From positions 46,153 to 110,152 of the forward strand of contig JAPPFH010000094.1 in NCBI GenBank assembly GCA_028875185.1: a stretch of 64,000 bases of DNA, in the 5' to 3' direction. Numbering within the stretch: the stretch's first letter is position 1; every line of letters begins with the position of its first letter. The notes beneath the pieces are model-generated. The model was not told the origin of the DNA, made no database searches, and was given only the letters and a program-made list of their open reading frames with translations. Shown here piece after piece: positions 1 to 64,000 of this stretch. The translations under genes were made by a program, and so were the position numbers. The stretch is from Chloroflexota bacterium (GTDB taxonomy: Bacteria; Chloroflexota; Anaerolineae; Aggregatilineales; Phototrophicaceae).

Positions 1-1
1 C

Positions 2-1750
2 GCTGCTGGCGAATTGCCCGGCGTCTGCGACCGCCTGCCGGAAAACCCGCTGGTTGTCACGAGCGGCGTCTATCTGCCGGAGTCGTTCGTCGTTGCTGAG
101 GTTGGCCAATACGGCGGCGAGCTGCTGATGACTTGGCAGAACAACGTGGTCATGAAGGACACGCTCTTCCTGACGCAGAATCGCGACCCGAACACGCTGG
201 CGCCCAATATCGTTGAAGAATTCAGCATCAGCGACGATGCCAGCGAATACACCTTCAAGCTTCGCGCCGGGCACAAATGGTCGGACGGCGCGCCGGTTAC
301 GACCGAAGATGTGCGCTTCGCTTACGAAGATGTAATCAGCAATGCGGAGCTGCGACCGGCGGTACCGACCTATTTGAAGACGGGAGGCGTGCCTTCGGGC
401 GCCCCGGCAACGCTGGAGATCGTGGATGACGCCACCTTCACATTCAGCTTTGACGGACCCTATCCCGGTTTCGCCTCCAGTTTGGTGGCTCTGGGCACGG
501 GTTACCTGGACATCATCAAGCCGAAGCACTTCCTGGTTCAATTCCATAGCGACTACGGCGATGCCGATGAGATCGCGGCAATGGTCGAAGAGGGCGGCTT
601 TGAAAGCTGGGTAGAAGTCTTTAATGGGAAGGATGTATCCGGTTGGTGCGAGAATTGCCTGCACGCGATCGGCTTCCCGCAGTTAGGACCCTGGGTCCGC
701 GTCGAAGGACCGGAAGAAGAAGTGGTCACCCAGCGCAATCCCTATTACTTCGCCGTCGACGCCGATGGCAATCAGCTGCCCTATATGGACGGGCGCCGCG
801 CCGTCATCAGCCAGTGGACAATCATGGAAACGGCGCAGTTGATGATGTTCGCCGGCGATGTGCACTACTTCTGGACGACTGATCTAACCGTTTTGCCGCT
901 CGTAATTGAAAACGAAGAGAAGGGCAACTACACCGCCTACATCTATCCCAATCGAGACTCGCGCATGTTGCATCTCAATCTGACTTTTGATGATCCGACC
1001 TGGCGCGAAGTCACCTGGGACAAACGGTTCCGGCAAGCCGTTATGCTGGCGATTGACAGTGACGATTTGATCAACGCCATCTACTATGGCCAAGCCAGCC
1101 TGCCGACAATCGCGCCGAGCGATTACGATGTTGATGCCGCCAATGCCTTGCTGGATGAGATGGGCATGACCGAGCGCGATGCCGATGGCTATCGCCTGTC
1201 GCCGAGCGGCGAGCCCTTCTCGATCATGATTGAAGTTGGCGCCGGTGGCGGCGATTATGCTGACCCCGCGCCATTCTTCGTCGATTACCTGGGTGATGTC
1301 GGCATCAAAGCCGACTTCCGCGAAATTGATTCCGCCCTGGTCGGCGAGCGCCGCGCATCCAACGAGATGCAAGCCGGCATCAATTGGAATACGGCGCCGG
1401 TTTTCGAGGCTCACACCTACCCCGATTACATTCCGAACAGCAACTGGGGCCCGCTGTGGGGGCAATGGTATGACGATAATGAAATGGGCGAAGAGCCGCC
1501 GGATTGGATCATGGAGCTATACGCCATCCATGAAGATCTGATCAGCCACCCGCCGGGCAGTGAAGCTTTCCTCGCCGCCTCCGCCGCTCGCGACGCCTGG
1601 CTCTACGAAAACGTGCCCTTCTTCACCCATGCGCAACAGCCGGGCATTATCCACTTGTGGTCGAATTGCCTTGGAAACGTAGCGGACGGTCCGTTGCATC
1701 ATGGTTCTTGGTCCAACCACAGGTTGGTCTATTTCAAAGACGATTGCTAG
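2..1750 (+). CDS. ABC transporter substrate-binding protein, family 5 (5' partial)
   Basis: Extracellular solute-binding protein of the SBP_bac_5 class, which delivers peptides, or in Chloroflexota often oligosaccharides, to an ABC importer. The reading frame is open to the left edge of the window, so the N-terminus and signal peptide are missing; a TTG at position 14 is not a credible start. The family hallmark is visible in the first third (YTFKLRAGHKWSDGAP followed by TEDVRFAYED), the stretch that in this family reads F-LR-G-W-DG-P-T-DV. The C-terminal half has the usual lobe-2 segments, and the protein ends shortly before a strong hairpin terminator. It is the last gene of an operon that lies mostly outside the window. 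Substrate cannot be assigned. Confidence 0.88.
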   Translation, partial: AAGELPGVCDRLPENPLVVTSGVYLPESFVVAEVGQYGGELLMTWQNNVVMKDTLFLTQNRDPNTLAPNIVEEFSISDDASEYTFKLRAGHKWSDGAPVTTEDVRFAYEDVISNAELRPAVPTYLKTGGVPSGAPATLEIVDDATFTFSFDGPYPGFASSLVALGTGYLDIIKPKHFLVQFHSDYGDADEIAAMVEEGGFESWVEVFNGKDVSGWCENCLHAIGFPQLGPWVRVEGPEEEVVTQRNPYYFAVDADGNQLPYMDGRRAVISQWTIMETAQLMMFAGDVHYFWTTDLTVLPLVIENEEKGNYTAYIYPNRDSRMLHLNLTFDDPTWREVTWDKRFRQAVMLAIDSDDLINAIYYGQASLPTIAPSDYDVDAANALLDEMGMTERDADGYRLSPSGEPFSIMIEVGAGGGDYADPAPFFVDYLGDVGIKADFREIDSALVGERRASNEMQAGINWNTAPVFEAHTYPDYIPNSNWGPLWGQWYDDNEMGEEPPDWIMELYAIHEDLISHPPGSEAFLAASAARDAWLYENVPFFTHAQQPGIIHLWSNCLGNVADGPLHHGSWSNHRLVYFKDDC

Positions 1751-1779
1751 GCGCTGATCAGCATCGTTTGACAGTCGCG

Positions 1780-1807
1780 GAGGGCTGGACGATTCCAGCC
1801 CTCTTTT
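1780..1807 (+). terminator. Rho-independent terminator
   Basis: A perfect 10-bp stem (GAGGGCTGGA pairing with TCCAGCCCTC) with a 4-nt loop CGAT is followed directly by TTTT. It sits 30 bases after the stop of the binding-protein gene and is the cleanest terminator in the window. Confidence 0.88.
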
Positions 1808-1845
1808 GCTAGAGACTTATGGTTCCTTCGAAACTTTGAAATTAA

Positions 1846-2140
1846 AGGGCTTGTCCGGTACTGGGCTATGCTTTCTTTCCGATTTCACCCCATCCCCCCA
1901 GCCCCCTTCCCGCAGTGCTGTGTCTACGCGCGCCAGCAAGCTAAGGAAGGGGGAGGACTCTTGCCGCCCGCCCCCCGGAAGTACGGGTTTCTGACTGAAA
2001 TGGCGCCCGGATATCCCAATTCTGCCGTCGAGTCACCCTTCCCTAGTTCACTGGCGCGCGTAGACACTGCGCTACGGGAAGGGCCGGGGATGGGGTAAGA
2101 CGTACAGAAAACAGGCTATCTGCACTAACGGACAAGCCCT
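1846..2140. repeat. Family B terminal-inverted-repeat element with GC-rich core
   Basis: Fills most of the 520-base gap before the GH2 gene. The left end is AGGGCTTGTCCGGTACT (1846-1862); the right end, 2122-2140, is its near inverse (ACGGACAAGCCCT). Inside, CCCATCCCCCCAGCCCC (from about 1891) and GGGCCGGGGATGGGG (ending about 2096) form a second, imperfect inverted pair that also carries GTGTCTACGCGCG and CGCGCGTAGACAC. The same ends recur at 27052-27492 and, inverted, at 63853 onward. There is no ORF of note inside. Confidence 0.75.
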
Positions 2141-2234
2141 ACACGCAGGATATATTGTGAGCTATGTAGGGGCTGCCTGTACGAAGTCGCTAATATCAGC
2201 ATGCCCTTACGAATTTCCGAATGTTTGCGCTCAA

Positions 2235-2250
2235 TTGCAAGCGCTACAGA
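2235..2250. promoter_or_regulatory. Possible LacI-type operator half/full site
   Basis: TTGCAAGCGCTACAGA lies 22 bases upstream of the GH2 start. The left half and the central AGCGCT match the palindromic sites bound by many LacI/CcpA-family sugar regulators; the right half is degenerate. No regulator gene lies nearby, so this is weak. Confidence 0.3.
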
Positions 2251-2271
2251 TTCATCAATAGGAAGCGACTT

Positions 2272-5031
2272 ATGACCTTCACCAGTGAATCCACCCTCGC
2301 CGAAGTCATCGCATGGGCAAAGGGCCGGGCGGTTCTGGCGACGCATCTGCCCGAACTGCTGGAAGGAACAGGAAGATTGCGCGACCCGAATCTAGCGCTG
2401 GCCGACCTGCCCTACCCCTGGCATCGGCGGCTTCCGGCGCTGCTGCGAGATTTGAACCGCCCAGCCCAAGACGTCTGGCGCGAAGGCGCCGAGCAGCTAT
2501 CGATGAACGCCCTGGATCGCGAAGCCTTCGCGCCGCGATTCACGCCTTGGGACGCCGAGCCGCAAGACATCGCGCTCAGTAAGGAATCGCTGACGCATCC
2601 GGCCGGCGCCCCGGGTTTATCGCTCGATGGCGAGTGGCAGCTGGCGGAAGGTGGCAAATTGACGGACAGACTGAAGGGCGTCTGGGATGACGCGATACCG
2701 GCGCGGGTCCCCGGAAGCGTTCACAGCGCCTTGGTTGAAGCCGGGCGCATCCCCGAAACCACCTACGGGCGCAACCAGGAAATCGCCCGTCAAGAAAGCT
2801 TCAAGACCTGGTGGCTGAGGCGCGATTTTGCGCGCCCGGATGATATGGTTGGCGCGGACCTCAACTTCGGTGGAATCGCTAACCGCTGCACTGTTTGGCT
2901 GAACGGGGAGATGCTTGGGAGCCACGAAGGCATGTTCGGCGGGCCCGATTTCGATATCGCCGGCAAGCTGCAAGAGCGCAACGCCTTAATTGTGCGCCTT
3001 GATCCTGTGCCTTTCGAAATCGACAAGGGGCGCGCATTCAATCCCGCTAGCAACGACAGTTGGAAACGCACGGTCGTCTTTAACAACGTCTACGGCTGGC
3101 ATTATGCCAACGTGCAATCGCTCGGCATTTGGCGCTCGGTGCGGATACAGGATCGTCCGGCGGTCGCCCTGGTCGATCCATTCATGCGCGCGGTCGATGC
3201 GGCCGAAGGCATCGCCGAGCTGGCGCTGCAATTCGAGTCGGAGTCGGCTGGATGGAGCGGAATGCTAAGGGCGACCATCGCGCCGGAAAACTTTGACGGC
3301 CCGCCCCTTGCTTTCTCGAAGCGCATTAATTCTGACGCGGCGAAGCGCCGCTGCAATCTGCGCTTTCAAATCCCGGACCCCCGGGTGTGGTGGCCCGTGG
3401 ATATGGGCGAGCAGCCCTTGTACCAGGTTACGCTCTCTTTCACGCCGGATGCGGGCGGCGCGGCGGATGTCCACCGTTTCAACTTCGGCTTGCGCACGAT
3501 CGAGATGGCGCCGCTCCCCGGTGGTCCGCGCCCGGATCGCTACAACTGGACCTTCGTCGTCAATGGGCAGCCGATGTTCATCAAGGGCGCGAACTGGTGC
3601 ACCTTGGACTCGCTGCTCGATTTCCCGCGCGCGCGTTATGAGCGCTTCATCAAGCTGGCGGCGATGCAGCATGTGCAGATGTTCCGCCCCTGGGGCAGTG
3701 GCATGCCGGAAACGGACGACTTCTACGATCTCTGCGACCGCTACGGCATACTGGTGATGCAAGAGTGGCCAACCGCCTGGAACAGCCATGTGACGCAGCC
3801 CTGCGACATGCTGGAAGACACCGTGCGGCGCAATACCCTGCGCATCCGCAATCATCCATCGCTGGCGATGTATGGCGGCGGCAACGAATCCAGCGAACCC
3901 TTCGGACCCGCAATCGATATGATGGGCCGGCTCAGCATCGAGCTGGACGACACGCGCGTCTTCCACCGGGGCGAGCCCTGGGGCGGCAGCGCGCACGATT
4001 ACGGCACCTATTGGGGGCGGCAGAACCTCGACTACAGCCTGAACATGACCTCGGTATTCTGGGGCGAGTTTGGGTTGGCTTGCAGCCCGGTCTACGAGTC
4101 GGTAATGCGCTACCTGCCTGACGACGAGAAGGACGTCTGGCCGCCAATCGAAGGTGGCGCATTCGCCTATCACACACCGATATTCGACACCTACGAAGAT
4201 GTCTCCCGCTTGAAGCAGAACGCCTATTATTTTGTGCCCGCTGATTGCACGCTGGAGCAGTATACGATTGGCTCGCAGCTGTCGCAGGCGGTTGGCATCC
4301 GGCATACGCTGGAGTGGGCGCGCTGCCGTTGGCCACACAGCACCGGCGCGCTGTACTACAAAATGACCGACAACTACCCCGCGGCATCCTGGGCTTGCAT
4401 CGATTGGTACGGCGCGCCCAAGATCGGCCACTATTTCTTCCAGGACGCCTTCGCCCCGCTGTACGCCCCGGTGCTTTTCAGCAGCACGAATAATGTTGGC
4501 GTACCGGTATCGCTGCCGGTCTTCCTGCTGGATGACGCCGATGCGTTGGCGGGCTCAAGCTGGCAGGTGAACGCGCGCGCCTACGGCGGCGATCTGCAAC
4601 TGATCAAGCGGCAAGATTTTGCCGGTCGGGGCAGCGTGACCAGTCCGCATAAACTCGGCGAATTCACGCTTGCTTTCGAAGAGACCGATACCGTTCCGTT
4701 GTTCGTGGTGTCTGAAGTTTGGCGTGACGGCGCGCTCGCCCAGCGCGCGTTTTATTTCGTGAACTTCGAACCGGTCAAAGGCAGCCTCTTCCTATTGCCA
4801 AGTACTACGCTGACTCTCGAGGCGCGGGGTAATCATGTCGCCGTGAACAATGTGGGCGAGCTGCCGGCAGCGGCAGTCGATGTCTCGCGGCCGGGCCACC
4901 TGGATACATTCACCGTCTCGGACAATTACTTCTGGCTTGACGCCGGCGAGTCTGCTGCCGTTGAAGTCAGCGATGTTGAAGGGCTGGTCGTCAGCGCCTG
5001 GAATGCCGAGGCGGTTGGCGCCGCGAGCTAA
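2272..5031 (+). CDS. Glycoside hydrolase family 2, beta-mannosidase-like
   Basis: 919 aa. Predicted to remove terminal beta-linked mannose from glycans. The frame is open from 2221, but ATG at 2272 has a good Shine-Dalgarno (AGGAAG) and I prefer it. After an unusual N-terminal stretch of about 100 residues comes the GH2 sugar-binding jelly roll (LSLDGEWQL, then VPGSVHSAL and LNFGGIANRCTVWLNGE). The immunoglobulin-like domain and TIM barrel follow. The probable acid/base Glu is about residue 539 in GGGNESSE, and the probable nucleophile is about residue 599 in WGEFG. No signal peptide is visible, so it is probably cytoplasmic. It stands alone on the plus strand, and its last four bases overlap the end of the convergent GH29 gene. 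Beta-mannosidase is favoured over beta-galactosidase or glucuronidase on length and motif spelling, not proven. Confidence 0.88.
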   Translation: MTFTSESTLAEVIAWAKGRAVLATHLPELLEGTGRLRDPNLALADLPYPWHRRLPALLRDLNRPAQDVWREGAEQLSMNALDREAFAPRFTPWDAEPQDIALSKESLTHPAGAPGLSLDGEWQLAEGGKLTDRLKGVWDDAIPARVPGSVHSALVEAGRIPETTYGRNQEIARQESFKTWWLRRDFARPDDMVGADLNFGGIANRCTVWLNGEMLGSHEGMFGGPDFDIAGKLQERNALIVRLDPVPFEIDKGRAFNPASNDSWKRTVVFNNVYGWHYANVQSLGIWRSVRIQDRPAVALVDPFMRAVDAAEGIAELALQFESESAGWSGMLRATIAPENFDGPPLAFSKRINSDAAKRRCNLRFQIPDPRVWWPVDMGEQPLYQVTLSFTPDAGGAADVHRFNFGLRTIEMAPLPGGPRPDRYNWTFVVNGQPMFIKGANWCTLDSLLDFPRARYERFIKLAAMQHVQMFRPWGSGMPETDDFYDLCDRYGILVMQEWPTAWNSHVTQPCDMLEDTVRRNTLRIRNHPSLAMYGGGNESSEPFGPAIDMMGRLSIELDDTRVFHRGEPWGGSAHDYGTYWGRQNLDYSLNMTSVFWGEFGLACSPVYESVMRYLPDDEKDVWPPIEGGAFAYHTPIFDTYEDVSRLKQNAYYFVPADCTLEQYTIGSQLSQAVGIRHTLEWARCRWPHSTGALYYKMTDNYPAASWACIDWYGAPKIGHYFFQDAFAPLYAPVLFSSTNNVGVPVSLPVFLLDDADALAGSSWQVNARAYGGDLQLIKRQDFAGRGSVTSPHKLGEFTLAFEETDTVPLFVVSEVWRDGALAQRAFYFVNFEPVKGSLFLLPSTTLTLEARGNHVAVNNVGELPAAAVDVSRPGHLDTFTVSDNYFWLDAGESAAVEVSDVEGLVVSAWNAEAVGAAS

Positions 5032-6317
5032 ACTTCAGCCGCATTCGTAATTTTCAGCACCAAGGGATTGGGCCACTTTCGATTGTTGTAGAGGCGCTGC
5101 GCCCGGCAGAAAGTGATGCGCAGTTCGTCTCCATCCTGCCGCCAACGCGTTTTAGGTTCGACCTCCGGCTGATATTCCAGCACTTCGCCTGACTGCCCAA
5201 GCACCTCGATTTCCGTGGCCTCAGTCGCGCGAACGCTCTTCAATGTGATCGTGCGCCAATCGCCCATCTCCAGCGGCGGCTGGATGTCAAAGGCATACAC
5301 CGTTTGGGCATCCGCGTTCCAAGTGAAGCAGGTCGAATCTTCACGGGTGACATGCCAAGGACGTACAGCGCGGATTGCTTCGCCATTGACGAAGTTCCAC
5401 AGCCCGATCTCGCGCACGCGGTCGTCCATGTTGCGCGGCAGCCGTCCGTCGGCATCGGGTCCGCCGACCGCCAGCAGCAGCGTACCGCCGCGCGAGCGGA
5501 TGTCGATCAGCAGCTCAATCAATTCGCGCCCGTTCTTCAATTCATCGTTGCCCGCTTTGTATTGCCACTGCGTACCGATGGTGTAATGGGCTTCGAAGGG
5601 ACCGCGCACGTCGTCCCTCCGTTCCTGCTCCGGCGTGATGATGCCGCCGCGCGTGATCATGATATCGCGATTCAGGCTCCAGGCGTATTCCACCAGCGAA
5701 CGCGTGGCATCGCGGTAGCCGTCGAAGCACAGAATGTCGGGTTGGTAGCGCTCCACCAATTCGCGGATCTGCGCTTTGCCGTATGCCAGCAATTCGGCGT
5801 TGGTTTCTGGATTGGCGTAATCGCGGGCGCGCGCCGGCGTCTTGCCGCGCCGCCACTGGAAATAGGCGTCATCGGGCGAGAAGTACATGCCCACCGGCAG
5901 ATCGACCGCGCGCAGGGCATCCACATATTCGCGCAAAACATCCACCCCGTAGGGACTGTTCATCACGTTGAAATCGGTGCTGGCGGTATCCCACATACAG
6001 AATCCGTTGTGGTTCTTCGCCGCGACGGTCACATAATCGAAGCCGCAGAGCTTCGCCAGCCGCGCATACCAGCGCGCATCAAAATGGCGCGGATTGAAGA
6101 AGGCCGGCAGCTGGGTGAAATAACGCCGCAGATAATCCGGCGAGGCGCCGATGACCGAATGCGCGTTAACCATGCCGAAGGGCGCGTCGACTGTCCAATA
6201 GAGGTACATGCCCAGCGCCATATCCTGGTACCAGGCGAGGCGCGCCGACGTATTGCGCTTATCGGTGTAAACGCCCTGCGACGCGCGGTCTTGTTCTTTA
6301 TCGCCACCTGGTGTCAT
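5028..6317 (-). CDS. Alpha-L-fucosidase, glycoside hydrolase family 29
   Basis: 429 aa. Predicted to release L-fucose from glycans. The start at 6317 is chosen over an upstream extension because AAAGGCGG precedes it and the 53 extra residues overlap the neighbouring amidohydrolase. GH29 landmarks: WYQDMALGMYLYW near the N-terminus, AKNHNGFCMWDTASTDFNV (the KHHDGF-type motif), and DILCFDGYRDA, whose Asp is the expected catalytic nucleophile. A beta-sandwich C-terminal domain follows. There is no signal peptide, so it would act on imported oligosaccharides. It is the last gene of the 17056-5028 operon, 11 bases after the amidohydrolase. The pairing of fucosidase with an amidohydrolase-2 lactonase candidate suggests fucose catabolism. 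Confidence 0.85.
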   Translation of the reverse strand: MTPGGDKEQDRASQGVYTDKRNTSARLAWYQDMALGMYLYWTVDAPFGMVNAHSVIGASPDYLRRYFTQLPAFFNPRHFDARWYARLAKLCGFDYVTVAAKNHNGFCMWDTASTDFNVMNSPYGVDVLREYVDALRAVDLPVGMYFSPDDAYFQWRRGKTPARARDYANPETNAELLAYGKAQIRELVERYQPDILCFDGYRDATRSLVEYAWSLNRDIMITRGGIITPEQERRDDVRGPFEAHYTIGTQWQYKAGNDELKNGRELIELLIDIRSRGGTLLLAVGGPDADGRLPRNMDDRVREIGLWNFVNGEAIRAVRPWHVTREDSTCFTWNADAQTVYAFDIQPPLEMGDWRTITLKSVRATEATEIEVLGQSGEVLEYQPEVEPKTRWRQDGDELRITFCRAQRLYNNRKWPNPLVLKITNAAEV

Positions 6318-6328
6318 GATGCCGCCTT

Positions 6329-7258
6329 TCACTTCCGCCAATACACACGCAGCGCATTCAGTCCCAGCACGTCCGCCATCTCCGCTTCGGACAAGAAATC
6401 GCAATGAAGGCGCACATAATTGAGCAACTGCCGATAGCTGCCGCTGGTCAGCAAGCCGGGGGCATCGGCGCCCCACATAAGCTTCTCGGCGCCGATCAAC
6501 TCGGCAGCGCGATTTATGGCGGCCCGCGCCGCCCGATAGGGATACTCATCGTAATCGGCCGAGTAGGCCGGCAGCGCCGACAAGTCAAAATATACATTGG
6601 GATGACGACCCAACATAACCTGCGCCCGCCACTCCGCGTTCAACTCCGCGTTATCGCCCTCGTCGATGGGCGGCTGCGCCAGATGGGCGATGACGATGGT
6701 TAGATCAGGGCGCCGCTCGGCAATGGTGGCGACCGCCTCGGTCTGATAAGCGCGGCTGCCGATCTTGCCCAGATCCAAGGTGACGACCAGCCCATCCTTT
6801 TCGGCCGCGTCAAAGATCCAGCTATGTTCCGGCGCGTCAATTCGCAGGTCGGGATAGATTCCGGTCAAGCCAGTCGGCTGGCTCAGCTCCAATTTGACGA
6901 TGCGCAAGCCATAGTCTTCGACGCATTGCTTGACCAGCCGCCGGGCATCGGGCGCGAAGGGATCGGGGGCAAAGGCGCCGATGAATTGATCGGGAAAACG
7001 CGCAACAGCCGAAGCGACATAAGCGTTCGCCTCGCCGTAGAAGGGCCCCTGCAGCAATACAGCGCGATCGACGCCAGCCCAGTCCATCTGCGCCAGCAGC
7101 GCCTCAGCGGGGAATGTGGTCTCCTCGTTGAAAGGCGGCAGCAACTGGACCGTTTCTTCACCCCAACGCACCCGCCCCCAGGCGAGCGAGCGGGTGGGAC
7201 CACTTGCGGTCAATCCGTTTACCGCAGTCATGATATGCGCGTGCGCGTCGATGATCAT
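6329..7258 (-). CDS. Amidohydrolase-2 family metal-dependent hydrolase (lactonase candidate)
   Basis: 309 aa TIM-barrel hydrolase. The start MIIDAHAHIM carries the N-terminal HxH metal ligands; VIAHLAQPP supplies a later His, and MWGADAPG near the C-terminus gives the metal-binding Asp. The subgroup (COG2159/COG3618-like) includes decarboxylases and sugar lactonases such as L-fuconolactonase and L-rhamnono-lactonase. Position directly upstream of the GH29 fucosidase favours a lactonase role, but this is inference from context. Start is ATG at 7258, with the upstream gene 83 bases away across a short palindromic repeat. Confidence 0.78.
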   Translation of the reverse strand: MIIDAHAHIMTAVNGLTASGPTRSLAWGRVRWGEETVQLLPPFNEETTFPAEALLAQMDWAGVDRAVLLQGPFYGEANAYVASAVARFPDQFIGAFAPDPFAPDARRLVKQCVEDYGLRIVKLELSQPTGLTGIYPDLRIDAPEHSWIFDAAEKDGLVVTLDLGKIGSRAYQTEAVATIAERRPDLTIVIAHLAQPPIDEGDNAELNAEWRAQVMLGRHPNVYFDLSALPAYSADYDEYPYRAARAAINRAAELIGAEKLMWGADAPGLLTSGSYRQLLNYVRLHCDFLSEAEMADVLGLNALRVYWRK

Positions 7259-7295
7259 GGATCTGCCATCAGTTATCCGTCATGGAAGCGGCGGC

Positions 7296-7320
7296 GGGCG
7301 ACCTGATAGGTCGCCCCTAC
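7296..7320. repeat. Short palindromic repeat (TAGGGGCG family)
   Basis: GGGCGACCTGATAGG followed by TCGCCCCTAC: imperfect stem with the CGCCCCTAC end typical of this window's dispersed palindromes. It lies in the operon between the amidohydrolase and BKACE genes. Confidence 0.7.
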
Positions 7321-7340
7321 GAATGTTATGCTGGGGCGGG

Positions 7341-8258
7341 CTACCCAAGCAAACCGGTGATTTGACGCGCTTCTTCGGGCGAGGCGATCTCACGGCCGAC
7401 CTCGTTCGCGATGCGCGCGGCTCGCTCCACCAACTCGGCATTGCTCTTGGCGTAGACGCCCTTCTCGATATAGGGGCAATCTTCCATGCCCACGCGCACA
7501 TGCCCGCCAATGGCGATGCCGTGAGCGATGACCGACCAGTAAACCTCTGGCGCCATGCAGCTCATGCTCCACTTCATATTCTCAGGCAGGTGATCAACCA
7601 TGAATTGAATGCCCTTGGCGGAGGGCGGCGTCCAGCTCTGCCCGGGCCAGCCAAAGAAGAGCGTCCCCCACAAGGGATCGGGCAGCAGGCGCAACTCGTC
7701 CTCGCGTTGGTCGCCCACCCAGAACTCGCCGGCGCGCACTTTCTCGATCGCCCAGAAGGCGCCAGTGCTGAAGCATTCGATCTCCAGCTTGACATCGTTC
7801 GCATTCGCCAGGCGCGCGTATTCCCGCAGCTCGGAGATGGGATGGATGGAGTAACAGTAACCAGCCGGCGGATGTTCCGGCACCGGCTGGAAATATTCGT
7901 CATGCGAGTCGAAATTGATCGAGCTCATATCGGGTTTCAGCTTCTGCCAGAGCTCAATCTTCTGTTCCAGGCGGATGCTCGCCAAGCCGAACTGCAAGAC
8001 CGCCTCGCCTGTCTCGCGGATGCGCTCCGAAATCTCCGCCCAGCCGTCCATGATTGGTATCTGGAGCAGCCGGCCATCGCTTTGGATCTCGGTATCGCTG
8101 ACGTATGACCCGTGCACATGACATATCGAGGCGCCGGCGTTGATGGCGCGGACGTATTCGTCGGCGACGCCGGTCGGGTTATCGGGCTTGGGTCCATACG
8201 GATTATGCGGATAAGTCAAAGTCGTATCGCAGGTGACGGTGATAACCAACTTTTCCAT
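7341..8258 (-). CDS. BKACE-family (DUF849) beta-keto acid cleavage enzyme
   Basis: 305 aa TIM-barrel enzyme of the family first known as 3-keto-5-aminohexanoate cleavage protein. Such enzymes condense a beta-keto acid with acetyl-CoA and split off acetoacetate plus a new CoA ester, using zinc. Visible family features: N-terminal LVITVTCDTTLTYP, AINAGASICHVHG with the HxH zinc ligands, and ECFSTGAFW in the second half. It lies in the middle of a sugar-acid operon between an alcohol dehydrogenase and an amidohydrolase. The actual beta-keto acid is unknown. The context suggests a deoxy-keto sugar acid rather than a lysine-fermentation intermediate. Confidence 0.8.
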   Translation of the reverse strand: MEKLVITVTCDTTLTYPHNPYGPKPDNPTGVADEYVRAINAGASICHVHGSYVSDTEIQSDGRLLQIPIMDGWAEISERIRETGEAVLQFGLASIRLEQKIELWQKLKPDMSSINFDSHDEYFQPVPEHPPAGYCYSIHPISELREYARLANANDVKLEIECFSTGAFWAIEKVRAGEFWVGDQREDELRLLPDPLWGTLFFGWPGQSWTPPSAKGIQFMVDHLPENMKWSMSCMAPEVYWSVIAHGIAIGGHVRVGMEDCPYIEKGVYAKSNAELVERAARIANEVGREIASPEEARQITGLLG

Positions 8259-8295
8259 GATTCGCTCTCCTGGTTTAGAAGTTCACATTAAAGGC

Positions 8296-8320
8296 GGGCG
8301 ACTCGCATGGTCGCCGCTAC
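8296..8320. repeat. Short palindromic repeat (TAGGGGCG family)
   Basis: GGGCGACTCGCATGG then TCGCCGCTAC. A degenerate copy of the repeat at 7296-7320, in the 80-base gap upstream of the BKACE gene. Confidence 0.6.
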
Positions 8321-8338
8321 AGTTTTCACCATAGCTGT

Positions 8339-9358
8339 TCATTCATAAGTCAAAACAATGCGGCCCGTGACGCCGGCGCGCAGATGCGCCAGCGCCTGGT
8401 TTACCTGATCCAGCGCGTATGTCTGACGGACAATCGAGGTCAGCTTCCCGTTGGCGTACAGATCGAGGCAGCGCCTTAGATCATCGCGCCGGCCCGCGCG
8501 CGCGCCGATGACTTCTTTTTCGTTTTGCGCCAGTTCTTTTCCCGAAAGCGGAAACGATTCCGGCGTATAACCGACCGCGACCAGACGCCCACCGCGCCGC
8601 AACGAGGCGAAACCGGCGGTCATGGTGCTTTCCAAGCCGACCACATCAATCACGCGATCGACGCCGTCGCCATCGCTCAAGCCCCGAACCCGAGCGACGA
8701 GTTCCTCGCCGCTCGTCCTTAAGAAGACGAACGCGCCTTGGTCCAGCGCCGATTGCTCTTTTGCCGCGTCGATATCGACAGCAATCACATCGGCTCCGGA
8801 CGCCGCCAGCAGCTGCGTCACAATCGAGCCGACGCCGCCGATGCCGATCACCAGCACCGTATCACCGATGTTTACATCCGCGCGATCGATGGCGTGCAGG
8901 GCGGTCATGCCGGCATCACAGCAAGTCGCGCCATCGGCGTAGCTGACGGCTGCGGGCAGGCGAATGAGCTGCTGCGCCGGCAGGCAGACGTAATCGGCAT
9001 AACCGCCGGGCGCATCCAGCACGCCGACGATGCCGCTCATATTCTGGCAAAGCTGATCGCGAAATCTGCGGCAATAGGTGCAGGCGCCGCAGGTGATGAA
9101 ATTGTACACGGCGACGCGATCGCCCGGCGCAAAAGCCGAGACGTCCGCGCCGACCGCTACCACATCGCCCGCAATCTCGTGCCCCATAATGAAGGGCAGA
9201 TCCGGCGTGTAGCCGAAGCCATCCAACAGTTTCAGATCGGTGCCATCGATGCCGCAGGCGCGTACGCGAACCAGCGCCTCGCTTGAACCATGCTGTGGTA
9301 CCGGCACATCCGCTATAGTCAGCCCTTGGCCGAACTGCTGCAAGAGCGCCGCTTTCAT
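8339..9358 (-). CDS. Zinc-dependent alcohol dehydrogenase (MDR superfamily)
   Basis: 339 aa medium-chain dehydrogenase of the sorbitol/threonine dehydrogenase type. Catalytic zinc site: CGIDGTD Cys and GHEIAGDV. Structural zinc site: CGACTYCRRFRDQLC (C-x2-C-x2-C-x7-C). The nucleotide-binding GIGGVGS sits in the Rossmann domain at about residues 170-177. Predicted to oxidise a polyol or sugar hydroxyl with NAD(P). Its start overlaps the end of the sugar-isomerase gene by four bases (ATGA-type overlap), which indicates translational coupling in the catabolic operon. The substrate is not deducible. Confidence 0.87.
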   Translation of the reverse strand: MKAALLQQFGQGLTIADVPVPQHGSSEALVRVRACGIDGTDLKLLDGFGYTPDLPFIMGHEIAGDVVAVGADVSAFAPGDRVAVYNFITCGACTYCRRFRDQLCQNMSGIVGVLDAPGGYADYVCLPAQQLIRLPAAVSYADGATCCDAGMTALHAIDRADVNIGDTVLVIGIGGVGSIVTQLLAASGADVIAVDIDAAKEQSALDQGAFVFLRTSGEELVARVRGLSDGDGVDRVIDVVGLESTMTAGFASLRRGGRLVAVGYTPESFPLSGKELAQNEKEVIGARAGRRDDLRRCLDLYANGKLTSIVRQTYALDQVNQALAHLRAGVTGRIVLTYE

Positions 9359-10185
9359 CGATCGCTCTCGTCAGCCAAGCCGATCTCGATCAGCGCCGCG
9401 CGATAAATCGGCAGCCCCCAGATGTAGCCTTGTTCCGGTACGGGATAACCATACATATCCAGCGTCGAGGCGCCGGCAAAACCGATATCGACCAGCGCTT
9501 GGTTCATCGCCGCCAGATCGAGCAGGCCTTTACCGGGCGGATAATGCAGCTCGCTGGTTACGCCATCGGTATCGGAATAATGAAGGTGATGGATCCGCGC
9601 GCCCAAGTCGTAGATCGCGTCCACATAGGTCTCCGGCTGGCCCACGCCATAATGACAGAAGTCAAAAAGCACGCCGAAATGTTCACGATCAAGCTGGTCA
9701 CAGAGTTGCTTCATGAAATCATTGTCCATGCCCAGGGTGAAGGGATGCGGCTCGGCGGTGAATCGAACGCCTTTCGGCCGCGCATAGTCAATCGCTTCGC
9801 TGAAGAGCTCAACCAGAATCGCCAGCAGGTCCGCATCCGGGATATCCTTGTCGGGTGGGCGGACGCCTTCCCAGACCATCACATCGTGGACGCCCAACTC
9901 CAGCGCGTGATCGACATCCGCTTTCAAGCCGGCGAGCGTTTTGTCGTAGTTTTTCCGCGCGCCAAAAGGCTGAAAATAATCGGCGCCGACGGCGTTATAA
10001 CCCCAGAGTTCCAAACCCAAGTCAGCGGCGAATTCGCGGAATTGTTTCAAGAGCAAAGGCGTCTTGCAGCCATCCAGGTGCGGCGGCCACATCTCAACCG
10101 CATTGCAGCCGGCCGCCGCCAAGCGCTGGCAAGCTTCTTCCGCGGTGTAATGCTGAAATGTGATAGAGTTGCCGCATACGCGCAT
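9355..10185 (-). CDS. Sugar phosphate isomerase/epimerase-like TIM barrel
   Basis: 276 aa, AP-endonuclease-2/xylose-isomerase-like fold (IolE, hydroxypyruvate isomerase and tagatose epimerase relatives). It begins MRVCGNSITFQHYT and carries AAGCNAVEMWPPHLDG, RFTAEPHPF (candidate metal Glu), FGVLFDFCHYGVG (Asp/His) and HHLHYSDTDGV (His), consistent with a metal-dependent isomerase. It is sandwiched between an Ldh-family dehydrogenase (12 bases upstream) and the zinc alcohol dehydrogenase, so it probably acts on an intermediate of the same pathway. The exact reaction is unknown. Confidence 0.78.
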   Translation of the reverse strand: MRVCGNSITFQHYTAEEACQRLAAAGCNAVEMWPPHLDGCKTPLLLKQFREFAADLGLELWGYNAVGADYFQPFGARKNYDKTLAGLKADVDHALELGVHDVMVWEGVRPPDKDIPDADLLAILVELFSEAIDYARPKGVRFTAEPHPFTLGMDNDFMKQLCDQLDREHFGVLFDFCHYGVGQPETYVDAIYDLGARIHHLHYSDTDGVTSELHYPPGKGLLDLAAMNQALVDIGFAGASTLDMYGYPVPEQGYIWGLPIYRAALIEIGLADESDR

Positions 10186-10197
10186 CGCCCCAGCTCC

Positions 10198-11244
10198 TTA
10201 AAGATCCAAGCCAAGTTCCGCCGCCAGCTCATTAAAGGCGCGCCACAAGCGCTCCGGCAATTCTATGCCGGCGCGCGAACGCAACCGCGTCGAACGATAT
10301 TCGGGCTCGCCCGGGAAGAGCACTTCGCCGACGCCGGCGCGCGGCCGCGCCGATTTGACATGGGCGATGAGTTCGCGCGTACGTCGCTTGAAATCACTGA
10401 TGTCTTCGAAGGCGGCGATATTCATCACCTGGAACAGAACGCCATTGCCGTGCGTCGCCGCCGCCTCGTTGACGTATCCGGCTCCGCTCAAGCCGCCAGC
10501 CAGCATCTCGATCATCACCCCCAGCGCATAGCCTTTGTGCCCGACCGGTCCGCCAAGAGGCAGGAGCGCGCCCGTCGGCGGTCCATAAAAGTCCTTGGGA
10601 TCGCGCGATGGCTTGCCGGCGGCGTCGATGATCACATTCTCCGGCAATTGGGCGCCGCGAAACATGTGATCGCGCACCTTGCCTTCGGGCATGACCGAGG
10701 CGGTGATATCGACCAGCACGGGCCAATCCAAGCCGCTGGGCGCGGCGAATGCCAGCGGCGTCGGGGTAAAGCGGCCTTCGACGCCGCCCCAAGGCGCCAC
10801 ATTGCCGTCTCCGCCGGTCTGAGAATTGACATAAGCCGTAGCGATCATGTCGCTCTCTGCCGCCATCACAACATATTCACCCAGCCGTCCGATATGCGGG
10901 CAGTTCACCAGCGCCACCATGCTGATGCCCTGCCGCGCCGCGATCGCTATCGCCCGCTCCATGGCGATCTTGGCGGCGACTTGCCCCCAAGTCCGCCGCG
11001 CGTCCAAAAGCGCGGTCGCGCCCGTCTCGCGCAGCGTTTCGACATCGGCTGACATATCGATATGACCTTCACGCGCGAACTCGGCATATTGCAGCAGGCG
11101 CATAAAACCGTGCGAATCATGCCCGGCCAGGTTGGCGCGCAGCAGCGTCTCCACCACCCAAGCCGAGCGCTGCGGCGGCGAACCCAGGGCATTCAATATC
11201 GCGGCGCCAAGCTCCCTCAATTGCTCTACACCCAATCGCGGCAT
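10198..11244 (-). CDS. Ldh-family (malate/L-lactate/sulfolactate dehydrogenase type) oxidoreductase
   Basis: 348 aa NAD(P)-dependent 2-hydroxyacid dehydrogenase of the Ldh_2 family, which also contains ureidoglycolate and 2,3-diketo-L-gulonate reductases. Family signatures: AGHDSHGFMRLLQY near residue 45 (catalytic-region His) and NCPHIGRLGEYV near residue 115. A Gly-rich segment, PTGALLPLGGPVGHKGYAL, lies in the second half. Its ATG overlaps the TGA of the upstream aldolase (TGATG), so the two are translationally coupled. It may interconvert a 2-keto acid and a hydroxy acid made or used by the aldolase. Confidence 0.85.
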   Translation of the reverse strand: MPRLGVEQLRELGAAILNALGSPPQRSAWVVETLLRANLAGHDSHGFMRLLQYAEFAREGHIDMSADVETLRETGATALLDARRTWGQVAAKIAMERAIAIAARQGISMVALVNCPHIGRLGEYVVMAAESDMIATAYVNSQTGGDGNVAPWGGVEGRFTPTPLAFAAPSGLDWPVLVDITASVMPEGKVRDHMFRGAQLPENVIIDAAGKPSRDPKDFYGPPTGALLPLGGPVGHKGYALGVMIEMLAGGLSGAGYVNEAAATHGNGVLFQVMNIAAFEDISDFKRRTRELIAHVKSARPRAGVGEVLFPGEPEYRSTRLRSRAGIELPERLWRAFNELAAELGLDL

Positions 11245-12035
11245 CAGGTAGCTCCATTCGCTGCATGGGCGCGAAAGACAGCCAGCATCTCGCGCGCGCC
11301 GGACATGATAAGACCCTGATCCGAGGCGATCGGAATGACATGCAACCCCTGCCGCAACAAGTTCCTCCAGCCGAAGGGGCTGCTGGCGTCGGCGTCGGGC
11401 GAGCGGCCCGACATCAGCGGCATGTTGGCGGCGCGCGCCTTCGCCGCCACCTGGTCAATCGCCGCGATAACGCAGGGATCATCGAATGCGGGAAGCAGAC
11501 CCATGCTCGCGCTCAAGTCAACCGCGCCGATCATACAGGCGTCCAAGCCCTCGACTTCCAGCACGGCAGCGAAATCTTCCACCACGCCGACCGTTTCGAT
11601 CATGATGACGACGATGGTCGAGTCATTGGCGGCCGCCAGGTATCCCTTCTCATCAAGCCCATAGCGGCTTGGGCGGCGCGGGCCAGTGCCGCGGACGCCT
11701 TGCGGCGGGTACTTGCAAGCAGCCACCGCCAGGCGCGCGTCTTTGGCGCTATAAATGTGCGGCACGATGACGCCGTCCGCGCCCATATCCAGCACGCGTT
11801 TGATGTGAACGGGATCGTTGCCGGGCACACGCGCGATAGTCGGCGTATCGCCAAGCGCGATCAGCAGATTCTGCAAGGATTGCAGGTCGATAGCGGTGTG
11901 CTCGGTATCAATGGCGACCCAATCCAGACCGACATCGCGGATCATATCGGCGACGGTAATATCGGTCAGGCTCAGCCACATGCCCGCGCTCGGCTCGCCA
12001 CGCCGCCATTTCGCTTTCAGCTCAATTGGGTTCAT
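11244..12035 (-). CDS. HpcH/HpaI-family aldolase
   Basis: 263 aa class II pyruvate-dependent aldolase, related to 2,4-dihydroxyhept-2-ene-dioate aldolase and 2-keto-3-deoxy-L-rhamnonate aldolase (YfaU). Landmarks: GLDWVAIDTEHTAID with the conserved Asp/Glu/His, RVPGNDPVHIKRVLDMGADG with the phosphate/carboxylate Arg, VPHI, and VIMIETVGVVED with the metal-ligand Glu. Predicted to split a 2-keto-3-deoxy sugar acid into pyruvate plus an aldehyde. It lies directly downstream of the sugar importer and coupled to an Ldh-family dehydrogenase, so it is probably the carbon-cleaving step of the operon. The length is normal for the family. Confidence 0.85.
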   Translation of the reverse strand: MNPIELKAKWRRGEPSAGMWLSLTDITVADMIRDVGLDWVAIDTEHTAIDLQSLQNLLIALGDTPTIARVPGNDPVHIKRVLDMGADGVIVPHIYSAKDARLAVAACKYPPQGVRGTGPRRPSRYGLDEKGYLAAANDSTIVVIMIETVGVVEDFAAVLEVEGLDACMIGAVDLSASMGLLPAFDDPCVIAAIDQVAAKARAANMPLMSGRSPDADASSPFGWRNLLRQGLHVIPIASDQGLIMSGAREMLAVFRAHAANGAT

Positions 12036-12040
12036 TTTTG

Positions 12041-12085
12041 CACCCCATCCCCCGGCCCCTTCCCCAGCGAGCTAGGGAAGGGGAG
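12041..12085. repeat. Free-standing GC-rich palindromic core
   Basis: CACCCCATCCCCCGGCCCC, then CTTCCCCAGCGAGCTAGGGAAGGGG: an inverted repeat of CCCTTCCC and GGGAAGGG. It is the same module found inside the family B and D elements, here without their terminal repeats, in the 72-base gap between the ATPase and aldolase genes. Confidence 0.65.
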
Positions 12086-12107
12086 TCTAGTAGCATTCCA
12101 AACAAAT

Positions 12108-13259
12108 TCACGCCCTTTGCCCAGCCTCCCCCCATCCCGATGGGGGGACTGAGGGGGGTTTATCATCAAGCAGCGAGCGCTCGCTTTCGGCATCGAAGAG
12201 ATGCATTTGCGCGCCGGCGAAATGCAGGCGGCAAGTCTCGCCGACGGCGAGCGATTCTTGCGCGTCGATGATCACGCCGAAGAGCTGCCCGGCCGCGCGG
12301 ACGAAAATCAAGTCGCGGCTGCCCAGCGCCTCCACCAACTCCACTTCGCCGCTGATGGTGTTCTCGCCCGCTTCCGCCACCAGTTTAATCGCCTCTGGGC
12401 GGATGCCCCAGACGGCGTGATTCCCCGTCATATTGGCCAAGCCAGCATGGAAACGCGCCGGCAGCGTCAGCTCAAAGCCCGGCAATTTAAGGCGATAACC
12501 GCCGCCTTCAGCAGCCGATATCGCGCCCTCGAACATATTCATGCTGGGCGTACCGACGAAATTGGCGACGAAGGCATTCCGCGGCGCGAAGAATACCTCA
12601 TGCGGCGTACCCACCTGCTGGATATCACCGTCCTTCATCACGATGATCTTGTCGCCGAGCGTCATCGCTTCTTCCTGATCGTGGGTGACGAAGATGAAGG
12701 TGGCGCCGGTATCTTGATGCAGGCGTTTGATCTCGGTGCGCAATTGCACCCGCAGCTTGGCGTCCAAATTGCTCAAGGGTTCGTCCATCAAGAAGACTTC
12801 AGGGCGGCGCACCATCGCCCGCGCCAGCGCCACCCGCTGCGCTTCGCCGCCGCTGACCTGGCGCAGACCGCGCTCCAAGAGATGGTCGATGTTCACCAGC
12901 GCCGCTACCTCGCGCACGGTACGGTCGATCTCGCCGCGCTTCATCTTGACCGCGTGCAGGGGGAAAGCGATGTTGTCATAAACATTCATCGTCGGGTACA
13001 TACTGAAGTTCTGAAAAACCATCGCCACCCGCCGGTCCTTCGGCGCCAGATCGGTGATATCGCGCTCGGCGATCGCTATTCGTCCGCTATCGGGCTGTTC
13101 CAAGCCGGCGATCATGCGCAGGGTCGTCGTCTTGCCGCAGCCCGATGGACCGAGCAGCACCGCCAACTCGCCTCCTTCGATGACCAGATTGATCTTGTTG
13201 ACGGCCGCGCGCTCTGAATTGGCGAAGCGTTTGACCAGGTCTTTGAGCAACACCTTCAT
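12108..13259 (-). CDS. ABC transporter ATP-binding protein, MalK/UgpC/MsiK type
   Basis: 383 aa carbohydrate-importer ATPase. Walker A GPSGCGKTT (37-45), Q-loop VFQNFSMYP (about 81-89), signature VSGGEAQR (135-142), Walker B VFLMDEP (155-161), H-loop His193. The C-terminal regulatory OB domain includes VWGIRPEAIKL. It is co-oriented with the two permeases and binding protein upstream. It is the only MalK-type ATPase in a window that has three MalFG-type permease pairs, so it may serve all of them. The last 19 residues or so (from DDKPPSVPPSGWGEAGQRA) are translated from a GC-rich dispersed repeat and are not part of the domain. Confidence 0.93.
   Translation of the reverse strand: MKVLLKDLVKRFANSERAAVNKINLVIEGGELAVLLGPSGCGKTTTLRMIAGLEQPDSGRIAIAERDITDLAPKDRRVAMVFQNFSMYPTMNVYDNIAFPLHAVKMKRGEIDRTVREVAALVNIDHLLERGLRQVSGGEAQRVALARAMVRRPEVFLMDEPLSNLDAKLRVQLRTEIKRLHQDTGATFIFVTHDQEEAMTLGDKIIVMKDGDIQQVGTPHEVFFAPRNAFVANFVGTPSMNMFEGAISAAEGGGYRLKLPGFELTLPARFHAGLANMTGNHAVWGIRPEAIKLVAEAGENTISGEVELVEALGSRDLIFVRAAGQLFGVIIDAQESLAVGETCRLHFAGAQMHLFDAESERSLLDDKPPSVPPSGWGEAGQRA
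12121..12160. repeat. GC-rich dispersed repeat inside the ATPase 3' end
   Basis: CCTCCCCCCATCCCGATGG followed by GGGGACTGAGGGGGGTTT. This belongs to the CCCCATC class of intergenic repeats, but here it forms the last codons of the ABC ATPase gene. Confidence 0.6.
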
Positions 13260-13324
13260 AATCGCAGCCTACTTCAGTATTCTACCCCTCCCCGCCATCT
13301 CTATGGCGGGCATCCGGAGCACCA

Positions 13325-13541
13325 GGGAGGACAGGACAGTTTTTCAGCGAGCAAAATATCGTCCCGAATTCTACAACTTCTAGGGCTTTTTCGGGCGACT
13401 CACCGCCGCGCGTAGGTCGCGTAGACACCGACCGCCGACACTGCGGGTCAGTCGCCCCTACAGTTTTCGCCAGGATAGATGCTTTCGAAGTCTAACTTAA
13501 GCCATAGATTTTCGATTAGACCAAACCTGTCCTGTCGTCAG
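13325..13541. repeat. Family A MITE-like element, copy 1
   Basis: Occupies most of the 391-base gap between ATPase and permease genes. The left end is GGGAGGACAGGACAG and the right end CTGTCCTGTCGTCAG. Inside is a short palindrome (GGGCGACTCACCGCC to CAGTCGCCCCTAC), then the family-specific GCTTTCGAAGTCTAACTT and ATAGATTTTCGATTAGACC. Other copies: 27141-27334 (inverted), 49774-50010 and 61159-61329. It has no coding capacity. Confidence 0.8.
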
Positions 13542-13650
13542 CAAAGCATCAGGGAGAGGCGACGCGCCTGCGTCGGCGCTGGGATACATCGTAACCTGGA
13601 AAGCCTGCATCCCGCCCGCGCAATCCTTTCCTTGACCGCGCCTAACAGCT

Positions 13651-14490
13651 TCATTCCAAGATGCCGAATGTCAGCCCCTTCACAATCTGCCGCCGCAGGG
13701 CGATGGTAAGGACGATGACCGGTACCATAATGATCAGATTCACCGCGAACAGATTACCCCATTCGACGCGCGTACGCACGATGTAGGTGCCGGCGGTCAT
13801 GGGCAAGGTGCTGGTGCGGTTGCCCGAAAGGACAAGCGCCAGGAAGAATTCGTTCCAGGCGAAAATGAAATTAAGAATCGCGGTGGCTACGATGCCGGGA
13901 AAAACGACGGGCAGCACGACGCGCCAGAGCGCGCCCAGGCGCGTATAACCCTCCACCATTGCGCTTTCCTCCATCGCCGCCGGCAGCTCGGCAAAATAGC
14001 CGCGCATCATCCAGACGACCAGCGGCAATAGAAATGTCTGATAGGTGATGATGAGACCCGGGAAGGTATCGCGCAAGCCAATGCCCAAGCCCCGTTCCAA
14101 ATACAGAAACATGGCGTAGAATGGCAAGCCGACCACGATCGGCGGGATCATGCGCAGTGAGATAAGCCATTGCATCAGCGCCTTGGAACTGCGAAAGCGA
14201 AAACGGGCGAAGGCGTAAGCGGCTGGCACGCCCAATATCAGCGCGACTGCCACCGAGCCGACCGAGATGATCAAGCTGTTGCGCAAATAGACCCAACCCT
14301 TGCGCGTGAAAAAGACGAACTCGAAGTTCTCCAGCGTCGGCTCAAAGAGCCAGGTGGGCGGGCTTGAGACCCAGATGATCTGCGGCTTGAAGGCGGTTAC
14401 GCTGCCGGCCAACACCGGCGCAATGACCAGGGAAGCCAGCGCGATCAGAATGACGTAAGCCAGAACTCGTTCGGAAATCGGCGCGCGCAT
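13651..14490 (-). CDS. Carbohydrate ABC transporter permease (MalG type)
   Basis: 279 aa, six predicted membrane segments, BPD_transp_1 fold. It starts with one membrane helix at about residues 10-30 (VLAYVILIALASLVIAPVLA). The EAA loop that docks on the ATPase reads MEESAMVEGYTRLGALWRVV, followed by LPVVFPG, in the last third. It ends QIVKGLTFGILE, the usual G-x-x-x-G-hydrophobic MalG tail. It follows the partner permease by six bases. The 391 bases to the ATPase are occupied by a family A repeat element, so expression of the ATPase relative to the permease may be altered. Confidence 0.92.
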   Translation of the reverse strand: MRAPISERVLAYVILIALASLVIAPVLAGSVTAFKPQIIWVSSPPTWLFEPTLENFEFVFFTRKGWVYLRNSLIISVGSVAVALILGVPAAYAFARFRFRSSKALMQWLISLRMIPPIVVGLPFYAMFLYLERGLGIGLRDTFPGLIITYQTFLLPLVVWMMRGYFAELPAAMEESAMVEGYTRLGALWRVVLPVVFPGIVATAILNFIFAWNEFFLALVLSGNRTSTLPMTAGTYIVRTRVEWGNLFAVNLIIMVPVIVLTIALRRQIVKGLTFGILE

Positions 14491-14496
14491 CGTCGG

Positions 14497-15423
14497 CTAC
14501 CCCACTTCAACATCGCGATACAGATAGCGGAACATCAGCGCGGAGATCAATCCAATGAACAGCAGCATCAAAATCGAGCCGGCCGCCGCCCGGCTTAGCT
14601 TGCTGAATGTGAAAGCGGTGCGGTAGAGATAAAGGCTTAAGGTCTCGGTGGTGAGGTGAGGACCGCCATCGGTCATGACGCGCACGATATCAAATGTGCG
14701 GAAGGCATCGACCGTGCGCAGCAGCAGCGCCACCAGAATCACCGGGCGCAGCATGGGCAGCGTGAGGCGGCGGAAGATCATCCAGGACGATACGCCTTCC
14801 AGCCGCGCCGATTCAAAGGGCGCGCGCGGCAAAGTCGCCATGCCCGCCTCAATGATTAGAAAGACTAGCGGATACCACTGCCAGATATCCACCAGCACCA
14901 CCGTCAACCGCGCTGTGCTCGCCTGCGCCAGCATCGTCTGCCCCGGGATGCCCAAAAGACCGAGAAACCAATTGACCAAACCGAAAAGCGGATCCAGCAT
15001 CCAGTTCCACATCAGCCCAACCACAATTGGCGCCATGGTGATGGGAATGATGAGGATCAGGCGCAGCAGCTCTTTGCCAGCGGTGATGCGGCGAATCAGC
15101 AGCGCCACAGCGAAGCCCAGCAGGAAGGAGCCGGAAACCGAGAAGACAACATAATAGAGCGTGTTGAGCGCGCTCTGGATGAAGTCGTCGTTGCCCAGCA
15201 TGCGCTCGAAGTTCTGCAAGCCGACAAAGGGACGCGACTGCGAGGCGAAGGTGACGCGGAATAACGAGACGCCGGTCGAGAAGATGATGGGATATATTAC
15301 CACCAGCAGCAGAATGATCAGCGCCGGCGCGATAAAGAACCAGTGCCGCTGCCTCTGCGTCAGGTTATAGAGGCGGGTTGAGAAGGGCTGGTTTGTGGTG
15401 TCCGATAAGTCAGAGGCATTCAT
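14497..15423 (-). CDS. Sugar ABC transporter permease (MalF type)
   Basis: 308 aa from the ATG at 15423; a GTG at 15459 would add 12 residues but lies inside a dispersed palindrome, so I reject it. Membrane segments are seen at FFIAPALIILLLVVIYPIIF and five further places. The ATPase-docking loop reads FESARLEGVSSWMIFRRLTL, followed by PMLRP. It partners the 13651-14490 permease and the 15587-17056 binding protein. Substrate is unknown, but operon context points to a sugar or sugar acid, or a fuco-oligosaccharide. Confidence 0.9.
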   Translation of the reverse strand: MNASDLSDTTNQPFSTRLYNLTQRQRHWFFIAPALIILLLVVIYPIIFSTGVSLFRVTFASQSRPFVGLQNFERMLGNDDFIQSALNTLYYVVFSVSGSFLLGFAVALLIRRITAGKELLRLILIIPITMAPIVVGLMWNWMLDPLFGLVNWFLGLLGIPGQTMLAQASTARLTVVLVDIWQWYPLVFLIIEAGMATLPRAPFESARLEGVSSWMIFRRLTLPMLRPVILVALLLRTVDAFRTFDIVRVMTDGGPHLTTETLSLYLYRTAFTFSKLSRAAAGSILMLLFIGLISALMFRYLYRDVEVG

Positions 15424-15448
15424 GCTCGCACGGGTGTCATGTATTCGA

Positions 15449-15559
15449 GGGCGACTCACCGCGGCGAGTAGACGCTGCCGGTTGCTCGCCCCTACATATA
15501 TGCAGCTTAGAAGGGCGACTCACCGCCGCGCGTAGACACCGCGGGTCAGTCGCCCCTAC
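15449..15559. repeat. Two short palindromic repeats in tandem
   Basis: Units at 15449-15495 and 15513-15559. Both begin GGGCGACTCACCGC and end GCGCGTAGAC or similar, then CTCGCCCCTAC or GTCGCCCCTAC. They lie between binding-protein and permease genes, where a stable hairpin could lower downstream expression or protect the binding-protein mRNA. Confidence 0.7.
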
Positions 15560-15586
15560 AGTTTGCGCTATGGCGGGCAACTTACC

Positions 15587-17056
15587 CTACATGCACTCGT
15601 CGTGCTCAAGCCCGAGCTCGGCGAGTTTAGCGCAGACGAATTCCTCGCGCTGTTCCACCGAGACGTAGGTGAGCCCTTCGTCATAGTAGCCGGCGTCTTC
15701 GACGATTTCGCGGATGTCATTATTGGCGTCCATCATCAAAGTCGCCGCATCACCACCGGCGGCCACCTCTTGCAAGGCGCGGCCGATGGCGTTCTCCGCT
15801 TCGGGCCACCAAGGCTCGGCCGGGCGCCCTATGCCGACTTTCGCCGCTTCGTAATTCGCCGTCAGATGGGGCCACTTCGCGACCAGATCGGGGTCGGTCA
15901 ACACCGAGATGCGATGGCCCGCGCCAGTCTGTTCCGCCAGAATGCGCGAGAACGCTACGCCATGCGCCAGTTGCAGATAGTCCCAGGCGATCTGCTTCTG
16001 CTCCTCGGAAATATGGGCGTTGATCATATACGCCGGTCCCGCCGAGAGCAGCGCGGACTGAATCTCGCCCGTCTCCGGATTCATCCAACCCGGCACCGGC
16101 GCGAAGCCGGTGTTCGCGGCGACAATTGATGCGTCCGGATCCAGCAAGAGCGGGATCGCCCAGCTTTCCGTGCCATACATCGCCACCTTGCCTTGGGCGA
16201 AGTTCTGCATCACCTCGCCGAATTGGAAGGATTCGCGCCCCGGCGGCTGCAAGTTGAGAACATCTTGCCCGGCGAAGAACATCGCCGTATCAATCGCCGC
16301 TTCGGTATCGAACAGCGGATTGAATTCGCTGTCGAAGAAATCGACGCCACGCGAAAACCCGAAGTGAATCATGTAATCGAAGAGGATATTGTTGGGCGTG
16401 CCGTAGCGGTAGTTGAAGCCGTAGAGCTCATCGTCCGGTCTGGTGAAGAATTCGCCGACTTCCGCCAGCTCGTCCCAGGTCGCTGGTACGGTCAACTCGC
16501 GCCCGTACGCTTCCATGAAAGCCGCTTGCTCATCGGGGTCGCCGAAGAGATCGGTGCGATAAGCAAACATGCCAACGGCGACCAACGTGGGAATGCCGAC
16601 CCATTTCTCTTTCGCCATCGCCACGGTGCCAAAGGCGCGCGTGGTGAAGTCTTCCGGATGCGAATCGCCCGGCGCCGCCAGATAGAAGCGGTCCAGCTCT
16701 TCCAGGCAGCCGAGCGCCGCCAATGCGCCAGCCCAGCCATCTTCGACGAACATGATGTCGAAGTCATCGCCGCCGGCCGCGCAGGTGGTCTGGATTCGCG
16801 GGAGCACATCGCTATGCGCCGCGTTTTCGTAAATCAGCGTGACGCCCGAAGCCTCTTCATAAAGCGGATCGAGTATTTCGTGCTGGTAGGCCAGGATAGG
16901 TACGACTTCGGTGTTGAGGATGCGCAGCTCCTTGCCTTCCCAGGGGCGCGCGCCCGTCTCGGGGTCGGTCAACGGGATCGAATCCTGCGCCGATGCCAGC
17001 GGCAGGAAGAGCGAAATCACTAAGAGCAAGAACCAAGCAGTCTTGATGTTTCTCAT
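15587..17056 (-). CDS. Extracellular solute-binding protein family 1 (sugar ABC transporter)
   Basis: 489 aa. The Sec signal peptide (residues 1-23) ends LASAQD; no lipobox Cys, so it is released or held by other means. The mature protein has the SBP_bac_1 pattern: KELRILNTEVVPILAYQHE, then the hinge region FDIMFVEDGWAGALAALGCL near residue 100 and WDELAEVGEFF. The C-terminus is longer than usual and ends in CAKLAELGLEHDECM. It is the first gene of the minus-strand catabolic operon. Two Cys near the C-terminus could form a disulfide. Confidence 0.9.
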   Translation of the reverse strand: MRNIKTAWFLLLVISLFLPLASAQDSIPLTDPETGARPWEGKELRILNTEVVPILAYQHEILDPLYEEASGVTLIYENAAHSDVLPRIQTTCAAGGDDFDIMFVEDGWAGALAALGCLEELDRFYLAAPGDSHPEDFTTRAFGTVAMAKEKWVGIPTLVAVGMFAYRTDLFGDPDEQAAFMEAYGRELTVPATWDELAEVGEFFTRPDDELYGFNYRYGTPNNILFDYMIHFGFSRGVDFFDSEFNPLFDTEAAIDTAMFFAGQDVLNLQPPGRESFQFGEVMQNFAQGKVAMYGTESWAIPLLLDPDASIVAANTGFAPVPGWMNPETGEIQSALLSAGPAYMINAHISEEQKQIAWDYLQLAHGVAFSRILAEQTGAGHRISVLTDPDLVAKWPHLTANYEAAKVGIGRPAEPWWPEAENAIGRALQEVAAGGDAATLMMDANNDIREIVEDAGYYDEGLTYVSVEQREEFVCAKLAELGLEHDECM

Positions 17057-17196
17057 CTCATTAACTCCTTCAAGGACAAATCTAATTGGACATCCGATAC
17101 GATATGCTTATCAAGTTTCTATAGCCGCTGCCTTTCTACTCGTGAAGGCGACTGTGCTCGGAGCGGGCGACCCGAGCCTCCGCCTTGCTGGTATGC

Positions 17197-18089
17197 CTAG
17201 CATCTGCCGCCGTAGGTCATAAACTCTATGCCTGGGCGGCCCGTGCGGGTTTCCGCGAGATTGGCTCGCACCCATTCAATCACATGAGGGGCGGCGTCGA
17301 GTTCGATAAGGACTTCCAACTCCATCGCCCGGCAGAATACTTCCTCTCTGGTCCAGGCTTCATGATCACATTGCGTTATGCCGTAGCCAGCATTAGATCG
17401 ATGAACATGGCAGGCTTCGTGGACAAGAACTGCGGGTTCGCGCGTATCCCACCCGGCGCCCCAAACCTCGTCCGCAGGCCCGTCCCAACGCATGAAAAAA
17501 GTCCTTCGGCCACTCGATATTACACCCCTTCCCCCGTGCTCCTGTCGCTGTTCGATCTTGTCCAAGCCGTTGAGCGTGTAATCGTAGCGCTGCGGCAGCC
17601 TGTTTCTAAGCACGTCGAGCATTTGCTCGTAATAGGCGACAAAGTCCGGGGCGCCCATGATGCTAATCAACCCCGGCAGCCCGCATTGGTCCGGAAATGC
17701 TTGATAGCCCGCCGCCCAATCCTGGTCGTTGTTGCATTGCCATTGATCCTGACAACAATTGTTCGTGAAAACGCTCTGCCCGGGGCGGGCAGGTTGCTTG
17801 GACGGGTGGAAGGCAGGATGCTGCGCCCTCTGGCGTCTCCGAAGACTATCCCGCCGGCGGTACGCAGAACCACACCGCCGCTGGCGGGCTGGGAAGATAC
17901 TGAGACCGACGATGCCCCGGGCGCCCCGCATTGACCGGCCCGATAAGCGTGCCAGCCACCCATCCAATCCAGGTCCGTCGTGCATTGGCGATCGACGAAA
18001 CAGCAATTGTCAATGGCGCTCGCGCTCCCCGCCACGAAAGCGCCGAAGATAATGGCAGTCGTCATTAAGACGAATGCTCTTGCCCTCAT
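17197..18089 (-). pseudogene. Secreted Cys-repeat/HEACH protein, paralog 1 (frameshifted)
   Basis: Two overlapping frames together make a protein like the paralog at 18417-19526. The upstream frame (from 18089) gives a signal peptide MRARAFVLMTTAIIF..., one IDNCCFVDRQC repeat and the linker SILPSTRPSNLPAPG. The second frame continues with a degenerate repeat (TNNCCQDQWQC), the conserved central region (DFVAYYEQMLDVLRNRLPQ) and VLVHEACHVHR, an intact HExxH motif. The join needs a -1 shift in the C-rich run at about 17778-17790, consistent with one lost base. Whether this is a real mutation, an assembly error or recoding cannot be settled here. The Shine-Dalgarno AGGAGACC is shared with paralog 2. 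No known function. Confidence 0.75.
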
Positions 18090-18144
18090 TGTCGGTCTCC
18101 TTATTGTCTGTGGGAATCATGCGCTGGCTGCGCGGAATCCCACT

Positions 18145-18294
18145 AGTTCCAAGTAAGTAATGCAACAAATAATGGACACTGTAGGGGCGATTCTGTGAAT
18201 CGCCCGATGCTGTAATCGTGAATTTTCGAACGACACACAGTGTCGCCCCTACAGCAGACTTTCATTCTTGAATTTGTACGACTTACTTGGAACT
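18145..18294. repeat. Family C MITE-like element
   Basis: A 150-bp element with perfect 14-bp terminal inverted repeats, AGTTCCAAGTAAGT (18145-18158) and ACTTACTTGGAACT (18281-18294). Inside are two short palindromes of the TAGGGGCG type, GTAGGGGCGATTCTGTGAA and GTGTCGCCCCTAC. It lies between two Cys-repeat paralogs. No clear target duplication. Confidence 0.72.
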
Positions 18295-18416
18295 GATTCT
18301 GAATCTCTGTCGTGAAAACACCTCTCGCCCTTGGCTCTTCTATTTCTGGCAGTAGGTTGGAATCCAAAGATTTGACGCATCGCGGGTGTCTGCGACCATG
18401 CCTCGCGACCCTTCAA

Positions 18417-19526
18417 TCACATGGAGCGGGCGCCGAGTTCATTCAGGACTGCCGACTCCATCTCCCGACATGAGGCTTCCACTCTGTTGTAGGCTTCCTG
18501 ATTAAAACGATAGAAACGGTTCTCGGCATCATATGCATGGACGTGGCAGGCCTCCTTCACAAGGGTCGCGGCATCGCGCGTTTCCCGCCCACCAGACCCT
18601 GGTCCGCCCCACCTTACAAAATATATCCGATCGACGATACTTACATGCGTCCCGCGCCCATCAATCCTGATCTGTTCAATCTTGTTCAGTCCGTACAACA
18701 CATAGTTATAGCGGTGCGGCAGCCTATTCCTCAGCAGAGCCAGCCTTTGCTCGTAATATGAGACGAAGTCCGGATCGCCCACAACGCTTATCAGGTGCGG
18801 TAGCGGGCAATAGACATTGGGAAGATTGGTCTGATAGAACCGAAGGCCTTCCGCCCGGTCCTGGTCGCTGTTGCATTGCCAAGTGAAATCACAGCAACTG
18901 TCAGTAGACCAGACATCCCCGAGGGCAGGCCAGGGGTAAGGCTCGGTGGTGGGCAGGATGCTGCCCCCGCCGGTATGCCCGATGACAATCCCGCTGGCCG
19001 TCCGCAAGACAACCCTGCTGCCGGGCTGGGACGACGCTACTATCTGCGCTTGCCCGGGCGCGCCGCATTGACCAGCCTGAAAAGCGTGCCAGCCACTCAT
19101 CCAATCCGAGTCGCTATGGCATTGGCGGTCGACGTAACAGCAATTGTCAACGTGAGCGGGAGCGGGGCCGGCGGGCGAGGAAGGCGCGAGCGCCGGCGGT
19201 TGCGAACTTGCGGGCGCGGACGCGCTGCAAAGACCGGCTTGATACGCGCGCCAGCCGTTCATCCAGTCCAGGTCGCTATGGCATTGGCGGTCGACGAAAC
19301 AGCAATTGTCAACTTGAGCGGGGGCGGGCCCCGTCGGTTGGGATTGGGCGGGCGCGGGCGCGCTGCACTGATTGTTCAGAAAAGCCCAATAACCATCGAC
19401 CCAGTCTTGATCGCTGTGGCAGTGGCGGTCGACGAAACAGCAATTGTCAATGCCGCTCGCGCTCCCCGCCACGAAAGCGCCGAAGATAATGGCGGTCGTC
19501 ATTAAGACGAATGCTCTTGCCCTCAT
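18417..19526 (-). CDS. Secreted Cys-repeat protein with degenerate HEACH motif, paralog 2
   Basis: 369 aa. Signal peptide 1-25 (cleavage near GSASG). It has three near-identical units at 26-54, 72-100 and 126-154 with the pattern DNCC-x5-C-x17-C (CCFVDRQCHSDLDWMNGW), joined by Pro/Ala-rich linkers, and a fourth degenerate unit at 208-240 (SCCDFTWQC). The C-terminal domain (about 250-369) contains DFVSYYEQRLALLRNRLP and KEACHVH at 324-330. The paralogs have HEACH at that place, so the first zinc-type His is Lys here. The C-terminal VEASCREMES supplies the conserved Glu/Cys that follow. Predicted exported and disulfide-bonded. I do not recognise a characterised family; a zinc peptidase ancestry is inferred only from HExxH. 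Confidence 0.82.
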   Translation of the reverse strand: MRARAFVLMTTAIIFGAFVAGSASGIDNCCFVDRHCHSDQDWVDGYWAFLNNQCSAPAPAQSQPTGPAPAQVDNCCFVDRQCHSDLDWMNGWRAYQAGLCSASAPASSQPPALAPSSPAGPAPAHVDNCCYVDRQCHSDSDWMSGWHAFQAGQCGAPGQAQIVASSQPGSRVVLRTASGIVIGHTGGGSILPTTEPYPWPALGDVWSTDSCCDFTWQCNSDQDRAEGLRFYQTNLPNVYCPLPHLISVVGDPDFVSYYEQRLALLRNRLPHRYNYVLYGLNKIEQIRIDGRGTHVSIVDRIYFVRWGGPGSGGRETRDAATLVKEACHVHAYDAENRFYRFNQEAYNRVEASCREMESAVLNELGARSM

Positions 19527-19639
19527 TGTCGGTCTCCTAATCGAACTGGAAAATCTGCGTAAGCTATATCGAAAGTGTACTTGGAGGCGTTAGTATTGCG
19601 TTAGCTTGCCGCCGTCCACAAAAGCGCCATTGTGGAGCG

Positions 19640-19825
19640 GTTATCTCGGTGATTTACCCAATGAGCCCCCATCCCCGTCGGTCTATGTCTACGTGACCCG
19701 GTCCCGCCCCTCATCTCTACGAGGAGCATCCCCAGAACGAGGCAAGGGGAGTTGACCTTGCAGTTCCGCGGGTTTTGAAGTCCCTCAATTTGGGATGCCT
19801 GCCATAGAGATGGCAGGAGGGATTT
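19640..19825. repeat. GC-rich intergenic repeat block
   Basis: Sits in the 478-base gap between paralogs 2 and 3. It contains GCCCCCATCCCCGTCGG, GGTCTATGTCTACGTGACC (also seen, with small changes, at about 27090-27122) and the hairpin CTGCCATAGAGATGGCAG. It belongs to the CCCCATC repeat class, but I see no clear terminal inverted repeat. The rest of the gap (19826-20004) holds nothing I recognise. Confidence 0.55.
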
Positions 19826-20004
19826 AGGCTGAGGGAAATTGCAATTATACCCGCGATATTCACCACTTCCGGACATTGACAGCTAAGCCGCGTAGATTGC
19901 ACGTCGATCTCTATCCAGTATTCTGTTGTGCCGTCTGATGAGACTATGGCGTCCGCAATCCCGACGGCGACGAAAGGTAGCCGAAGTGACCGCTATGCCC
20001 CCGA

Positions 20005-20952
20005 TTATAAGCTTTGCACTACTCGAAGCGTCGTGCAGAATAGCTCTGGTCTAAACCCATACCCGGCCGATTTGTCCGCACACCAACCTCTTATCAAAGC
20101 CAAATCATGTTCCCTATGCTCATCCCACCAGTTAGACGATCCACGGCTCGGGTCAAGATTCTTAAAAAATTCATAGCGAAGGGGTACGTCCGCGCCCCGG
20201 TAGTATTTGTTGCATTCCTCTTCCTCGCGTTTCGCCGTCGGAAAATGGATCCCGGCATCACGAAAATATATGTGGCAAGCCTCATGGGCCAGTACCCCAA
20301 CCGTTGTCATTTGATCGAACTCGGGGGGACCAGTCCCCCATATAGTCCAAGACAGCCAGCAAGTTTCCATGGTGACTCTTCTTTGGCGACCATTCGCGGT
20401 TGCGAGGCACCCGAGCATATCATGCGACCAATTGCCGTCGTCGCGCCTGTCAGTCCCCCAAATGCCGCCGACGGGGGTGGGAACTTCAACGATTGAGTCC
20501 ATCCCGTTTACCACGAAGTTGTACCACTCCGGCGATAGGCGCTTCAGCCAATTTAGCGACGCTATAATGTGGCGAACAAATGTATCCGAACCCTCTATCC
20601 TGGGCAAGGATCCTGAAGGTGTTGTCCCGTAAGCCGGCGCAGGCGCGGAACATTGCCCATTCCGATAAGCGTGCCAGCCGCCCATCCAGTCCAAGTCGCT
20701 ATGGCATTGGCGGTCGACATAACAGCAATTGTCAATTTGCGCGGGGGCGGGGCCCGTCGGTTGCGATACCGCGGGCGCGGGCGCGCCGCATTGATTGTTC
20801 TGAAACGCCCAATAACCATTGACCCAGTCTTGATCGCTGTGGCATTGCCGGTCGACGTAACAGCAATTGTCAATGGCGCTAACGCTCCCCGCCAGCGCCG
20901 CAGCGCAGATGAGCACCGCCGTCGACATCAATACGAATGGCGTTGCCTTCAT
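20005..20952 (-). CDS. Secreted Cys-repeat protein with HEACH (HExxH) motif, paralog 3
   Basis: 315 aa. Signal peptide 1-26 ends AGSVSA. Two DNCC-x5-C-x17-C units lie at about 27-55 and 73-101, separated by GAPAPAVSQPTGPAPAQ. The C-terminal domain (from about 115) has WLKRLSPEWYNFVVNGMDSI, which matches the RNRLP...YNYVLYGLNKI region of paralog 2, and VGVLAHEACHIYF with HEACH at 223-227, followed by REEEECNKYY. H-E-x-x-H plus a downstream Glu is what a gluzincin-type zinc peptidase would need, but no other family feature is recognised. The C-terminus is longer than in paralog 2. A promoter-like site lies upstream. Function unknown. Confidence 0.84.
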   Translation of the reverse strand: MKATPFVLMSTAVLICAAALAGSVSAIDNCCYVDRQCHSDQDWVNGYWAFQNNQCGAPAPAVSQPTGPAPAQIDNCCYVDRQCHSDLDWMGGWHAYRNGQCSAPAPAYGTTPSGSLPRIEGSDTFVRHIIASLNWLKRLSPEWYNFVVNGMDSIVEVPTPVGGIWGTDRRDDGNWSHDMLGCLATANGRQRRVTMETCWLSWTIWGTGPPEFDQMTTVGVLAHEACHIYFRDAGIHFPTAKREEEECNKYYRGADVPLRYEFFKNLDPSRGSSNWWDEHREHDLALIRGWCADKSAGYGFRPELFCTTLRVVQSL

Positions 20953-21018
20953 AGACGGTCTCCTGATTGCCGAATTTGCGAGCAGGTCGCAAATGGCGAA
21001 TAAGACATATGTTTTGCG

Positions 21019-21047
21019 ATAGTATCGCTTATGTTGGTCATCGTCAA
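21019..21047 (-). promoter_or_regulatory. Candidate sigma-70-type promoter for Cys-repeat paralog 3
   Basis: On the minus strand TTGACG (21047-21042) is followed by a 17-nt spacer and TACTAT (21024-21019), about 67 bases upstream of the ATG at 20952. The match is 5 of 6 at -35 and 4 of 6 at -10, with ideal spacing. Confidence 0.45.
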
Positions 21048-21104
21048 CAAACGCGTCACCGAGGGGCGCTTGGCGTAAATGGCGGCGGCGCCAACCCGCG
21101 CTGC

Positions 21105-21133
21105 TTGCCTCAGGTGTAGAACTTCGCTACTAT
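21105..21133 (+). promoter_or_regulatory. Candidate promoter for the 21297 sugar-importer operon
   Basis: TTGCCT, 17-nt spacer, TACTAT, giving a leader of about 157 bases. The same -10 hexamer is used in the divergent candidate at 21019-21047. The rest of the 344-base gap 20953-21296 shows nothing else I can name. Confidence 0.35.
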
Positions 21134-21296
21134 TCTGCTCAGGCGCGGGCGGCGATCTTGTGGACTAAATCGGGCTCTCGCCTGCGGTTATCTGTCGGGG
21201 ACCTGGAGGAAGGAGATAGCTTGCAGCGGGTCCTTGTCGAATCGGCAAGGCTGACACAGAGATCACCAGATTCTTAGCTTAAGAGCGAGGGCAATA

Positions 21297-22586
21297 ATGA
21301 AAGGCATATTGAAACGATCCATACTGATCTTAGCGCTGGTTCTCCTAGGCGCCACAGCGGCGGTTAGTCCGGCGCAGGATGAAGTCACCCTGGGCTTCGT
21401 CTACGGCTCCTTCGCCCCACAGGAGAAATGGGAAGCCTATTTCGAGGGTTTCCTCGCGGCGCATCCCAATGTCACGATTAACTACATTCCGGTGCCATTG
21501 GATAGTTGGGGCGATTACACGCAGAAAATAGTCACCACGATGTTGGGCGGCGAGCAGGTCGATGTCATTTGGAACGCCATCGAAGCGGTGCCGCTGATGG
21601 CGGAACGCGGCGTCCTGCGCGAATTGGATTCGTTCCTCGATAGCGACGCCGATATGCAAGAATTCCTCGATGACGCGCATCCCAAGCTGCTGGAAGGGCT
21701 GCGCTGGAATGACCAGCAGTATCTATTGCCCTTCGCCTGGAACACCACGCTGATCTATTACAACAAAGCGGTCCTGGAAGCGGCCGGCTTGCCCGAGCCG
21801 CCGCCGGATTGGACTTGGGATGATTTCCTGGAATACGCCACAACCATCACGCAGGATAGCGATGGCGATGGCAACAACGATATCTGGGGCTTCCACCACA
21901 ACGCTTGGCTCTGGCATCTTGGTCCCTGGCTGGTCTCCAATGGCTCATTCTTCCTCAACGAAGACTTCAGCGAGCCTTGGTACAGCCGTCCCGAATCCAT
22001 CGAGGCGCTGCAATTCGCGCGCGATTTGATCTGGGAGCATGGCGTCGGTCCTAGCGGGTCCTTCAACTTCCGCGAAGCCTTTGTCGCCGGTACGCTGGGC
22101 ATGATGATCGATTCGCCCGCGGGCCGCCAGCGCCTGATCCCGGCCGGCATGTCCGCCGATGATTACGATGTCGTCTTCTTCCCCACCAAATCGGGCGAAG
22201 GCGCCCCCGGCTCGCAGTGGGGCACAGATGGCTACGGCATCACCCAAGACAGCCAACACCCCGACCTCGCTTGGGAGATGGTCAAGCATTTGGTGAGCGT
22301 GGAAGTCATGTCCAAGCTGCTCTCCGGCGAGTTCGCCTCGGCGAGCGCCCCGGCGCGCCAATCGCTGGCGAACGATCCGGTACTGGTCGCCGCCAGCCCG
22401 GCGAATTACATACGCTTCTACGAGGTGCTGGAGAACGGGCGCACGGTCATCAACGCGCCCAACTTTGCCGAATTGGCGGAGATTCACGATCGCTATATGT
22501 CCCAAGTTTGGGCGAATGAGATGAGCGTCGAAGAGGCCGCCGCCAGCATTCAAGCCGATATGGAAGCGGTCATCGCCGACGGCTAA
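21297..22586 (+). CDS. Extracellular solute-binding protein family 1 (sugar ABC transporter)
   Basis: 429 aa. The signal peptide of about 25 residues ends SPAQDEV, without a lipobox. The SBP_bac_1 pattern is clear: EKWEAYFEGFLAAHPNVTIN, DVIWNAIEAVPLMAERGVL, and ALQFARDLIWEHGV. DSDGDGNNDIWGF is a Ca-binding-like loop commonly seen in these proteins. The start ATG has GAGGGCAATA upstream. It is the first gene of a plus-strand operon with two permeases and a GH116 glycosidase, so the ligand is probably a beta-glycoside or its oligosaccharide. No ATPase gene is in this operon. Confidence 0.92.
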   Translation: MKGILKRSILILALVLLGATAAVSPAQDEVTLGFVYGSFAPQEKWEAYFEGFLAAHPNVTINYIPVPLDSWGDYTQKIVTTMLGGEQVDVIWNAIEAVPLMAERGVLRELDSFLDSDADMQEFLDDAHPKLLEGLRWNDQQYLLPFAWNTTLIYYNKAVLEAAGLPEPPPDWTWDDFLEYATTITQDSDGDGNNDIWGFHHNAWLWHLGPWLVSNGSFFLNEDFSEPWYSRPESIEALQFARDLIWEHGVGPSGSFNFREAFVAGTLGMMIDSPAGRQRLIPAGMSADDYDVVFFPTKSGEGAPGSQWGTDGYGITQDSQHPDLAWEMVKHLVSVEVMSKLLSGEFASASAPARQSLANDPVLVAASPANYIRFYEVLENGRTVINAPNFAELAEIHDRYMSQVWANEMSVEEAAASIQADMEAVIADG

Positions 22587-22598
22587 TGCCGCATACGA

Positions 22599-22630
22599 GA
22601 GGCGGCGTCGCGCTGATTGCATGCCGCCTC
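22599..22630 (+). promoter_or_regulatory. Intercistronic hairpin after the binding-protein gene
   Basis: GAGGCGGC and GCCGCCTC form an 8-bp stem around a 16-base loop, 12 bases after the stop codon, with no T-run. This looks like an mRNA-stabilising or attenuating stem that would keep binding-protein levels above permease levels. Confidence 0.45.
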
Positions 22631-22704
22631 ATTGCCGCCTGCAACGGGCGTCTTAATGAACTGCCGGACGCCGCGTCACTCAAAGGCGCCGCCGATCCAG
22701 ATTA

Positions 22705-23664
22705 GTGATAAGCGCACAGTCGCCGAAGAAACGGGAGGCTGCCATTTTAGCGCGCCAAGCCACCGCTAGCCCTAATCCGCTCATCAGCCTGCGGGCGCGG
22801 GAAGCAATCGCCGGCTATTTCTTCATTCTGCCGACTTTGTTGAGCTTTCTTGTCTTCTTTCTTGTTCCGACGATTTCGGGCTTGGGCATGTCATTCTTCG
22901 ATTGGGATTTCTTTTCCGATCCCGATTATGTTGGGCTGGAAAACTTCATCGAGCTTTCGCAAGACAAACTCTTCCTAAGGACATTGAAGAACACCGCCCT
23001 CTTTGCCCTGTTCGCCACCGCCGGCAACGTTGGCTTGGGCATGTTCATCGCCATCGGCATCAACAGCATCAAGTGGAGCTGGCTGAAAGCCTATTTGCGC
23101 ACCGCCTATTTCATCCCATTCGTCATCTCGACTGTCGTTGTCGCCCTGATGTTCGGCTTCCTCTTGCAAGAGAGCACCGGCGTCGTAAATTATTATCTTT
23201 CGCGCCTGGGCATCGACAGAATCCCCTGGCTTTCGTCATCGGCTTGGGCTTTCCGTTCCGTCGTCTTGATCGACGTCTGGAAGCATGTCGGCTTCTTCAC
23301 CCTTATTTTCTTGGCTGGCTTACAGTCCATCCCGCGCGAGCTCTACGAAGCGGCGATCGTCGATGGCGCCGGGCGCCGCGTTCGCTTGACGCGCATCACC
23401 ATCCCGCTGTTGACGCCCTCGCTGTTCTTCTCGCTGATCATCGCCTTGATCGGCGCCTTTCAGGTGTTCGAGTCGATGTTTGTCTTGACCAACGGCGGAC
23501 CCGGCGACGCCACCAGAACCGTCGTCATGCTTCTCTACCGTGAAGCCTTTGGCAGCTTCAATATGGGTTACGCCGCTACGATGGCGGTTGTGCTATTCGT
23601 CATCATCCTGGCGCTGACCGTCACTCAAGTTCGGCTCGGCGACCGCTGGGTCTTCTACCGCTAA
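22705..23664 (+). CDS. Sugar ABC transporter permease (MalF type)
   Basis: 319 aa from GTG 22705. The Shine-Dalgarno there is poor, while a strong CGGGAGG lies 5 bases upstream of an in-frame ATT at 22744. The true start may therefore be that rare codon, giving 306 aa. Membrane segments begin at GYFFILPTLLSFLVFFLVPT. The ATPase-docking loop reads LYEAAIVDGAGRRVRLTRIT, followed by IPLLTP. VFVLTNGGPGDATRTVVMLLY is the typical periplasmic MalF segment. It partners the permease at 23684 and the binding protein at 21297. Confidence 0.92.
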   Translation: MISAQSPKKREAAILARQATASPNPLISLRAREAIAGYFFILPTLLSFLVFFLVPTISGLGMSFFDWDFFSDPDYVGLENFIELSQDKLFLRTLKNTALFALFATAGNVGLGMFIAIGINSIKWSWLKAYLRTAYFIPFVISTVVVALMFGFLLQESTGVVNYYLSRLGIDRIPWLSSSAWAFRSVVLIDVWKHVGFFTLIFLAGLQSIPRELYEAAIVDGAGRRVRLTRITIPLLTPSLFFSLIIALIGAFQVFESMFVLTNGGPGDATRTVVMLLYREAFGSFNMGYAATMAVVLFVIILALTVTQVRLGDRWVFYR

Positions 23665-23683
23665 AGATTCGCAAGGGTCGATA

Positions 23684-24571
23684 ATGACCAGCGTGGCGCT
23701 CTCGTACGGCAATCCAACATTTCAAGACAAGCTGAGGCACAATTGGCGCGCCTGGCTGGCGAATGCCGCGCTTGCGCTCCCGTTGATCCTCGGATCGCTG
23801 ATTATGTTCTTGCCCTTGCTCTGGGCGGTGTCCTTCTCTTTTGGACAGCCGCACGAATTCTTTACCCTGCCGCCGCCGGTTATCCCGAGCGCAATTCGGC
23901 TCGACAATTATCACGGCGTATTCGAGCGCGTTGACTTTTTTCGCTTTTTCCTCAACAGCGTATTCGTCACCGCCTGCGTGACAATCGCGCAATTGATCAC
24001 CTGCAGCATGGGCGGTTATGCCTTTGCCCGCTTGCGTTTCCCCGGCAAGCGCATCATCTTCATCCTCTTTCTGGCGTCGATGATGGTGCCGCAGCACGTG
24101 ACGCTTATCCCGGTTTTCATCATCATCCGCGGGCTGGGCTTGTACAACAATCTGGGCGCGCTGATTGTCCCCTACGCCACCAGCGTCTTCGGCGCCTTCC
24201 TGCTGAAGCAATTCTTCGAGACGATTCCCGATGAACTGGAGGACGCGGCGAAAATAGACGGCGCCGGCTTCCTGCAGATCTACTGGCGCGTCATGCTGCC
24301 GCTCGCCGGTCCGCCGCTGGCAACCCTGGCGATACTCACTTTTAACAGCTCCTGGAATAATTTCTTCTGGCCCCTGATTTTCATCAATTCAGCTGACAAG
24401 ATGACTTTGCCGCTCGGCATGATATACTTGCGCGGACAAGACGGTGTGACAAACTCCGGCGTTTTGATGGCGGCGATCGTGCTCAACTTGCTACCGGTTT
24501 TGATTTTCTTCATGATCTTTCAACGCAGACTGGTCGAAGGCGTTACCTTGAGCGGATTGAAAGGCATCTGA
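23684..24571 (+). CDS. Carbohydrate ABC transporter permease (MalG type)
   Basis: 295 aa, six membrane segments. The first is LPLILGSLIMFLPLLWAVSF at about residues 33-52. The docking loop reads LEDAAKIDGAGFLQIYWRVM, followed by LPLAGP. It ends RRLVEGVTLSGLKGI, the usual MalG C-terminus. It begins 19 bases after its partner. The operon lacks its own ATPase; the MalK-type protein at 12108-13259 is the only candidate in the window. Confidence 0.92.
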   Translation: MTSVALSYGNPTFQDKLRHNWRAWLANAALALPLILGSLIMFLPLLWAVSFSFGQPHEFFTLPPPVIPSAIRLDNYHGVFERVDFFRFFLNSVFVTACVTIAQLITCSMGGYAFARLRFPGKRIIFILFLASMMVPQHVTLIPVFIIIRGLGLYNNLGALIVPYATSVFGAFLLKQFFETIPDELEDAAKIDGAGFLQIYWRVMLPLAGPPLATLAILTFNSSWNNFFWPLIFINSADKMTLPLGMIYLRGQDGVTNSGVLMAAIVLNLLPVLIFFMIFQRRLVEGVTLSGLKGI

Positions 24572-24635
24572 CGGGAATGCGATCCGACACCCGTCGACGT
24601 CTGAACTGGATGCTGAACCAAAAAAGGAAAAAGAA

Positions 24636-27053
24636 ATGAAACATCACGAAGGAATCCGCAGCTACGACCATAGCGCCGGCGCCCTGGCTTTCCCCCTGGG
24701 CGGGATCGGCACCGGCAATGTCTCGCTGGGCGCGCGCGGCGAATTGCGCGATTGGGAGATATTCAACCAGCCAGCGAAGGGCAATACGCTGCCGCTGACC
24801 TTCTTCGCGCTCCGCTGCCAGCAAGCCGGGCGCGCGCCCAAGATCCGCGTACTCGAGGGACCGCTGCAAGCGCCGCATACGCCGTCGCATGGTTACCACC
24901 CGATGAAGAGCCTGGCGGGCTTGCCGCGTTTCAAAGGCACGACTTTCCGCGGGCAATACCCCTTCGCCAGCATCGACTTTCACGACGACAACATGCCGCT
25001 TTCGGTCGCGCTGGAAGCCTACACGCCCTTGCTGCCGCTCAACCCGGAAGACTCTGGAATTCCCTGCGCTATCTTGACTTATACCATCAGCAACCCGACC
25101 GCTGACCCGGTCGAGCTCTCGCTCGTCGGCTCACTGACCAACCCGGTGGGCAACTTGAAACGCGATCAATTCGGCAACGAGGCTCAGGTTGAATTCGGAA
25201 CTCCCGTCAACGAGTTTCGTGATGACGTTGACCTGCGCGGTCTGCTATTGACCAACCGCGAACTTGCCGCTGACGACCTGCATCATGGCAGCCTCTCGCT
25301 CGCCAGCGATCACGAGAGTGTGACCTACAAACGGAGTTGGCTGCGGGGCGAATGGTGGGATTATCTGCATAATTTCTGGGACGATCTCATGGACGATGGC
25401 TTGCTTGATGATCCGGACGATGAAGCGCCGGGCAGGCGCATCGCCGCCGCGTCCCTCGGCCTGGTCGACCGACTGGACGCGGGCGAGAGCAAACGCTACC
25501 GTTTCTTGTTGACCTGGCACTTCCCCAATAGGCCCGCCGCCTGGGACCTGCGCGCGCTCCCCGGCATAGGCGTCGACGCGGGCAAGGTCGGCATCATGCG
25601 CAACCACTACGCCACGCGCTTTAATGACGCCTGGGGCGCGGCGCGTTACACCCTGGAGCATCTGCCGCGCCTGGAATCGACCACGCGCCAATTCCACGAC
25701 GCCTTGTTCGAAAGTACGCTTCCCCCAGCCGTGCTGGACGCCGTCTCGGCCAACATCGTGCCCGCCCGCAGCACCACCTGCTTCTGGCTGGAGGATGGAC
25801 GTTTCTACGGTTGGGAAGGCTGCTTCGACGATTCAGGCTGCTGCGCCGGCACTTGCACGCACGTCTGGAGCTACGCCTACACCATTGCCTACCTCTTCCC
25901 TTCGCTTGAGCGCGAGATGCGCAAGATCGAATTCAATGTGGAAACGGCTGACGACGGCGCCATGAAGTTCCGCAGCTATGGCACTTTTCATGCAAATGTC
26001 ATCGATGCCGTGCGCGCGGATGCCGCCGTCGATGGCCAGATGGGGTCAATCCTGCGCGCCTACCGCGAATGGCAGCTTTCCCGCAATGACGACTTCCTCG
26101 CCGAAATTTGGGATGGCGTCAAGCGCGCCATCGGCTTCGCCAGCGCCTACTGGGACGAGGACAATGACCACGTCCTCGACGCTGTCCAGCACAATACATA
26201 CGACATCGAGTTTCACGGTCCCAATCCCTTGAGCGGCATATATTATTTGGCCGCCCTGCGGGCAGTCGAAGAAATGGCGCGCGGCATGGGCGAAACCGAG
26301 CTTGGCGCGCGCTGCCATGCCGCCTTCGAAACCGGCAGCGAGAATCTCGATCGGATGCTCTGGAATGACCGCTACTACATCCAGAAGCTGGACGATGTCG
26401 ACGCGCAAAAGTACCAGCACGGCGAGGGCTGCCTCTCCGACCAATTGCTGGGGCAGCTTCATGCCAGCCTACTGGGCCTCGGCGACTTGCTGCCAGCCGC
26501 TCATGTGAAGACAGCGCTGAAGTCAATACACGAGCACAACTTCAAGCGCGATTTCAGCGAGCACGCCAATTGCCAGCGCGTCTACGCCTTAAATGATGAA
26601 GCGGGTTTGCTGCTTTGCAGCTGGCCCCAGGGCGGCCGCCCGCGCCTGCCCTTCCCTTACGCCGATGAGGTCTGGACCGGCATCGAGTACCAGGTCGCCG
26701 CCCACCTCATCTTCGAAGGCTGGGTTGACGAAGGCATTGAGATTGTCGAAGCGCTGCGCGCGCGCCACGATGGCGTCCGCCGCAACCCTTGGAACGAAGT
26801 CGAATGCGGCAATCACTACGCCCGCAGCATGGCGAGCTGGGCGCTGCTGTTGGCTTTGAGCGGCATGAGGATAAGCGCCGAAAATGGCGGCGCCACATTT
26901 GAGCCCGCTGACGAATTACTGTCGGCGCCGGAGCCATTCAAGGTCTTCTGGTCGGACGGGCGCAATTGGGGCGTCTATTCGCAGACCTGGAATGCTGATG
27001 GCGAAACCTGGAACGCCAACATTGAGACGCTTGGCGCGGCACGCGACCTGTAG
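24636..27053 (+). CDS. Glycoside hydrolase family 116 (GBA2-like beta-glycosidase)
   Basis: 805 aa; AAAAAGGAAAAAGA upstream of the ATG gives a usable ribosome site. The N-terminal beta-sandwich starts FPLGGIGTGNVSLGARGEL, typical of GBA2_N/DUF608 proteins. The (alpha/alpha)6 barrel follows, with FYGWEGCFDDSGCCAG then CTHVWSYAY; the Glu of WEG aligns with the region of the GH116 nucleophile. HNTYDIEFHGPNPLSG contains the Asp expected to be the acid/base. ECGNHYARSMASWALLLALS closes the domain. Predicted to hydrolyse beta-glucosides or beta-xylosides; no signal peptide. The stop TAG (27051-27053) runs into the end of a repeat element, so the native C-terminus may have been slightly altered. Confidence 0.87.
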   Translation: MKHHEGIRSYDHSAGALAFPLGGIGTGNVSLGARGELRDWEIFNQPAKGNTLPLTFFALRCQQAGRAPKIRVLEGPLQAPHTPSHGYHPMKSLAGLPRFKGTTFRGQYPFASIDFHDDNMPLSVALEAYTPLLPLNPEDSGIPCAILTYTISNPTADPVELSLVGSLTNPVGNLKRDQFGNEAQVEFGTPVNEFRDDVDLRGLLLTNRELAADDLHHGSLSLASDHESVTYKRSWLRGEWWDYLHNFWDDLMDDGLLDDPDDEAPGRRIAAASLGLVDRLDAGESKRYRFLLTWHFPNRPAAWDLRALPGIGVDAGKVGIMRNHYATRFNDAWGAARYTLEHLPRLESTTRQFHDALFESTLPPAVLDAVSANIVPARSTTCFWLEDGRFYGWEGCFDDSGCCAGTCTHVWSYAYTIAYLFPSLEREMRKIEFNVETADDGAMKFRSYGTFHANVIDAVRADAAVDGQMGSILRAYREWQLSRNDDFLAEIWDGVKRAIGFASAYWDEDNDHVLDAVQHNTYDIEFHGPNPLSGIYYLAALRAVEEMARGMGETELGARCHAAFETGSENLDRMLWNDRYYIQKLDDVDAQKYQHGEGCLSDQLLGQLHASLLGLGDLLPAAHVKTALKSIHEHNFKRDFSEHANCQRVYALNDEAGLLLCSWPQGGRPRLPFPYADEVWTGIEYQVAAHLIFEGWVDEGIEIVEALRARHDGVRRNPWNEVECGNHYARSMASWALLLALSGMRISAENGGATFEPADELLSAPEPFKVFWSDGRNWGVYSQTWNADGETWNANIETLGAARDL

Positions 27054-27492
27054 GGCTTGTCCGATACTCGACGTTGGGCGCGCATTGCCGCCCCCATCGC
27101 CGAAGGTCTATGCCTACGTGACTCCTCCCCCTTGCCCCCACTGAGGACAGGACAGGTTTGGTCTAATCGAAAACTTATGGCTTAAGTTAGACTTCGAAAG
27201 CGTCTATCCTGGCGAAAATTGTAGGGGCGACTGAACCGCAGTGTCTACGCGCGGCGATGGGTCGCCCGAAATAGCCCTAGAAATTGTAGAATTCGGGACG
27301 ATATTTTCTCGCTCAAAAACTGTCCTGTCGTCAGCTCTTTATGGGGTCGCGTAGGTCGCGTAGGTCGCGTAGACACTGACCGCCGACACTGACTGCCAAC
27401 ACTGACCCGTCGGGGAGGGGTTTGGGGTGGGGGGGGTATGCGGGCAATTTGCTTAATGAATATCCTGATTTGCTAAAGTACCGGACAAGCCC
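27052..27492. repeat. Family B element carrying a nested family A element
   Basis: The ends AGGGCTTGTCCGATACT (27052) and AGTACCGGACAAGCCC (to 27492) form the same terminal inverted repeat as 1846-2140. Inside are GCCCCCATCGCCGAAGG, a full inverted family A copy (27141-27334), a GCGTAGGTC mini-repeat run (about 27346-27369) and GGGGAGGGGTTTGGGG. It fills the whole 484-base gap and overlaps the GH116 stop codon by two bases. Confidence 0.72.
27141..27334. repeat. Family A MITE-like element, copy 2 (inverted, nested)
   Basis: CTGAGGACAGGACAG at the left and CTGTCCTGTCGTCAG at the right. The interior is the reverse complement of copy 1, including GGTCTAATCGAAAA, AAGTTAGACTTCGAAAGC and a GGGGCGACTGAACCGC palindrome. 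It sits inside a family B element. Confidence 0.8.
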
Positions 27493-27537
27493 GAAAGATT
27501 CACGCGGCTTTTATTGATGGAAGGTGAGGTGACAGAG

Positions 27538-28248
27538 ATGCCGCTGAAATACTATACGCACGGCCGGCGCGACCAAATGAAAGTGGCGCTGACCTTTGAT
27601 GATGGACCCAATCCGCCGCGCACGGACCAGGTCATGGAGATTCTCGAAAGCCGCGGCGCGCGCGGCACCTTCTTCGTCCTGGGCAAGTGGGTGGAGCGCT
27701 TTCCCGAGGCTTTCCAGCGCATCGTCGACAAGGGACATAGCGTCGGCAATCACAGCCATTCGCACGAGGCGCACCTCGGCGATTTCGACCGCGCCGAAGC
27801 CGTCATCGGCAACCGGCTCGGCCGCCCGACGCGTTTCCTGCGCGCGCACTACTTCAACTTTTTCACCTGCCTTTATTCGCCGGTGGCGATGTCGCCCGAG
27901 ATGCAAATTGTCGATGCCGATGTCAACCCGGCTGACTACGCCAAGAGTGATCCCGCTGCAATCGTCAAGGCGTCGCTCAATGATCCCGCCTTGGCCGGCG
28001 GCTCCATCATCGACTTGCACGACGGCCGCGAAATGGACGATGACGCCCGGCGCCTGGCCAGCCCGCTGCCGATGATCGAAGCGCTGCCCGCCATCGTCGA
28101 TGGCTTGCAGGCACGCGGCTTTGAACTGGTCGGTCTCGATGAGATGGAGTTGGTCGATCCGATCCTGTGGCAGCCTGATGGGCGCGGGACATTCGGCTCG
28201 CCCGAGGTGCGCGCGGCTGTCGAGGGCTTGGGCGGGAAGCCTACCTAG
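27538..28248 (+). CDS. Polysaccharide deacetylase family protein (CE4/NodB fold)
   Basis: 236 aa from ATG 27538, preceded by GGTGAGGTG; TTG 27514 and ATG 27517 are possible but less well placed. Motif 1 is VALTFDDGP (catalytic-base Asp and metal Asp), and motif 2 is GNHSHSHEAHLGDF with the two metal His. RAHYFNF replaces the usual motif-3 R-x-P-Y. The later motifs ADVNPADY and GSIIDLHDG are recognisable. The protein has no signal peptide and would be cytoplasmic, unlike cell-wall deacetylases, so it may deacetylate imported oligosaccharides. It stands alone between a repeat element and the next importer operon. Confidence 0.8.
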   Translation: MPLKYYTHGRRDQMKVALTFDDGPNPPRTDQVMEILESRGARGTFFVLGKWVERFPEAFQRIVDKGHSVGNHSHSHEAHLGDFDRAEAVIGNRLGRPTRFLRAHYFNFFTCLYSPVAMSPEMQIVDADVNPADYAKSDPAAIVKASLNDPALAGGSIIDLHDGREMDDDARRLASPLPMIEALPAIVDGLQARGFELVGLDEMELVDPILWQPDGRGTFGSPEVRAAVEGLGGKPT

Positions 28249-28360
28249 CGCCGGCTAAAGTCAGGTCGAATGCCTCAGGGCTCCTGAAAGGCAGTGTCTT
28301 ATCTCTCCTGAGTAGTGGCTAATTCCGCTGACTTGAGCTATTCGAGAGGTTCAACAATGC

Positions 28361-28427
28361 AGGGGCGGCATATCATGCCCCCCGCGTTTCACAAAGAAAT
28401 TCGGGCGACCTACTAGCTCGCCCCTAC
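28361..28427. repeat. Short palindromic repeats (two units)
   Basis: AGGGGCGGCATATCATGCCC, then further on GGGCGACCTACTAGC and TCGCCCCTAC. These are members of the dispersed palindrome class, in the 384-base gap before the ribose-type importer. Confidence 0.6.
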
Positions 28428-28507
28428 ACCAACTTCTCAGTGTGCAGCCACGATTTTCGACACTCCCGGCTCTTGCGAGAATTTGACAAGCCGGTTCAGA
28501 GACGATA

Positions 28508-28535
28508 CAGTTCGTTCAATTGAACGCACGAACTG
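28508..28535. promoter_or_regulatory. Palindromic operator candidate upstream of ribose-type importer
   Basis: The perfect 12-bp palindrome GTTCAATTGAAC (28514-28525) is nested in wider arms CAGTTCG (28508-28514) and CGAACTG (28529-28535). It lies about 100 bases upstream of the ATPase start. The arrangement suits a dimeric repressor, but no regulator gene is near. Confidence 0.42.
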
Positions 28536-28632
28536 AAATTGTTACTCGTGATTGATTGTAAGCCTATTGCTATAGATCGCCTGTTTCGCCGCGTTTCAAA
28601 GCCCTCCGCCTTGGTGGGCGGTTGACGCTCTG

Positions 28633-29415
28633 ATGGAATCGGCACAGGTCAAAGCGGCGCGCGAAGACGGAGTGGGCTCGGCGCCGGAACCGCTGCTCAT
28701 TGCGCGCAATATCAGCAAGGCATTTGGCCACGTCCAGGCGCTGAGCAATGCCTATATTGATGTGCGCGCGGGCGAAATCGTGGCGCTGGTCGGCGATAAC
28801 GGCGCGGGCAAATCGACGCTAATCAAGGTCCTCTCGGGCGCCCATCGGCATGATGCCGGCGAGATCCTGGTCCGTGGTCAACCGGCGGCCATCAACAGCC
28901 CGAACGATTCATTTAACCTCGGCATCGCTACTGTCTATCAGGATCTCGCGCTGCTGCCGTCGCGCGACGTTGTCGCTAATTTGTACGTGGGACGGGAGTT
29001 GACCAATAGAGGCTTGCTTGACCGGCGCAAGATGACCGAAGAAGCCAATCGCGTCGTGCGTCAACTGCGCACCAATCTGCCATCGGTGCATACGCCGGTG
29101 CGCTTCCTCTCCGGCGGCCAGCGCCAAGCGGTGGCCATCGCCCGCGTCGTGCATTTCGGCGCGGAAATCTTGCTGCTGGATGAGCCGACGGCGGCGCTCG
29201 GCGTCAAGGAATCGCACGAAATGCTGACGCTGATCGAAAACCTGAAGGATCAGAATAAAGCCATCATCGTCGTCAGCCACAATCTGGCGCATGTCTTTCG
29301 CATCTGCGATCGCATCACCGTCCTGCGCCATGGCGAGACCGTCGGTACGCTGATCAAAGAAGACACCGACTCCACCGAAGTCGTCCAAATGATCACCGGC
29401 GCTGATCTCTTGTGA
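28633..29415 (+). CDS. Sugar ABC transporter ATP-binding protein, RbsA-type, single domain
   Basis: 260 aa. Walker A GDNGAGKST (about 56-64), signature LSGGQRQAVAIAR, Walker B ILLLDEPTAALGV, H-loop VVSHN. Sequence resembles the N-terminal half of RbsA/MglA, but the usual second ATPase cassette is absent, so it must work as a homodimer (as FrcA-type proteins do). The ribosome site is weak. It is followed by an RbsC-type permease and a duplicated binding protein, so it belongs to a ribose-class importer operon. Confidence 0.9.
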   Translation: MESAQVKAAREDGVGSAPEPLLIARNISKAFGHVQALSNAYIDVRAGEIVALVGDNGAGKSTLIKVLSGAHRHDAGEILVRGQPAAINSPNDSFNLGIATVYQDLALLPSRDVVANLYVGRELTNRGLLDRRKMTEEANRVVRQLRTNLPSVHTPVRFLSGGQRQAVAIARVVHFGAEILLLDEPTAALGVKESHEMLTLIENLKDQNKAIIVVSHNLAHVFRICDRITVLRHGETVGTLIKEDTDSTEVVQMITGADLL

Positions 29416-29462
29416 CCTCAAGGAACCAACATGCCTGGCGAATAGGGTAACGGAGCGTATCG

Positions 29463-30536
29463 GTGACAGCCATCATTGACAAAGTCAAGCCATCTGACGA
29501 TAGGCCCGAAGGAGCGTCGCGGCTGCGGCGCTTGCTCGGGCAGCGCGAAGCGCAGTTGCTGCTGGTGCTGGTTGTGTTCACCTTACTCGTGCGGGCGGGC
29601 GGCGCGAAAGGCTTCCTGGGACCGACTCATTTTCCCATCTTCCTTTCACAAGTCGCGCCGGACATGCTGGTCGTGATCCCGATGGCGATGCTGCTGATCG
29701 GCGGTATGTTTGACCTGTCGGTGACCGGCGTCGCCAACCTCAGCGTGGTCTTGGTTGGTTGGACCTTTTCGCGCTTGTTAGGCACGATGGACGATACACT
29801 GTTGATCATATTGGTGGTCGCGATCGGCTTGACGGCCGGCTTGATCGTCGGCGCGATCAACGGCTTGGCGGTCACGCGATTGCGCATGAATCCGCTGATG
29901 ACCACCCTGGCGACCTGGTGGATGGCGCAGGGCGCCGCAACCGGCGTCGCTGGAGGTGAATCGCGCCACAATTTCGTCGGCTCCTTTCGCGATATCGCCC
30001 GCTTTCAGCCCCTGCGCGACTTAGGCGAGACCTTTCCCTTCTTGCAGGAAATGCGAATCAGCACCTTGCCGATGCCCGTATTTTATGCGGCGATTGTGAT
30101 TTTCCTCGGCTGGCTCATCCTGACGCGCACGCGTTTCGGCTGGCATATCTTCGCCACCGGCAGCGATCGTCAAGGCGCGGCGCTGAACGGCGTCAACGTC
30201 AACCGCGTCACCCTCATCGGCTTTGTCGCCACCGGCTTGGCAGCCGCCATGTGCGGCATCGTCTGGGCGAGCCGGCTGACATCGGCGCCGCCCAATACGC
30301 TCGGCGGTTTGGAGTTGCGCGTCATCGCCGCCGCCGTGATCGGAGGCGCGGCGCTGACTGGTGGCGAGGGCAGTGTGCTGGGCGCTGTGCTGGGATTATT
30401 CTTCATGCACATGATCCGCAGCGCGACCATTCAATTGGGCTTGCCCGTCTATTGGGAGTTTTTCGTCTTGGGGGCGGTTCTGTTCACCGCGGTCGCCTTC
30501 GACGCCTGGACCAAGCGACGAGCCGACACCCAATGA
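29463..30536 (+). CDS. Ribose-type ABC transporter permease (RbsC family)
   Basis: 357 aa, GTG start with GGAG upstream. Eight to ten membrane segments; the first, LLLVLVVFTLLVRAGG, begins at about residue 32. Family features: VVIPMAMLLIGGMFDLSV in place of the usual G-G-I-D-L-S motif, MTTLATWWMAQGAATGVAGG, and LGGLELRVIAAAVIGGAALT, then GGEGSVLGAVLG. It forms the membrane channel with the single-domain ATPase upstream. The duplicated binding protein is the likely ligand-delivery partner. Confidence 0.9.
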   Translation: MTAIIDKVKPSDDRPEGASRLRRLLGQREAQLLLVLVVFTLLVRAGGAKGFLGPTHFPIFLSQVAPDMLVVIPMAMLLIGGMFDLSVTGVANLSVVLVGWTFSRLLGTMDDTLLIILVVAIGLTAGLIVGAINGLAVTRLRMNPLMTTLATWWMAQGAATGVAGGESRHNFVGSFRDIARFQPLRDLGETFPFLQEMRISTLPMPVFYAAIVIFLGWLILTRTRFGWHIFATGSDRQGAALNGVNVNRVTLIGFVATGLAAAMCGIVWASRLTSAPPNTLGGLELRVIAAAVIGGAALTGGEGSVLGAVLGLFFMHMIRSATIQLGLPVYWEFFVLGAVLFTAVAFDAWTKRRADTQ

Positions 30537-30763
30537 CTTGGATCGTCAATTCTCCTCATCCAGCCAGCCTGGCAATTGCCAGGGATTACCGCGCTCGCCC
30601 GTAATCAGCGGCTTGCGCGCAAGAAGGGGGCAGATGTGTGATCCGCATTCGTCTGCATCGCCATCGTGGTGATTGACGCGGCCAGTCTGGATTTCAGCCG
30701 CGCATTCTATCCCACCCGCCGCAACTCGGTTCAAAAGCACAATTGAATTTCCTGGAGAGCATA

Positions 30764-32632
30764 ATGAAACGGTTTATGGTTCTACTGCTGGTACTCTCGC
30801 TGCTGATTGGCGCCGTCATCACTGTCGGCGCGCAAGACGAAGACGTCTACTACATGATCGGCGGCAACTTGGGGCATCCCTGGTGGAAGCAGCACTTTGA
30901 AGGCATTGAGGTGGCGGCCGAGTGGCTGGGCATCAATGTCGAGATCGTTGGTCCGCCGCCCACCGATGGCATCGCGCTGGAGCAGATTAAGCTGCTCGAG
31001 GAGATCGTCGCCAAGCCCAATACCGCCGGCATCATGATGATCGGTTTTGATGTCACGCTAATCCCCGAGGTTTCGAAGCAGGCGATGGCGGCCGGCATCC
31101 CCTTCATCCAGTTCAACGGCGATCTGATAGACAAGAGCGCGCGCCATGCCTTCGTCGGCACCGGCGATTTCGCGTTCGGCGAATCGGCGGCGCAGCTGGT
31201 GCTGGATCGCTATCCCGATGGCGCCAAGATTGGCGTGGTCGCTTTCATCAGCGCCCAGCAGCATCGCGACCGCTTGAACGGTTTCCAGACGACGCTCGAA
31301 GCATCGGGCCGCGCCTACGAATTCCTCGAGCCAGTCGATGACCGCGCTTCAATGGACGGCGCTTACAACGGCGCGCTGAACCTGATCGAAGCCAATCCCG
31401 ATATGGACATCATCTATTCCGGTGATGCCTTCGCCGAGGGCGTCGCCAACGCCGTGAACGATATGGGGCTGATCGACAGCATCGACGTGGTCGGCGGCGA
31501 TCGCGCCGATTCGCTGCTGCAAGACATTAAAGACGGCAATGTCATGGGCACGATCGCCCAGGATACCTTCGCCGAGGGCTTCTTTGGCGTGCTCTATATG
31601 TATGTCGCGCGTCAGGGTCTCGTCTCGCAGGAAGGCGGGCGCCTCGCCCTGCCGGACACATCAATCACCCAATCCTTCACCATCACGGCCGACACTGTCG
31701 ATTTCTTCCTCGGCGTCGAGCCGGACAAACCGACTCTGCCCGCCGGCACAGATGGCACTTACTACATGGTCGGCGGCAACCTGGGGCATCCCTGGTGGAA
31801 GCAGCATTTCGACGGCATTCAAGCAGCCGCCGATTGGCTGGGCATCAATGTCGAAATCGTTGGTCCCCCGCCCACCGATGGCATTGCTCTGGAGCAGATC
31901 AAACTGCTGGAGGAAGTAATCGCCAAGGAAGATACCAAGGGCATCATGATGATCGGCTTCGATGTCACCTTGATCCCTGAGGTATCGAAACAGGCGATGG
32001 CGGCTGGCATCCCCTTCATCCAGTTCAACGGCGATCTGATCGACCGCAGCGCCCGCCACGCATTCGTCGGCACCGGCGACTTTGCTTTCGGCGAATCAGC
32101 CGCGCAGTTGGTGCTGGATCGCTATCCCGATGGCGCCAAGATCGGCGTGGTCGCCTTCATCAGCGCGCAGCAGCATCGCGACCGCTTGCACGGTTTCCAG
32201 ACGACGCTTGAAGCATCGGGCCGCGCCTACGAATTCCTCGAGCCGGTCGATGACCGCGCTTCGATGGACGGCGCGTACAACGGCGCGCTCAACCTGATTG
32301 AAGCCAACCCCGATATGGACATCATCTATTCGGGTGACGCATTCGCCGAGGGCGTCGCCAACGCCGTCAAGGACATGGGGCTGGTCGACAGCATTGATGT
32401 GGTCGGTGGCGACCGCGCCGATTCGCTGCTGCAAGCGATCAAAGACGGCGATGTTATGGGCACGATCGCGCAGGATACCTTTGCCGAGGGCTTCTTCGGC
32501 GTGGTCTACATGTATGTGGCCGCCGAAGGCATCGTGGCGCGTGAAGGCGGGCGCATCGCCCTGCCCAACACCGTGATTACGAAATCCTTCACTGTCACCG
32601 CCGAAACCGTCGACTTCTTCTTGGAGGGTTAG
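30764..32632 (+). CDS. Ribose-type sugar-binding protein with two tandem duplicated domains
   Basis: 622 aa. Start ATG 30764 has CTGGAGAG upstream. Signal peptide ends VGAQDED. Two complete periplasmic-binding-protein (Peripla_BP_4) domains follow, each starting YYM(I/V)GGNLGHPWWKQHF and repeating with an exact period of 912 bases (304 residues). The copies share long identical tracts (GPPPTDGIALEQIKLLEE, GFDVTLIPEVSKQAMAAG, VDDRASMDGAYNGALNL) and differ mostly at third codon positions. A short linker LGVEPDKPTLPAGTDG joins them. Ordinary relatives have one domain of about 300-330 residues. It would bind two ligands per polypeptide for the permease at 29463. Confidence 0.93.
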   Translation: MKRFMVLLLVLSLLIGAVITVGAQDEDVYYMIGGNLGHPWWKQHFEGIEVAAEWLGINVEIVGPPPTDGIALEQIKLLEEIVAKPNTAGIMMIGFDVTLIPEVSKQAMAAGIPFIQFNGDLIDKSARHAFVGTGDFAFGESAAQLVLDRYPDGAKIGVVAFISAQQHRDRLNGFQTTLEASGRAYEFLEPVDDRASMDGAYNGALNLIEANPDMDIIYSGDAFAEGVANAVNDMGLIDSIDVVGGDRADSLLQDIKDGNVMGTIAQDTFAEGFFGVLYMYVARQGLVSQEGGRLALPDTSITQSFTITADTVDFFLGVEPDKPTLPAGTDGTYYMVGGNLGHPWWKQHFDGIQAAADWLGINVEIVGPPPTDGIALEQIKLLEEVIAKEDTKGIMMIGFDVTLIPEVSKQAMAAGIPFIQFNGDLIDRSARHAFVGTGDFAFGESAAQLVLDRYPDGAKIGVVAFISAQQHRDRLHGFQTTLEASGRAYEFLEPVDDRASMDGAYNGALNLIEANPDMDIIYSGDAFAEGVANAVKDMGLVDSIDVVGGDRADSLLQAIKDGDVMGTIAQDTFAEGFFGVVYMYVAAEGIVAREGGRIALPNTVITKSFTVTAETVDFFLEG

Positions 32633-32642
32633 CGCCGACAAC

Positions 32643-32863
32643 GGGTCAGCCAATGGCTGACCCCTACAGGTATCTTTAGATTGGAAAATGTAGGGGCGAC
32701 TGAACCGCAGTGTCTACGCGCGGCAGTGGGTCGCCCGCAGCCGCGCAAAATGTAGGGGCGACTGAACCGCAGTGTCTACGCGCGGCGGTGGGTCGCCCTC
32801 ATTGCGAAAACAAAGTACGCCCGCCACAGCGCAGAATTTTAGGGGCGGCCCGGTGGGTCGCCC
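32643..32863. repeat. Array of four short palindromic repeats
   Basis: Units at 32643-32668, 32690-32736, 32752-32798 and 32841-32863. The second and third are nearly identical (TAGGGGCGACTGAACCGC, GTGTCTACGCGCGGC, GTGGGTCGCCC). The last ends five bases before the Shine-Dalgarno of the SDR gene. Confidence 0.72.
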
Positions 32864-32883
32864 AATAGAAGGTGATATCGCCC

Positions 32884-33687
32884 ATGAAACTCAAAGACAA
32901 AATCGCGCTCGTCACCGGTGGCGGACGCGGCATCGGGCGGCATATCGCCCTGCGCCTGGCTGACAAAGGCGCCGATGTGCTGGTCAATTACGCCAGCAGC
33001 GAAACCGGCGCATTGGACATTGCGGCTCAGATTCGTGAGAAGGGACGGCGCGCGCTTGCCGACAAGGCGAATATTGCGCAGCGCGCCGATGTCGACGCCA
33101 TGGTTGAAACCTTGATGAAGGAGTTTGGCCGCATCGATATCCTGGTCAACAATTCCGCCATAGATCCGGTGATTCCCTTTCTCGACATGACCGATGAACA
33201 GTGGGATCGCGTCATTGATATCAACCTCAAGGGCACGTACATGTGCTCGCAGGCGGCCGCCCGGCTGATGGTCGAACAAGGTGGCGGCGGGAACATCATC
33301 ATCATCGGCTCAATGCACAGCATGGCCACCTTCCCCGGCATGTTGGCTTATGCCAGTTCCAAAGGCGGGCTCAACGCGATGACGCGGGCGATGGCGCTGG
33401 ATTTGTCGCCCCATCGCATCCGCGTCAATTGCGTTATCCCCGGCTCAATCCACGTCGAGAAAGCCTATGAGGTAATCCCCAATTACGACCCGCACATGAT
33501 CGATGACCAGATTGCCCTGGGCCGCATCGGCTACGGACCGGATATCGCCGCCGCCGTCGCCTTCATGGCGTCGGGTGACGCCGACTACATCACCGGCACA
33601 ACGCTGACTGTCGATGGCGGCGTCATGGCGCGCATGGCGCTCTGGTTTGACGATCTGGAGACCGTCGAGAGAAAGTACGACAATTAG
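32884..33687 (+). CDS. Short-chain dehydrogenase/reductase
   Basis: 267 aa from ATG 32884 (GAAGGTGA upstream; a GTG at 32872 overlaps the ribosome site and is rejected). Classical SDR: cofactor motif TGGGRGIG, NNSA, catalytic Ser in GSMHSM and YASSK. CVIPGSIHVEKAY and ITGTTLTVDGGVM complete the fold. Predicted NAD(P)-dependent oxidation of a sugar or sugar-acid hydroxyl. It is followed by an SMP-30 lactonase, the usual partner of an aldose dehydrogenase: SDR makes the lactone, SMP-30 opens it. Confidence 0.9.
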   Translation: MKLKDKIALVTGGGRGIGRHIALRLADKGADVLVNYASSETGALDIAAQIREKGRRALADKANIAQRADVDAMVETLMKEFGRIDILVNNSAIDPVIPFLDMTDEQWDRVIDINLKGTYMCSQAAARLMVEQGGGGNIIIIGSMHSMATFPGMLAYASSKGGLNAMTRAMALDLSPHRIRVNCVIPGSIHVEKAYEVIPNYDPHMIDDQIALGRIGYGPDIAAAVAFMASGDADYITGTTLTVDGGVMARMALWFDDLETVERKYDN

Positions 33688-33730
33688 GCGAGCCAACGAA
33701 ACCAGCGCGGAATGAAGAGAGGCTTGAGCG

Positions 33731-34597
33731 ATGAATGAAATCGAACATGTCCTGTCTCTGGGCAATCTATTGGGCGAGGGTCCGCTGTGGCATCCTGGGG
33801 AAGGCGCGCTCTATTGGGTGGATATCGAGTCCAGCCAGATCTTCCGCTACGATACCCGCACGAGCCAGCATGAAAAAGTACAGATGGAAATCGCCGTGGG
33901 CGCCTTGGCTTTTCGCCAGTCGGGCGGCTTGATTCTGGCGACCGCCAAGGGCTACGCCTATTGGGATATGCAAGACCGACAATTGGAATTCATCAGCGAC
34001 CCGGAAGCGGGCAAGCCAGAGTCGCGCTTCAATGACGGCAAGGTCGATCGCCGCGGGCGCTTTTGGGCTGGCGCCATGACAGTTGAAGGCGCTGCCAGCG
34101 CGCTCTATCGACTGGATGCCGATGCGTCCGTCCATCGGATGGAAAGCGGAATCACCATCGCCAACGGCTTGGGCTGGAGCCCGGACGACAAGATCATGTA
34201 TTTCACCGATACCATGATCCATACGATATATGCCTACGACTTTGACGCGGAGAGCGGCAACATTTCTAACCGTCGGATATTCGTTCATGATCCGGCGCCG
34301 CCCGGGCTGCCAGACGGTTTGTGCGTCGACAGCGAAGGCTGCGTTTGGAGCGCGCGCATTCTCGATTGGCGCATCATCCGCTACGATCCCGATGGCGCGA
34401 TCGAGCGCGAGATTCGCCTGCCAGTCAAGAATCCGACGAGCTGCGCCTTTGGCGGCGAGAACCTCGACGATCTCTATGTGACGACGGCGGCTATCGGCTT
34501 GACCGATGAGGAAGCGCGGCAGCAGCCTTTAGCCGGCGATCTATTCCGCATTCATACGGGCGTCAATGGGCAGGTTGAGCCCTTTTTCGCCGGCTAG
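33731..34597 (+). CDS. SMP-30/gluconolactonase family protein
   Basis: 288 aa six-bladed beta-propeller lactonase. Metal ligands are visible: Glu in LGEGPLWHP near residue 15, Asn in SRFNDGKVDRRGRFWAG near residue 100, Asn in GITIANGLGWSPD and Asp in PDGLCVDSEG. Calcium- or zinc-dependent opening of sugar lactones (gluconolactone, arabino- or fuconolactone) is the family role. It starts 43 bases after the SDR with GAGAGG upstream, so the pair probably carries out aldose to aldonate conversion after uptake by the ribose-type importer. Confidence 0.88.
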   Translation: MNEIEHVLSLGNLLGEGPLWHPGEGALYWVDIESSQIFRYDTRTSQHEKVQMEIAVGALAFRQSGGLILATAKGYAYWDMQDRQLEFISDPEAGKPESRFNDGKVDRRGRFWAGAMTVEGAASALYRLDADASVHRMESGITIANGLGWSPDDKIMYFTDTMIHTIYAYDFDAESGNISNRRIFVHDPAPPGLPDGLCVDSEGCVWSARILDWRIIRYDPDGAIEREIRLPVKNPTSCAFGGENLDDLYVTTAAIGLTDEEARQQPLAGDLFRIHTGVNGQVEPFFAG

Positions 34598-34599
34598 CC

Positions 34600-34767
34600 A
34601 TGCAGCAAATGGAGCGGATAGCTTACAAGCATTTTGGAAACTGTTATCGTCTCGGCAACGATCAGATTGACATGCTTGTCACCGGCGAGTTCGGACCGCG
34701 CATTATCCGCTTTGGATTCGTGGGGGCGGAGAACGAATTTGCCGAGGTCGACTTTTCGTTGGATTGA
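34600..34767 (+). pseudogene. Truncated remnant of a larger sugar-related protein
   Basis: A 55-codon ORF two bases after the SMP-30 stop: starts MQQMERIAYKHFGNC and contains LVTGEFGPRIIRFGFVGAEN. From memory this resembles the beginning of about 300-residue aldose-epimerase-like hypothetical proteins common in Chloroflexota sugar operons (GPRI-RFGF-G-NEF), but it stops at SLD and the rest is absent. The next 140 bases show no continuing frame and include a CACCGAGTACACCGAG-type repeat. Best read as a gene truncated by deletion or insertion. Confidence 0.5.
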
Positions 34768-34909
34768 CGGCGGGCGGACAGCGATCTAGAGCCTGGTTCG
34801 CGCGCAGGCTGGAAATCAGCCTCTAGCACCGAGTACACCGAGGCGGTAGACGGCGCAGGAAAGCGTTTTCTGCGGCAGCGGCGGATCAAGCGATTACTGG
34901 CTGCGGCTC

Positions 34910-36961
34910 TCACTCGATCACGACAATCGCGTGCAGGTTCAGTTCGGGCAATACGATGCTTACCCGCCCATCGGAAAAGCCGTAAGCGAGCGGTGTATCC
35001 GGCGCCAAGTAAACCCGCTTGACAGCGGCAAGTTCGCTCCTCGAAAGATCGACTTCAATCTCAATATCGCGCAGCCTGGCATCGTCATCACCCCAGGCCG
35101 TATGATCGGCGCTGCCGAGATAGCGGTTGATCAGATGCGCGACCAGGCGCCCATCCTGCTCATTTAACACCGCCTCGACGCCGGCGGGCGCATTCGTCTT
35201 GAGGATCGGTTTCTCGATCAAGCTCCCCGCCAACAGGCCCATCAGCCGCTTGACCCAGGCATTGGGCATGCCCTTGGATCGCAGTGGCGCGGCCACGTAG
35301 CGGCACTCGCCAGCACCGTAACGATTGCGGACGATCCCCGGGAAGCGTTTGTCCTCGTCCGGTCCGGCGTCGCCCCAAAGGATAGTGGTCGCCTCGGACC
35401 GCCCGGATTCCGGTCCATTAAAGTCGCCCAGCACATCGGCGCCATCCTGCAGAGAGACGCGCAATGGCATCTCGTCGATCACGATCGGCAGCGCCGTCAC
35501 CGCTGTTCGAAGCGCTTTATCGGTCAGCCGGAGATATACGAATTCGCAGCCGGCGTCGTTTTCATATTGGACGCCAAAGATATCGGCCAATCCGAAATCC
35601 GCGCGCCGCCCGCCCTCCTCGTCCCAGAGCGAGCTGCAGCCGGAAGCCAGCAATTTGCCTCCACTGCGCACATAGTTTCGCAAAAGCGCCAATTCGCCGT
35701 CGCTCAGCGCTGCCTGGTCGGGCAGGATGAGCAGTTGATAACGGGGCAGGTCACAATCGAACTGGATGATGTCGAACTGCAGGTGCATGTCGATCAGCGC
35801 GTCATGGAAGGCTTCGGCGCCATCCTGCATGACACCCCACAGACGCGACGCCTGGCGCGGCTTAGGCGCGAATACCAGCCCGATATCACTGAAGCCGCTC
35901 GGCTCGCGCAGCCAGGGTTCCAGCTCGCGCGTCGGTCCGAATACTTCGGCGAAACCAGCAAATTGCGCGGCGTCAGTTTCGCCATCGGGATAAGGCGCCT
36001 GCCCGAAGACCATGCTGCCGCCGTGCGCCAAGGCAATGGCGTTCTCCAACTGGAGGAACTTCAGTGGCTTCTGGTCGAATCCATTCCAGCCGCCGCCCAG
36101 TTCCATACGCGGCAGTGCGCCGGCCGTCAGAATCTCGAAGGGCTTGGCGCGGGTTTTCGCCCAGCGCGCGTTGAAGCTCTGGCGCACATATTCCGGCGCA
36201 TGCCCCTCGATTGAGATGAGATCGGCCGAATCGATAGGATCGCCCGGCGCGCCGGCCGCGTTGTAGGTGATGACGGCATCCGGCAAGTGAGACCGAATGA
36301 CAGCGTAACACTGATTCAGGAAAGCATCCACTTTCGCCGTCATAAATTCGAAGATCTTATCGGCTTCCTCCGGCGTCGGCTGAATCGGCAGTTGCTCGCC
36401 CATTGCGGCTTCGTAAGCCTTCTGTGCGTAGAGCGAATAATCGGGGATGGGATGCGGCGCGATCATCCAGAGATCCTGCTGTACATCACGGGCGAGCGGG
36501 ATGATATCCAGCCAGAAGCCATCGACCTCGTAATTCGCCGCCAGCTCGCCCAACTGCCGCAGCGCGAAGTCGGTGTAGGGCGAGCAGACCGAAGCCATGT
36601 AAAAGGGCCTCAGCTTGTAGGGATCGCCCAGATAATTGACCATGCGCCATTCGGGATGCACACCCAGCGCGTAGTTGTCGAAGCAGACGCTGAAGTAGGC
36701 AATGAGCCGGATGTTCCGCTTCTTGAGCTCGGGTTGCAGCTCGCCCAGGATATTCCGCGGGTGCGGCAAACCAAGCGAGCAGGGATAATAACAGGTTCCG
36801 TGATGATCTTTGCAGTAAAGCTCAAGGCAATCAACAGCGGACCGCTCCAGGTTATCGGCGTACGCTGCCGCGTCAAAGCGCTCGCCCCGCGCCTTGGCCC
36901 ATTGCGGCGAGACATAGAGCTTGTGCAGCTTGCGGAAGCTCTGTGCAAACCAGTGGCTCAT
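34910..36961 (-). CDS. Putative glycoside hydrolase (GHL6/GH151-like, with beta-galactosidase trimerisation-type domain)
   Basis: 683 aa. The N-terminal TIM barrel starts SHWFAQSFRKLHKLYVSP and shows DCLELYCKDHHGTCYYPC, IRLIAYFSVCFDNYALG and NYEVDGFWLDIIPL (barrel Asp). This is the pattern of hypothetical glycosyl hydrolase 6 proteins and GH151 alpha-L-fucosidases. A Rossmann-like middle domain (YQLLILPDQAALSDGELALL, GGKLLASGCSS) resembles the trimerisation domain of GH42-type enzymes. No signal peptide. It is the last gene of a minus-strand operon with an importer, so it acts on imported sugar. Fucosidase activity is inferred from fold and locus, not shown. It contains many Cys in the barrel. 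Confidence 0.72.
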   Translation of the reverse strand: MSHWFAQSFRKLHKLYVSPQWAKARGERFDAAAYADNLERSAVDCLELYCKDHHGTCYYPCSLGLPHPRNILGELQPELKKRNIRLIAYFSVCFDNYALGVHPEWRMVNYLGDPYKLRPFYMASVCSPYTDFALRQLGELAANYEVDGFWLDIIPLARDVQQDLWMIAPHPIPDYSLYAQKAYEAAMGEQLPIQPTPEEADKIFEFMTAKVDAFLNQCYAVIRSHLPDAVITYNAAGAPGDPIDSADLISIEGHAPEYVRQSFNARWAKTRAKPFEILTAGALPRMELGGGWNGFDQKPLKFLQLENAIALAHGGSMVFGQAPYPDGETDAAQFAGFAEVFGPTRELEPWLREPSGFSDIGLVFAPKPRQASRLWGVMQDGAEAFHDALIDMHLQFDIIQFDCDLPRYQLLILPDQAALSDGELALLRNYVRSGGKLLASGCSSLWDEEGGRRADFGLADIFGVQYENDAGCEFVYLRLTDKALRTAVTALPIVIDEMPLRVSLQDGADVLGDFNGPESGRSEATTILWGDAGPDEDKRFPGIVRNRYGAGECRYVAAPLRSKGMPNAWVKRLMGLLAGSLIEKPILKTNAPAGVEAVLNEQDGRLVAHLINRYLGSADHTAWGDDDARLRDIEIEVDLSRSELAAVKRVYLAPDTPLAYGFSDGRVSIVLPELNLHAIVVIE

Positions 36962-36990
36962 GAGTTTGTAGTCTCCCTAATGACTGTCGA

Positions 36991-37863
36991 TTACCGCAGC
37001 GCTCCGGCGGTCATGCCTTTGCGAATCTGCTGCTGGAACAAGAAGTAGAAGACGAAGAGCGGCAGCGCCGTCAGGCTCATGATGGCGAACTGCTGACCGA
37101 GTACGCTCTCGGACGTCATGGAAGCGGGGCGATAACCGGCCACTGCCAGCGGCAAGGTGCGTACGCCCTGCTGATCCAGCAGCACCAGCGCGAATAAAAG
37201 CTCGCTCCAGATCCAACTGATATTGATGATGGCCATGCTGGCGATGGCGCCGCGGGACACTGGCGCGACCACGCGAATGAAGGCGCCGAAGCGCGAGCAG
37301 CCATCGAGCAGAGCCGATTCCTCCAGTTCACGCGGGAAGCTCAAGAAATAAGCGCGCATCAGAATTATGGTGAAGGGCAGCCCCAGCGTGGCGTAGACCA
37401 GCATCATGCCGATGTGGCTGTTTCGCAAGCCGAGATCGCCCATGAAGAAATACATCGGGATGATCAAGACATGTACCGGCACCGCCAGCGTGAGCAGGAA
37501 GCCCTGCTGCGTCGCCGCATTGCCGGGGAAGCGCCCACGCGCCAGCGAATATCCAGCCAGCCCGGCGACAAATAACAAGATCGCCAGGCTGCCAAGCGTG
37601 ATAATTGAACTGTTCAAAAAGAAGGTCGAAAACGGCTGAGCGACGCGATCGCCCTGCCAGACGAGGATGTAGTTTTCCAGCTTCAATGGATCTGGCAAGG
37701 CGAAGGGCGCGTTGAGGATCTGTTTGTCAGTCTTGACTGATGTCATAAACATATAGAGGATCGGATAAAGCTGTACAATCGCCCAGAATATCAGCAGGAC
37801 TGCTACCAATATCCCCGGGGCGCGCCGCAGGATGGAAGCGATCGTTTTCCGCTCAGGAATCAT
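36991..37863 (-). CDS. Carbohydrate ABC transporter permease (MalG type)
   Basis: 290 aa with six membrane segments; the first is ILVAVLLIFWAIVQLYPILY. VKTDKQILNAPFALPDPLKL is the usual first periplasmic loop. The docking loop reads LEESALLDGCSRFGAFIRVV, then APVSRG. It ends QIRKGMTAGALR. It lies 15 bases after its MalF partner and 29 before the GHL6-type hydrolase. No ATPase gene in this operon. Confidence 0.92.
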   Translation of the reverse strand: MIPERKTIASILRRAPGILVAVLLIFWAIVQLYPILYMFMTSVKTDKQILNAPFALPDPLKLENYILVWQGDRVAQPFSTFFLNSSIITLGSLAILLFVAGLAGYSLARGRFPGNAATQQGFLLTLAVPVHVLIIPMYFFMGDLGLRNSHIGMMLVYATLGLPFTIILMRAYFLSFPRELEESALLDGCSRFGAFIRVVAPVSRGAIASMAIINISWIWSELLFALVLLDQQGVRTLPLAVAGYRPASMTSESVLGQQFAIMSLTALPLFVFYFLFQQQIRKGMTAGALR

Positions 37864-37878
37864 CAGCTGGCGCCCGAT

Positions 37879-38754
37879 CTAAAACTCAACTGCTTCTACG
37901 CGCATTAAGCGCTGATACACGTAGGTCACGGTGAAAATCACCGCGAACATCACCACCGCTACCGCCGAGGCGTATCCGTATTCCTGCTTGCGGAAAGCCT
38001 CCTTGTAGAGAAAGGTGCCGAGCACGGATGTGCTCTCGGCGGGGCCGCCCAGGGTCATCACCCATACCAGGTCAAAGACTTTTAGCGAGAAGATGAATTG
38101 CAGCACGCTGATCGATATGAGGACTGGACGGATCAGCGGCAGCGTCAGGTAGCGGATGCGCTGCGCTTCGTTGATGCCATCCAACGAGGCCGCTTCGTGC
38201 AAGTCTTCCGGGATGCTCTCGATCCCGGCCAGAAGTATGATCATCGGGAAGCCGGAGAATTGCCAGACAGCCACCGCAATGACCGAGCCCAGCGCGGTTT
38301 CGCGGCTGGCGATCCAGGTACCCTCCAGATGCGCCAGACCGATACTGCGCAGCATGACATTTAACATGCCGAAGTTCTGCTCGTACATGCGCACCCACAG
38401 GGCGGCCGTCACCGCCATCGGCAGCATCACCGGCAGATAGAAGATGAAGCGATAGAGCGCGGCGCCCCGAACGCGGCGCGAAATCGCCATCGCCAGCAGA
38501 AGCCCGATGCCGACCGTGCCGACCGTGGAGAAGACGGCGAATATCAGCGTATGGCGGAGCGCGCCCCAGAAGAAACGATCATCGAAGAGGTCTTCAAAGT
38601 TCTCCAGCGCCACGTATTCGCGCGGCCGCAACCCGTTCCACTCGAAGAAAGCCAGCTCCAAGGACTGGATGAGCGGCAGCGCCATGAACATCAAGAGCAT
38701 GATCACCGCCGGCGCGAGGAAGAGATACCAGATCAGATTGCGGCGGAAATCCAT
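37879..38754 (-). CDS. Sugar ABC transporter permease (MalF type)
   Basis: 291 aa from ATG 38754; a TTG at 38772 would add six residues and neither has a clear ribosome site. Membrane segments begin LIWYLFLAPAVIMLLMFMAL. The docking loop reads LHEAASLDGINEAQRIRYLT, then LPLIRP. VMTLGGPAESTSVLGTFLY is the standard MalF periplasmic motif. The 240 bases upstream hold several palindromic repeats separating it from the binding protein. Confidence 0.9.
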   Translation of the reverse strand: MDFRRNLIWYLFLAPAVIMLLMFMALPLIQSLELAFFEWNGLRPREYVALENFEDLFDDRFFWGALRHTLIFAVFSTVGTVGIGLLLAMAISRRVRGAALYRFIFYLPVMLPMAVTAALWVRMYEQNFGMLNVMLRSIGLAHLEGTWIASRETALGSVIAVAVWQFSGFPMIILLAGIESIPEDLHEAASLDGINEAQRIRYLTLPLIRPVLISISVLQFIFSLKVFDLVWVMTLGGPAESTSVLGTFLYKEAFRKQEYGYASAVAVVMFAVIFTVTYVYQRLMRVEAVEF

Positions 38755-38788
38755 GAGACTGCGGAGCCCCAATGCTTACGCAAAACTG

Positions 38789-38970
38789 TAGGGGCGTTTC
38801 GCTGAAACGCCCGCAGACGGAGAGCAAGAGACGGGCGTCTCGCGAGACGCCCCTACACGTTTCTTCAAGCGTGGATAATCCATAAGGCGGGCGACATGAT
38901 AGTGCGCGAAGGTCTCGTAGACACTGACCTTCGAAGCTGACCGCCGACACTGCACTTCTGTCGCCCCTAC
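38789..38970. repeat. Three short palindromic repeats
   Basis: Units: TAGGGGCGTTTCGCTGAAAC + GCCC (38789-38812); GGGCGTCTCGCGAGACGCCC + CTAC (38833-38856); and a longer GGGCGACATGAT...GTCGCCCCTAC (38889-38970). The first two are near-perfect hairpins. Located between binding-protein and permease genes, as at 15449-15559. Confidence 0.75.
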
Positions 38971-38997
38971 GGCTTCGCTTATATCCAGCAGCGAAGT

Positions 38998-40320
38998 CTA
39001 ACCCTCGCGCGCTTCTTCGGTCGCTTCCTGCACCATTTCAGCCGCTTCTTCCGGCGTGATCACATCGTTCAGCAGCAGATCGCAGGCTTGTTTGAGCGCG
39101 GAAAGCACATCCGGCGGCACATTCGCTTCATAGAGCGAGGGCGCGCCCATAGAGCCGACATCGGCAACCTGCTGCGCCGATTCCGGCGTCAGAATTTCGG
39201 CGACCGCTTCTTCCGGGATATCGGAGCGCCCGGGCGTGATGCGCGAGGCGCGCGCGTAGGTCTCGACGCCGGCCGCCGACCCGAGGTAAGTAACAACCTT
39301 GAGCGCCGCTTCCTGATTATCGCGATTGAAGACGATGAAGCAGTTGGGAATCCAACTGCCGACCGGTCCGTAGGGTTCGATCATGTCGTCATCGTACCAG
39401 GGATAGTAGAAGTAGCCCCAGTCGAAATCGACCTCGTCGCTCAAGCTGCCGGAAGCCCAGGAGCCCATCTGCCACATGGCTGCGCTGCCGCCGGTAAACA
39501 GACCTTGTCCCTGACCGTATTCTGTATGCCCGGCGAAGCCATCAGCCAGCAATCCTCGGTCGACCATTTCCTTCATCGTCTCAAAGATGCGGACGCCGTG
39601 CGGATCGGTCCACTTATACTCGTTCGCCCAATCCGGCGAGCCGGGATTGGCGTTGAGCATGAAAGCGCGGTATTCGTCTTCAGTCCAGGAGCGCATCATC
39701 AGCGCATCCGGCAAATGGTTGACCAAACCCCAATCGTATAGGTTGACCATCGGCTGATAGCCACCGGCGCGAACCTTGTCCGCGACCTCGTAGAGCTCCT
39801 CCCAGGTTGTCGGCACTTCGGCGCCAACCTCGGCGAAGATGTCTTTGTTGTAGTAAATGTAGGGCGTCCAAACCACATCGATATTGACGCCGTAGATGCT
39901 GCCGTTCGGCTCGGTGTAAAAGTCAAGCGTGCCCTGTGGAAAGGCGTCGTACCAGCCTTCAGCCTCGTATAGATCATCCAGCGGCGCCAGCAAGTCGGCT
40001 TCGATCATGTCCTTGTACTGGAATGAACGCGAGCACCACCACCAGGACAGATCGGGCCCCATCGCGTCGGCGAACATCGTGGTCGGCGCGGTCGCCTGCC
40101 AATTGACCTCGTCCGCCTGTATTTCCAGCTCCACCTGGATGTCCGGATTGTTCTCGTTCCAGACCGAAATAGCCGCTTGCAAGCCTTCGGCGACCGGCCC
40201 CGCGAGGCCCGTCATGCGCAGAGTCACGTTATCCTGGGCGCTGACGCCGAGGCTGCCCGCCATCAAAATTAACAAAACCGTCAGCAGCAGCAAGATGAAC
40301 ATTGAACCGTGCTTTTTCAT
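38998..40320 (-). CDS. Extracellular solute-binding protein family 1 (sugar ABC transporter)
   Basis: 440 aa. Start at 40320 fits GAGGAG seven bases upstream and a proper signal peptide (MKKHGSMFILLLLTVLLILM, cleavage after GVSA). The longer frame to 40431 would place 37 residues before the signal and is rejected. Mature features: LAGPVAEGLQAAISVWNENN, MFADAMGPDLSWWWCS, WEELYEVADKVRAGG. No lipobox. The C-terminal tail is acidic (TPEEAAEMVQEATEEAREG). First gene of the importer/GHL6 operon. Confidence 0.91.
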   Translation of the reverse strand: MKKHGSMFILLLLTVLLILMAGSLGVSAQDNVTLRMTGLAGPVAEGLQAAISVWNENNPDIQVELEIQADEVNWQATAPTTMFADAMGPDLSWWWCSRSFQYKDMIEADLLAPLDDLYEAEGWYDAFPQGTLDFYTEPNGSIYGVNIDVVWTPYIYYNKDIFAEVGAEVPTTWEELYEVADKVRAGGYQPMVNLYDWGLVNHLPDALMMRSWTEDEYRAFMLNANPGSPDWANEYKWTDPHGVRIFETMKEMVDRGLLADGFAGHTEYGQGQGLFTGGSAAMWQMGSWASGSLSDEVDFDWGYFYYPWYDDDMIEPYGPVGSWIPNCFIVFNRDNQEAALKVVTYLGSAAGVETYARASRITPGRSDIPEEAVAEILTPESAQQVADVGSMGAPSLYEANVPPDVLSALKQACDLLLNDVITPEEAAEMVQEATEEAREG

Positions 40321-40441
40321 TTCTTCACTCCTCAGAATACGTTCCCAATTCAATCCATTACTTGCATGAGCCATGTGGCTCGCCTTTACCAGCTTTTCTG
40401 ATGCCACCTCTCTTTCCGCCTTGACCTGCAAACATGCGCGA

Positions 40442-41239
40442 TCAATACCCCAATGTTACCCCGCCGTCCACTTCAACGGCAACTCCGGTGACAAACGATG
40501 CCAGGTCGGAGGCCAGGAAGAGCGCCGCCTTTCCTATTTCTTCAGCCTTGGCGATTCTGCCGAGCGGGTGGATCGAATCAACATAGGCGCGCGCCTCGGC
40601 CTCCTCCGGCTGAAGGGCGAACCAGGCATTGACCAGCGACGTCTCGACCCAGCCTGGGCAGATGCAATTGACGCGAATGCCATAAGGCGCCAGATCCAGC
40701 GCCAGGTTCTTCGTCAGCGCGATGATGCCGCCTTTCGACGCCGAATACGCGCCCGACCTGCCCTGCCCAACCAAGCCCACCATCGAGCCCATATTGACGA
40801 TGCAGCCGCGCGCCGACTTTAGGTGAGGCAGCGCCGCCTTGCTGGTCAAAAAGACGCTCTTCAAGTTGGTATCGACAATCCGATTCCAGTCTGCCTCATC
40901 GCCCTCTTCAATGCCCTTGCCATCGTGTGTGCCGGCGTTGTTGACCAGAATGTCGATTTTACCGAAGGCGCGAACGATATCGGCTATAGTCGTCTCCACG
41001 GCTGAAGCCTGGCTTACATCAGCGATGTAGGATTTCGCCTCGACGCCGCCCGCCTGCAGCCGCTCTACAGCGGACTCGGCCGCCGCTTCGTCAATATCCC
41101 ATACCGCGATCGCCGCGCCAGCCGCGCCCAACACGCGCGCGCAACCCAAGCCGATGCCGGCGCCCGCGCCAGTGATGACCGCGACCTGGCCCGCCAAGAT
41201 ATTTCCGACAGTCCGAGACGATCTGTTTGACTCCATCAT
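40442..41239 (-). CDS. Short-chain dehydrogenase/reductase
   Basis: 265 aa from ATG 41239 (a second ATG follows at 41236). The frame is open to 41350, but the extra 37 residues do not look like SDR sequence. Classical motifs: TGAGAGIG, ILVNNAG, NMGSMVG catalytic Ser and YSASK. CICPGWVETSLV and VTGVAVEVDGGV complete it. It points the same way as the importer downstream and diverges from the SDR at 41568. Substrate is probably a sugar or sugar acid, such as L-fucose or 2-keto-3-deoxy-fuconate. Confidence 0.87.
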   Translation of the reverse strand: MMESNRSSRTVGNILAGQVAVITGAGAGIGLGCARVLGAAGAAIAVWDIDEAAAESAVERLQAGGVEAKSYIADVSQASAVETTIADIVRAFGKIDILVNNAGTHDGKGIEEGDEADWNRIVDTNLKSVFLTSKAALPHLKSARGCIVNMGSMVGLVGQGRSGAYSASKGGIIALTKNLALDLAPYGIRVNCICPGWVETSLVNAWFALQPEEAEARAYVDSIHPLGRIAKAEEIGKAALFLASDLASFVTGVAVEVDGGVTLGY

Positions 41240-41567
41240 TCGCGCAAAACCGCTCGCAGATTCCACCTCGGCAGATTCTAATTCGAATTGCCGAATTGTC
41301 AAAAAAGCTGTGCGGCGCGCGTGCGCGATTAGCGGGGCGAATAATTCCATTTCTTAGCCCAGCCCCGGCTCCTCCCTAATGCTTTAGCGAGGGGAGCGCA
41401 AGTATCGAGACCATTGATCATGGCTGGCGCTGCGTATCCACCATTGCCGCCTTTCTCAGAGCGCCCTCTTTTTGACATTCAGCATCGTCGTGTGTATTCT
41501 CCTGTCATTATCGTAGAGACGCTGTGCGGACATTCGCGCAGACGGTCCCGGGTGAGGCAACCGCGCG

Positions 41568-42371
41568 ATGAGCAAGCGTTTCAGCCTGGAAGGAAAAGCA
41601 GCGGTCGTAACTGGCGCGGCATCGGGCTTGTCGCAGGCGATTGCCATAGCCTTCGCCGGCGCGGGCGCCGATATCGCTATCGCCGATATCAACCACGACG
41701 GCTTGCATGAGACCGCCAAGAGCATACGCGCGCTCGGTCAAAAAGCTGAAGTCTGCCCTTGCGATATAGCCGATGCGACCGCTGTTGAAGCGCTTTTCCG
41801 GCGCGTCGATGAGGTCTACGGACGCGTCGATATCCTGCTCAACGGACCCTTCGCCTTCAATCGAGAGAAACCAGAAAAGCTGACGCTCTCTGACTGGAAC
41901 GACGCCATCGCTGTCTGCCTTACCGGCTTCTTCACTTGCGCCCAGGCTGCCGGCCAGCGGATGATTGAGCGTGGCGCGGGCGGCAGCATCATCAGCATCG
42001 GCTCGATCGCCGGCGCTTCCGCCCTCGGCCGCGGCAACTTCGTATACAGCGTGGCGAAAGCGGGCGTGCACCAGATGACGCGCGAGTTGGCTGTCGAGTG
42101 GGCGCGGCACGGCATCCGCGTTAATGCGCTGCTGCCGGCGCAGATGAGCACGCCCTCAGTGCGGCGCTGGCTGGAAGACCCGGCCACCGACACTGGGCTG
42201 GTGGCGCATTTGCTCAAGGGCATTCCCATGAATCGATTTGGCGAGCCAGATGACATAGTCGGACCAGCCATCTTCCTCGCTTCAGATGCGGCCGCCTTCG
42301 TCACCGGGACTTTGCTGCCGGTCGATGGCGGCAACCTGGCGCTGAACGCTGGCGGGAGCCACCGATGGTGA
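41568..42371 (+). CDS. Short-chain dehydrogenase/reductase with atypical cofactor motifs
   Basis: 267 aa. The catalytic Ser (ISIGSIAG), Tyr and Lys (YSVAK) are in place, and VTGTLLPVDGGNLAL closes the protein. Two signature spots deviate: TGAASGLS in place of TGxxxGIG, and ILLNGPF in place of NNAG. Both changes are found in some active SDRs, so activity is likely but cofactor contacts may differ. It is the first gene of a plus-strand operon with a D-2-hydroxyacid dehydrogenase. Confidence 0.86.
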   Translation: MSKRFSLEGKAAVVTGAASGLSQAIAIAFAGAGADIAIADINHDGLHETAKSIRALGQKAEVCPCDIADATAVEALFRRVDEVYGRVDILLNGPFAFNREKPEKLTLSDWNDAIAVCLTGFFTCAQAAGQRMIERGAGGSIISIGSIAGASALGRGNFVYSVAKAGVHQMTRELAVEWARHGIRVNALLPAQMSTPSVRRWLEDPATDTGLVAHLLKGIPMNRFGEPDDIVGPAIFLASDAAAFVTGTLLPVDGGNLALNAGGSHRW

Positions 42372-42420
42372 GCGCGCCGGCAAAGGCGCCCGAACGCAAT
42401 CTCGTCTGGAGTAATCCGTG

Positions 42421-43386
42421 ATGAAGTCCGTCATCGTCGCGCACGAGTCGTATATCATATCCGAACTTGAACACGACGCCTTCAGCGCGATCGACGCGCG
42501 CGTGACGCAAACGGGCAACCTGGAAACAGCGGAAGCGCTGGAAGCGGCGCGCAAAGCCGATGCCCTGATGGTCACCATTCAGCCGGTCGACGCTGCGCTA
42601 ATCGCCTCGTTATCGAACTGCGATATCATTGCGCGCGTCGGCGCTGGCCTCGACGCCATCGACATCCCGGCCGCCAGCGAACGCGGCATCTGGGTGACCT
42701 CCGTGCCCGATTATTCCATCGACGAAGTATCGACCCATGCCATCGCCCTGCTGCTAAATCACGCGAGGAGGCTGCCAGCGATGTTCGCCTCGGTCAAAGC
42801 GGGCCAATGGTACGACGCGGCGGCGATAGAACCGGCGCCTCGATTGCAGGGACAGGTTCTGGGCTTAATCGGTTACGGACGCATCGGAAGCGCAGTGGCG
42901 GCAAAGGCGCGCGGCCTCGGGCTTCATGCGCTCGTTTACGATCCATTTGTCACGATCGATGAAACGCAAGCTGGCGTGAAACAAGTCGAACTGGATGAGT
43001 TGCTCAAAAGCGCCGACTTCATTTCTCTCCACACGCCCTTAAGCGACTCATCTCGCCACATCATCAATGGCGCCGCCCTGGAAAAGATGAAGCCGAGCGC
43101 CTATCTCATCAATACTGCGCGCGGCGAGCTCGTGGATGAAGCGGCGCTGCTGAATGCCGTGGCAAGCGGGAGCATTGCTGGCGCCGCCCTTGATGTGCTT
43201 TCGGTCGAGCCGCCGCTGCCCGATTTTCCCTTGCTGCGCGACGAACGCATTACGATCACGCCTCACGCCGGCTGGTACTCGGAAGCTTCCAAGCTGGATG
43301 TGCGCGTCAAAGCGATAGATGATGTCGTCCGCGTCTTGACGGGCAAAGCGCCGCGGTCGCCGGTCAACAATCCGACGCGCAGTTAA
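42421..43386 (+). CDS. D-2-hydroxyacid dehydrogenase (SerA/CtBP-like)
   Basis: 321 aa. Substrate domain with IIARVGAGLDAIDIPAA; Rossmann motif VLGLIGYGRIGSA; and the catalytic triad Arg in INTARGELVDE, Glu in LSVEPP and His in ITPHAGWYSE. There is no ACT regulatory domain, so it is not a full-length serine-pathway SerA. Predicted NAD-dependent reduction of a 2-keto acid to a D-hydroxyacid or the reverse. It begins 49 bases after the SDR; ATG 42421 follows GGAG by about ten bases. Confidence 0.88.
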   Translation: MKSVIVAHESYIISELEHDAFSAIDARVTQTGNLETAEALEAARKADALMVTIQPVDAALIASLSNCDIIARVGAGLDAIDIPAASERGIWVTSVPDYSIDEVSTHAIALLLNHARRLPAMFASVKAGQWYDAAAIEPAPRLQGQVLGLIGYGRIGSAVAAKARGLGLHALVYDPFVTIDETQAGVKQVELDELLKSADFISLHTPLSDSSRHIINGAALEKMKPSAYLINTARGELVDEAALLNAVASGSIAGAALDVLSVEPPLPDFPLLRDERITITPHAGWYSEASKLDVRVKAIDDVVRVLTGKAPRSPVNNPTRS

Positions 43387-43429
43387 CCACAGAAAACGAA
43401 GAGGAAGAGTGTCGGTAGGCAATGAACGT

Positions 43430-43640
43430 TTACCACCGAGAACACCGAGATTGTCGAGATCACCGAGAAACACTTTGACGTTGAGAATCCCGCCAATCAA
43501 GCGTGTGGTAGGGGCGAGCCAGTGGCTCGCCCAAAGTTTCGCGCATTCACAAGCGGGTGTCCCATCCGCTCGCCCCATCAACTACCTTCTGTGCTCTCTG
43601 AGGCGGCGGGCAGAGTTTACGCGCCCTCTGTGGCATAAGA
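43430..43640. repeat. Intergenic repeats: CACCGAGA-type and one palindrome
   Basis: ACCACCGAGAACACCGAG (43430s) and the inverted CTTCTGTGCTCTCTGAGG and CCCTCTGTGGCA toward 43635 form a loose inverted pair. In between is the palindrome TAGGGGCGAGCCAGTGGC + TCGCCC (43509-43532). A related CACCGAGTACACCGAG lies near 34829. Confidence 0.5.
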
Positions 43641-43656
43641 ATTAAGGAGAACGCGC

Positions 43657-44646
43657 TTGATAAATGCAACTGACGAACTCGGCGCTGAACAACTGCTGGC
43701 GCTTTATCGCGTGATGGTTCTGATTCGCCGGACCGAAGAGCGGCTCGCCCGCGCCCATCAGATGGGGCTGGTGCCCGGCCCTTGCCACACCTATGTTGGG
43801 GAAGAAGCGATCGCGACTGGCGTCTGCGCCAACCTGCGCGAGGACGATGTCGTCTTCAGCACGCATCGCGGGCATGGTCACGCCCTGGCCAAAGGCGTCA
43901 GCCCACGCGCGGTCGCCGCTGAACTCTTCGGCAAAGCGACCGGCTGCTCCCAGGGGCGCGGCGGCAGCATGCACCTCTTCGCCCCCGAAATCGGCTTGAT
44001 GGGCACCAGCGGCATCGTCGGCCCCAGCATCTTGCAAGGCGCGGGCGCCGGCTACAGCTTCAAGCTGCTCGGCTCGGATCAAGTGAGCGTCGCCTTTTTT
44101 GGCGATGGCGCCGTCAGCAATGGCGCGTTTCACGAAGGGCTGAATTTGGCAGCCATCTGGGATTTGCCGGTGGTATTTGTTTGTGAAGACAATATGTACG
44201 CCACCGAGGTCGCGTTTCGCGACGCCACACGCGTGCAAGATGTCGCCGGGCGAGCCAGCGTTTCCTACGATATGGCTTCCGTCCGCGTCGATGGCAACGA
44301 TGTGATGGCGGTTTATCAAGCGGCGGAAGAAGCGGTCTCCCGCGCCCGCGCCGGCCAGGGTCCCTCGCTCATTGATTGCAAGACCTATCGCACGCGCCCA
44401 CACGCGGAAGGCATGCGCGATGGCGGCTACCGCACAGCCGAAGAAATGGAATCCTGGAAAGCGCGCGATCCCATCGCGGCTCACGCTGCCTGGCTAATCG
44501 ACAAGGGGCGGGCAAGCGCCGCCGAGCTGGAAGCGATTGAGGCCGAGATCAAGGCGACCGTCGACGACGCCATCGAATTCGCTCGTTCCAGCCCCTTCCC
44601 CGAACCAGCGACCGCGGCCGATTACATCTTCAGCCGGGGGGCGTAG
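43657..44646 (+). CDS. 2-oxoacid dehydrogenase E1 alpha subunit (pyruvate/acetoin type)
   Basis: 329 aa. TTG start supported by AAGGAGA seven bases upstream. Thiamine diphosphate-dependent decarboxylase: THRGHGHALAKGV near residue 70, then GRGGSMHLF. The ThDP/metal motif runs from FGDGAVSNGAFHEGLN to the Asn of VCEDN. KTYRTRPHAEGMRDGGYRT is the phosphorylation-loop region. With the E1 beta and E2 genes it would convert pyruvate (or acetoin) to acetyl-CoA. It starts a tight three-gene cluster. Confidence 0.9.
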   Translation: MINATDELGAEQLLALYRVMVLIRRTEERLARAHQMGLVPGPCHTYVGEEAIATGVCANLREDDVVFSTHRGHGHALAKGVSPRAVAAELFGKATGCSQGRGGSMHLFAPEIGLMGTSGIVGPSILQGAGAGYSFKLLGSDQVSVAFFGDGAVSNGAFHEGLNLAAIWDLPVVFVCEDNMYATEVAFRDATRVQDVAGRASVSYDMASVRVDGNDVMAVYQAAEEAVSRARAGQGPSLIDCKTYRTRPHAEGMRDGGYRTAEEMESWKARDPIAAHAAWLIDKGRASAAELEAIEAEIKATVDDAIEFARSSPFPEPATAADYIFSRGA

Positions 44647-44650
44647 CCAC

Positions 44651-45628
44651 ATGCGAGAGATCACCTATACCGAAGCGGCTCGCGAAGCGCTGGCGGAACA
44701 GATGGCGGTCGATCCCAGCATCTTCGTGGTCGGCGAAGGCATCGGCGAGCGCGGCGGCAACTTTAATACCACGCTCGGCTTATACGAGAAATACGGACCA
44801 ATGCGCCTGCGCGATACGCCAATTGTCGAGCGCGGCTTCGTCGGCATGTGCGCTGGCGCCGCCATGACCGGCAGCCGCCCAGTTGTCGATTTCATGTTCA
44901 TCGACTTCATCCTCGATTCCATGGGCGAGCTGCTGAATCAAATTTCAAAGATTCAATATATGAGCAGCGGGCGGATCAAAATGCCAATCGTGCTGCGCGG
45001 CTGCATCGGGATTGGAGGCGCCGCCGCCACCCATCATTCCGGCAGCTATTATCCACTTTTCGTGCATATCCCCGGTTTCCGCGTCGCCTTGCCCTCGACG
45101 CCCTACGATGCCAAAGGCTTGTTCAAAACGGCGCTAACCGGCGACGATCCAGTCTTGTTCCTTGAGCATAAACTGCTGCTGAACCGGCGCGGTCCGGTAC
45201 CGGAAGAGGCATACCAGCTGCCTTTTGGGCAGGCGGCGGTCATACGAGAGGGAAGCGACGCTACCGTCGTCGCGCTGGCGATCATGGCGCCCAAAGTGCG
45301 GGAAGTCTGCGACGAGTTGGCGAAAGACGGGCTCGATATCGAAGTCATCGACCCGCGCACGCTCGCCCCCTTGGACATGGCGACCATTCTCGAATCCGTG
45401 GCTAAAACCGGTCGCTTGCTGATCGCCGACGAAACCTTCGGACCATGCGGCATCGGCGCCGAAATCAGCGCTCAGGTGATGGAGCAGGGCTTCGACGATC
45501 TCGATGCCCCAATCGCGCGGCTCAATGGCATGCACACGCCAACCCCCTACAGCCCCAGCCTGGAGGCGGCCATCATTCCCGATAAAGCGGCGATAGCGCA
45601 GGCGATTCGCGACCTGGTCGCTGAATAG
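44651..45628 (+). CDS. 2-oxoacid dehydrogenase E1 beta subunit
   Basis: 325 aa; ATG at 44651, four bases after the E1 alpha stop. The open frame to 44537 overlaps E1 alpha and is not used. Transketolase-like domain: REITYTEAAREALAEQM, FVVGEGIGERGG, DTPIVERGFVGMCAGAAMTG and MPIVLRGCIGIGGAAATHHS. C-terminal domain: IEVIDPRTLAPLDM and LLIADETFGPCGIGAEI. Forms the alpha2beta2 E1 with the upstream product. Confidence 0.92.
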   Translation: MREITYTEAAREALAEQMAVDPSIFVVGEGIGERGGNFNTTLGLYEKYGPMRLRDTPIVERGFVGMCAGAAMTGSRPVVDFMFIDFILDSMGELLNQISKIQYMSSGRIKMPIVLRGCIGIGGAAATHHSGSYYPLFVHIPGFRVALPSTPYDAKGLFKTALTGDDPVLFLEHKLLLNRRGPVPEEAYQLPFGQAAVIREGSDATVVALAIMAPKVREVCDELAKDGLDIEVIDPRTLAPLDMATILESVAKTGRLLIADETFGPCGIGAEISAQVMEQGFDDLDAPIARLNGMHTPTPYSPSLEAAIIPDKAAIAQAIRDLVAE

Positions 45629-45638
45629 GGGACGAATC

Positions 45639-46997
45639 ATGGCGATAGAAATCGTAATGCCCAAGCTCGGTTGGACGATGGAAGAAGGCATCCTCGATGA
45701 GTGGATAAAACGAGACGGCGATGAAGTCCAGCCTGGCGACATCATTTTTGTTGTCGAGAGCGACAAGGCGCTGCAAGAAATCGAGGCATTCGACGGCGGC
45801 ATATTGCGCATTTCGCCCGACGCGCCGCCGGTCGGCTCGACAGTGAAAATCGGCGAATTGCTCGCCTACCTGGTGCAGCCGGGTGAAGCGCCGCCCTTTG
45901 AACGGCTGGATGCTGATAGCTCGGCTCCCGCGCCTGATTCTTCAGCGACCGAGCTTCCCGCTGACGTATCCGCGGCAAGGCCAGCAAAACCGGCCCGGCG
46001 GTCTCGCAAGGGCGGACCAGCGATCAGCCCGCGCGCGAAACGGGTCGCGCTGGAGCTTGCCGTCGACTGGGCAGCGTTGACCGGCAGCGGCAGCGGCGGG
46101 CGCATCATCGAACGGGATATCCGCGCGGCGAGGGATCTGGCTGCAGCGGCCGCGAACGAAGCGGATATCAACATCAGTCCGGTTGCGCGGCGCGTGGCGC
46201 AGGAGGCTGGCATCGCCCTGGCGCTCTTGGCAGCGCGTTTCCCGAATGCCCGCATCACCCGCGCCGATGTGGAAGCGGTGGCGGCTGAGCGAGCGTTAGA
46301 GGCCGCGCCAGAGCGCCAGCCCTTGTCGCGAATCCGGCAATTGACGCGCGACCGCATGGTCGAAAGCATGCGCGAGACGGCGCCCGTCACCTTAACCACC
46401 GAAGCGGACGCGACCGAGCTGCGTCAAATGCGGCGCAGCTTAAGCGCCGATGGCGGCGATATCGTGCCCAGCTACAACGACCTGCTGCTAAAAGTGGCGG
46501 CGGCGGCGCTGACCGAACAGCCAACGCTCAACGCCTCCATCCAGGGCGACGAGCTTCTGTTGCACAGCGCCATTAATATCGGGCTCGCCGTTGATACGGA
46601 ACGCGGTCTGCTCGTCCCCGTCATTCGCGACGCCGACCGTCTGTCGCTGCTGGAAGTCGCCGCTCTCAGCGCCGACCTGGTCGAGCGGGCGCGCGCCGGC
46701 AAGATCGCCGCCGAGGATTTGCAAGGCGGGACTTTCACCATCACCAATCTCGGCATGTATGATATTGACGCCTTCACGCCAATTATCAATCTGCCGCAAT
46801 GCGCCATTCTGGGCATTGGCCGAATTGTCTCGCGCCAGGTTGTGCTTGATGCGGAGGCGCAGCGTCTCGCCATCCGCCACATGATGTCGCTCAGCCTGAC
46901 CTTTGATCATCGCGCTGTTGATGGCGCGCCCGCGGCCCGCTTCTTGCAGCGCATTAAACAATTTGTAGAAACGCCTTATCTCTGGTTGGTAACTTGA
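45639..46997 (+). CDS. 2-oxoacid dehydrogenase E2, dihydrolipoamide acyltransferase, with two subunit-binding domains
   Basis: 452 aa. N-terminal lipoyl domain with Lys43 in VVESDKALQEIE as lipoylation site. After a Pro/Ala linker there are two peripheral-subunit-binding motifs in series: ISPRAKRVALELAVDWAALT with GRIIERDI, and NISPVARRVAQEAGIALALL with ARITRADVEA. The catalytic domain ends in LTFDHRAVDGAPAARFL with the active-site His and Asp. Most E2 proteins have one binding domain, so the duplication is notable. No E3 gene is adjacent; lipoamide dehydrogenase must be elsewhere. Confidence 0.9.
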   Translation: MAIEIVMPKLGWTMEEGILDEWIKRDGDEVQPGDIIFVVESDKALQEIEAFDGGILRISPDAPPVGSTVKIGELLAYLVQPGEAPPFERLDADSSAPAPDSSATELPADVSAARPAKPARRSRKGGPAISPRAKRVALELAVDWAALTGSGSGGRIIERDIRAARDLAAAAANEADINISPVARRVAQEAGIALALLAARFPNARITRADVEAVAAERALEAAPERQPLSRIRQLTRDRMVESMRETAPVTLTTEADATELRQMRRSLSADGGDIVPSYNDLLLKVAAAALTEQPTLNASIQGDELLLHSAINIGLAVDTERGLLVPVIRDADRLSLLEVAALSADLVERARAGKIAAEDLQGGTFTITNLGMYDIDAFTPIINLPQCAILGIGRIVSRQVVLDAEAQRLAIRHMMSLSLTFDHRAVDGAPAARFLQRIKQFVETPYLWLVT

Positions 46998-47014
46998 AAT
47001 GTGAGGAGAGAATC

Positions 47015-47893
47015 GTGAAGTTAGTGACCTTTCAATTTGGCGCCGAGCTCCGACCTGGCGTCTTGACCACACGCGGCGGGCGCGAGGTCATCGTCGATTT
47101 GCAAAACGCGGACCCAATGTTGCCCGGCAGCGTACTTGGCATCCTTGAAGGCGGTCCGGCGGCGCTGGCGCAAGCGTCTGCCGCGGCCGAAGCCGCGAAC
47201 GAGACCCGGGACGCCACATCGGTTAAGTTGGCCGCGCCCATCCCGAACCCGGGCAAGATCCTCTGCATCGGCTTGAATTACGCCGATCACGCGGCTGAAT
47301 CGGGGCAGCCCCTGCCCGATTACCCGATTGTCTTCAGCAAATACAGCAATACCGTCATCGGCAGCGGCGACGCCATCATCCTGCCTAAAGTGACCGACAT
47401 GGTCGATTATGAAGCCGAGCTCGGCTTTGTCATCGGGGCGCGTGGCCGCCACATCAGCGAAGCCGACGCCCTGGATTATGTCGCCGGCTACCTGCCGATC
47501 AACGATGTCAGCGCCCGCGATTATCAGGAACGCGTCAGCCAGTGGACGATGGGCAAAAGCTTCGACACCTTCGCGCCGATGGGTCCGGCGCTGGTGACGT
47601 CTGATGAAGTTGGCGACCCGCACAAGCTCGCGATTCGCCTCTGGATTGGCGACGAGGTGCTGCAAGACTCCAATACCAGCCAGTTGATCTTCAGTGTGCC
47701 CAAGCTCGTGGCTGATATCAGCGAGGTCATGACCCTGGAGCCGGGCGATATCGTCTCCACCGGGACGCCACCGGGCGTCGGCGCGGCGCGTACGCCCCAG
47801 CGTTTCTTGCGCGCGGGTGAGACCTGCAATATCGAAATCGAGAAGTTGGGGATATTGAGCAATCCGATCGTCGCTGAAAGGCGCGCCGATTAA
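47015..47893 (+). CDS. Fumarylacetoacetate hydrolase family protein
   Basis: 292 aa from GTG 47015 with GAGGAGAG four bases upstream. The FAH fold is clear: ILCIGLNYADHAAESGQ, VDYEAELGFVIG with metal Glu residues, YVAGYLPINDVSARDYQ, KSFDTFAPMGPALVT and DIVSTGTPPGVG. The group includes 2,4-diketo-3-deoxy-L-fuconate/L-rhamnonate hydrolases, which give pyruvate and lactate, as well as acylpyruvases. Given the fucosidases and SDRs nearby, the diketo-deoxy sugar acid hydrolase role is attractive. It is 17 bases after E2, which would handle the pyruvate. Its last four bases overlap the convergent hydrolase gene. Confidence 0.88.
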   Translation: MKLVTFQFGAELRPGVLTTRGGREVIVDLQNADPMLPGSVLGILEGGPAALAQASAAAEAANETRDATSVKLAAPIPNPGKILCIGLNYADHAAESGQPLPDYPIVFSKYSNTVIGSGDAIILPKVTDMVDYEAELGFVIGARGRHISEADALDYVAGYLPINDVSARDYQERVSQWTMGKSFDTFAPMGPALVTSDEVGDPHKLAIRLWIGDEVLQDSNTSQLIFSVPKLVADISEVMTLEPGDIVSTGTPPGVGAARTPQRFLRAGETCNIEIEKLGILSNPIVAERRAD

Positions 47894-48732
47894 CCCATAA
47901 TGTCAAAGACATCCAAATCGTTAGTGCTGACGACAGCCCCATCGTAGCCGCTCTTCACTTCGGCGATCAGTTCAGCGCGCGTGCTGCCCCAGAAGAGCTG
48001 ATGATAGAGCAGCAGCAGGCGGGGCTGTACTTGTCGCGCCAATGCGGCAAGTTCGACAGTCGAGGTATGTACGCGGGCGTGATAGCGCTGCCAAGCCGCC
48101 GGGAGATCAGCGAAGCGAGACGATGAATAAACTTCGTGAATCAAGATGTCGCAGCCCCTCGCCCAACCGGCAAATGCGGGCACGGGCTTGGTATCACCGG
48201 AGATGACTACTGTCCCGGCGGACGTGCTTACCTTGTAGCTGAAGGCGGCTAAATTGCCGTGATCGGCTCGCAGCGCGCGTACCTCGATGCGCTCATCCCG
48301 GTAACAGCAGCCTTCCCCGATTTCGCGGACATCAATCTGATAGCCGTCATCGGTTGTGGGGTGGGCGGCGCGATGTTCGCGGATGTTTTCCTGGTAGGCG
48401 AGCAAGAGGTGTTGCGCCATGTGAGCCAGCCCGGGCGGCCCGTAGGCGACGAGCTTCTCGGCGCGTCCGTGTATCCAGGGGGTGAAGAGCAGGTCGGGCA
48501 AGCCGACGCTGTGATCGGCGTGCAAATGCGTCAGGAACAGGCGTGTGAGCTGCGTGCTGTTCCAGTTTATCAAGCCTTCGTTATGCGCTTGAACAACGCG
48601 CTGGACAAGGCCGTGGCCGCAATCGAAGAGGTAGGGCTGGTCATCGATGGCGATGGCGACGCCGGAACTGACGCGATCGGCTTCGGCATTGGGTGTGCCG
48701 CTGCCGAGGATGAGAACCTGAGCCCGGCTCAT
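47890..48732 (-). CDS. MBL-fold metallo-hydrolase (RNase Z-like)
   Basis: 280 aa. It begins AQVLILGSGTPNAEADRVSS, typical of the RNase Z/AtsA subgroup, and has the metal motif FLTHLHADHSVGLPDL and VVISGDTKP with the bridging Asp. Further His residues (LIHEVY, LLLYHQLFW) complete a di-zinc site. The substrate may be a phosphodiester, sulfate ester or lactone; the subgroup is too broad to tell. It overlaps the downstream end of the acetylxylan-esterase-like gene by four bases (stop/start overlap), so the two are co-translated. Confidence 0.85.
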   Translation of the reverse strand: MSRAQVLILGSGTPNAEADRVSSGVAIAIDDQPYLFDCGHGLVQRVVQAHNEGLINWNSTQLTRLFLTHLHADHSVGLPDLLFTPWIHGRAEKLVAYGPPGLAHMAQHLLLAYQENIREHRAAHPTTDDGYQIDVREIGEGCCYRDERIEVRALRADHGNLAAFSYKVSTSAGTVVISGDTKPVPAFAGWARGCDILIHEVYSSSRFADLPAAWQRYHARVHTSTVELAALARQVQPRLLLLYHQLFWGSTRAELIAEVKSGYDGAVVSTNDLDVFDIMG

Positions 48733-49700
48733 TCCAGCCAGAGCCCGCGCAAGTAGCGAATCTTCTCCACCTTGTGTTGGAAGCCGCCGCCTTCGTGATT
48801 ATTAAAGTGATATTCGATGATTTCCTTCTCGCTCTTCACGTGGTTGTATGAGGCGTATACGGTGGATGGCGGGCAAGTCGTATCCATGATGCCGACGGAG
48901 TAGAGCGCCTGCGCCGTCATGCGCGCGGCGAAGTGCATGCCGTCGCAGTAACTCAGCGTCCGCAGAACGGCGTCGATCTTGTCGCGGTGGACTTGCAGGA
49001 AACGGGCGATCTCCGGGTAGGGATCGCTGGGCGTGATTTCGATGGCGCGCCGGAAATGCTGCAGGAAAGGCACATCAGCCAGGCAGACTTTGACATCGGG
49101 CAACAGACCGGCGACCGCGATGGATAAGCCGCCGCCCTGGCTCTGGCCGTTGACAGCGATGCGCGCCGCATCGACTTCGGCGCGGGTTTTGATCGCCTCG
49201 ACCGCGCGTACGCCATCGGTGTAAAGGCGACGGTAATAATAGGTATGGGGATCAAGGATGCCCTGGGTCATGAAGCCCGGCGTCGACGGGTGGACGCCGC
49301 TGCCGCTATCGGGCGTATCGCCGCGGCTCCACTGGCCGCCTTGGCCGCGCGTGTCCATCACCAGGTAGGCGAAACCAGCTGATGGGAAGGGCAGCCATTC
49401 AATCGGAAAAGCGCGGCCGCCGCCATATCCGATATATTCGACTACCGCCGGCAGCGGACCATCGGCGCCGCGTGGGCGCATGTACCAGCCTTTGATGCGG
49501 TCGCCATTGAAGCCCGAGAAGGTGACATCGTAGACATCCAGGGTGGCTAAGCCAAAGTCGGCGCGCTCGAAGACGGCGTTCAGCTCGTAAGAGCGCGCTT
49601 CGGCTAAGGTGTCCGCCCAGAAGGCGTCGAAGTCATCGGGTTCAGAGCGCGCGGGTTTGTAGTCGCGCAATTCATCCAGAGGCATGTCAAAAAGGGGCAT
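48729..49700 (-). CDS. Acetylxylan esterase/cephalosporin-C deacetylase-like hydrolase (CE7)
   Basis: 323 aa from ATG 49700, chosen because AAAGGA is nine bases upstream; ATG 49709 overlaps that site. Alpha/beta hydrolase: YLVMDTRGQGGQW near residue 115, nucleophile Ser in NGQSQGGGLS, Asp in VGIMDTTCPPSTVYASYN and His in NNHEGGG. These are the AXE1 family hallmarks. It would remove acetyl groups from xylo- or other oligosaccharides inside the cell; no signal peptide. Paired with an MBL-fold hydrolase. Confidence 0.9.
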   Translation of the reverse strand: MPLFDMPLDELRDYKPARSEPDDFDAFWADTLAEARSYELNAVFERADFGLATLDVYDVTFSGFNGDRIKGWYMRPRGADGPLPAVVEYIGYGGGRAFPIEWLPFPSAGFAYLVMDTRGQGGQWSRGDTPDSGSGVHPSTPGFMTQGILDPHTYYYRRLYTDGVRAVEAIKTRAEVDAARIAVNGQSQGGGLSIAVAGLLPDVKVCLADVPFLQHFRRAIEITPSDPYPEIARFLQVHRDKIDAVLRTLSYCDGMHFAARMTAQALYSVGIMDTTCPPSTVYASYNHVKSEKEIIEYHFNNHEGGGFQHKVEKIRYLRGLWLE

Positions 49701-49773
49701 GGCGCTCATCCTTTCGGCTCGTCGCTGATGGCTTCATTATACCCCCATCTCCGTCCCCTTCCCCCCACAGGGA

Positions 49774-50010
49774 CTGACGACAGGACAGTTTTGCAACGGG
49801 CAGAATTTCGTCGCAAATTACGTGTTTTCTTGGGCTATTTCGGGCGACCCACTGGGTCGCCCCTACATCTTTTGCGCTCCGTCGGGCGACTCACCGCCGC
49901 GCGTAGACACAGCGGGTCAGTCGCCCCTACAATTTTCGCACTTGGAGTTGCTTGTGATTGGCACATCGAAGCATCCATAGCCAATCGGATTAAACCTGTC
50001 CTGTCCTCAG
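49774..50010. repeat. Family A MITE-like element, copy 3
   Basis: CTGACGACAGGACAG at the left end and CTGTCCTGTCCTCAG at the right. It contains two palindromes of the TAGGGGCG class (GGGCGACCCACTGGGTC + GCCCCTAC; GGGCGACTCACCGCCG to GTCGCCCCTAC). The middle has diverged most (CATAGCCAATCGGATTAAA). Flanks carry CCCCTTCCCCCC and GGGAGGGGTTTGGGG. Fills most of the 426-base gap between the esterase and the P-loop gene. Confidence 0.78.
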
Positions 50011-50126
50011 GGAGGGGTTTGGGGTGGGGGCAAATCGCGGCGGCATCAACTGTGCCGCTCCGAGAGTTGGAAGGCGCGCTTCTTGCGAGTATGATGGATG
50101 CGGCACGGACAGATGATTGATAGACG

Positions 50127-50930
50127 ATGGATTGGCGTGACTATTATTTGCGCGAAGTTCGGCCGAGGCTCGACCTGCCCCTTGCGGAGAAGTACCCGCT
50201 TGTGCGCCTGGTTGGCGGAGACGGCTTTCGGCCGCTCGGCGAGCAGGCGCTGCTGATGCTGGTCGCCTTGACCGGGACGGGCAAGTCGACGACGCTGGAT
50301 ATGCTGCGCGCGCGTTTAGACGGGGCTGGCATGAGCCTCATCCCATCTCGCCGCGAGCTGGCGGATTGGATCGCGATCCCGATGGCACAGGCGCTGGCGG
50401 GCGAAAGGATCAAGCCAATCAAGGACCGCCGGCGGCGATTCGGCTACACGCGCCGCTTCGCCGAGCAAGTGCCGGGGGGCATGGCGGCGGTCTTTTCCTG
50501 GCTCGCCATCGCCGATAGCTATGATGGCTGCCTGCTGTCTGAGGGCATCCGCGGCGAGAACGAGCTACGCTATGCCTTGAAGAACTTTCCGCGCTGGCGG
50601 ATTGTTGAGCTGACGCTGCATCCCTTGACGCGCCTGCGCCGTCTGAGCGGGCGCCGCGATGTCTTTGACCGCGCTGGCGGCAGCGCGGATGCATCGTTTT
50701 TGCCAAGCGGCTTGCAGCGGGAAGCGCGAGCGCTGGTCCGTGCAGGCCAGATCACCCGTGAAGCGCTGGCCATCGTCCAGGCGGAAGCGGCAAATTACGG
50801 CATTGACCCCTTCGCCGACGGGCGGGAATACGCCAATTATCATCGCGTCACTGTCGACGATCTGAGCCCGAATGATGTGGCTGAGGCGGTCATCGACATC
50901 ATCGAGAGGCAGCAGGAGCGCCGACAGTGA
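50127..50930 (+). CDS. Orphan P-loop NTPase/kinase-like protein
   Basis: 267 aa. Walker A LVALTGTGKSTTLDML lies at about residues 45-60, after an N-terminal segment MDWRDYYLREVRPRLDLP. A possible Walker B-like strand is DGCLLSEGIRGENEL. Many Arg/Lys in the middle (KDRRRRFGYTRRF, LTRLRRLSGRRDVFDR) could bind nucleic acid or a phosphorylated substrate, or form a kinase lid. The C-terminal YANYHRVTVDDLSPNDVAEA resembles the end of small-molecule kinases and AAA ATPases. I do not recognise the family. It is flanked by repeat elements with no operon partners. Confidence 0.72.
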   Translation: MDWRDYYLREVRPRLDLPLAEKYPLVRLVGGDGFRPLGEQALLMLVALTGTGKSTTLDMLRARLDGAGMSLIPSRRELADWIAIPMAQALAGERIKPIKDRRRRFGYTRRFAEQVPGGMAAVFSWLAIADSYDGCLLSEGIRGENELRYALKNFPRWRIVELTLHPLTRLRRLSGRRDVFDRAGGSADASFLPSGLQREARALVRAGQITREALAIVQAEAANYGIDPFADGREYANYHRVTVDDLSPNDVAEAVIDIIERQQERRQ

Positions 50931-51038
50931 ATCCTACGAATATAGCGCTTGCGTCAGCACAAAAACGCTCAGATCATCGAGATCAACTTCAAATTGTCTC
51001 TAAGCAGTCTGCGCGTTTGTAATGAGAAAACTTTGCGG

Positions 51039-51284
51039 TTATTCTAGCTTGGACTCAATCCGTTCCAACCGTCGAAGTATCTCCTCGTGCGCCGTCTCGG
51101 AGGCCGCTTTAGTGGCGTCTATCTTCTTGTCAAGCATTAGGAAGATCTTATCATGTTCGGAAAGAGTCTTCAGGATTGACTCTTGGTTTGTTTCGAGTGT
51201 CTTGAGACTCTCCAAAACCTTCTGATAGTTCTCGCTGTAATATTGCTCGCGCTCTTCCTCGTTTCTAGCGGCTTGCTCGTCCAT
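51039..51284 (-). CDS. Small coiled-coil protein
   Basis: 81 aa, very rich in Glu, Lys and Leu with no Pro, predicted as one long amphipathic helix: ENYQKVLESLKTLETNQESI, then LSEHDKIFLMLDKKID, ending ILRRLERIESKLE in clear heptads. GTGGGGG lies upstream of the ATG at 51284. Similar short coiled-coil ORFs occur widely and are often unannotated. Base composition here is AT-richer than the neighbours, suggesting different origin. Function unknown; translation is not proven. Confidence 0.6.
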   Translation of the reverse strand: MDEQAARNEEEREQYYSENYQKVLESLKTLETNQESILKTLSEHDKIFLMLDKKIDATKAASETAHEEILRRLERIESKLE

Positions 51285-51356
51285 GAAACCCCCACGTATG
51301 TAGTCGCTTTCGTATTATACCACCGTGGCATGAAATATAAAATTGTATCAAATATA

Positions 51357-51533
51357 GGGTGTGGTGAATTTGCTGGATACTCGCTGCTTTGCCCCACCCC
51401 AAACCCCTCCCCCAAAATGAGGGAGGGGCTTACATACTGCCAAAGCGCTTGAAAAACTCCCCTTCCCTCCTTGTGGGGGCAAGGGGCCGGGGGATGGGGG
51501 TTTGTCGCGCTATCAATGAAATTCACCACACCC
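51357..51533. mobile_element. Family D MITE-like element with 7-bp target duplication
   Basis: 177 bp with perfect 15-bp terminal inverted repeats GGGTGTGGTGAATTT (51357-51371) and AAATTCACCACACCC (51519-51533). It is flanked by perfect direct repeats AAATATA at 51350-51356 and 51534-51540, the footprint of a transposition. The interior is the GC-rich core module (CCCCACCCCAAACCCCTCCC and GGGGCCGGGGGATGGGGG). No ORF; it would need a transposase in trans. Confidence 0.85.
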
Positions 51534-51655
51534 AAATATAAATGACCTGGCGCTTATGTCAGAGCAGTACACGGTTGTAAAAGACTTGGCGTCGTCGGTG
51601 GAAATAGCCAACCGGCTGCGGCAGAATATGCTACAGCCAAGCGGAAAATCGCGAC

Positions 51656-52744
51656 ATGCCAAAAATAATCCGGATAGACGCCGCGCCCTACAACATCCCG
51701 CTGAAAGGACGCTTGACCTGGGGGGAAGGGCATGAGCTGCGCTCTTTGACGCACGTGCTGGTTCGCGTCGAGTTGTCCGATGGCGCCTATGGCATCGCCG
51801 AAGCGCCGCCGCGGCCCAGCATCTATGGCGAGACGCAGGCATCGAGCCTGCATGTCATCGACAAACTTCTGGCGCCGCCGCTGTTGGGCGCTGAGATCGA
51901 CAGCTTCGCATCCGTCGCGGCATTGTCCGCTCGCCAGCCGATGGTCAAGCACAACAATACGGCGAAGGGCGCGCTGGATATGGCGCTGCATCAGGCGCTG
52001 TCGCTGAGCATGGGGCAGGATCTCGCGGCTTATCTGGGCGCGACGCGCGAGCGGATCTTGCTAAGCGCGATCATTAGCACCGGGACGCCAGATGCGGTCT
52101 TCTCTGATGTTAGCGCGGCATTCGACGGGGGCTTGCGCGTTTTCAAGCTTAAGTTCGGTCGCGACATCCCCGCTGAGATCAAGGTGATTCGGCAATTGAT
52201 TGAAGCGTTTCCAGCGGCGCAATTCTATGTAGACGCCAATGAGACGCTTGAAGGCGGAAATGCGGTGGCGGTCTTGAATCAATTGGTTGAACTGGGCCTA
52301 ATGTATTGCGAGGAGGCGCTGCCGGTTCATCTGCTGCGGGAGCGGCGGCAGCTGCGGCGCGATTGCCGGATGCCGATCATCGCTGACGACTCGGCTTTTA
52401 CCATTGACGATCTGGCGCGGGAAATCGCTTTTGACACCTTTGACATTCTCAACATCAAGACGGCGCGCAGCGGATTCTCGCAATCGCTGCGGATGCTGAA
52501 TATCGCTGCTGAGTCGGGCAAGGGCGTGATGGTCGGGTCGCAGGCGAGCTCGCTCTTGGGCTGTACCCAGGCGGCGATTTTCGCCGGGCGCGAGGCGGTG
52601 ACCTCTCCCAATGAGTGCAGCTTCTATTTGCAGACCGATGCCGACTTGCGCTTGGCGCCGCCGATTATCGATGGCTGGCTGGCGCTGGATGATGTTGAGC
52701 GTTCGCTAGCGCGGACGCAAGAAGCGCTGCGGGATTTCGTCTAG
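51656..52744 (+). CDS. Enolase-superfamily enzyme (MLE/dipeptide-epimerase subgroup)
   Basis: 362 aa. N-terminal capping domain, then the barrel with VFKLKFGRD (KxK-type catalytic Lys), three metal ligands at FYVDANETLEGG (Asp), YCEEALPV (Glu) and IIADDSAF (Asp), and the second catalytic Lys in DILNIKTARSGF. The arrangement is that of the muconate-lactonising/Ala-Glu epimerase subgroup rather than the mandelate-racemase/fuconate-dehydratase subgroup. It may epimerise dipeptides or cycloisomerise; a dehydratase role in sugar-acid breakdown is less likely. It starts 116 bases after the family D element. The ribosome site is weak. Confidence 0.86.
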   Translation: MPKIIRIDAAPYNIPLKGRLTWGEGHELRSLTHVLVRVELSDGAYGIAEAPPRPSIYGETQASSLHVIDKLLAPPLLGAEIDSFASVAALSARQPMVKHNNTAKGALDMALHQALSLSMGQDLAAYLGATRERILLSAIISTGTPDAVFSDVSAAFDGGLRVFKLKFGRDIPAEIKVIRQLIEAFPAAQFYVDANETLEGGNAVAVLNQLVELGLMYCEEALPVHLLRERRQLRRDCRMPIIADDSAFTIDDLAREIAFDTFDILNIKTARSGFSQSLRMLNIAAESGKGVMVGSQASSLLGCTQAAIFAGREAVTSPNECSFYLQTDADLRLAPPIIDGWLALDDVERSLARTQEALRDFV

Positions 52745-52809
52745 CTGCATATTCGTCCGCGACCGCGCCGCCAACGAATTACAGGGGCATCTGGCTGAGA
52801 CGCCCGTGC

Positions 52810-53922
52810 CTATATTACCTCGAGATAATCGCGATCGGGCAATTCGGGGAAGGGCGCGTGCGGCTCTGCCTGATACCAAAAAGCCGTCGATGCGATATCG
52901 TCTTGCAGCGGCAGATAGCGCCACTCTTCAAAAGGCGCCTCGCGCAAGGACCCGGATCGCCAGCCAAGCGCCTGAATGGTTACGCGCAAGTCCTGCTCAA
53001 AGCGAATTGGATCCGGTATATGCCAGCGATACATGCCAAATCGCTGCTGGCTCTGGTAGAAGCCATCGGGCTTGATGACCTGGGGCAATCCCAGATACGG
53101 CGTTGTGTAGGGCGTGTAGAATCCGTCCTGATTGCCGAAGCACCAAGCGCCGCCGAAATAATCTTCGGTGCCGGTGCCGCAGATTGTGGGAAAGTCGGTA
53201 TCGCCGTCCATGTAGAATTTAATCTCGCCCTCGCCCCACCAACCGCGATTATTGCTGCCCCAAGCCATGTAGACGCCGACATAGTGGCCCATGCCCTGGA
53301 CGCCATCGAGAATGGTATGAACTTCCTTATAGGGAAGGGGATTGCTGCGGCGCCATTGCGCGTGCAAATAACCGACATCCTCCGGCACATCCGTCAGCGT
53401 GTAATCGAATTGGTAGTACAAGGGTTGTATCGGCTGGTCCAGCAGGTTTTCTATCGTGACGCGCGCGCGCTTGCGGAAGGGCATCTCCCAATAGCTGTTG
53501 AAGGCGCTGTGGGAATTGGCTGATATGGGCATCGAGTTGACATGACAGTATTCCGTCCAGCCATTGCAGAAGAAGTCGCCAAAAGGCGCTTCGATCGATG
53601 GGGTCTCTTCATCATCCCAATAAAAGCGCAGGATCAACGAGCGCCAATATTTGGCGAAGGTGGTGATCCAGATATGTTGAATGGCGCCCGGTCCTTCGAT
53701 ATCAGCCAAGGTAGTGACGCTGTTAGCTTCCAAATGGATGCAAGGCGAGACCTTCCAGCCTTGCCCCAGGTCTTGCGCCGCCGACCAGGAGACGCCATCG
53801 GTGGACATGCCGCCCGCCCCTTTTTCACCTTTGAAATTCTCGGCGCTGATGGAGCGCGTCTTCGCTTTGGACAGACGCGAGATATTGCCCATATTCAAAT
53901 GCAATCCGTTGAAGTATTCCAT
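52810..53922 (-). CDS. GH172 / DUF2961 family protein
   Basis: 370 aa from ATG 53922 with GAGGTAAAGG upstream (a frame extension to 53973 lacks a ribosome site). DUF2961 proteins are now known to include GH172 enzymes acting on alpha-D-arabinofuranosides and difructose anhydrides, forming trimers of double jelly rolls. Visible: GPGAIQHIWITTFAKYWRS, LRFYWDDEETPSIEAPFGD, WWGEGEIKFYMDGDTDFPTI and CGTGTEDYFGGAWCFG. GTEDYFGG is the strongest family signature. It follows the peptide importer operon on the same strand but after a 167-base gap with a repeat. Confidence 0.87.
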   Translation of the reverse strand: MEYFNGLHLNMGNISRLSKAKTRSISAENFKGEKGAGGMSTDGVSWSAAQDLGQGWKVSPCIHLEANSVTTLADIEGPGAIQHIWITTFAKYWRSLILRFYWDDEETPSIEAPFGDFFCNGWTEYCHVNSMPISANSHSAFNSYWEMPFRKRARVTIENLLDQPIQPLYYQFDYTLTDVPEDVGYLHAQWRRSNPLPYKEVHTILDGVQGMGHYVGVYMAWGSNNRGWWGEGEIKFYMDGDTDFPTICGTGTEDYFGGAWCFGNQDGFYTPYTTPYLGLPQVIKPDGFYQSQQRFGMYRWHIPDPIRFEQDLRVTIQALGWRSGSLREAPFEEWRYLPLQDDIASTAFWYQAEPHAPFPELPDRDYLEVI

Positions 53923-54031
53923 GCCTTTACCTCGTTGATCATCTAAATCAGGAGCTTCCGCAGAGCAGTGCAATCATCCAATAAACATTTACAGACGCCA
54001 CGTTAGCCCTGCGAACAAGCGACGTGCAGGC

Positions 54032-54074
54032 GGGCGATACACGGGGGCGCGCGCAGCCTGTCAATCGCCCCTAC
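54032..54074. repeat. Short palindromic repeat, degenerate
   Basis: GGGCGATACACGGGGGCG to CAATCGCCCCTAC, between the GH172 gene and the OppF-type ATPase. Confidence 0.55.
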
Positions 54075-54089
54075 ACACCGGTTCTTCCG

Positions 54090-55112
54090 CTAAGACTGTA
54101 CGACATCCACACCCTGCGGCTCGCCTGCAATTGGCGCGAAATCAACTGGTTTGTAGCAAAGCGCCTGCCGCTCGCCCGAAACTTGCACCATCGGCGGTAC
54201 TGTATTTTCGCAGATCGGCTGAACGTATTTGCAGCGTTTGGCGAATTTGCAGGCTTGCGCCTGGAATTCCTTTAATTCGATATCGGGCAGTTTGACGCCG
54301 CGCTCCCATCGCTGATCCACTGTGGGGACGGAATCGAGCAGCAATTCGGTATAAGGATGAGCGGACGCGGTCAGGATTTGCTCGGAGGGTCCGTATTCCA
54401 CCACGCTGCCGCGATACATGATTGCGATGTAATCGCTGACGTAGTAGGCGGTTGAGAGATCGTGCGTGATGTAAACGAAGCTGACCTTGTAGCGTTCTTT
54501 CAGCTCGAGGAAGAGATTGACGATGTTCATGCGCAGCGAGGCGTCGATCATGCTAACGGGTTCGTCAGCCACGATCAATTTCGGGCGCGGGATCAGGCTG
54601 CGCGCCACTGAGATGCGCTGCAGCTCGCCACCGGAGAACTGATTGGCGTATTTGCCTTCAACTCGGGACAAGTCCAAGCCGACAGACTCCAGCACTTCGG
54701 CGACGATTTCGCGCGCATCTTTGCGATTCGCCGCGATCTTCAGCCGCAGCGCAGCATTAAAAAGATACTTGTCCACTCGTTTGCGCGCGCTGAAGGCTTC
54801 AAAGGGATTCTGGAAGATCGGCTGAACCGCCCGGTAATAATCCCGCCCTTTCAGATCATCGCCGCCCTTTGAATAAAGCGGGTGACCATCGACAAGCACA
54901 TCGCCCGAAGTCGGATGCTCCAGTTCGAGGATGATGCGCGCCAGTGTGGTCTTGCCGCTGCCGGATTCGCCGACGATGCTCAGGATCGATGGCGCGGCCG
55001 CGGGCAAGCTCAAACTGACCTCGTCGACGGCCACCAGGCGCGTCCCGAAGACCAAGCCGCCGATGCGGAAGACTTTGCTTACATTGCGCAGTTCGAGCAG
55101 GTTTTCGCTCAC
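54090..55112 (-). CDS. Dipeptide/oligopeptide ABC importer ATP-binding protein (DppF/OppF type)
   Basis: 340 aa. The GTG at 55112 overlaps the stop of the preceding gene as GTGA and has GGAGAG upstream, so it is preferred over a TTG at 55139. Walker A VGESGSGKTTLA, Q-loop PIFQNPFEAFS, signature FSGGELQRISVARSL, Walker B LIVADEPVSMIDAS, H-loop YITHD. The C-terminal Opp-type Cys cluster reads CKFAKRCKYVQPIC...ALCYKP, a probable iron-sulfur or zinc site in this family. Forms the ATPase heterodimer with the 55109-56092 product. Confidence 0.93.
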   Translation of the reverse strand: MSENLLELRNVSKVFRIGGLVFGTRLVAVDEVSLSLPAAAPSILSIVGESGSGKTTLARIILELEHPTSGDVLVDGHPLYSKGGDDLKGRDYYRAVQPIFQNPFEAFSARKRVDKYLFNAALRLKIAANRKDAREIVAEVLESVGLDLSRVEGKYANQFSGGELQRISVARSLIPRPKLIVADEPVSMIDASLRMNIVNLFLELKERYKVSFVYITHDLSTAYYVSDYIAIMYRGSVVEYGPSEQILTASAHPYTELLLDSVPTVDQRWERGVKLPDIELKEFQAQACKFAKRCKYVQPICENTVPPMVQVSGERQALCYKPVDFAPIAGEPQGVDVVQS

Positions 55113-56092
55113 GATGCGCGCTCTCCGTAAAGATGACAAGATACAAAGTGTTCCGGTTCAATCTGAATCAAAGCCGGCGCCTCATGCGCGCAGTGGTCCA
55201 TCACTTTGGGGCAGCGGGCGGCAAAGCGGCAGCCGGCTGGCGGGTCAATAAGGTTGGGCGGGCGGCCGGAAATGCCCGAGCGCTGCGCTCGGTCGCCGAC
55301 GCGCGGCAGCGACTGAATCAGCATCTGCGTATAGGGGTGGGCGGGATAGTTGAAAATGGCGTCGGTCGGCCCGTATTCCACCAGCTTGCCAGCGTACATG
55401 ATCGCCAACCGGTCGCTGATCTGATAGTGCACGCCCATATCGTGCGAGACCACCACCAGCGTGTTTGCCATCTGCTGCTGCAATTCAGTCAACATCAGCA
55501 GGATGCCCTTTTGCACGACCACATCAAGGGCGGTCGTCGGTTCGTCCGCGAGCACGACCTGGGGGTGCAGAAAGGTGCCGAGCGCCACCAGCACCCGCTG
55601 CTTCATGCCACCGCTCAATTGATGGGGGTAAGATTTCAAGACCTCGACCGGCAGCTCCAGCTCTTTAAGATAGCCAGCCACTCGTTCGCGAATCGCTCTT
55701 TTGCCTTTCGCTTTTAGCGGATGGCTCTTGGGCACCGCGTCAAAGAACTGGCTCTCGATGCGGATGACCGGGTTCAGCACACTCATTGAGCCCTGGGGAA
55801 TATAAGATATGAAGTCCCACCAGTGTTCGCGGATTTCGCCCGGTCCAATCGTCATGACCTTTCCGCTGCCATCAGGAAAATCGGCTTCATAGCTGCCGGA
55901 GACGATCTGCAGCGGCGGTTGAATGTAGTCGTAGAGCACCTTCAGCAAGGTCGATTTGCCGCAGCCCGATTCACCAGCGATGCCAAGCACCTCATTCGGT
56001 CGGATTTCGAATGAGACGCCATCCACCGCCTGCACGACGCCGCGCGGCGTTTGGTAGTAGCACTTGAGCTCTCGCAGCCTAAGCATCGCCAT
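55109..56092 (-). CDS. Dipeptide/oligopeptide ABC importer ATP-binding protein (DppD/OppD type)
   Basis: 327 aa. Walker A IAGESGCGKSTLLKVL, Q-loop ISYIPQGSMSVLNP, signature LSGGMKQRVLVAL, Walker B VVLADEPTTALDV, H-loop VVSHD. The C-terminal Cys motif GCRFAARCPKVMDHC then VSCHLYGE is the oligopeptide-specific extension. It overlaps the upstream permease gene by 14 bases and the downstream ATPase gene by four. Confidence 0.93.
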   Translation of the reverse strand: MAMLRLRELKCYYQTPRGVVQAVDGVSFEIRPNEVLGIAGESGCGKSTLLKVLYDYIQPPLQIVSGSYEADFPDGSGKVMTIGPGEIREHWWDFISYIPQGSMSVLNPVIRIESQFFDAVPKSHPLKAKGKRAIRERVAGYLKELELPVEVLKSYPHQLSGGMKQRVLVALGTFLHPQVVLADEPTTALDVVVQKGILLMLTELQQQMANTLVVVSHDMGVHYQISDRLAIMYAGKLVEYGPTDAIFNYPAHPYTQMLIQSLPRVGDRAQRSGISGRPPNLIDPPAGCRFAARCPKVMDHCAHEAPALIQIEPEHFVSCHLYGERAS

Positions 56093-56918
56093 GCCCCCGC
56101 CGCTCCGCCGAGAGGCTGGATATGCCGGTCGAGATCAAGAACAAGGCGATAAACAGCAGGATGATGGCGACAACCGGCGAGCCAATCCACCACCAGCGCC
56201 TTCCCAGCAGCGCCTGGTGCTGCAGCGCCCAATAAATCGTGGTGCCCAAGGTCGCTTCTTCCAGGCTCGACAAGCCGATCACCGCCAAGCCCGATTCGGT
56301 AGCAATGGCAACCAGGACCGTATTGACGAAATTCGCCATCGACCAACTGAAAATATGGGGCACGATTTCTTCCGCTAGAATTTGAAGCGTGCTCGAGCCG
56401 GAGAAGCGCGCCGTATTGACGAACTGCCGCTCGCGCATGCTCAGCGCGATTGAGCGCATCTGGCGCGCGGGCCAAGGCCAGTTGAAGAGGATCAAGATAA
56501 TGCTGATCAACAGCAGGGAAGCGCGGCCCTGCAAGAGCGAGGACATCAAGATAAGGATTGGCAAAGACGGGACGACGATGAATACATCGGCGAGCAAGGT
56601 AATGACGCGGTCCGGGACGCCGCCGAGGAAACCGGAGGCCAACCCGGCGAAGACGCCAATGAGCGTGGCGAAGAAGGCGACAATTAAGCCAATGAAGAGC
56701 GAGTTCTGCGTCGCGTATGAGAGTAGCCAGAAGGTATCCTGCCCGAGATTGGTTGTGCCCAGCAGATGCTCGGCGCTCGGCGGCAGGTTGCGCGGATGCT
56801 TGATCCACGACCGCGGATCTTCGGGCGAAAAGAAGGGCAAGACACCCCCGAGTATGATGAAGGCGGCGAGGATGATCAAGCCGACCGTCAGGCGCGGGCT
56901 GGTTCGGCGCATCATCAT
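56079..56918 (-). CDS. Dipeptide/oligopeptide ABC importer permease (DppC/OppC type)
   Basis: 279 aa. The N-terminal helix LTVGLIILAAFIILGGVLPF is followed by the OppC_N-type loop ending EHLLGTTNLGQDTFWLLSYA, which is diagnostic (HLLGTD-GRD-type). The ATPase-docking region is NTARFSGSSTLQILAEEIVP. Five to six membrane segments. Its start overlaps the end of the DppB-type gene by four bases (ATGA). Confidence 0.92.
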   Translation of the reverse strand: MMMRRTSPRLTVGLIILAAFIILGGVLPFFSPEDPRSWIKHPRNLPPSAEHLLGTTNLGQDTFWLLSYATQNSLFIGLIVAFFATLIGVFAGLASGFLGGVPDRVITLLADVFIVVPSLPILILMSSLLQGRASLLLISIILILFNWPWPARQMRSIALSMRERQFVNTARFSGSSTLQILAEEIVPHIFSWSMANFVNTVLVAIATESGLAVIGLSSLEEATLGTTIYWALQHQALLGRRWWWIGSPVVAIILLFIALFLISTGISSLSAERRGHGDA

Positions 56919-57913
56919 CGCTGTCTGATCCGTGGATCAAAGAAGGGATACAACAGGTCGATGACTAATGTCGAGGTGGCGACGGCGATGATGGAAATGG
57001 TGATCGTACCCATCAGAAGGTTGTAATCGGCTTGCAGTACCGCGTTGTAGGTCATCGTGCCCAAGCCGGGATACCCGAAAAGGATTTCGGTAATCAGCGC
57101 GCCGTTGAAGATGACGCCGATTTGCAGCGCCAATACGGTGACCTGCGGCAGGATGGCGTTGCGCAAGACGTAGGCGGTCATGATGCGCCCTTCGCCGGCG
57201 CCTTTCAGCTTGGCGAAATAAACAAAGTCTTCTTCCGAGATGCTGGACGAAAGCGCTTTCATGCTCAGCACCCACCAGCCGAAACCGACGATGACAATCG
57301 ATGCGGCCGGCAAAACTGAGTTGTAGATGACGCTGGAGATGAACTCCAATGAAGGCGGATCGCCGCGAATGGAGAAGAAAAGCGGAAAGATCGGATTAAG
57401 ATGGATGAAGAGGATGATTAAGATGAGCGCGGTGATGTAATAGGGGATGGGGTAGACGAATATGGCGATGATTTCCAGCGCGCGCGAGGAAACCCAGCGG
57501 CTCTTGTAGCCGGCCAGCAAGCCGATGGCGTTACCCACGATCCAGGCGATGATGGTGGAGCTCAGAAGCAAGCCCAGCGTCCAGGGCAGCGCCCGCCCGA
57601 TCAATTCGTTGACCGGGGTGGGAAACAAGGAAAGAGAAGGACCAAACTCGCGCGTAACAAAAATGCGATGAAGGAAACCGAAGTACTGGTCAGCCAAGGT
57701 CCCTTCCAAGCCGAAAGCCTGCGTCAGCGTGGCGCGCATCGCCTCGACCTGTTCCGCATCCATATAAGCGCCGCGCGTCATGATGCGGCCCAGCATCGAC
57801 TCGACTGGATCGGACGGCATGAAACGCGGCACGAAGAAGACGACGGTAATGCCGATCCAGATCACCAGCACATAAGCGATGAGCCGCGTGACGACGAACT
57901 TGGCGAATTGCAT
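56915..57913 (-). CDS. Dipeptide/oligopeptide ABC importer permease (DppB/OppB type)
   Basis: 332 aa. Six membrane segments, starting VTRLIAYVLVIWIGITVVFF, followed by VPRFMPSDPVESML (the DppB R-x-x-P-G-D-P-type motif). FAKLKGAGEGRIMTAYVLRN is the docking loop. ITEILFGYPGLGTMTYNAVL matches the C-terminal OppB signature. It is separated from the binding-protein gene by 113 bases containing a GC-rich inverted repeat. Confidence 0.92.
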   Translation of the reverse strand: MQFAKFVVTRLIAYVLVIWIGITVVFFVPRFMPSDPVESMLGRIMTRGAYMDAEQVEAMRATLTQAFGLEGTLADQYFGFLHRIFVTREFGPSLSLFPTPVNELIGRALPWTLGLLLSSTIIAWIVGNAIGLLAGYKSRWVSSRALEIIAIFVYPIPYYITALILIILFIHLNPIFPLFFSIRGDPPSLEFISSVIYNSVLPAASIVIVGFGWWVLSMKALSSSISEEDFVYFAKLKGAGEGRIMTAYVLRNAILPQVTVLALQIGVIFNGALITEILFGYPGLGTMTYNAVLQADYNLLMGTITISIIAVATSTLVIDLLYPFFDPRIRQR

Positions 57914-57940
57914 TTAGCGACCTCGGGCGAGCCGGCTAAG

Positions 57941-58012
57941 TCTCCCCCCGAAGGTCAGGGTCGACGGGCGATGTCCACGCGCCCTACGCGACCCATTGCA
58001 ATGGGGGGAGAT
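57941..58012. repeat. GC-rich inverted repeat between OppA- and OppB-type genes
   Basis: TCTCCCCCCGAAGGTC at the left and ATGGGGGGAGA at the right, with GATGTCCACGCGCCCTAC between. A member of the CCCCATC class. A hairpin here would sit just after the binding-protein gene on the minus-strand mRNA. Confidence 0.6.
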
Positions 58013-58026
58013 TTAGAGGAGGGCGC

Positions 58027-59928
58027 CTAGCCGTCGCTCTTCGGCTGGATGAATGGCATGTGGTACTTGAACAGCGACCACCACCACCAGGGTCCTTCGT
58101 AGAAGTTGTCGGCGGTGGGCATGCCGTCCCAATAGGTTGTGACAACCGGCACGAATTTCGAGGTCCCGAACATGGGCAGCCAGGGTCGCTCGACGATGAA
58201 CTGTTTCTCGAATTCCGTCAGCAAGGGAATCGTGTCCGGATGATCACTCGGCAGCGGCGCGATCTGATCGAGAATGTCGCTGAGCGCGTCGCTCTCGTAG
58301 CGCATGGCGTTGCCGGGCGCTGGTTGACCGATCGGCACGATGTGGCGTTTGTGCCAGAACTGATCGAGCAGGTCCCAGCTATCGGGCAAGGCGCCGCAGC
58401 CGGGCCAGTAAGATCCGGCGTCAAAGGTGCCATTGCTGTAATTGCTCCAGAAGGTGCCGGAGTCCATCTGCTGGACGGTGGCGTCGATGCCAAATGCGCG
58501 CCAGTTATCAGCAATGGCGAATGCCAGACGCTGCGATTGCACCTCGAAGTTCGACGGCGAGTTAATCGTAATCTGCCAAGGGCTGCCATCCGGCTTGTGC
58601 CAGGCGCCATCTTGCAGCGTGAAGCCCTCGGCTTGCAGCATCTCGGTCGCTTTGGCCGGGTCATGCTTCCACCAGCCGACGCCGAAGAGATCGACCAGCG
58701 CTTCTTCACTTTCAGGCAAGCCTTCGACACCCTGCTCCGTCAGGATCGCAGCGATATCGACCGCGTAGTTGGGGTCGAAGGGCTGATAGCCGTCTTCGAA
58801 AGCGAACTCCGTCATCCATTCGCGCATGGGTTTGTGGAAGGCGTCGTGAATCACCTGTACTGGCGGCACAGCCAGCGGCGATACGCGCAGGATGCCGGCG
58901 AAGGTGGCCAAGCCGACGCTCTTGATATCGGTCGCCAGGGCCATAGCCCAGCGAACGTTCTGGTTATCCCAGGGTTCTTGTGAGTTGGCGAAGATGATGC
59001 CGCGCTCGCAGGGGTCATCGAAATTCGCATAGGGGAAGTTCTGGTGCCAGGCGGCGGCATTCGGGTTGGCATCGCGCAGGATGTCCCAGGCTTCTGGCGA
59101 GATATCGGTCAAGATATCCAGCTGGTTCTGAATGGCGGCGATGATGCGGCGCTCTTCGGTGCCATAGAAGCGGAAGAGCACATACTCCGGTCCCGGCTCG
59201 CCATAGATCTGGCCGACATCGGTGTGCTGCCAGTCCTCGCGCTTGGTATAGAGGAACCAATTGCCGTTGGGGTCAGAATCCGTCAAGGTGTATGGACCAC
59301 TGCCGACCGGTGGATAATTCTGGAATGTCGCCGGGTCTTCATTCTCCCAGATGTGCTTGGGCACCAGGCGGAAGTTGTCTCCCCAGATGTGGACGCCCAG
59401 GGTGTAGGCCAGGCGCGGCTCCGAGCGTTTGAGGTTGAGAATCATCGTCAGATCATCAACGACTTCGTAATTGTCGATCACCTGCGCCAAGAAGCCGCTA
59501 TAGGGGAATTCCGGCGTATTCAAGATCATGTCGATGTTGAAAGCCATGTCGGCGGTCGTGATCGGCTCGCCATCGCTCCAGCGCAGATTATCGCGCAAGG
59601 TAACGCGGAAGCTGGTGAAATCATCATTCAGCGCCTCTGGCATCTCCGCCGCCAAGGCTGGGAATTGCTCGCCTGTCGCCGTGTTGATTTCCCACAGATT
59701 TGTATAGACCAACTGGTGCAAGCCAGCGCTCTGATGCGTGCCCGCTTGGTAGGGGTTGGTCTGGGTCGGGTTATCGACGCGCCCGCCAAGGTTGTCGACG
59801 ATGAGGGTTGTCGCTCGCGGTGTGCCGACTTCGGTCTGCTCCTGCGCCGTGACCAACGCGGTGGAAAACAAAACGACAGCCAGCAAAACGATGATCGAAA
59901 GCAGCGCCTTGCGACTTTTCTTGGTCAT
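58027..59928 (-). CDS. Dipeptide/oligopeptide ABC importer substrate-binding protein (family 5)
   Basis: 633 aa, long for the family (about 500-600). Signal peptide SIIVLLAVVLFSTALVTAQE, no lipobox. SBP_bac_5 signature: FRVTLRDNLRWSDGEPITTA + DMAFN near residue 125, then AYTLGVHIWGDNFRLVPKHI and GSGPYTLTDSDPNGNWF. Start has AAGGAGA eight bases upstream. First gene of a complete A-B-C-D-F operon. Together with the divergent M55 D-aminopeptidase, it points to import of D-amino-acid-containing peptides, for example from peptidoglycan. Confidence 0.92.
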   Translation of the reverse strand: MTKKSRKALLSIIVLLAVVLFSTALVTAQEQTEVGTPRATTLIVDNLGGRVDNPTQTNPYQAGTHQSAGLHQLVYTNLWEINTATGEQFPALAAEMPEALNDDFTSFRVTLRDNLRWSDGEPITTADMAFNIDMILNTPEFPYSGFLAQVIDNYEVVDDLTMILNLKRSEPRLAYTLGVHIWGDNFRLVPKHIWENEDPATFQNYPPVGSGPYTLTDSDPNGNWFLYTKREDWQHTDVGQIYGEPGPEYVLFRFYGTEERRIIAAIQNQLDILTDISPEAWDILRDANPNAAAWHQNFPYANFDDPCERGIIFANSQEPWDNQNVRWAMALATDIKSVGLATFAGILRVSPLAVPPVQVIHDAFHKPMREWMTEFAFEDGYQPFDPNYAVDIAAILTEQGVEGLPESEEALVDLFGVGWWKHDPAKATEMLQAEGFTLQDGAWHKPDGSPWQITINSPSNFEVQSQRLAFAIADNWRAFGIDATVQQMDSGTFWSNYSNGTFDAGSYWPGCGALPDSWDLLDQFWHKRHIVPIGQPAPGNAMRYESDALSDILDQIAPLPSDHPDTIPLLTEFEKQFIVERPWLPMFGTSKFVPVVTTYWDGMPTADNFYEGPWWWWSLFKYHMPFIQPKSDG

Positions 59929-60168
59929 CAGAAATCTCCTTGGAATGATTGTAGAATCGCTCTGTACTTACATCTTGGATTTGTTCGCCGATATTCACCT
60001 TTCTCCCGCTTTTGTTTTTGTCATTTCTCGCTTGCTGCTACGAAAACTTCGACAGTCAACATAACATAACATATCAGCGCTGGCGCAACAAGAAAACAAA
60101 CCTGGATCGATTTGGCGCCGATGCGCTTGACGCCTTTGTACGCTTTTCCGACTCGCCCGCCAGGTCCC

Positions 60169-60199
60169 TTGCGCGAGTCATCGCGGAAAATGATACAAT
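60169..60199 (+). promoter_or_regulatory. Candidate promoter with extended -10 for the M55 gene
   Basis: TGATACAAT gives an extended -10 (TGN plus TACAAT at 60194-60199); TTGCGC at 60169 is a possible -35 with a 19-nt spacer. The ATG is 43 bases downstream of the -10. The rest of the 310-base divergent region 59929-60238 shows nothing else clear. Confidence 0.42.
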
Positions 60200-60241
60200 T
60201 GCCCTGCCGCAGGCAAAATCCGCAGATGCGAGGGAAATATG

Positions 60242-61063
60242 ATGAAAGTTCTAATTATGGCTGATATGGAAGGCGTTAGCGGGATCGTAACCTGGAGCCA
60301 GGTCAACGGCGGCGCGCCGATGTATGAAGAGGGGCGCCGTCTCTACACTGAGGAGATAAACGCGGCGGTGCGCGGCGCCAAGCGGGCGGGCGCTGATGAG
60401 ATCGTGGCGGTCGATTGCCACGGCGCCGGCGGCGATTGGACTTTCAATTCCTTCGTGCCGGAGCTGCTCGATGACGATTGCGAGTGGGTCGCCCATCATC
60501 CTTGGGCGCGTTATACCGAGCTGCTTGAGCAGGGCGCCGATGCCTGCCTGTTGGTGGGCATGCACGCGCGCAATAACACCGCCGACGGCGTGCTCTCTCA
60601 TACCATCTCGACAGTGAAGTGGCACAACCTTTGGTTCAATCAGGACCTGGTCGGCGAGTCGGGCGTGAATGCGGCGCTATGTGGGCATTATGGCTGCCCG
60701 GTGCTCCTGGTCACGGGCGATGAAGCCGTCTGCCGCGAAGTGACGGCGCTGCTCGGCGATGGGCTGACGACCGTGTCGGTCAAACGCGGGTTGACACGCT
60801 ACTCGGCGCGCCAGATACCGCCCGGGCGGGCGCGCAAAATGATCGAGGAAGGCGCATATCAGGCTTTGCAGAATCTGGAGGCGGTGCACCCTTATGTGCC
60901 AGAGTCGCCGGTGACGATCACGATTGAAGTTGACAATGTCGAGAAGATGGATGATTTCGCCGGGCGGGCTGGCGTCGAGTTGGATCGGGCGGTGCAGAAA
61001 GTCTACAGCCGCGCCGCCGATTGGATGAGCGCCTGGAATCAGATCTGGCACTGGACGGTGTGA
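60242..61063 (+). CDS. M55-family D-aminopeptidase (DppA-like)
   Basis: 273 aa from ATG 60242 (ATG 60239 also possible; GAGGG upstream). With this start the di-zinc ligands fall where they do in Bacillus DppA: Asp8 and Glu10 in MADMEGVSG, His60 in VDCHGAGG, His108 in VGMHARNN and Glu139 in LVGESG. His120 in VLSHT matches the catalytic His. DppA cuts N-terminal D-amino acids from peptides and assembles as a decamer around a channel. It is transcribed divergently from the complete peptide importer, the same partnership seen in the dpp operon of Bacillus. Confidence 0.9.
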   Translation: MKVLIMADMEGVSGIVTWSQVNGGAPMYEEGRRLYTEEINAAVRGAKRAGADEIVAVDCHGAGGDWTFNSFVPELLDDDCEWVAHHPWARYTELLEQGADACLLVGMHARNNTADGVLSHTISTVKWHNLWFNQDLVGESGVNAALCGHYGCPVLLVTGDEAVCREVTALLGDGLTTVSVKRGLTRYSARQIPPGRARKMIEEGAYQALQNLEAVHPYVPESPVTITIEVDNVEKMDDFAGRAGVELDRAVQKVYSRAADWMSAWNQIWHWTV

Positions 61064-61088
61064 ACGCCCTCCGCATAACTTCGCGCTG

Positions 61089-61112
61089 TAGGGGCGTTTC
61101 GCTGAAACGCCC
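61089..61112. repeat. Short perfect palindrome (TAGGGGCG family)
   Basis: TAGGGGCGTTTCGCTGAAAC + GCCC, identical to the unit at 38789-38812. It begins 26 bases after the M55 stop and could act as a transcript end-stem. Confidence 0.7.
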
Positions 61113-61158
61113 GCAAAACGCCTCGTTGCGAGCAGCCACCCCCCCTTCCCGAGGCATC

Positions 61159-61329
61159 CTGACGACAGGACAGTTTTGCAGCGGGCAAAAATCTCCCAGA
61201 ATCCTGCATATTTTGCGTAATTTAGGGCGACTCACAGAGTCGCCCCTACAGTTTTCGCCAGGTTAGATGCTTTCGAAGTCTAACTTGGGCCATAGATTTT
61301 CGATTAGACCAAACCTGTCCTGTCCTCAG
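61159..61329. repeat. Family A MITE-like element, copy 4
   Basis: 171 bp: CTGACGACAGGACAG at the left end, CTGTCCTGTCCTCAG at the right. The interior palindrome is GGGCGACTCACAGAGTCG + CCCCTAC, followed by GCTTTCGAAGTCTAACTT and ATAGATTTTCGATTAGACC, identical to copy 1. It is flanked by CGAGGCATC (61150-61158) and CGAGGCGTC (61330-61338), a possible 9-bp target duplication with one mismatch. Lies in the 352-base gap before the prenyltransferase. Confidence 0.82.
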
Positions 61330-61415
61330 CGAGGCGTCAGAGCGAGGCAGCTAAACATAGCCGGATGCAACGTATTTTGCGTGGGCGACGGCATTGTCGC
61401 GCCTGTGTATACATT

Positions 61416-62345
61416 TCAGGCGCCGGGCAACACGAGCGAAAGCGACCAGCCAGCCACCAGCAGCAAGCCGATCTGCCCATGCAGTTTGGCCGTTCGTCCT
61501 TGGGCTTGGTGCAATAGCGGGACGGCGGCGCTGGCGTTAAATATCTTGATGAGGCGGAGCGCCTCGGGCAAGGTGAGCAGCGTCAGCAGCGTCAGCGGCG
61601 GCATGAGACCAGCGGCAACCACGACGGCTTGCGAGACATAGGCGCCGATTACTAGGAAGATGAACTCGGCGCGCGCGAAGCGGATACCGAAGATGACCGC
61701 CAACGTGCGTTTGTTGACGGCGCGATCGGCGTCCATATCGCGGATATTGTTGGCGTGCAGTATGGCCGAAACCATGAAGGCGACCGGCAGCGAGATAAGG
61801 CAGAGATCAGCGATGCGCGCGTCAGTGACCGCAGGCGACATCACATAATAGGCGCCGACAACAATCGCCGGACCCATGAAGACGGCGACAGCGACTTCGC
61901 CCAGCCCATTGTAAGCGAGGGGGAAAGGACCGGCGGTGTAAGTGATCGCAACGAGCACGCCGCCGATGCCGATCAGCCAGAGCAGCGGTCCGCTCTGCGC
62001 CAGCAGGTAGAGCCCGATCAGGCAGCCGGCGAGCGTCGCCAGAATCGCGCCGACGCAAACGATCGCCGGTTCTAGGATCTTGTGTTTGATGATCATGCCC
62101 TGCCCGGCTTGCTTGAGCTGGTCGGCGCCGCGGCGGTGATCGGCGTATTCGTTGATCAGGTTGGCGGCGCTTTGCAGGAAGAGCGTCCCAACCAGCGCCA
62201 GCAGGAAGACGCCCGCGTCAAATACGCCGTCCGCGTGGGCCACTATGCCAGCCAAGCCCATGGGCACATAGGTAGCGGTGAAGACGCGCGGACGCAAAGC
62301 CTGATACCAAGCGCGGATTCTGGATATAGGCGGGCTACGGTCCAA
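61416..62345 (-). CDS. menA: UbiA-family prenyltransferase, MenA-like
   Basis: 309 aa, TTG start (62345) with AAGGAAAG upstream. Eight to nine membrane segments. First Asp motif NLINEYADHRRGAD and second Asp motif NNIRDMDADRAVNKRTLAV bind the prenyl diphosphate through magnesium. The spelling of the first motif and the N-terminal WYQALRPRVFTATYVPMGLA are those of 1,4-dihydroxy-2-naphthoate prenyltransferases, so menaquinone synthesis is the likely role. Other UbiA enzymes (chlorophyll, heme O, phospholipid) are less likely. It stands alone; no other men genes are here. Confidence 0.82.
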   Translation of the reverse strand: MDRSPPISRIRAWYQALRPRVFTATYVPMGLAGIVAHADGVFDAGVFLLALVGTLFLQSAANLINEYADHRRGADQLKQAGQGMIIKHKILEPAIVCVGAILATLAGCLIGLYLLAQSGPLLWLIGIGGVLVAITYTAGPFPLAYNGLGEVAVAVFMGPAIVVGAYYVMSPAVTDARIADLCLISLPVAFMVSAILHANNIRDMDADRAVNKRTLAVIFGIRFARAEFIFLVIGAYVSQAVVVAAGLMPPLTLLTLLTLPEALRLIKIFNASAAVPLLHQAQGRTAKLHGQIGLLLVAGWSLSLVLPGA

Positions 62346-62386
62346 GTTAGAGATTCTTTCCTTAGACGGATGTCATTCTCCCAATG

Positions 62387-62392
62387 ACTATA
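62387..62392 (-). promoter_or_regulatory. Extended -10 promoter element for the prenyltransferase gene
   Basis: On the minus strand TGG precedes TATAGT (62392-62387), an extended -10, 42 bases upstream of the TTG start. No good -35 is visible. Confidence 0.35.
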
Positions 62393-62439
62393 CCAGATTT
62401 AGCCAGCTGTGACTGACGCCTAATTGGCTCCCGCCTGTG

Positions 62440-62445
62440 TATAAT
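62440..62445 (+). promoter_or_regulatory. -10 element for the glycosyltransferase gene
   Basis: A perfect TATAAT 31 bases upstream of the GTG start at 62477; no convincing -35 at the usual distance. Confidence 0.4.
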
Positions 62446-62476
62446 CGCAGGTGGGGATTGACCAAAGGCGGCCTTC

Positions 62477-63718
62477 GTGAAGGTGCTTCACCTATCCATC
62501 AGCGATGGCGGCGGCGGCGCGGCGATGGGCGCCTACCGTTTGCACCGCGGCTTGCTCGGCGCTGGCGTGGACAGCGAGATGCTGGTGCTGCGCAAGGTCA
62601 CAGAGGATCCGACCGTGCATCGGCTGGCGGACAGACTTAATCGCTGGGGGCGGGCGCGGCGGCGGCTGGCGGAGCGGCGACAGCAACGGAGGCTCAGCGG
62701 TAACCCGCGGCTGGAAGGCAGCGCGCATTGGAGCCTGAATCAATTTGATTATCCGATTGCGTCCGCCATCAATACATTCGCCGCCAACATAGTGCATCTC
62801 CACTGGGTGGGCGACAACTTCTTGCCTATCGAGCAGTTGGCCTTGATCAAAGCGCCGATCGTCTGGACCCTGCGCGATATGTGGGCATTCAGCGGCGGCT
62901 GCCATTATGCGGGCGATTGCCTCAATTACTGCGATGCCTGCGGCCATTGCCCACAATTGCAACATCCCTCGAAAAGGGACATCAGTTGGCGCGTCAACCG
63001 ATTGAAGAAACGGACATGGTCACGGCTGCCGCTGACGATAGTCACGATCAGCGAATGGCTGGCGGAGTGCGCGCGAGCAAGCTCGATACTGGGGGACCGG
63101 CGGATTGAAGTCATCGGCAATCCGATTGACCCTCGCGTATTCAAGCCGCTGGACCGCGCCGCTTCCCGCCATGCCTTCAATTTGCCGCAAGACAAAAGGC
63201 TGATCCTCTTCGGCGCCATCGGCGGCGCCGGCGATAGGCGCAAGGGGTTTTCATATCTGGCGGACGCGTTGAAGTTGGGGATCGCTGAGGGTGAAACCGA
63301 GCTGGTCCTGTTTGGATCGGCGCGCGCGGAGGCGCTTGATGTGGGATTGCCGGTGCATCAGCTGGGGCGCTTCCATGATGAAGTCAGCCTGGGCATGCTG
63401 TATTCCGCCTGCGATGTCTATGTGCTGCCCACGACTCAGGAGGCGCTGGGCAAAACGCTGATGGAAGCGCTCGCCTGTGGCAGTCCCTGCGTCGCTTTTG
63501 CCGGCACTGGTCCCGATGATATGATCAGGCATCGGCTCGATGGTTTTCTGGCGCAAATGAAAGACGGCGCCGACCTGGCCGCCGGCATCGAGTGGGCGCT
63601 GGCGCAAGACTGGCCGCGCGCGGAATTGCACGCGCGGATCGTGGCGCGCTACGGCGTCGAGCGCATAAGCGAGCGCTACGTAAAACTGTATGAGTCGCTG
63701 CAAAACAGGTCACGCTAA
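62477..63718 (+). CDS. Glycosyltransferase family 4 (GT-B fold)
   Basis: 413 aa, GTG start with AAAGGCGG five bases upstream. It begins KVLHLSISDGGGGAAMGAYR. Acceptor domain: IVHLHWVGDNFLPIEQL, then TLRDMWAFSGGCHYAGDC and YCDACGHCPQL, the Cys-rich insert typical of one GT4 subgroup linked to exopolysaccharide/O-antigen synthesis. Donor domain: VIGNPIDPRVFKPLD, then LPTTQEALGKTLMEALACGS with the E-x7-E motif that binds the sugar nucleotide. Retaining mechanism. It probably builds a surface polysaccharide. Neighbours give no further clue. Confidence 0.9.
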   Translation: MKVLHLSISDGGGGAAMGAYRLHRGLLGAGVDSEMLVLRKVTEDPTVHRLADRLNRWGRARRRLAERRQQRRLSGNPRLEGSAHWSLNQFDYPIASAINTFAANIVHLHWVGDNFLPIEQLALIKAPIVWTLRDMWAFSGGCHYAGDCLNYCDACGHCPQLQHPSKRDISWRVNRLKKRTWSRLPLTIVTISEWLAECARASSILGDRRIEVIGNPIDPRVFKPLDRAASRHAFNLPQDKRLILFGAIGGAGDRRKGFSYLADALKLGIAEGETELVLFGSARAEALDVGLPVHQLGRFHDEVSLGMLYSACDVYVLPTTQEALGKTLMEALACGSPCVAFAGTGPDDMIRHRLDGFLAQMKDGADLAAGIEWALAQDWPRAELHARIVARYGVERISERYVKLYESLQNRSR

Positions 63719-63779
63719 GCCGACGGGCATTCACATCAACAAACATCATGCGCCGATGGCAGTGAGAAATGTAAAGATG

Positions 63780-63852
63780 TAGGGGCGTCTCGTGAGACGC
63801 CCGCTGAAATTTCCGCTTTTATACATCGGGCGACCTGGTGGGTCACCCCTAC
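63780..63852. repeat. Two short palindromic repeats
   Basis: TAGGGGCGTCTCGTGAGACG + CCC (63780-63803), a near-perfect hairpin, and GGGCGACCTGGTGGGTC + ACCCCTAC (63828-63852). They lie 60 bases after the glycosyltransferase stop. Confidence 0.72.
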
Positions 63853-64000
63853 AAGGCTTGTCCGGTACTGCAGAACGCCTGTTTTCCGTACGTATTACCC
63901 CATCCCCGGCCCCCTCGCCATCTCTATGGCGAGCATCCCAGTGAACTAGGTGTATAGTATCGTGTTATCATGGTGTTATCTCTAAGTGCGACAAGGAGGC
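63853..64000. repeat. Family B element, inverted and partial at the window edge
   Basis: Starts AAGGCTTGTCCGGTACTGCA, followed by CGCCTGTTTTCCGTACGTA and CCCCATCCCCGGCCCC. This is the reverse complement of the right end of the 1846-2140 element. It continues with GCCATCTCTATGGCGAGC. The other end is not found before the window stops. Confidence 0.65.

What the first reader, a model, noticed from the sequence alone, without database searches (positions are those of the whole stretch)
17197..20952. Cluster of three secreted Cys-repeat proteins with a HEACH (HExxH) motif: possible new exported peptidase family
Three adjacent minus-strand paralogs each have a signal peptide, one to three near-identical DNCC-x5-C-x17-C units (CCFVDRQCHSDLDWMNGW) joined by Pro/Ala linkers, and a shared C-terminal domain with V-L-x-HEACH followed about 15-20 residues later by Glu and Cys. 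Two of the three have a complete HExxH. I know of no characterised family with this combination; exported zinc peptidase is inference. The repeats vary in number (one to three plus a degenerate unit), suggesting a modular binding domain. The cluster sits between two glycan operons.
Basis: partly seen in the sequence, partly recalled or inferred. Interest (0 to 1): 0.75.

Follow-up and report, generated by a model that had tools for sequence, protein, structure and literature searches.

The report
Sponge symbionts' expanding secreted zincin family
Bacteria living in marine sponges carry many fast-evolving genes for exported proteins that look like zinc protein-cutting enzymes joined to a new cysteine-rich repeat; this could be a toolkit for handling the animal host's proteins, but no activity has been tested.

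Summary
P1 (20005-20952) is intact with HEACH; P2 (18417-19526) reads KEACH; P3 (17197-18089) has HEACH but is split by a frameshift near 17775. They belong to a large family: 12 catalytic copies in this genome, matches in 33 of 34 genomes of its genus, and 0 of 60 genomes in 21 other genera of the taxonomic family. The 78 named loci fetched lie in 26 Chloroflexota MAGs; papers or bin names tie 21 of these to marine sponges. The C-terminal domain folds confidently (pLDDT 90.8) and resembles gluzincins: HExxH on one helix, Glu on the next, two cysteines kept or lost together. The 27-residue CC repeat reaches no Pfam or NCBIfam cut-off, has no PDB match, and is nearly genus-restricted in the genomes searched. 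Copies sit in tandem arrays, at loci empty in some relatives, with dN/dS 4-10 times that of neighbouring genes in the pairs compared; within arrays N-terminal halves are shared while catalytic halves differ. Best reading: secreted zinc peptidases diversifying for life in sponges. Activity and substrate are untested. Main caution: partial, sub-threshold matches to alpha-ketoglutarate HExxH hydroxylases, which share the fold.

The parts
20005..20952 (-). P1: intact secreted protein, signal peptide + 2 CC repeats + catalytic domain with HEACH
   Evidence: modelled
20782..20874 (-). P1 CC repeat 1
   Evidence: repeat profile, (contig coordinates minus 46152)
20644..20736 (-). P1 CC repeat 2
20272..20286 (-). 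P1 HEACH; conserved Glu at 20221-20223, paired Cys at 20212-20214
   Evidence: sequence; columns
18417..19526 (-). P2: 3 CC repeats + degenerate repeat + catalytic domain with degenerate KEACH
19359..19451 (-). P2 CC repeat 1
19221..19313 (-). P2 CC repeat 2
19059..19151 (-). P2 CC repeat 3
18825..18902 (-). P2 degenerate CC repeat
   Evidence: E 8.6e-7
18543..18557 (-). P2 KEACH (first His replaced by Lys)
17667..18089 (-). P3 first reading frame: signal peptide + CC repeat
17197..18006 (-). P3 second reading frame: degenerate repeat + catalytic domain with HEACH at 17407-17421, Glu 17341-17343, Cys 17332-17334; frame changes near 17775
   Evidence: domain modelled
17922..18014 (-). P3 CC repeat
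17683..17766 (-). P3 degenerate CC repeat

Best explanation
The cluster is part of a lineage-specific multigene family of Sec-exported proteins in sponge-associated Chloroflexota. Members have a signal peptide, in many cases a bacterial SH3 domain, usually one to five disulfide-type CC repeats that I take to be binding modules, and a C-terminal gluzincin-fold domain. Most likely intact members hold one zinc ion between the two His of HEACH and the Glu that follows most often 15-16 residues on (16 in P1, 21 in P3), with the HEACH Glu activating water to cut peptide bonds. A disulfide between HEACH's Cys and the Cys three residues after that Glu staples the active-site helix to the glutamate helix and stabilises the enzyme outside the cell. 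Copies multiply in tandem, turn up at different loci, share N-terminal halves and diversify their catalytic halves, so genomes carry different sets. Shown here: export-type N-termini (by eye), family, fold prediction, conserved residues, Cys linkage, copy-number variation, raised dN/dS. Inferred: zinc, hydrolysis, disulfides, binding role of repeats, substrates in the sponge matrix or its community.
For: Alignment of 56 of the 78 catalytic domains then in hand: E, A, H of HEAxH and the downstream Glu invariant; first His and both Cys at 90% or more. 128 of 144 proteins keep HExxH plus Glu. AlphaFold2: P1 mature 83.9; P3 domain 90.8 pLDDT and pTM 0.88, HEACH inside helix 77-99 and Glu in helix 106-126. 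Foldseek hits of the domain: selecase first, then M61, lethal factor, PPEP-3, ERAP2, Wss1, collagenase G among others (none at E<=0.001). Viral library: best hit E 6.7e-4 (unnamed protein), with M78, M48, SprT and lethal-factor-like proteins among the weaker hits. Weak Pfam hits of members include M91 (7 of 56), SprT (5), DUF6782 (3), M78 (2). Profile match to repeat-less secreted HExxH proteins of Anaerolineae, hhalign probability 98.5, E 1.9e-15. Median dN/dS 0.26 in 51 pairs shows constraint. Distribution and sponge link.
Against: No biochemical evidence. No PDB fold match at E<=0.001; for whole P1 zincins are mixed with unrelated helical proteins. The highest TM-score to the domain among the 50 rows is 8s5f_A, an alpha-ketoglutarate oxygenase (0.59). 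One member reaches 30.8 bits (cut-off 40, E 2.6e-7) with NCBIfam mod_HExxH, over profile positions 2-74 of 177. The best E among Pfam hits of members belongs to an unrelated family (Retrotran_gag_4, 1.2e-5, 4 of 56). 16 of 144 domains lack HExxH or the Glu, P2 among them (three of the 16 only by a gap at the Glu), so part of the family cannot be classical peptidases. I identified no residue that would stabilise the transition state. Atom distances were not measured.
Confidence: 0.6

Rival explanations
1. Mostly non-catalytic secreted binding proteins: the zincin fold is kept as a scaffold, and the family works by adhesion to host or wall polymers through SH3 and CC repeats.
For: Degenerate sites recur: 6 HDACH, 5 HYA[CA]H, KEACH in P2 and REACR in its closest relative. 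The N-terminal half is the part shared within arrays. A bacterial SH3 domain precedes the repeats in 5 of the 6 proteins scanned.
Against: 128 of 144 keep all four functional residues while the domain diverges strongly elsewhere (mean column identity 22%); that is hard to explain without catalysis or at least metal binding.
Confidence: 0.2
2. Iron/alpha-ketoglutarate-dependent peptide hydroxylases of the HExxH type (NCBIfam TIGR04267), acting on peptides.
For: 8s5f_A is among the best fold matches (prob 0.99, TM 0.59). 9 of 78 members match TIGR04267 at E<=1, best 2.6e-7; 5 of 30 scanned singly at E<=0.1. PMC12636437 (passages read) says such enzymes have a fold reminiscent of zincins and that one had been annotated as a metallopeptidase.
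Against: All five matches seen singly are below the 40-bit cut-off and end at profile position 74-77 of 177; the window's own proteins show none. The proteins are exported and apparently disulfide-bonded, where alpha-ketoglutarate and Fe(II) are not supplied (general knowledge).
Confidence: 0.08
3. Secreted toxins or effectors aimed at competing bacteria or sponge cells, a polymorphic-toxin-like repertoire with exchangeable halves.
For: Mosaic arrays with shared N-terminal and different C-terminal halves, raised dN/dS, presence/absence variation, one apparent gain by another sponge symbiont.
Against: Plain Sec-type signal. 144 of 150 sequences carry the same catalytic fold; of the other six, four are cut pieces and two carry another C-terminus. 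No immunity-like partner stood out beside own-genome loci, but only ORF positions and first residues were read there, so this is weak.
Confidence: 0.1

Closest known systems
Minigluzincins (selecase 4qhf/4qhi; Wss1 WLM domain)
   Same: Small gluzincin core; best PDB fold match by E-value. Wss1 is placed with minigluzincins in PMC4559962 (passages); selecase's place there is recalled
   Different: No sequence match; this family is exported, carries a Cys pair and CC repeats
alpha-KG HExxH peptide beta-hydroxylases (TIGR04267, ChlB 8s5f)
   Same: Zincin-like fold, HExxH; sub-threshold profile match over the N-terminal part up to HExxH
   Different: Below cut-off, second half unmatched; exported, disulfide-type
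M34 family: Pro-Pro endopeptidases (PPEP-1/2/3) and lethal factor
   Same: Zincin fold hits; PPEPs are secreted (recalled)
   Different: Third ligand lies much further downstream there (recalled); here mostly 15-16 residues after the second His
Elastase FP0506 of Flavobacterium psychrophilum (PMC6414381, passages read)
   Same: Exported likely gluzincin of restricted distribution, HExxH then ExxA on a glutamate helix; elastin degradation shown there
   Different: Lipoprotein; CC repeats not mentioned in the passages; here ExxC replaces ExxA
Secreted HExxH proteins of other Anaerolineae (A6)
   Same: hhalign probability 98.5, signal-type N-termini, several copies in some genomes
   Different: No CC repeats, mostly HEVTH, Cys arranged differently, uncharacterised
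Eukaryotic-like repeat proteins of sponge symbionts (ankyrin, TPR, LRR)
   Same: Numerous in sponge Chloroflexi and proposed as host interface (PMC6306507, passages read)
   Different: Different folds; the words peptidase, protease and SH3 do not occur in that paper's main text

Membership tests
Gluzincins (zincin tribe) | HExxH on an active-site helix | tested here: met
   142, 133 and 143 of 144 for H, E, H; inside helix 77-99 of the model
Gluzincins (zincin tribe) | Third ligand Glu on the following glutamate helix | tested here: met
   Glu in 140 of 144, helix 106-126; coordination itself not measured
Gluzincins (zincin tribe) | Fold resemblance | tested here: inconclusive
   45 of 50 rows shown for the domain are zincin peptidases by title, but none at E<=0.001 in PDB (whole P1, mixed); one at 6.7e-4 in the viral library
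Gluzincins (zincin tribe) | Zinc and peptidase activity | not testable with these tools
   needs biochemistry
alpha-KG HExxH hydroxylase (TIGR04267) | Score over curated cut-off (40 bits) | tested here: not met
   best 30.8 bits; own genome best 17.8
alpha-KG HExxH hydroxylase (TIGR04267) | Full-length profile match | tested here: not met
   positions 1-77 of 177 at most in the five seen singly
M34 (PPEP/lethal factor) | Pfam/NCBIfam sequence membership | tested here: not met
   no such family among hits
SprT / M78 / M91 / DUF6782 | Pfam gathering score | tested here: inconclusive
   P1-P3 show none of them; best E in single members 0.0035-0.03, where cut-offs are not printed

The most novel reading that the evidence does not exclude
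A new peptidase family, with a Cys staple between active-site and glutamate helices and a new CC-repeat domain, has become a main rapidly diversifying secreted repertoire of one sponge-symbiont genus: arrays expand, share and swap N-terminal halves and move between species, so each symbiont carries its own protease set for processing sponge matrix or fending off neighbours.
Probability: 0.35. Interest if true: 0.8.

Novelty: new variant of a known kind. Interest (0 to 1): 0.62.

Why it matters
Chloroflexota are abundant members of sponge microbiomes (title and passages of PMC6306507), and how they deal with the host is mostly inferred from genomes; the passages read there point to ankyrins and other eukaryotic-like proteins. 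Here is a second, unrelated expanded family, exported and probably enzymatic, almost confined to one genus in the genomes searched. It gives a defined protein (the P1 domain, about 200 aa) to test in vitro, and a natural series of intact and degenerate paralogs. It would also add a new architecture to the gluzincins and a new Cys-rich repeat domain.

Tried and rejected
Rejected: chance ORFs (the family recurs in 33 of 34 genus genomes). Rejected: known repeat (no PDB match; ribosome modulation factor, superantigen-like and phospholipase A2 hits are far below cut-off). Rejected: misbinning as the reason that genus g21 has the family; the contig of G249 is 92-95% identical to G371/G372 on both sides of the array. 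Led nowhere: viral-contig scan, 6 pattern matches but no relative; PDB sequence searches (only E>=0.14). Paper searches for the family in sponge work: none of the titles or opening abstract lines listed describes it; supplements were not searchable, and subscription papers are mostly not held. In one search the line 'P2 cat vs L022 cat' was cut out of frame and is discarded. In one search some adjacent pairs were one locus fetched twice and there was no control; one search replaces it. The script failed; one search replaces it. In one search, 54 pairs were computed and 3 dropped for dS outside 0.05-1.5. G146 (one partial hit, E 4.9e-4) is taken as chance.
Full report
WHAT IS IN THE WINDOW. The three minus-strand genes are real. 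P1 (20005-20952) has a signal peptide, two CC repeats and LAHEACH. P2 (18417-19526) has three repeats, a degenerate fourth and KEACH. P3 begins at 18089 with signal peptide and repeat, but the frame changes near 17775 and the catalytic half (with HEACH) continues in the ORF 17197-18006. P3 is therefore a pseudogene or an assembly error; I left it split. The four ORFs reach no Pfam or NCBIfam cut-off. Both flanks are ABC importers with SBP_bac_1 binding proteins.

A MULTIGENE FAMILY. In the own genome, a search with P2 gives 21 stretches on 8 contigs. Reading the listings together gives 12 catalytic copies: three in the window, two each on C60 and C11, one each on C118, C144, C119, C88, C8. With a profile of 56 catalytic domains (A1; 56 of 78 then in hand), 33 of 34 genomes of the genus match (G384 does not), 1 of 3 of genus g21, 1 of 1 of g19 (weakly), and 0 of the remaining 60 genomes in 21 genera of the family. 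Match counts in the 33 run from 2 to 48, but mix catalytic and repeat-only stretches and rest on at most 35 scored candidates per genome. Across the class 13 of 298 genomes match. The CC repeat alone (A5) is found in 6 of 298 class genomes: four of this genus, G249 of g21, and one partial weak hit, and in 1 of 301 genomes drawn from the phylum, the own one.

HOST. A genome-contig scan found 216 pattern stretches, 155 encoding relatives; the best 80 were kept as 78 loci, by my count of the titles in 26 MAGs, all named Chloroflexi/Chloroflexota, Anaerolineae or Anaerolineaceae. MPMG bin20 is a row of a table in PMC5649159, on the sponge Aplysina aerophoba (listing, passages). jk18x bin names occur in PMC9531527, on Ircinia sponges sampled partly in Panama (passages); I take the p16x bins as the same project. 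COS, RHO, APA, CAR fit the hosts Coscinoderma, Rhopaloeides, Aplysina and Carteriospongia of PMC8163846 (passages); this is inference from names. For the CO3638x (4 MAGs) and SB0661 (1 MAG) bins I found no paper. So a sponge origin is documented or inferred from names for 21 of 26 MAGs and open for 5. The remaining 75 relatives of that scan were not shown.

ARCHITECTURE. 391 repeats in 150 non-redundant sequences, 363 of them exactly 27 residues, NCC-x5-C-x17-C. Most sequences have two to four repeats (135 of 150). In 5 of 6 proteins scanned an SH3_3 domain precedes the repeats; the sixth (L068:7323-8621) has four repeats and a different C-terminus. P1-P3 show no SH3 hit.

CATALYTIC DOMAIN. 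Of the 150 sequences, 144 cover HExxH; of the other six, four are cut pieces (P3's first frame and three ends) and two, adjacent in L068, carry another C-terminus. P3's catalytic half is not in this set. The motif positions are H 142, E 133 (D 6, Y 5), H 143, and the downstream Glu 140 of 144. HExxH plus Glu is intact in 128. Between the second His and the Glu lie 15 residues in 51 and 16 in 23 (range 11-32). The Cys of HEACH and the Cys three after the Glu occur together in 134, neither in 8, first only in 2, second only in 0 (Fisher p 1.2e-11, which ignores relatedness). This predicts a disulfide between the two helices that carry the metal ligands, and so supports convergence of His, His and Glu without using coordinates. 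P2's KEACH and REACR in its closest relative L022 (69% identical) mark a degenerate lineage, while related genes beside the same flanking gene in other genomes, such as L023, L024, L026 and L027, keep HEACH.

STRUCTURE. P1 mature: pLDDT 83.9; residues 91-240 mostly above 90 with a weaker stretch 131-160 (62-75). P3 domain alone: pLDDT 90.8, pTM 0.88; order strand, two helices, three strands, short helix, HEACH helix 77-99, Glu helix 106-126, helix 131-145. Foldseek on PDB: for P1 a zinc peptidase (3lmc) and PPEP-1 lead, mixed with unrelated helical proteins, none significant. For the domain, selecase first (E 0.023, prob 0.98), then M61, the HExxH oxygenase 8s5f, lethal factor, PPEP-3, ERAP2, Wss1, collagenase G; of 50 rows shown, 45 are zincin peptidases by title, 4 are 8s5f chains and 1 is TM1509; none at E<=0.001. 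Viral models: best E 6.7e-4, an unnamed protein. PMC4559962 (passages) places Wss1 with minigluzincins. Pfam on 56 members: weak hits, M91 in 7, SprT in 5, DUF6782 in 3, M78 in 2, beside unrelated families; the best E of all, Retrotran_gag_4 (1.2e-5, 4 members), I take as chance in the helical part.

EVIDENCE THAT CUTS THE OTHER WAY. NCBIfam on 78 members: mod_HExxH (alpha-ketoglutarate HExxH peptide beta-hydroxylase) in 9 at E<=1. Scanned singly, 5 of 30 hit at E<=0.1, the best 30.8 bits, E 2.6e-7, cut-off 40, profile 2-74 of 177. In the own genome the best is 17.8 bits. PMC12636437 (passages) stresses that not all HExxH proteins are peptidases and that such oxygenases have a fold reminiscent of zincins. 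I rank this low because the proteins are exported and look disulfide-bonded, but only an assay decides.

RELATIVES WITHOUT REPEATS. Secreted HExxH proteins of other Anaerolineae (12 aligned; G157:C44 alone has four) align by profile with probability 98.5 and E 1.9e-15. In G216 (family f1) two tandem genes read HEYCH with a later Cys and no CC repeat. The repeats thus look like a later addition in this lineage (inference).

EVOLUTION. The two flanking genes were sought through the genus. They adjoin in 9 genomes. Four hold family genes between them: three here (gap 4240 bp), two in G006 (about 3.0 kb), two in G002 (about 3.4 kb), one in G011 (about 1.7 kb). Four are empty: 394 bp in G023, 444 in G388, 467 in G330, 770 in G012. 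G024 (1600 bp) holds an unrelated gene. Each empty gap aligns with at least one outer flank of the window's gap, G330 with both (17058-17147 and 21018-21222). The other genomes with one flank were not analysed for this. In G249 three tandem copies (3.3 kb) sit between genes that are 94-95% identical and about 190 bp apart in G372; G371 and G372 have no match: a gain by another sponge symbiont, or less likely two losses. dN/dS of similar family pairs: median 0.26 over 51 pairs (not independent), up to 1.10 between tandem copies. Between this genome and G011: 0.42 (P1, with a copy at a different locus) and 0.50 (P2) against 0.05-0.11 for four flanking transport genes; P1's catalytic dS 0.19 against 0.61-0.81 in the flanks suggests exchange between species. 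Within arrays, 40 adjacent pairs have median identity 0.74 in the N-terminal part and 0.39 in the catalytic part. Matched on catalytic identity 0.30-0.50, 24 adjacent pairs have 0.73 against 0.54 for 839 control pairs (p 1.2e-8; pairs not independent); identity of 0.9 or more in 21% against 0.1%. So N-terminal halves are homogenised or copied within arrays while catalytic halves differ.

VERDICT. A new, lineage-specific gluzincin-like secreted family with a new repeat domain, in sponge-associated Chloroflexota. As a kind of protein it is a variant of something known. Its expansion, mosaic evolution and restriction to what seem to be sponge symbionts are the surprising part. That it is a zinc peptidase is likely, not shown.

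Noticed in passing
window 18145-18294 (between P3 and P2): About 150 bp bounded by a 21-nt inverted repeat (arms 18145-18165 and 18274-18294, 86% complementary), looking like a REP or MITE; 45 matches, nearly all partial, across the own genome (40 of 178 candidates scored) and related pieces in the G012 and G024 gaps.
   Followed up: partly
window near 17775: Frame change splitting P3; pseudogene or assembly error not decided.
   Followed up: partly
L068:7323-8621 and L068:8689-9423 (G002): Two adjacent CC-repeat proteins with another, shared C-terminus in place of the HEACH domain, so the repeat is a movable module.
   Followed up: partly
L242 (G024:C191:8400-11300): The slot that holds P1-P3 here carries an unrelated open frame of 244 aa with runs like TAQAQIR in G024.
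   Followed up: no
L088, L100, L108 (G157:C44): Four repeat-less secreted HExTH-type relatives scattered over one contig in another Anaerolineae family.
   Followed up: partly
L023:545-1378, L025:405-1283, L033:1033-2124: A subgroup with HYAxH in place of HEACH: catalytic Glu replaced by Tyr but both His kept, natural pseudoenzymes.
   Followed up: partly
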